Shown here: one piece after another, positions 1-15,137 of the stretch | How positions within the stretch are numbered: the stretch's first letter is position 1 | Layout: the number at the start of each line of letters is the position of its first letter | From: an uncultured Selenomonadales bacterium | GTDB lineage: Bacteria; Bacillota; Negativicutes; Selenomonadales; Selenomonadaceae | Length of the DNA: 15,137 nt | Direction: 5' to 3' | Assembly (NCBI GenBank): GCA_937901445.1 | Contig: CALDHY010000068.1 | Coordinates: 1-15,137 of the forward strand | The notes under the pieces: generated by a model | Told to the model about the DNA's origin: nothing | What the model saw: the letters and a program-made list of their open reading frames with translations, nothing else | Databases searched by the model: none | Translations under genes and position numbers: made by a program

Positions 1-37
1 CACAAGTAAAAACGGAGTGCGGCGGGCGTCCTTTCCA

Positions 38-3000
38 CTATTCCTTAGCAAATGTTAAAACGGGTTGCGAAAGTTCATTAACTTTTGTATCTTGAATTTC
101 AGTTACAGTAAATTTGCTGTCAACGATAGAATTTAAATTTGTATCGTCGGTAATGAAATTATTGTCTTCAAACAAATCTAAAACTTGTGAGCTGACGCTG
201 ATTTTATTATTGCTTTTGTCAACAAGAGTAACCGCGCTTGTATATTTTTCAAGGGTAATTGTGCCGCTTCCAATGGTAATAATTGTATTGCCGCTCGAAG
301 TTTTGACAGATTTAACGGTACCGCTTGTAACTTGAATTGTATCTTTTTTGTTAAAGCCGGTGATTAAGTCTTTGCCGTCGCCGCCCGCGTATTGGTAGAC
401 AACGCCGCTTGTACTGCTTGAGTTAATCGTGTCATTACCCGCGCCGCCAATAACGGTTACATTTTTGCTTTTATCGAGAGTAATTGTATCGTGCCCTGCG
501 CCGCCGTTTATGGTAACGGTTGCCGCGTAGTTTGTGATTGTATCGTTGCCGCCCAATCCCTTCAGTAAAATGTTGCTTGAAGTGTTTGAAAAAGTATCTG
601 CGTTTGCCGTGCCTTCCCAAATACCGCTGTAAACCGTGCTTGTTAAATTGCCGCTGCTGTTCAAAAAATTAATAGTTTTGCCCGCCGCGTCTTGCAATGT
701 TACAGAGCCGCTGCCAATATTGAAAGTTACGTCCATACCTTTAACATTGACAGTTTTTAATTTGCCGCTCGTAATTTGCAAAGTGTCGGTGGAGCCGTAA
801 CCAATTATTAAATCTTTGCCGCCGCCCGTTGCATATTCATAAACATTTTTCAAGCCGCTGTTGGTTATGGTGTCATTGCCTGCGCCGCCGTTTATCGTTG
901 AATTGCTTGCAAAGTTATCTATAGAATCATTGCCCGCGCCGCCGAATATCGAAGAATTAGCTCCCGTGTTGTAAATATAATCTTTGCCCGCGCCGCCGTC
1001 TACAGATACATTTTTTGCAAAGTTTTCAATAGTATCATTACCCGCGCCCGCGTCAACCAAGTAATTGGCGTCTTCATTCGTGAAACTTTCGGCTTTATCT
1101 GTCAGCACGTGTACATAGGGAACTTTCAACGTGCTTGTACTGCCCGCCGCGTCGCGCAGATTTATACTGCCGCCTACAATATCCTTGACAGTAACAGAGC
1201 CGCTTCCAATATTCAAAACTAAGTCGTTGCCGCTTATAACCGAACTTTTAATTGTGCCTTTTGTAATGTGCAAAGTGTCGCTTGTACCAAAACCTGAAAT
1301 AACGTCTTTGCCGTCGCCGGTTGCATAGTTGTAAATAATTTTATTGCCGCTGTTTGAAATTGTATCGTTGCCCAATCCTCCAACTATAGTAACCGTGTTT
1401 GCGGTATTTGTAATTGAATCGTGCCCGCTCAAGCCCTGCACTTCATATTCTTTTTCAGCATTTGTTAAAGTATCAGCCTTTGCCGTGCCCTGCAGGATTT
1501 TTGGAACTGTCAAGGTTGAAGATTTGCCCGTTGAATCAATCAGATTAATTTTACTGCCCTTTGCAATGTTTTTGAAAGTAACGGAGCCGCTCCCTATATT
1601 CAAAATAAAATCATTGCCGCTAACAATCGAACTTTTAACAGTGCCTTTTACAATCTGCAACGTATCAGTTGAATTGTAACCAATGATTGTATCTTTGCCG
1701 TCGCCGCTCGAATATTGGTACAGATTTTTTGTACCTTCATTAATGATTGAATCGTTGCCCGCGCCCGCAATAACTGTACAGGAATTGCCGCTGTTTGTAA
1801 TTTTATCTGCGCCGCCGTAACTTTCAATTTGGTAACTGTCTTCATCGTTAATTAAAGTATCTGCGCGACTCGTTCCTTGTACAAGGCGCGGTACTGTAAG
1901 TTTTGTAATGGTGTTATCTGCATTTACAACATTTACAACTGTATCCGCTTCAATGTCTTTCAAAGTGATACTGCCACTGCCAATATTCAAAATTAAATCA
2001 CTGCCGCTTACAACCGAACCGCTAAGACTGCCGCGCGTTATATTTATGATGTCGCCGTCATTAAAGCCCGTGATAACGTCCTTACCGTCCGAACTTGCAT
2101 ATTTATAAACTACATTCTGACCGGTATTAACTATTGAATCATTGCCCGTCCCGCCAATTATCGTTACGTCATCCGCGTAATTGTAAATTCTGTCATTCCC
2201 TGCAAACCCTTCAATCTGATAACCGTCCCTTGAATTGGCTAAAGAATCAGCCTTTGAAGTACCCTGCATTAACTTCCCTATCGTGATTGTTTCAACGTTG
2301 CCCTTTGTATCCATAATGTTTACTGTCGAATTGCCCGTAAGATTTTTAAATGTAACAGAGCCCGCTCCAATGTACAAAATAAAATCATTGCCCGTTGCAA
2401 GGCTGCTTTTTATTGTGCCGCGCGTTATCTGCAACGTGTCATAAGCCGTGAACCCAAAAATTGTATCATCGCCATCACCCGCCGCGTATTGATAAACCAC
2501 GCTTGAACCCGTGTTCACGATTGAATCATTGCCCGTGCCGCCAATTATCGTTACACTGCTTCCGCTGTTCGATATTTTATCACTGCCGCCGAGCCCGTAA
2601 ATCGTATATTCATCTTCAGCGTTGGTTAATGTGTCCACCCGCGCAGTCCCTTTTAATACATTCGCTTCGCCCGCACTTTCCAGCGTACCTTCAACCTTAA
2701 AATCTACTCCTACTGCACTTCGGAGCAAAATTGCATCGTCGCCAACTTTTATCTTGATATTTTCCCCGCTCGTCAAACTGGTATATTTCGCCCCCGTGAT
2801 TTTCAGAGTATCGCCCGCGCTTATTCCCGCTATGGTGTCGTTGTCTTCCCCGCCGTGGTATTCAATCAACGTTTTCTTGCCACTTGCCACTGAAATAAAA
2901 TCATCGCCCGCCCCGCCGTTTATCGTTACATTGGTGCCACTGCTGAAAATTGTATCTCGACTTTCGCCACCGCTGATTGAAATAGTATCGCCGCTGTTTT

Positions 3001-6000
3001 TAACCGAATCCGCGCCTTTGCCCGCAACTATCGTAACCTTTGAACCGCTGTTACTGATTCTATCGTTGCCGTCGCCCGCGTTTATAGAAATATTTGTTGA
3101 AGTGTTATAAATTGTGTCGTAGCCCGCCCCGCCAATGATTGTTACACTCAACGCAGTATTTGAAATGACATCATCGCCGTTGCCGCCGTTCAAAGTTGAG
3201 TTGGTGCCGTTGTTTTCGATTGTATCAGAGCCCGTGCCGCCGTCGATTGAAACACGGTTACCAATATTTGAAATAGAATCGTTACCGGCAAGAGCGGTAA
3301 TGACTGCGCCTGCGATTGTGTTAGTGATAGTATCCGCGCCCGCTGTACCAATTACAGTTTTTGACGCGCCGCCTTCAATCGTGCCGCCGATCGTGAAGCC
3401 TACGCCCGCGCCGTCTTTGATTAAAATTGTATTCTTGCCGACAGTTACAACTAAATCATCGCCGTTTTCCACTGTTGAAAAATTGGCATCAACAATTTGT
3501 AAACTGTCATTAGATTTAACGCCAAAAATAGTATCGTTGCCGCCGCCGCTTGAATATCTTATTAAAGCCGCACCGCTCCCTAAAGTAACAGAATTTGCCT
3601 TGCCGTTGCCCGTAAGAGTGATTGTGCCTTCATAGTTGGAGGCGTCGATATTCTGAACATCGCCGTATAGCCGCAAGTTGTCATTATCTTCATAATCTGT
3701 ACTTGTTAAATCGATTGAAACAGAATCTGCGCTAAAATCTTTCAGATTGACTGTAGCATTTGCGCCGCCAGCCCAATAATAATCAGCGGTGTTAGCAATT
3801 AACAGTTCATCGTAGCCGATCTGATAAGTTGTAGTTTCGCTTGAACTTTCAACACTTACAATATTTCCTACAGCATTTTCTAAAAATAAATTGCCGTCCG
3901 AAAGTTTCAAAGTTGCATTGCCCAAAGAATCAGCCGTTACTGAAGTTAAGCTTAACGAGCCGGTTGAAATTGTATCTTTATCAAAGTCAAAGTTAAAAAT
4001 ATAATCGTCGCCGTGATTCGCCGCAAATACAAAAACGTCTGCGCCCGATCCGCCGTACAAAGTATCGTTGCCCTTGCCGCCCGTTAAAGTGGAATTGCCA
4101 ATAGCGGCAGTGATAACGTTAGCTGAATCGTTGCCGGTAAGTTCAGCCGCGCCCTTGTAGTTTGTGGCGTCAATAACTTTTAAATCGCCGTTGAATCTTA
4201 AATTGTCTCTGTCTTGAAAGTTTGAATTGGTTAAATCTATCTTGACAGAATCGCCGCTGTAAGTTGCGCCGACTTCAACAGTAACATCTGCACCGCCCGC
4301 CCAATAATATTCAGCCGAATTATTGAGAGTCAGTTTATCGTTGCCGAATTGAACGCTAACAGGGTTATCAACATAATCATTTTCAATCAGGGCAGTTTTA
4401 TTAACGCCGTCTGCAAGCGTCAAAGTCCCTGCATTTCTTAAATCCAATACCACGTCAGAATCTTCAAGCGTCATACCGTCAACATAAAATCTTTCAGTTT
4501 GAATGACATCGGCGGTTGAATCAGTTCCGAATCTAAAATTTTTGACAGTATCATTTGAAGTTTTTGAAGTAGAAAAAATTGTGGCAGATTTATTTCTGGT
4601 AACGGAAAATTCAATGAGGTTATCGCCGTCGCCTGCGTCAATAGAATCGCCGCCGCCTGCAAGGATGGTATCATTCCCTTTGCCGGCAGTAATAGAAGCG
4701 GAATAATCGGCGGTGTTGAAATAATTACCTTTGATGATGAGGGCGTCAGAAATATTTGAGGCGTTGAGGGTGCCGCCGGTCGAATAAGTAAAGGCAACTT
4801 TAGAAAGGTTATTGGATTTATCATAGAAATTGGCGAAATTTGAAGTGGCGGAAGAAAGAGAATCGCCGTCGAAAATGACAGAGCCGAAATTTGAGATAGA
4901 GGCGGAGCCGTCGCCAAAAGAAATTGAACCGGTCTTAACGGCTTTTAAAATATTTGAAAGATTGGTTTGAACGCCTGCGCCGGAATAAAATTCATCGACG
5001 CCGTAATTAAGGAGAGTGATAGTGGAATTATTTAGGGGAGTGAATTTGGTAGGGGCGTTGTCATTGGTAAAAATGGAAATATCAGATTTGGTAACAATAT
5101 CATCTGCGGCGGTGCCCGCGTGAACGGTAAGGTTAGCGGCGGTATCGTCAACAACAAGGTTATCGCCGCCGGAGCCCAGAAAAATATTTTTATCGCCGGT
5201 GGCAGAGGAAATAACCGCAACAATATTATCGCCCGCGCTGTTCAAAGTAAGGTTTTGGTCGCCGCCCGCCAATGAAACGCGCTTTCTGTAGGAAGTGGAG
5301 CTGAAGTCATAATCAGCAGCGGTAGGATTGGTATTGTTCAAATAAAAAACTAAATTCAGATTGTAATTAACGTCTAAATCAAAAGTGGTAAGCGGGGACT
5401 TGGTATTGATATAGTTTAAAGGTTGTTGGGCAATATAATTAATGATAGTGTTAAGGTCGGAGTTAGAATTTATATCAAAGTCGGTTGAATCATAGGCGGA
5501 AATAACGCCGTCAGAATCGGCAAGGATAGTAGCCGCGCCGTCAACATTCAAAGTAACAGTTTCATCGTCATCATTGCTAACAATGTACGTACCGGCAGAA
5601 TCGACAATAAAAGTAGAATTGGGGCTAAGATATTTAATGGCGGTGGAAGTTTCATTTGGGATAATAATAACGCCGTCAGAATCGTTTGAAAGTTGGTAGG
5701 TGTGGTCGTTAATGTATAGGGTAGAATTGCCGCTCATAGAAATAGCCGCGCCGTCTAAATCGCCGTTTATAGTATCGCCGGTAGATAAGCCGTAAACATT
5801 ATAAATACCGTTGGAGCCGCCGTAAATAGAAATAGTATCGCCTGCGCTAACAACCTTATCAATGGCAACCGAATAACCGTTGACAGTTAAAGTTGCGTCG
5901 CCTTGTACATAAATTGCGCCGTCCAGATTATCAACAGCAGTAACTTTATTTTCAGTATCAGTTGAAAAAGTAACGCCGCCATCATCGCCGCTAACAGTGT

Positions 6001-7027
6001 AAGTACGACTGCCAATTCTGAACGCGCCGTTTTCATCAGTAACAAGTTCCATATTTGCAGGAACATTATTAACGGTTGTCCCGTCACTTAAGCCGCTCGC
6101 CTGCGTCGGTACGCCTTCATCATTCAACGTCAAAATATAATTGGTGTTAGTGCCTTCATTAATTGAAATAGCAGTGCCGTTGACAGTAATATTTTTGTCA
6201 GTAGCTCCAACGGTGGTATTGGCGGGCAAATTAAAAATGTACGTGTCAAAACCGGAAATACCCGTAATAACGCCGTTTTCGTCGGTTGAAATTGTAACAG
6301 CGTCATTAACGCCTATTGTTAATTCAGTGCCGTTGACAGAAAAAGCCAAGCCGTTTGAAGTAAAACTAATCGAGCCGATAAAATTTGTAACGCCGGTAAC
6401 TGCGCCTTCACTGTCAAATATAAAAGTTGCCGAATTTGTAACAGTGAAATTGCGGTTGCCAACGTTGAAAGTGCCTTCGCCGGTTGTAACAGAAACAATA
6501 TCATTTTCAACAGTAGCAGTAACTTCACCGCCGGTAACTTTGACAGCAACGCCGTTTATACTGACAGTATTTGAAAAATCGCCGGTAATGTTGCCGTCCA
6601 GATTATCAACACTTGTAATTGCGCCGTCAGTCAATCCGAAAGTAACGCCTGATTTATCGTCAACAGTAAAAGTTGTTGAATCGATAGTGAAAGTGCCGCT
6701 TGACGTAGTAACGATATTATTTGCACTGCCAAAATTAACAACGGTAACTTCATCGCCGTTGACGCCGCCAATTTCAGTTATACCGTCAGCAGTTGACGCC
6801 GTGACGCTGATTAAATTATTTTTATCGCCCGTAACTTTGACAGTTTCGCCGTTGACAGTCAAGCCGTTTTCAAAATCTGCGGTAATTGTGCCGTCCAAAT
6901 TATTAACGCCCGTAACGTTGCCGTCATCGTCAATATAAAAAACAACGCTTGAATCGCCCTCTATTTTATAAGTTTTGCCAAGAAAGGTAAAAGCCCCTTC
7001 AGCACTTGTTGTATATCTGGTTGCCAT
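38..7027 (-). CDS. Giant RTX-like beta-strand repeat protein, probably type I secreted
   Basis: A 2329-residue protein. The ATG at 7025-7027 has an AAAGGAG ribosome-binding site (7036-7042 on the complement). There is no N-terminal signal peptide (it begins MATRYTTSAEG). Residues 1 to about 510 are repeated beta-strand units built around motifs such as NLDGxITGDF and VNGxxVKVTG. Residues about 510-1220 are a mixed region with a duplicated YYWAGGA block (Trp909 and Trp1085). From about 1227 onward there are more than 20 GGxGxDxI-like nonapeptides, as in hemolysin-type calcium-binding (RTX) repeats, many inside 129-residue modules. The last 50 or so residues are acidic and hydrophobic (DLFEDNNFITDD), as expected of a C-terminal type I secretion signal. 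I saw only one Cys. Known for the family: RTX repeats bind calcium and fold outside the cell. Inferred: a secreted or surface-held adhesin or matrix protein. No transporter or accessory gene lies in the window, and the exact role is unknown. Confidence 0.9.
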   Translation of the reverse strand: MATRYTTSAEGAFTFLGKTYKIEGDSSVVFYIDDDGNVTGVNNLDGTITADFENGLTVNGETVKVTGDKNNLISVTASTADGITEIGGVNGDEVTVVNFGSANNIVTTSSGTFTIDSTTFTVDDKSGVTFGLTDGAITSVDNLDGNITGDFSNTVSINGVAVKVTGGEVTATVENDIVSVTTGEGTFNVGNRNFTVTNSATFIFDSEGAVTGVTNFIGSISFTSNGLAFSVNGTELTIGVNDAVTISTDENGVITGISGFDTYIFNLPANTTVGATDKNITVNGTAISINEGTNTNYILTLNDEGVPTQASGLSDGTTVNNVPANMELVTDENGAFRIGSRTYTVSGDDGGVTFSTDTENKVTAVDNLDGAIYVQGDATLTVNGYSVAIDKVVSAGDTISIYGGSNGIYNVYGLSTGDTINGDLDGAAISMSGNSTLYINDHTYQLSNDSDGVIIIPNETSTAIKYLSPNSTFIVDSAGTYIVSNDDDETVTLNVDGAATILADSDGVISAYDSTDFDINSNSDLNTIINYIAQQPLNYINTKSPLTTFDLDVNYNLNLVFYLNNTNPTAADYDFSSTSYRKRVSLAGGDQNLTLNSAGDNIVAVISSATGDKNIFLGSGGDNLVVDDTAANLTVHAGTAADDIVTKSDISIFTNDNAPTKFTPLNNSTITLLNYGVDEFYSGAGVQTNLSNILKAVKTGSISFGDGSASISNFGSVIFDGDSLSSATSNFANFYDKSNNLSKVAFTYSTGGTLNASNISDALIIKGNYFNTADYSASITAGKGNDTILAGGGDSIDAGDGDNLIEFSVTRNKSATIFSTSKTSNDTVKNFRFGTDSTADVIQTERFYVDGMTLEDSDVVLDLRNAGTLTLADGVNKTALIENDYVDNPVSVQFGNDKLTLNNSAEYYWAGGADVTVEVGATYSGDSVKIDLTNSNFQDRDNLRFNGDLKVIDATNYKGAAELTGNDSANVITAAIGNSTLTGGKGNDTLYGGSGADVFVFAANHGDDYIFNFDFDKDTISTGSLSLTSVTADSLGNATLKLSDGNLFLENAVGNIVSVESSSETTTYQIGYDELLIANTADYYWAGGANATVNLKDFSADSVSIDLTSTDYEDNDNLRLYGDVQNIDASNYEGTITLTGNGKANSVTLGSGAALIRYSSGGGNDTIFGVKSNDSLQIVDANFSTVENGDDLVVTVGKNTILIKDGAGVGFTIGGTIEGGASKTVIGTAGADTITNTIAGAVITALAGNDSISNIGNRVSIDGGTGSDTIENNGTNSTLNGGNGDDVISNTALSVTIIGGAGYDTIYNTSTNISINAGDGNDRISNSGSKVTIVAGKGADSVKNSGDTISISGGESRDTIFSSGTNVTINGGAGDDFISVASGKKTLIEYHGGEDNDTIAGISAGDTLKITGAKYTSLTSGENIKIKVGDDAILLRSAVGVDFKVEGTLESAGEANVLKGTARVDTLTNAEDEYTIYGLGGSDKISNSGSSVTIIGGTGNDSIVNTGSSVVYQYAAGDGDDTIFGFTAYDTLQITRGTIKSSLATGNDFILYIGAGSVTFKNLTGNSTVNIMDTKGNVETITIGKLMQGTSKADSLANSRDGYQIEGFAGNDRIYNYADDVTIIGGTGNDSIVNTGQNVVYKYASSDGKDVITGFNDGDIINITRGSLSGSVVSGSDLILNIGSGSITLKDIEADTVVNVVNADNTITKLTVPRLVQGTSRADTLINDEDSYQIESYGGADKITNSGNSCTVIAGAGNDSIINEGTKNLYQYSSGDGKDTIIGYNSTDTLQIVKGTVKSSIVSGNDFILNIGSGSVTFKNIAKGSKINLIDSTGKSSTLTVPKILQGTAKADTLTNAEKEYEVQGLSGHDSITNTANTVTIVGGLGNDTISNSGNKIIYNYATGDGKDVISGFGTSDTLHITKGTIKSSVISGNDLVLNIGSGSVTVKDIVGGSINLRDAAGSTSTLKVPYVHVLTDKAESFTNEDANYLVDAGAGNDTIENFAKNVSVDGGAGKDYIYNTGANSSIFGGAGNDSIDNFASNSTINGGAGNDTITNSGLKNVYEYATGGGKDLIIGYGSTDTLQITSGKLKTVNVKGMDVTFNIGSGSVTLQDAAGKTINFLNSSGNLTSTVYSGIWEGTANADTFSNTSSNILLKGLGGNDTITNYAATVTINGGAGHDTITLDKSKNVTVIGGAGNDTINSSSTSGVVYQYAGGDGKDLITGFNKKDTIQVTSGTVKSVKTSSGNTIITIGSGTITLEKYTSAVTLVDKSNNKISVSSQVLDLFEDNNFITDDTNLNSIVDSKFTVTEIQDTKVNELSQPVLTFAKE
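1106..2650 (-). repeat. Four tandem 129-residue RTX modules within the giant gene
   Basis: The motif GT(A/S)(K/R)(A/V)D opens modules at residues 1460, 1589, 1718 and 1847 (nucleotides 2650, 2263, 1876 and 1489). The spacing is exactly 387 nt each time. The next opening (LTDKAE) is at residue 1975, one residue short. Each module runs in the same order: GTxxAD, two RTX-like turns, a Y(x)YxxGDGKDxIxGF segment, an LxITxGxxKSS segment, then LNIGSGSVTxKD and a short hydrophobic end. A longer version (1975-2138, 164 residues, with extra RTX turns) and a final one (from 2139) follow. The regular spacing indicates growth by tandem duplication, and recombination between copies could change the length in register. 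Confidence 0.85.
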
Positions 7028-7046
7028 AAAAATTACTCCTTTCTTA

Positions 7047-7075
7047 TTGCCTACTGCCGTAAAAAAGATTATACT
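7047..7075 (+). promoter_or_regulatory. Candidate sigma-70-type promoter for the rightward gene set
   Basis: TTGCCT (7047-7052), a 17-bp spacer, then TATACT (7070-7075), about 37 bp before the TTG start at 7112. It overlaps the -10 of the leftward promoter. No second promoter is obvious before the LptD-like gene, so 7112 and 7578, and perhaps argJ, may be read from here. Confidence 0.55.
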
Positions 7076-7097
7076 ATTAGCCGCAAAAAAAATCGAA
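7068..7097 (-). promoter_or_regulatory. Candidate promoter of the giant repeat gene
   Basis: On the complement there is a perfect TATAAT (7068-7073). The upstream -35 is weak: TTCGAT at 7092-7097 with an 18-bp spacer. It lies about 40 bp upstream of the ATG at 7027 and overlaps the -10 of the divergent promoter. The -10 is convincing; the -35 is not. Confidence 0.45.
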
Positions 7098-7111
7098 CGG
7101 GAGATAAGAAA

Positions 7112-7483
7112 TTGAAAAAACTTTTGATACTGTTGCTGCTTTTGAATATAAATACTTGCGCGGCAGAGGATTTAAAATTTATAGATTCAAATGATGATTT
7201 CGGTTATTTTATCGACATTGACACAATAAAACTTGAGACTGAAAATATATTTAGAGTAAATATGGTAATAATCCGGCTGAACGTGAATGAAATGGACGTG
7301 GTAGACCTGCAGATAAATCACGCGGCGAAAACTTATACTATACTTTCAACGCGCACTCTTTCATATGACGAACGCACGGAAATAAAGGCAGATACAACGC
7401 GCCGCCCGCCGAAAAGTTATTCAGAAAAATCCTTAATGGGCGATATAGTTGACGTTGTAATTTACGGCGATTTTAGGGATTAG
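7112..7483 (+). CDS. Small exported protein, possibly surface-adhesin E-like
   Basis: A 123-residue protein starting at TTG (7112), with GGGAG at 7099-7103 eight bases upstream. Residues 1-18 are a signal peptide (MKK, a run of Leu, then T-C-A-A) with likely cleavage before Glu19, leaving a mature protein of about 105 residues. The mature part begins with an aromatic-rich strand pattern (FGYFIDIDTIKL) and later has AKTYTILSTRTLSYDE. This layout resembles the small beta-rich proteins of the surface-adhesin E type, where a Y-x-D-x-x-S/T-I segment is followed by a tyrosine-containing 'TYxILS' strand. That resemblance is from memory and weak; hypothetical exported protein is the safe name. It is divergent from the giant gene and 94 nt ahead of the LptD-like gene. 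Its last codons (FRD-stop) lie inside the heptamer repeat array, so the natural C-terminus may have been altered by the repeat. Confidence 0.8.
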   Translation: MKKLLILLLLLNINTCAAEDLKFIDSNDDFGYFIDIDTIKLETENIFRVNMVIIRLNVNEMDVVDLQINHAAKTYTILSTRTLSYDERTEIKADTTRRPPKSYSEKSLMGDIVDVVIYGDFRD

Positions 7484-7560
7484 GGATTAGGGATTAAGGA
7501 TTAGGGATTAGGGATTAAGAATTTTCCTTAACCCCTAGCCCTTAGCCCTTAACCCTTAAA
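7473..7560 (+). repeat. TTAGGGA heptamer array with inverted C-rich arm
   Basis: Seven units of TTAGGGA or close variants run with strict 7-nt spacing from 7473 to 7521. After a short spacer come five units of the complementary type (CCTTAAC, CCCTAGC, CCTTAGC, CCTTAAC, CCTTAAA) from 7526 to 7560. The two arms can form an imperfect hairpin; at its tip GGGATTAAG pairs with CTTAACCCC with one mismatch. The G-rich strand has five GGG runs and could also form a G-quadruplex. It fills almost the whole gap between two genes, starting in the last codons of the first and ending 6 nt before the ribosome-binding site of the second. Confidence 0.85.
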
Positions 7561-7577
7561 AAGAAGGGGGAAATTGC

Positions 7578-9107
7578 TTGAAAAAAATAATAATAGCGGC
7601 ACTATGTACGGTTGCACTGATGCCGCGCGCAGAGGCAGTATATGAATCAAAATCAGATACGGGCACTGAAATTTTCGACTACATAGAAAACCAACGCCGA
7701 GAAAAACGCGCCGCCGAACTTACGGACGAACAAAAAAAGTTGCAAGCTGATATTGAAGAAGCAATCGAACGCTTGCCGCGCCCAATAGTTGAAGGTGAGC
7801 CAATCCCCGCCGCGTTTGAAGGCGACGATTTAACCTACAACACCTTGACGGGCGAATTTACGGCAAAGGGGCACGTTGATATAATTCAGCTGGACGGGCA
7901 CCGCTTCCAAAGTGAATTCATTACCGGCAATTTAAACACTCAAGATATTAAAGTTAAAGGCAAGGCGCACGTTTTACAATTCGCTGAAAATGCTCCGCGC
8001 GTCAGCTTGGACGGCTACAACACGGTTTACAATTACGGCAGTAAAGTTGGTACAATGGACAACGTCAAGGGCAAGGCGGGCGAATATTACATTTCAGGGC
8101 GGCGTTTTGAATTTTACCCCGACCACATTGTAGCTTATGACGCTTACCAAACAAAGTGCGGCGCAAAAGACCCCGATTATAGAGTTAGTGCAGAGCGTAT
8201 GGAAATTTACCCCGAGCAAATTATCAGAATGTACGATATAAAACTCTGGATAGGAAACGTTGTAGTTGGTTCAAAAAAATACACCGAGCGCAAATTGGAA
8301 AATAATGAACAACCATACTTTCCGAGTGTAGGTTATAATTCTGCTAACGGTCTTTACATTGAAGATACTTTTGAATTTCCCGTAATTAACAATCATTTTA
8401 AATATTTAATAAACGCGCACATTGACACCAAAAACGGCGTCCGCAGTAATACCGAATTTCACTACAATAACCGCAACTTTATAACGCGGGCGTTGTACGG
8501 CTACTACTATGACAGCGACGGGCGGTGGATAAAAAAAGAACCTGGACTTGATTTATATTACAGCAAGCACTTTGACAATCTGCCAATGTCATACAGTTTT
8601 GAATATGAAATAGGCGATTGGAGCACTCAAAACATTGCAAGCACGCACCAAGAATTTGAAGCAGGCTTGTCACACGACCCAATTAATTTACCGAACAAAT
8701 TTACCCTGTTTCTGAATACCAGTTACAAAATTACAAAAGACGATGAAAAATCTCCCAATCGCAGTAAACAAACTGTTAAGGGTATGAATTACGGTATAAA
8801 ACTTTTCAAAGAATTTAATGACAAATTGGCGGCGTATGCAGGCTACGATTATACTAAAAATACTTCGCAAAATTCGCTTTATGAATTTGACACTGACAGC
8901 TATTCAAACAAATTTTCAACGGGCGTAAGTTATCGCTTGACAGAAAAGGATAGAATAGTAGCGGGCTTTAAGTTCGATACAAAGCGCGGCACTCTTGAGG
9001 ACGCCGATTATTATTGGTATCGTGATTTACATTGTTCAACGGCTATCATTCGTTGGCGTGCAAAACGTGATAAAATTGAGGCGCGTTGGCAATTTACCCC
9101 TTGGTAA
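7578..9107 (+). CDS. lptD: LptD/OstA-like outer-membrane LPS-assembly protein
   Basis: A 509-residue protein starting at TTG (7578), with a GGGGG stretch at 7566-7570 seven bases upstream. The signal peptide is residues 1-20, cleaved after A-E-A. A charged helix spans about 37-66. An OstA/LptA-like beta-jellyroll follows at about 75-165 (FEGDDLTYNTLTGEFTAKG, then repeated short strands). From about 215 to the end, alternating aromatic strands look like a beta-barrel. The protein ends in Trp509, matching the C-terminal aromatic signal for barrel insertion, and the last section has YRDLHCS, like the RxLHC segment near the end of LptD proteins. The mature protein has only two cysteines, Cys194 and Cys486. 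Known role of the family: inserting LPS into the outer leaflet with LptE. It is much shorter than proteobacterial LptD (about 780 residues). It could instead be a paralogous OstA-family barrel protein rather than the main LptD. Confidence 0.82.
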   Translation: MKKIIIAALCTVALMPRAEAVYESKSDTGTEIFDYIENQRREKRAAELTDEQKKLQADIEEAIERLPRPIVEGEPIPAAFEGDDLTYNTLTGEFTAKGHVDIIQLDGHRFQSEFITGNLNTQDIKVKGKAHVLQFAENAPRVSLDGYNTVYNYGSKVGTMDNVKGKAGEYYISGRRFEFYPDHIVAYDAYQTKCGAKDPDYRVSAERMEIYPEQIIRMYDIKLWIGNVVVGSKKYTERKLENNEQPYFPSVGYNSANGLYIEDTFEFPVINNHFKYLINAHIDTKNGVRSNTEFHYNNRNFITRALYGYYYDSDGRWIKKEPGLDLYYSKHFDNLPMSYSFEYEIGDWSTQNIASTHQEFEAGLSHDPINLPNKFTLFLNTSYKITKDDEKSPNRSKQTVKGMNYGIKLFKEFNDKLAAYAGYDYTKNTSQNSLYEFDTDSYSNKFSTGVSYRLTEKDRIVAGFKFDTKRGTLEDADYYWYRDLHCSTAIIRWRAKRDKIEARWQFTPW

Positions 9108-9145
9108 TTTAGGGGATAGGATTTAGGGATTAGGGGTTAGGGATA
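9106..9145 (+). repeat. Second TTAGGGA-type repeat array
   Basis: This array fills most of the gap between the LptD-like gene and argJ. It contains TTTAGGGGA, TTTAGGGATTAGGGG and TTAGGGA variants, starting on the stop codon of the upstream gene and ending about 10 nt before the argJ ribosome-binding site. G runs of three or four lie at 9112-9115, 9126-9128, 9133-9136 and 9140-9142, so a G-quadruplex is possible in the RNA. Unlike the first array it lacks a C-rich partner arm. It is clearly the same family as the arrays at 7473 and 10384. Confidence 0.75.
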
Positions 9146-9172
9146 CAAAACTGCAAAAGGAGTTTTCAAAAA

Positions 9173-10384
9173 ATGTTCAATGAAAAACACAAAAAAGCGG
9201 GCGTTACATATCCGCAAGGCTTTAAAGCGGCGGGCGTTCGCGCAGGAATCAAAAAAAGCGGCAACCTTGACGTAGCATTAATTTACACCGAAAAAGAAGC
9301 GGCAGTAGCAGGCGTTTTCACACAAAATCAAGTAGCCGCCGCGCCGGTAAGAGTAAGCAAAATTGTTGTCGAGACGGGCACGGCTCACGCAATAGTGGCA
9401 AATGCAGGTTGCGCCAATGCTTGTACAGGCGAGCAGGGAATACGCGACGCCGAAAAAATGGCAAGTATCGCCGCGCAAGAATTAAATTGCCGTCAAGACG
9501 ATGTTATAGTTGCCTCAACGGGTGTTATTGGCGTCAATCTTCCAATGGATAAAATGAAAGCGGGAATTAAAGCCGCTGTAAAGGAACTTTCTACTGAAGG
9601 CAGCGTCAACGCGGGCAATGCAATTATTACAACTGATACTTATTCAAAGGCTTGTGCAACTGAATTTAAAATTGGCGATAAAGAAATTAAACTCGGTGCA
9701 ATAGCAAAAGGTTCGGGAATGATTATGCCGAATATGGCAACCATGCTTTGTTTCATCACAACGGATATTGACATTGACAGGAAACTTTTACAGGAAGCGT
9801 TAAGTGAAATTACTGAAGTTAGTTTTAATATGTTGACGGTTGACGGCGATACTTCAACAAATGATATGGTAATAGTAATGGCGAACGGCGCGGCAGGCAA
9901 CGCCAAAATTACTGAAAAAAATGCAGACTTTGTTAAGTTTTACGCGGTACTGAAAGAAATGTGTATCGAACTTACAAAGAGAATAGCGGCGGACGGCGAA
10001 GGCGCGACGAAATTTTTAACGTACAACATACACGGCGCAAAAACTTTTACAGACGCCAAAAAAGTTGGAATGGCTATTGCAAATTCGCCTTTAATGAAGT
10101 GCGCGTTTTTTGGTGAAGACCCGAATGTAGGGCGTGCGATTTGCGCGGTCGGTTATTCTCAAGTAAAAATCAATCCCGAAAAAACGGTTATTAAATTTGG
10201 CGGTGTACCGGTTTATGCTGATGGCTTAGTTTTGAAATTTGACGCGGACGCAGTTAAAAAAATTATGTCAGCAAAGGATATAGTAATTGACATTGAACTT
10301 GGACTCGGTGAAGTTGATGCAACCGTTTGGAGCTGTGATTTTTCCTATGAATATGTGAAAATCAACGGCGAATACCACACCTGA
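9173..10384 (+). CDS. argJ: Glutamate N-acetyltransferase ArgJ (ornithine acetyltransferase)
   Basis: A 403-residue protein, normal length for ArgJ. The ATG is preceded by AAAGGAG (9156-9162). ArgJ moves the acetyl group from N-acetylornithine to glutamate, recycling acetyl in arginine synthesis; bifunctional forms also use acetyl-CoA to make N-acetylglutamate. The sequence shows the N-terminal GFKAAGVRAGIK, the conserved NAGCANA (77-83), the oxyanion-hole STG (Thr116, Gly117), and the self-cleavage and nucleophile site KGSGMIMPNMATML with Ala189|Thr190. Near the C-terminus are FFGEDPNVGRAICAVGYS and a final YVKINGEYHT. The precursor should split into an alpha chain (1-189) and a beta chain starting at Thr190. 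Whether it is mono- or bifunctional cannot be told from these motifs. argB follows 83 nt downstream; argC and argD are not in the window. Confidence 0.97.
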   Translation: MFNEKHKKAGVTYPQGFKAAGVRAGIKKSGNLDVALIYTEKEAAVAGVFTQNQVAAAPVRVSKIVVETGTAHAIVANAGCANACTGEQGIRDAEKMASIAAQELNCRQDDVIVASTGVIGVNLPMDKMKAGIKAAVKELSTEGSVNAGNAIITTDTYSKACATEFKIGDKEIKLGAIAKGSGMIMPNMATMLCFITTDIDIDRKLLQEALSEITEVSFNMLTVDGDTSTNDMVIVMANGAAGNAKITEKNADFVKFYAVLKEMCIELTKRIAADGEGATKFLTYNIHGAKTFTDAKKVGMAIANSPLMKCAFFGEDPNVGRAICAVGYSQVKINPEKTVIKFGGVPVYADGLVLKFDADAVKKIMSAKDIVIDIELGLGEVDATVWSCDFSYEYVKINGEYHT

Positions 10385-10450
10385 TTTAGGGATTAAGGAC
10401 TAAGGATTAAGGGCTAGGGGATTCATTTTTTCTAGCCCTTAAGTTTTTTT
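10384..10450 (+). terminator. Repeat-derived hairpin with T-run between argJ and argB
   Basis: The gap opens with another TTAGGGA-family stretch (TTTAGGGATTAAGGACTAAGG). A perfect 11-bp inverted repeat follows: TTAAGGGCTAG (10407-10417) and CTAGCCCTTAA (10432-10442), with a 14-nt T-rich loop and then seven T (10444-10450). This has the form of an intrinsic terminator or attenuator, but the argB ribosome-binding site starts only a few bases later. It probably gives partial termination or 3'-end protection rather than a full stop. No promoter is evident between it and argB. Confidence 0.6.
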
Positions 10451-10467
10451 AATGGAGGGAATAAAAA

Positions 10468-11532
10468 ATGTTAAGTGAAGAAGAATTAAAAACCGAATTG
10501 GCGCGGCAAGTACTTAGCCGCTTTTTCTCCAATGAAAAATCTTTTGAAGAAAATTTAAAAGCCGCACAATTTGACGCAGGATTTTTAAAAAAATTAGCGA
10601 ATGAACTTTCAGCGGAAGTTGAAAGTGAAAGTGAAAGTGAATCCCCTTTCGGGGATAAAGATAAAGATAAAGCTGAAGTTCTGGTTGAGGCTTTACCTTA
10701 TATTCAAGAGTTTTACGGTAAGACAGTAGTTGTTAAGTATGGCGGTAACGCAATGGTTAATGACGAACTGAAAGAAAAAGTTATGCAGGATATAGCGTTA
10801 ATGAAGTATACCGGAATTAACGTTGTAATTGTGCACGGCGGCGGACCCGAAATAACCCAATTTCTTAAAAAAGTCGGTAAGGAAACTTCATTTGTAAGCG
10901 GCTTAAGAGTTACAGATGAAGAAACAGTTGAAATTGTAGAAATGGTTTTAGCCGGTAAAGTTAATTCAGAAATTGTAATGTTACTGAATCGGCGCGGCGT
11001 TCGTGCAGTTGGAATAAGCGGCAAAGATGCAGATTTAATTCACGCCGAAAAAAAACTTGCCACTGTTTACGAACAGGGCGAAAAAACTAAAGTTGATATT
11101 GGTTACGTCGGCAAAACTAAAAAAATTGATATTCGTATTGTCGAAGATTTAATTAAAAGCGGCTATGTACCGGTCATTGCGCCAATAGGCGTTGGTGAGG
11201 ACGGCGAAAGTTACAACATCAATGCAGATTATGTGGCGGCGGATATTGCGGGCGCGTTGAAGGCTGAAAAACTTTTACTTTTGACTGATACTGAAGGCGT
11301 ATACAAAAATTTTGAAGATAAAAGCAGTTTCATTTCAACTTTAAGCGCGGCTGAAGCTCGCCAATACATTAAAGACGGCGTCATAGCGGGCGGAATGATA
11401 CCGAAAGTTGAGGCGTGTTTACGAGCGTTGCAGGGCGGCGCAGGCAAAGCGCACATTATCGACGGCAGACTCCCGCACTCAATTATTTTGGAACTTTTCA
11501 CGGCGTCCGGTATTGGTACGCAAGTTGAATAA
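10468..11532 (+). CDS. argB: Acetylglutamate kinase ArgB with an unusual N-terminal extension
   Basis: A 354-residue protein; ATG with GGAGGG at 10454-10459. ArgB phosphorylates N-acetylglutamate using ATP, the second step of arginine synthesis. The kinase part begins at about residue 69 (AEVLVEALPYIQEFYGKT), which is where ordinary ArgB proteins start. It carries VVKYGGNAM (Lys90), VHGGGPEI (122-129), SGLRVTDEE (144-152), NINADYVA (250-257), TDTEGVY (from 273) and the GGMIPKVEA and HSIILELFT segments. The EALPYI helix ahead of the core and the SGLRVT motif are typical of arginine-inhibited hexameric kinases, so feedback control by arginine is expected. Residues 1-47 form an extra predicted-helical segment of no family I recognise, joined by an acidic Ser-Glu/Lys-Asp linker (50-68). 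No in-frame ATG, GTG or TTG lies at the junction, so the extension is translated. Confidence 0.95.
   Translation: MLSEEELKTELARQVLSRFFSNEKSFEENLKAAQFDAGFLKKLANELSAEVESESESESPFGDKDKDKAEVLVEALPYIQEFYGKTVVVKYGGNAMVNDELKEKVMQDIALMKYTGINVVIVHGGGPEITQFLKKVGKETSFVSGLRVTDEETVEIVEMVLAGKVNSEIVMLLNRRGVRAVGISGKDADLIHAEKKLATVYEQGEKTKVDIGYVGKTKKIDIRIVEDLIKSGYVPVIAPIGVGEDGESYNINADYVAADIAGALKAEKLLLLTDTEGVYKNFEDKSSFISTLSAAEARQYIKDGVIAGGMIPKVEACLRALQGGAGKAHIIDGRLPHSIILELFTASGIGTQVE
10621..10671 (+). repeat. Hexanucleotide repeats and mini-hairpin in the argB linker
   Basis: (GAAAGT)x3 at 10621-10638, then a perfect inverted repeat ATCCCC/GGGGAT with loop TTTC (10641-10656), then (GATAAA)x3 at 10654-10671. They encode the Ser-Glu and Asp-Lys runs joining the extra N-terminal segment to the kinase. 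Six-base units change length without shifting the frame. Confidence 0.85.
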
Positions 11533-11552
11533 TTTTTAAACTAAAAAATTTT

Positions 11553-11585
11553 AAGACTGTATCGAAATTGATACAGTCTTTTTTT
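11553..11585 (+). terminator. Intrinsic terminator after argB
   Basis: A perfect 11-bp stem, AAGACTGTATC (11553-11563) with GATACAGTCTT (11570-11580), a 6-nt loop, and a run of seven T (11579-11585). It lies 20 nt after the argB stop and separates the arginine genes from the zinc-ribbon operon. Confidence 0.95.
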
Positions 11586-11593
11586 ATTATATC

Positions 11594-11629
11594 TTGACAA
11601 ATGACACGCGGGGGGGGGTATATTATACA
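11594..11629 (+). promoter_or_regulatory. Promoter with a G9 tract in its spacer
   Basis: A perfect TTGACA (11594-11599) is followed by an uninterrupted run of nine G (11610-11618) and then an overlapping set of -10-like hexamers: TATATT (11619-11624, 19-bp spacer), TATTAT (11621-11626, 21 bp) and TATACA (11624-11629). An alternative -35, ATGACA (11601-11606), would give 17 bp to TATACA. In every pairing the G-run is in the spacer. It sits directly after the argB terminator and 47 nt before the mini-ORF, so it should drive the whole 11676-14903 set. Loss of two G would set the TTGACA/TATATT spacer to 17 bp. Confidence 0.7.
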
Positions 11630-11675
11630 CAAAAATTTTAATATGTAAAGTATTTTTTTATTGGGAGGAATTTTT

Positions 11676-11732
11676 ATGCACGAAAATTTTTATTTGTGTC
11701 ATCGTTGCGGAAATGTTTTTGTCATATGGTAA
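11676..11732 (+). CDS. 18-codon mini-ORF with CxxCGN motif; desulfoferrodoxin-like remnant or leader peptide
   Basis: It encodes MHENFYLCHRCGNVFVIW from an ATG with GGGAGG (11663-11668) upstream, so it has full translation signals despite its size. The pattern F-Y-x-C-x-x-C-G-N is the usual opening of the desulforedoxin-type iron site in desulfoferrodoxin and superoxide reductase proteins (family knowledge); the second Cys pair and the rest are absent. No continuation is visible in other frames before the next gene. The stop codon TAA overlaps the AAGGAGGGG ribosome-binding site of the next gene, whose ATG comes 12 nt later, so translation may be coupled. It could also be a duplicated, shortened zinc-ribbon start, since the next gene opens with MKFCHNCGT. 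Whether the peptide is functional is unknown. Confidence 0.5.
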   Translation: MHENFYLCHRCGNVFVIW

Positions 11733-11744
11733 GGAGGGGATTTT

Positions 11745-12995
11745 ATGAAATTTTGTCACAACTGCGGTACAAAGTTGGACGACGCGGAAACATTTTGCCA
11801 CGAATGCGGCGTGAAAGTTGCTGAAGAAAATCCCGTTGCAACCGTAGAAAATACCCCGCCGCAATATAATTCTACAACTAATACCGATAAAAAATTTTAT
11901 CAGAATCCGGCAATTATTATTGGCGCAATTATTTTATTGGCGTGCGGTGTTTTTATTTTCAACTCTAAACAAAATGCGCCGGTTTCCGGCAAAAACGATA
12001 CTTATTACATCGACGTTGCTGACAGGCACATAGATAAAGGCGATTATCGCAGTGCAATTACCGCCTTTCAAAAAGCGATTGAACTTAATCCCAAAAATGA
12101 AGCCGCTTATTTTGGACTCGGTTATTGCTACAATCAATTAGCAGATTATCAAAACGCAATAAAATTTTATAAAAAATATATCGAGCTGGATTCCGGATAT
12201 GACGCCGCCTATAACAATTTGGGAAATGCTTACAGGGCTTTAAATGATTATCCAACTGCCTTTACAAACTATCAAAAAGCTCTTGCGCTGAATCCGAATA
12301 ACGCTACGGTTAATTTTAGCTTAGGTTGTTATTACAGCGAATTAAACGACCACTACAACGCAATTAATTTTTTTCTGAAAGCGATTGAACTTAATCCTCA
12401 AAATGACGTTGCCTATTATAATTGCGGCAATTCTTATTTAGAACTTGGCGATTATGAGGGTGCAATTTTTATGTATAACAAATCGGTTGAAGTGAATCCG
12501 CAAAATTCGCAAGCCTATTACAATATGGCGGTTGCTTATGAACGATTGGAACGTTACGACGATGAATTAAAATATTTGAACAAGGCTATTGAATTGGAGC
12601 CGAACAATGAATTTTACCGTACAACGCGCGAAAATGTTTTATATTATTTTTTTAATTCGCAAGGCAACGGGGCACAGTCAGCACTTGAACAATATTACAA
12701 TTTTATAGCGTCAGCTAATCCGCGCGCCGCTTTTGATATGCTTTCTTACGATATGCAAAATTATATGAACGGATTGGATAATTTTTCAAAAGGTCACGCC
12801 AATGTAAGTTTAAATAGACTTTCAAATGTCAAAACAATTTCTTCAAGCGGCAATTCGGCAGTATTGGAATATCGCCTTGATTCAAATTGCTGGGAACACG
12901 GGCGGGATGTTAGCCGCGCTTTTCAAGGAACTGCCACTTTGCAGAAAATTGATAACCGCTGGATTATAACTGATTTAAGAGTTAATGCGCTGTAA
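11745..12995 (+). CDS. Zinc-ribbon, single-pass membrane TPR protein with C-terminal NTF2-like domain
   Basis: A 416-residue protein; ATG with AAGGAGGGG (11731-11739). Domains in order: a four-Cys zinc ribbon (Cys4-x2-Cys7, Cys18-x2-Cys21), a Pro/Thr/Asn-rich linker, one membrane segment at about 55-72 (NPAIIIGAIILLACGVFIF), six consecutive 34-residue TPR repeats at about 84-287 (recurring AIELNPxN and YxxLGxxYxxLxDY), and a C-terminal segment from about 309 (ALEQYYNFIASANPRAAFDML to WIITDLRVNAL) with the look of an NTF2-like or SnoaL-type small alpha/beta domain. Likely topology: zinc ribbon in the cytoplasm, TPR and C-terminal domains outside the membrane. TPRs bind partner proteins, so a scaffold for the exported products of this operon is a reasonable inference. 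The next gene starts 13 nt after the stop. No specific function is recognised. Confidence 0.9.
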   Translation: MKFCHNCGTKLDDAETFCHECGVKVAEENPVATVENTPPQYNSTTNTDKKFYQNPAIIIGAIILLACGVFIFNSKQNAPVSGKNDTYYIDVADRHIDKGDYRSAITAFQKAIELNPKNEAAYFGLGYCYNQLADYQNAIKFYKKYIELDSGYDAAYNNLGNAYRALNDYPTAFTNYQKALALNPNNATVNFSLGCYYSELNDHYNAINFFLKAIELNPQNDVAYYNCGNSYLELGDYEGAIFMYNKSVEVNPQNSQAYYNMAVAYERLERYDDELKYLNKAIELEPNNEFYRTTRENVLYYFFNSQGNGAQSALEQYYNFIASANPRAAFDMLSYDMQNYMNGLDNFSKGHANVSLNRLSNVKTISSSGNSAVLEYRLDSNCWEHGRDVSRAFQGTATLQKIDNRWIITDLRVNAL

Positions 12996-13008
12996 GGAGG
13001 CAATTTTT

Positions 13009-13830
13009 ATGAGTAAATTTTGTAGCGAATGTGGCGCACGATTAAAAGTTGGTGCAAAGTTTTGCAGTGCGTGCGGTCATAAAGTTGTTACTGAACTCGC
13101 GCAGGACTCGCCGCCGCCAAAATCTATACAGGAAATTTACGCTGAAAAAAAAGCAGCAAATACACCGCCCGCGCCTATGCCTTATGAAAAACCTAAAACC
13201 GTTCAAGAAATTTTTGCTGAAAGAAAGGCAGCAAATACACCGCCCGCGCCTATGCCTTATGAAAAATCTAAAACTGTGCAGGAAATTTACGCCGAAAGAA
13301 AAGCGGCAACTACGCCGCCGCAAAATTACAATCAAAATTATCAAAATCAAACTTACGGCGGCTGGTGGTATGAAACTTTCTTGCGCAAGGATGGGCGGTT
13401 AAATCGCCTGCGCTTTTTCAAGAGGACTATTCTTTCAAGTTGTATTGGCTTAGTCCCTTATATAATTATTTTTATTGTTTTAAATTTGAATCCTGAAAAT
13501 ATTAATCATACGGCGATGCTTGGAATTTTATACACGGCGTTTGTTGCCTATCTGGATTACGGCTTGATTGTGCGTCGCAGTCACGATTTAAGCCGCGATG
13601 TGTATTGGTACAAATATATTAAAGATGACGAAGAATTTTTAGCTAAAGTAAATACAGGAATGCAAGCATTGAGAATTTTGGCGTTGTTTTACGAAATGGC
13701 AACTTATACCAATTTGCCGTATCAGATATATTTTATTTGCGATATTGTAGTTTACGGCTTATGGTTCGCTAAGGGCGAAGTTGGAACAAATGAATTTGGT
13801 ACAGACCCGCTTGAAAGGCGTTATTATTAA
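13009..13830 (+). CDS. Zinc-ribbon DUF805 multi-pass membrane protein
   Basis: A 273-residue protein. I chose the ATG at 13009 because GGAGG (12996-13000) lies eight bases upstream. An earlier in-frame ATG at 12985 overlaps the preceding gene and has no ribosome-binding site. Domains: a zinc ribbon (Cys5, Cys8, Cys19, Cys22); a 25-residue tandem repeat at 38-104 with core VQEIYAERKAANTPPAP; a Gln/Asn/Tyr linker; then a DUF805-type membrane domain at about 119-268, with GRLNRLRFF at its start, RRSHDLSRDVYWY in the middle (compare the family's RRLHDxGRSGWW) and GTNEFGTDPL at its end. About three or four membrane segments are visible. DUF805 has no established function. The zinc ribbon matches the one in the upstream gene, suggesting the two act in the same complex. 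Confidence 0.9.
   Translation: MSKFCSECGARLKVGAKFCSACGHKVVTELAQDSPPPKSIQEIYAEKKAANTPPAPMPYEKPKTVQEIFAERKAANTPPAPMPYEKSKTVQEIYAERKAATTPPQNYNQNYQNQTYGGWWYETFLRKDGRLNRLRFFKRTILSSCIGLVPYIIIFIVLNLNPENINHTAMLGILYTAFVAYLDYGLIVRRSHDLSRDVYWYKYIKDDEEFLAKVNTGMQALRILALFYEMATYTNLPYQIYFICDIVVYGLWFAKGEVGTNEFGTDPLERRYY
13120..13320 (+). repeat. 75-bp tandem repeat coding a Pro-rich linker
   Basis: Two full 75-bp units (13120-13194, 13195-13269) and a partial third (13270-13320) encode K(S/T)(I/V)QEI(Y/F)AE(K/R)KAANTPPAPMPYEK(P/S). A stretch of about 39 nt starting GCAGCAAATACACCG is identical at 13153 and 13228. The third unit ends after TTPP. High identity implies recent duplication. Confidence 0.9.
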
Positions 13831-13843
13831 GGAGGTTTTTATT

Positions 13844-14377
13844 ATGTTGAAGAAAATTTTATTGGGCGTTGTAATTTTTTTATTTGCGGCAAATGTTAGG
13901 GTGTCCGCCGCCGCGCTGATTAATTCTGATGTTGAAAATGTCATTGAAGGTATTCGCCGCGTCAGCAGTCAATTCAATATCAGCATTTGGGGCAAGGAAT
14001 ATTACACCTATCAAGGCGCGCGTCGTTGCGAATTGCACTGGGGCAATAGTCAAAATAATTTAATTCGTTTCCGGCTCGGCAACAATAACGAAGTTCAACG
14101 TGCGCTTGTTTCTTATCCTGCCGATGGAAGCTATGATAATTTAAAGACGAATATGGAAGGCGGCTTAATGTATGCCTCTATATTGATGATGGCGGGCGTA
14201 ACTCAAAATGACATTGATAATTTCGGCAGAGAATTTTATCAAGATATTATGGCAGACCCTTACTCTTCATATTTCCACAAAAAATACACCGTTTGGAGTT
14301 CGCAAGCTCAACGAAATATTTTTGTCGACGTTGAATATAAAAATACTCGCGCAGATTTTTATATGTATGCAGATTGA
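13844..14377 (+). CDS. Exported protein of unknown function
   Basis: A 177-residue protein. The ATG at 13844 is chosen because GGAGG (13831-13835) is eight bases upstream and a signal peptide starts right there (MLKK, then a hydrophobic run, VRVSA). Longer in-frame starts overlap the DUF805 gene and would bury the signal. Cleavage is likely after Ala22 or Ala24. The mature part, about 155 residues, has one Cys (in RRCELHW), a strand-rich middle (LIRFRLGNNNEVQRALVSY) and a helical part containing a Met-rich segment (MEGGLMYASILMMAGV). I do not recognise a family. It lies 13 nt after the DUF805 gene, so it is almost certainly co-transcribed. It could be the exported client or partner of the TPR protein. 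Confidence 0.85.
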   Translation: MLKKILLGVVIFLFAANVRVSAAALINSDVENVIEGIRRVSSQFNISIWGKEYYTYQGARRCELHWGNSQNNLIRFRLGNNNEVQRALVSYPADGSYDNLKTNMEGGLMYASILMMAGVTQNDIDNFGREFYQDIMADPYSSYFHKKYTVWSSQAQRNIFVDVEYKNTRADFYMYAD

Positions 14378-14417
14378 TACGAAATCAGCCGTTTTAAAAT
14401 TTTGGAGGTTTTAAATT

Positions 14418-14903
14418 ATGCCACGATTTGAAATTGACACTGACAGCGGCACGGTAAAAAAAATTGAAGAAGACAGCGGCGGTTGTCTGACAATCTTTAT
14501 TATACTTTTAATCATCGGATATCTTTTTGGCGATGGCGCAGAAGATAAAATTGACTATTGGAAGGGCGATAAAAACTGTCCAATTTTTGTACAGCGTGAT
14601 GACGGCTCAATGGTAGTTTTCAAGAAAGATTCGGCGCGGGAAGTTGACAGATACTATTCCAACGGCGATAAATTGATTGTTTTTCAAGGCTACGAAGTGG
14701 AGCCGGACGGCTATTTTAAAATGTACGGCTATTATGGCGTTTTCTACAATAAATCTGATAAATTTTACGAAGTTATTTATCCGCAGACGGGGAATTTTCC
14801 GAGCGGGCAAAGATTCACGCTAAAAAATTCCTATCAAATAAATGTTTGCAAAGTAATGATAAATTCGGCGTCAAATTATGACAAATTGAAATTGGATAAG
14901 TAG
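14418..14903 (+). CDS. Single-pass membrane protein of unknown function
   Basis: A 161-residue protein; ATG with GGAGG (14404-14408) nine bases upstream. A short N-terminal tail (1-22, mixed charge) precedes one membrane segment at about 23-38 (CLTIFIILLIIGYLFG). An ectodomain of about 120 residues follows, rich in Tyr, Asp and Lys, with strand-like pieces (CPIFVQRDDGSMVVFKKD, DKLIVFQGYEVEPDG, YFKMYGYYGVFYNKSD). Cys54 and Cys144 could form a disulfide if the domain is outside. No family is recognised. It is the last gene of the probable operon, 40 nt after the exported protein and 35 nt before a terminator. Confidence 0.85.
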   Translation: MPRFEIDTDSGTVKKIEEDSGGCLTIFIILLIIGYLFGDGAEDKIDYWKGDKNCPIFVQRDDGSMVVFKKDSAREVDRYYSNGDKLIVFQGYEVEPDGYFKMYGYYGVFYNKSDKFYEVIYPQTGNFPSGQRFTLKNSYQINVCKVMINSASNYDKLKLDK

Positions 14904-14938
14904 CGCAGTTTTGGGTAAAAATTTTTAACATCGATTTT

Positions 14939-14974
14939 AAGGCGGCTGACGTATCCTACAAGCCGCCTTTCTTC
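14939..14974 (+). terminator. Terminator of the zinc-ribbon operon
   Basis: A 9-bp GC-rich stem, AAGGCGGCT (14939-14947) with AGCCGCCTT (14961-14969), a 13-nt loop and a short T-rich tail (TTTCTTC). It ends the rightward operon. The T-run is interrupted, so efficiency may be moderate. Confidence 0.8.
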
Positions 14975-15048
14975 ATTCAATGTATAATTTTACTCTAAAA
15001 AATAACAGGACGCTCACAGCCCATTTAAAACGCAAATACAGGGAACGT

Positions 15049-15077
15049 AAAAAGCCGCGTCTTGCAGGACACGGCTT
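15049..15077 (-). terminator. Terminator downstream of the tRNA gene
   Basis: Read on the complement: AAGCCGTGTC, a 6-nt loop, GACGCGGCTT (10 bp with one G-U pair), then a run of T. It lies 18 nt past the CCA end of the leftward tRNA and insulates it from the convergent zinc-ribbon operon. Confidence 0.8.
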
Positions 15078-15095
15078 GAAAATTTTTAAAGTAGA

Positions 15096-15137
15096 TGGCA
15101 GGGGCAGTACGACTTGAACGCACAACCTACGGTTTTG
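15096..15137 (-). tRNA. 3' part of a tRNA, most likely tRNA-Trp (anticodon CCA), cut by the window edge
   Basis: On the complement, the last 42 nt of a tRNA are visible: the anticodon-arm 3' side (CAAA then ACCGT), variable bases AGGTT, a T-arm with stem GTGCG/CGTAC and loop TTCAAGT, acceptor strand TGCCCCT, discriminator G, and encoded CCA (15096-15098). The acceptor TGCCCCT-G and the CA-AA following the anticodon position match Firmicute tRNA-Trp (5' AGGGGCA, anticodon CCA). The first anticodon base and the D-arm lie beyond the window, so the identity is an inference. Confidence 0.85.

Follow-up and report, generated by a model that had tools for sequence, protein, structure and literature searches.

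A candidate slippage-prone poly-G promoter of a zinc-ribbon/TPR operon and its counterparts in Selenomonadaceae

In Haemophilus influenzae, the promoter spacer of the divergent hif genes contains a dinucleotide repeat, (TA)n. In the available parts of two papers on Neisseria, homopolymers are described between the -10 and -35 elements of porA, fetA and opc, and the tract lengths of fetA and porA vary between strains (PMC2791445, PMC5320596). The accessible text on Helicobacter canadensis reports several poly-G tracts, located in predicted promoters as well as within genes, including a glycosyl transferase, and gives tract-length ranges taken from sequence reads (PMC2823697). For the lineage considered here, a search of the openly licensed literature, mostly by title and beginning of the abstract, returned no paper on simple-repeat phase variation, and a term search of the Quinella genome paper (PMC9585023) gave no match for homopolymer, promoter or adhesin.

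We analyzed a window of 15,137 nucleotides, that is, the whole stretch of DNA presented above, in which a promoter-like element lies between argB and a group of genes starting with a zinc-ribbon/TPR gene. The element and its neighbors are the following:

10468..11532, + strand: gene for acetylglutamate kinase (Pfam AA_kinase, 1.7e-54), upstream of the element, which we take to be argB from our knowledge of the family
11553..11580, + strand: intrinsic terminator of argB, a 12-pair stem followed by a T tract, terminator-like in both directions
11594-11599, + strand: -35 hexamer TTGACA, perfect, by direct reading
11600-11609, + strand: non-G part of the spacer (N10), AATGACACGC, by direct reading; among the flush sites of relatives, N10 is the most frequent length
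11610-11618, + strand: G9 tract, flush with the -10, the proposed length-variable element, from direct reading and class statistics in relatives
11619-11624, + strand: -10 hexamer TATATT, 5 of 6 positions, by direct reading
11676..11732, + strand: 18-codon ORF MHENFYLCHRCGNVFVIW, a possible leader peptide with a good ribosome site (GGGAGGA, direct reading), whose CxxC stretch presumably resembles the start of a desulforedoxin domain
11745..12995, + strand: first main gene, 416 aa, with an N-terminal zinc ribbon, a hydrophobic segment and a TPR array (Pfam zinc ribbon and TPRs)
12985..13830, + strand: zinc-ribbon and DUF805 protein (ZnR-DUF805; Pfam), 281 aa as listed, overlapping the preceding gene
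13841..14377, + strand: protein with a hydrophobic N-terminus and no Pfam match, likely in the same operon, judging from spacing
14418..14903, + strand: small protein with a hydrophobic segment and no Pfam match, likely in the same operon, also judging from spacing

The sequence-only reading had described a G9 tract in an A+T-rich intergenic region between a perfect TTGACA and a -10, with a spacer of 19 bp. This anatomy was confirmed: the gap between argB and the zinc-ribbon gene has 212 bases with 28% G+C, and the distance from TTGACA to TATATT is 19 bp by direct reading. The window promoter has a simple repeat between its -35 and -10, one of the features that define the porA/fetA type. Apart from the G9, the window contains no G or C run of at least 6, and a first-order estimate for the window predicts 0.005 runs of G9 or longer and 0.015 of C9 or longer. 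For a stretch of intergenic size, the expectation for G9 or longer is 7e-5 at window frequencies and 0.03 when calculated from the dinucleotides of the intergenic region itself, the G9 being included in them. In 772 kb, corresponding to the window and 80 argB loci, we counted five G or C runs of at least 9, the window's G9 among them. TTGACA occurs 28 times in the window against 7.4 expected, so the hexamer alone is not rare here; 27 of the 28 copies lie inside listed ORFs. The window gave no Rfam match.

Alternative -10 hexamers had also been proposed for this promoter. By hand count, TATTAT and TATACA stand 21 and 24 bp from TTGACA, beyond pairing distance. TATACA is, however, separated by 17 bp from ATGACA (11601-11606), with which it forms a weaker pair that likewise has the G9 in its spacer. 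An invertible promoter was considered and rejected, as flanking inverted repeats are absent and positions 11400-11800 hold short AT-rich arms and the terminator stem only. Other repeats are present in the surroundings: three of the gaps between genes in the window (7473-7559, 9107-9144 and 10390-10416) contain arrays of TTAGGGA-type heptamers, which occur on either strand, and hexamer arrays of TGAAAG and GATAAA occupy 10620-10672 within the 5' part of argB, which is unaligned in many of the 80 listed argB relatives.

We looked at the conservation of this locus in other genomes. Among the 80 argB loci that were kept, those matching best belong to uncultured Selenomonadaceae, many of them ruminant-derived according to their titles. 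The closest of these by identity (L056, 97% over residues 73-354) has different genes 3' of argB, with neither the zinc-ribbon operon nor its promoter found there, so that this locus offered no orthologous promoter for comparison. Below the window's own entry, the search with the zinc-ribbon/TPR protein returned apparently generic TPR proteins among the best 120 of 2591 matches. The ZnR-DUF805 protein found distant relatives, the best by E-value being 39% identical over residues 4-207 of 281, with shorter zinc-ribbon stretches reaching up to 61% identity, and none of 16 fetched loci carrying ZnR-DUF805 relatives contained a G run of at least 7. One locus reached via the poly-G search (L128, in G041) combines a promoter with G9 and 19 bp with two genes, one lipoprotein-like and the other encoding a ZnR-DUF805 protein 23% identical to that of the window. 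The position of the operon is not conserved.

The promoter configuration itself recurs in relatives. Searching TTGACA-N-G(7+)-TATNNT in the 189 genomes of the family to which the L056 genome belongs gave 79 sites in 37 genomes, leaving 152 genomes without such a site, while the reversed pattern was found in none of the 189. The version with a C run gave 7 sites in 6 of these 189 genomes, and its reverse 2 matches in one genome. As poly-G sites far outnumber C-run sites (79 versus 7; binomial p about 1e-16), the Gs are placed on the sense strand. An earlier, looser search (TTGACA-N-G7+-N-TAT) had detected the element in 32 of 99 relatives and the reversed pattern in 3 of 99 (4 matches), these three relatives being outside the 189-genome family set. 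With GGGGGGGTATAMT, which requires no -35, matches were obtained in 22 of 62 relatives and reversed matches in 3 of 62; of the 9 of these sites that were read on the + strand, a perfect TTGACA stands 17 or 19 bp away in 6 and is lacking at these distances in 3. A similar pattern is present in 9 stretches of IMG/VR, which were of no use as a source of strain variants. The element also occurs in 4 of 20 genomes reached through named loci, including Quinella sp. 2Q5, and is absent from the genomes of Selenomonas ruminantium (2), Mitsuokella (2), two other Selenomonas, Megamonas, Propionispira, Pectinatus (2), Sporomusa (2) and Quinella sp. 1Q5. Since sites within clades are related, the 79 sites do not represent 79 independent origins, and some of them, with spacers of 11-13 or more than 22 bp, may not be promoters.

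Other kinds of repeats were observed in promoter-like spacers of these genomes. Two sites of G040 (C36:31274-31304 and C38:19927-19958) are similar promoter-like sequences with C9 and C10 in the spacer, corresponding to an opposite-strand version of the tract. The element shares with hif a simple repeat inside the promoter spacer. In G037, G023, G020 and G050, as well as in G033 and G004, there are also spacers between TTGACA and TATAAT that consist of poly-T or (TA)n and vary in length; these are possibly further types of promoter-spacer repeats, or chance occurrences in AT-rich DNA.

The spacers of the 79 sites follow a clear geometry when the tract touches the -10. Of the 79 tracts, 45 directly adjoin the -10 (flush sites), and 26 of these 45 have a spacer of 19 bp (N10+G9 in 18, N9+G10 in 6 and N11+G8 in 2), the N10+G9 of the window being the commonest flush form; spacers of the non-flush sites are spread over 12-27 bp. 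Among other TTGACA-N-TATAAT matches listed for five relatives, 61 of 129 have 17 bp and 7 of 129 have 19 bp (Fisher p about 7e-13 for the 19-bp preference of the flush poly-G sites). For this comparison set, ten genomes gave 341 matches, 150 of which were listed; the listed ones come from five genomes, one of them covered partly, and include matches inside genes. Setting aside 13 matches that had T or TA repeats and 8 that had poly-G leaves 129. When N and G were shuffled among the 40 flush sites with N of 7-11, a mean of 13.6 sites fell at 19 bp against 26 observed, and none of 20,000 shuffles reached 26. Therefore, the total of the spacer is held rather than the number of Gs. The correlation between N and G is not clear over all 79 sites (Spearman -0.14, p 0.23) and is negative in the 66 sites with totals of 15-21 bp (Spearman -0.39, p 0.001).

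These results do not support the earlier claim that G7, giving 17 bp, would be optimal, as the flush class in relatives peaks at 19 bp with N and G compensating each other. Lengths scattering around the ordinary 17-bp optimum were an expectation of the sequence-only reading and not a strict defining feature of the porA/fetA type, and the flush class centers instead on 19 bp. Considering that the flush class favors this length, G9 is probably the usual state of the class, working or poised, and not obviously two bases off an optimum. The 19-bp spacer may be a working state helped by the geometry of the G tract, or a poised low state. Moreover, the 19-bp mode (26/45) is tighter than the free drift of a hypermutable tract, and selection must therefore be invoked.

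Such regularity raises the question of whether the promoter has a fixed architecture and is not a switch, the G-rich half-spacer flush with the -10 being a stable structural element whose length is held. G-C tracts tend to adopt an A-like geometry with a shorter rise, and a 19-bp spacer with a G tract could place the -35 and the -10 as a 17-bp spacer does. The flush peak at 19 bp, compared to 17 bp in the other listed matches, and the compensation between N and G are in agreement with this explanation, as are two interrupted G-rich spacers (G037:C282 and G006:C8) that also total 19 bp. On the contrary, the non-flush spacers vary over 12-27 bp, and 19 bp is not special to poly-G, since the perfect TTGACA-N19-TATAAT has 79 matches in 37 genomes, 18 of them with G7 or more by hand count (8 matches for the reversed pattern). 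By considering also the differences in tract length between close pairs and the frame of the in-gene tracts presented below, we judge a fixed architecture unlikely.

Tract length was compared between promoters that are otherwise alike. Four promoters of G162, TTGACAAAGCTTC-Gn-TGATATACT, have n = 8, 9, 9 and 10, with identical sequences on both sides of the tract, starting at TTGACA on one side and extending through TATACT on the other, and lead similar large proteins. In G152, 8 of 9 sites share a similar upstream sequence with tracts from G7 to G12; an RTX-like ORF follows 6 of those 8, and the remaining two, whose tracts are G10 and G12 and whose flanks are 97% alike, are close to contig ends. 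Three orthologous AAA-ATPase promoters with a common 5' leader have G8, G9 and G11, and 22 of 30 loci of AAA-ATPase homologues have no G run of at least 6 in the 170 bp upstream, so the tract has been gained and lost. When two sites were paired if their flanks reached 85% likeness, tract length differed in 16 of 20 pairs and was the same in 4 of 20, some members being shared between pairs. Less similar pairs were dropped, since the flank measure is a gap-tolerant alignment that inflates their likeness; of the 411 pairs listed in total, 330 have tracts of unequal length. G9 is common to three glycosyltransferase promoters (L132, L134 and L161, flanks 86-87% alike). Tracts of the same kind occur inside genes: the glycosyltransferase-like L251-L254 contain an internal poly-G at the same position, which leaves two in frame and two out of frame.

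Length therefore differs between alike promoters, paralogues and orthologues, in the relatives; the locus of the window has no close counterpart, and the comparison is between promoters of relatives, with one genome per species. We consider these differences as indirect signs of slippage. Judging from the available parts of the Neisseria papers, the promoters described here resemble those of porA, fetA and opc by the homopolymer between -35 and -10 and by the surface-protein genes, but they belong to a different phylum, their tract often touches the -10, and the flush class is centered on 19 bp; in Neisseria the length variation is between strains, whereas here it comes from the sequences of different promoters and genomes. 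As in the accessible text on Helicobacter canadensis, multiple poly-G tracts per genome are both promoter-associated and in-gene, although the promoter tracts there are longer (G13-G16) and a fixed -35/-10 geometry was not found in that text (PMC2823697).

To describe the genes controlled by these promoters, we used 80 different sites from the fetched loci, counting that of the window; this set and the 79 sites have members in common but are not identical. An ORF of at least 50 aa led by a ribosome site is present within about 250 bp in 68 of the 80; 24 sites lead an RTX-like repeat protein, 44 other ORFs and 12 none qualifying, in a rough classification where the RTX-like call is a motif count of our own making. 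In six examples, Pfam identified a D12 DNA methylase, a radical SAM protein, a flagellin, a clostripain and a glycosyltransferase 2, one example being without match. The class often leads surface or exported-type genes, but genes encoding an AAA ATPase and a radical SAM protein are also served, and the link with the surface is therefore a tendency. The window itself contains, at 38-7027 on the minus strand, a gene for a 2329-codon RTX-repeat protein (Pfam HemolysinCabind, 2.5e-07). In relatives, genes of this broad type often follow a poly-G promoter; there is no G tract in the stretch upstream of the window's gene. In Quinella sp. 2Q5 (G035), a D12-class DNA adenine methylase gene (L112:1501-2394, Pfam 1.4e-67) is directly preceded by a G9, 19-bp poly-G promoter, which makes it a candidate for a phase-variable methylome (phasevarion).

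On the opposite strand of the window, a promoter-like TTTACA-16-TATAAT (11649-11622, minus strand) faces the argB terminator. The tract might then act other than by spacing, either as a protein- or structure-specific G element or through this opposite-strand site, from which transcription would begin close to the tract on its C side. The site scores 11/12 and the -10 region is nearly symmetric, but the opposite-strand transcript would extend for only some tens of bases before meeting the terminator-like stem (11580-11553), and the recurring partners of the tract in relatives are a TTGACA and a TATAAT-like hexamer on the G strand, even if the searches required them; we therefore regard such a role as very improbable. 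Finally, homopolymers are error-prone, the locus comes from a single window and most family genomes (152/189) have no such site, yet a neutral homopolymer placed by chance beside a promoter, or an assembly artefact, was already disfavored because of the recurrence of the same geometry at 79 sites with none in the reversed pattern, to which the strand bias and the 0.005 runs expected in the window can be added, and we attach hardly any credence to it.

In conclusion, we consider it likely, on the grounds of sequence comparison, that the element is a sigma-70-type promoter of the zinc-ribbon/TPR operon with a slippage-prone poly-G in its spacer, able to switch the expression of the operon. The assignment to the length-variable promoters of the porA/fetA kind is well supported as a class. 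Concerning the original proposal of a phase-variable switch, the recurrent and sense-strand-biased class, together with the lengths differing between alike copies, speaks in its favor, but the operon and its promoter are missing after argB in L056 and the 16 loci with ZnR-DUF805 relatives have no comparable G run. According to the mechanism we propose, slippage of DNA polymerase would change the number of Gs, and a changed number would alter the distance and the facing of the -35 and the -10. This altered placement would tune transcription, resulting in cell-to-cell differences in the zinc-ribbon/TPR operon. With G9 as the probable usual state, single-base changes would shift the output away from it.

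More tentatively, and as an extension that may well prove too broad, ruminant-associated Selenomonadaceae could possess a poly-G promoter family, dispersed and with a geometry of its own (TTGACA-N10-G9-TATAAT, 19 bp), whose long spacer is made workable by the tract itself. Slippage by single bases would then serve as a rheostat for large RTX-like surface proteins, glycosyltransferases, flagellin and the D12 methylase of Quinella sp. 2Q5. The preference for 19 bp is a physical question about RNA polymerase. If the rheostat reading is true, the control of the D12 adenine methylase in Quinella sp. 2Q5 would make a phase-variable methylome. Should the length of the tract prove variable within populations, this gut lineage, most of it uncultured, would diversify its surface by hypermutable promoters, as pathogens do, and phage, protozoa or host factors may drive such diversification.
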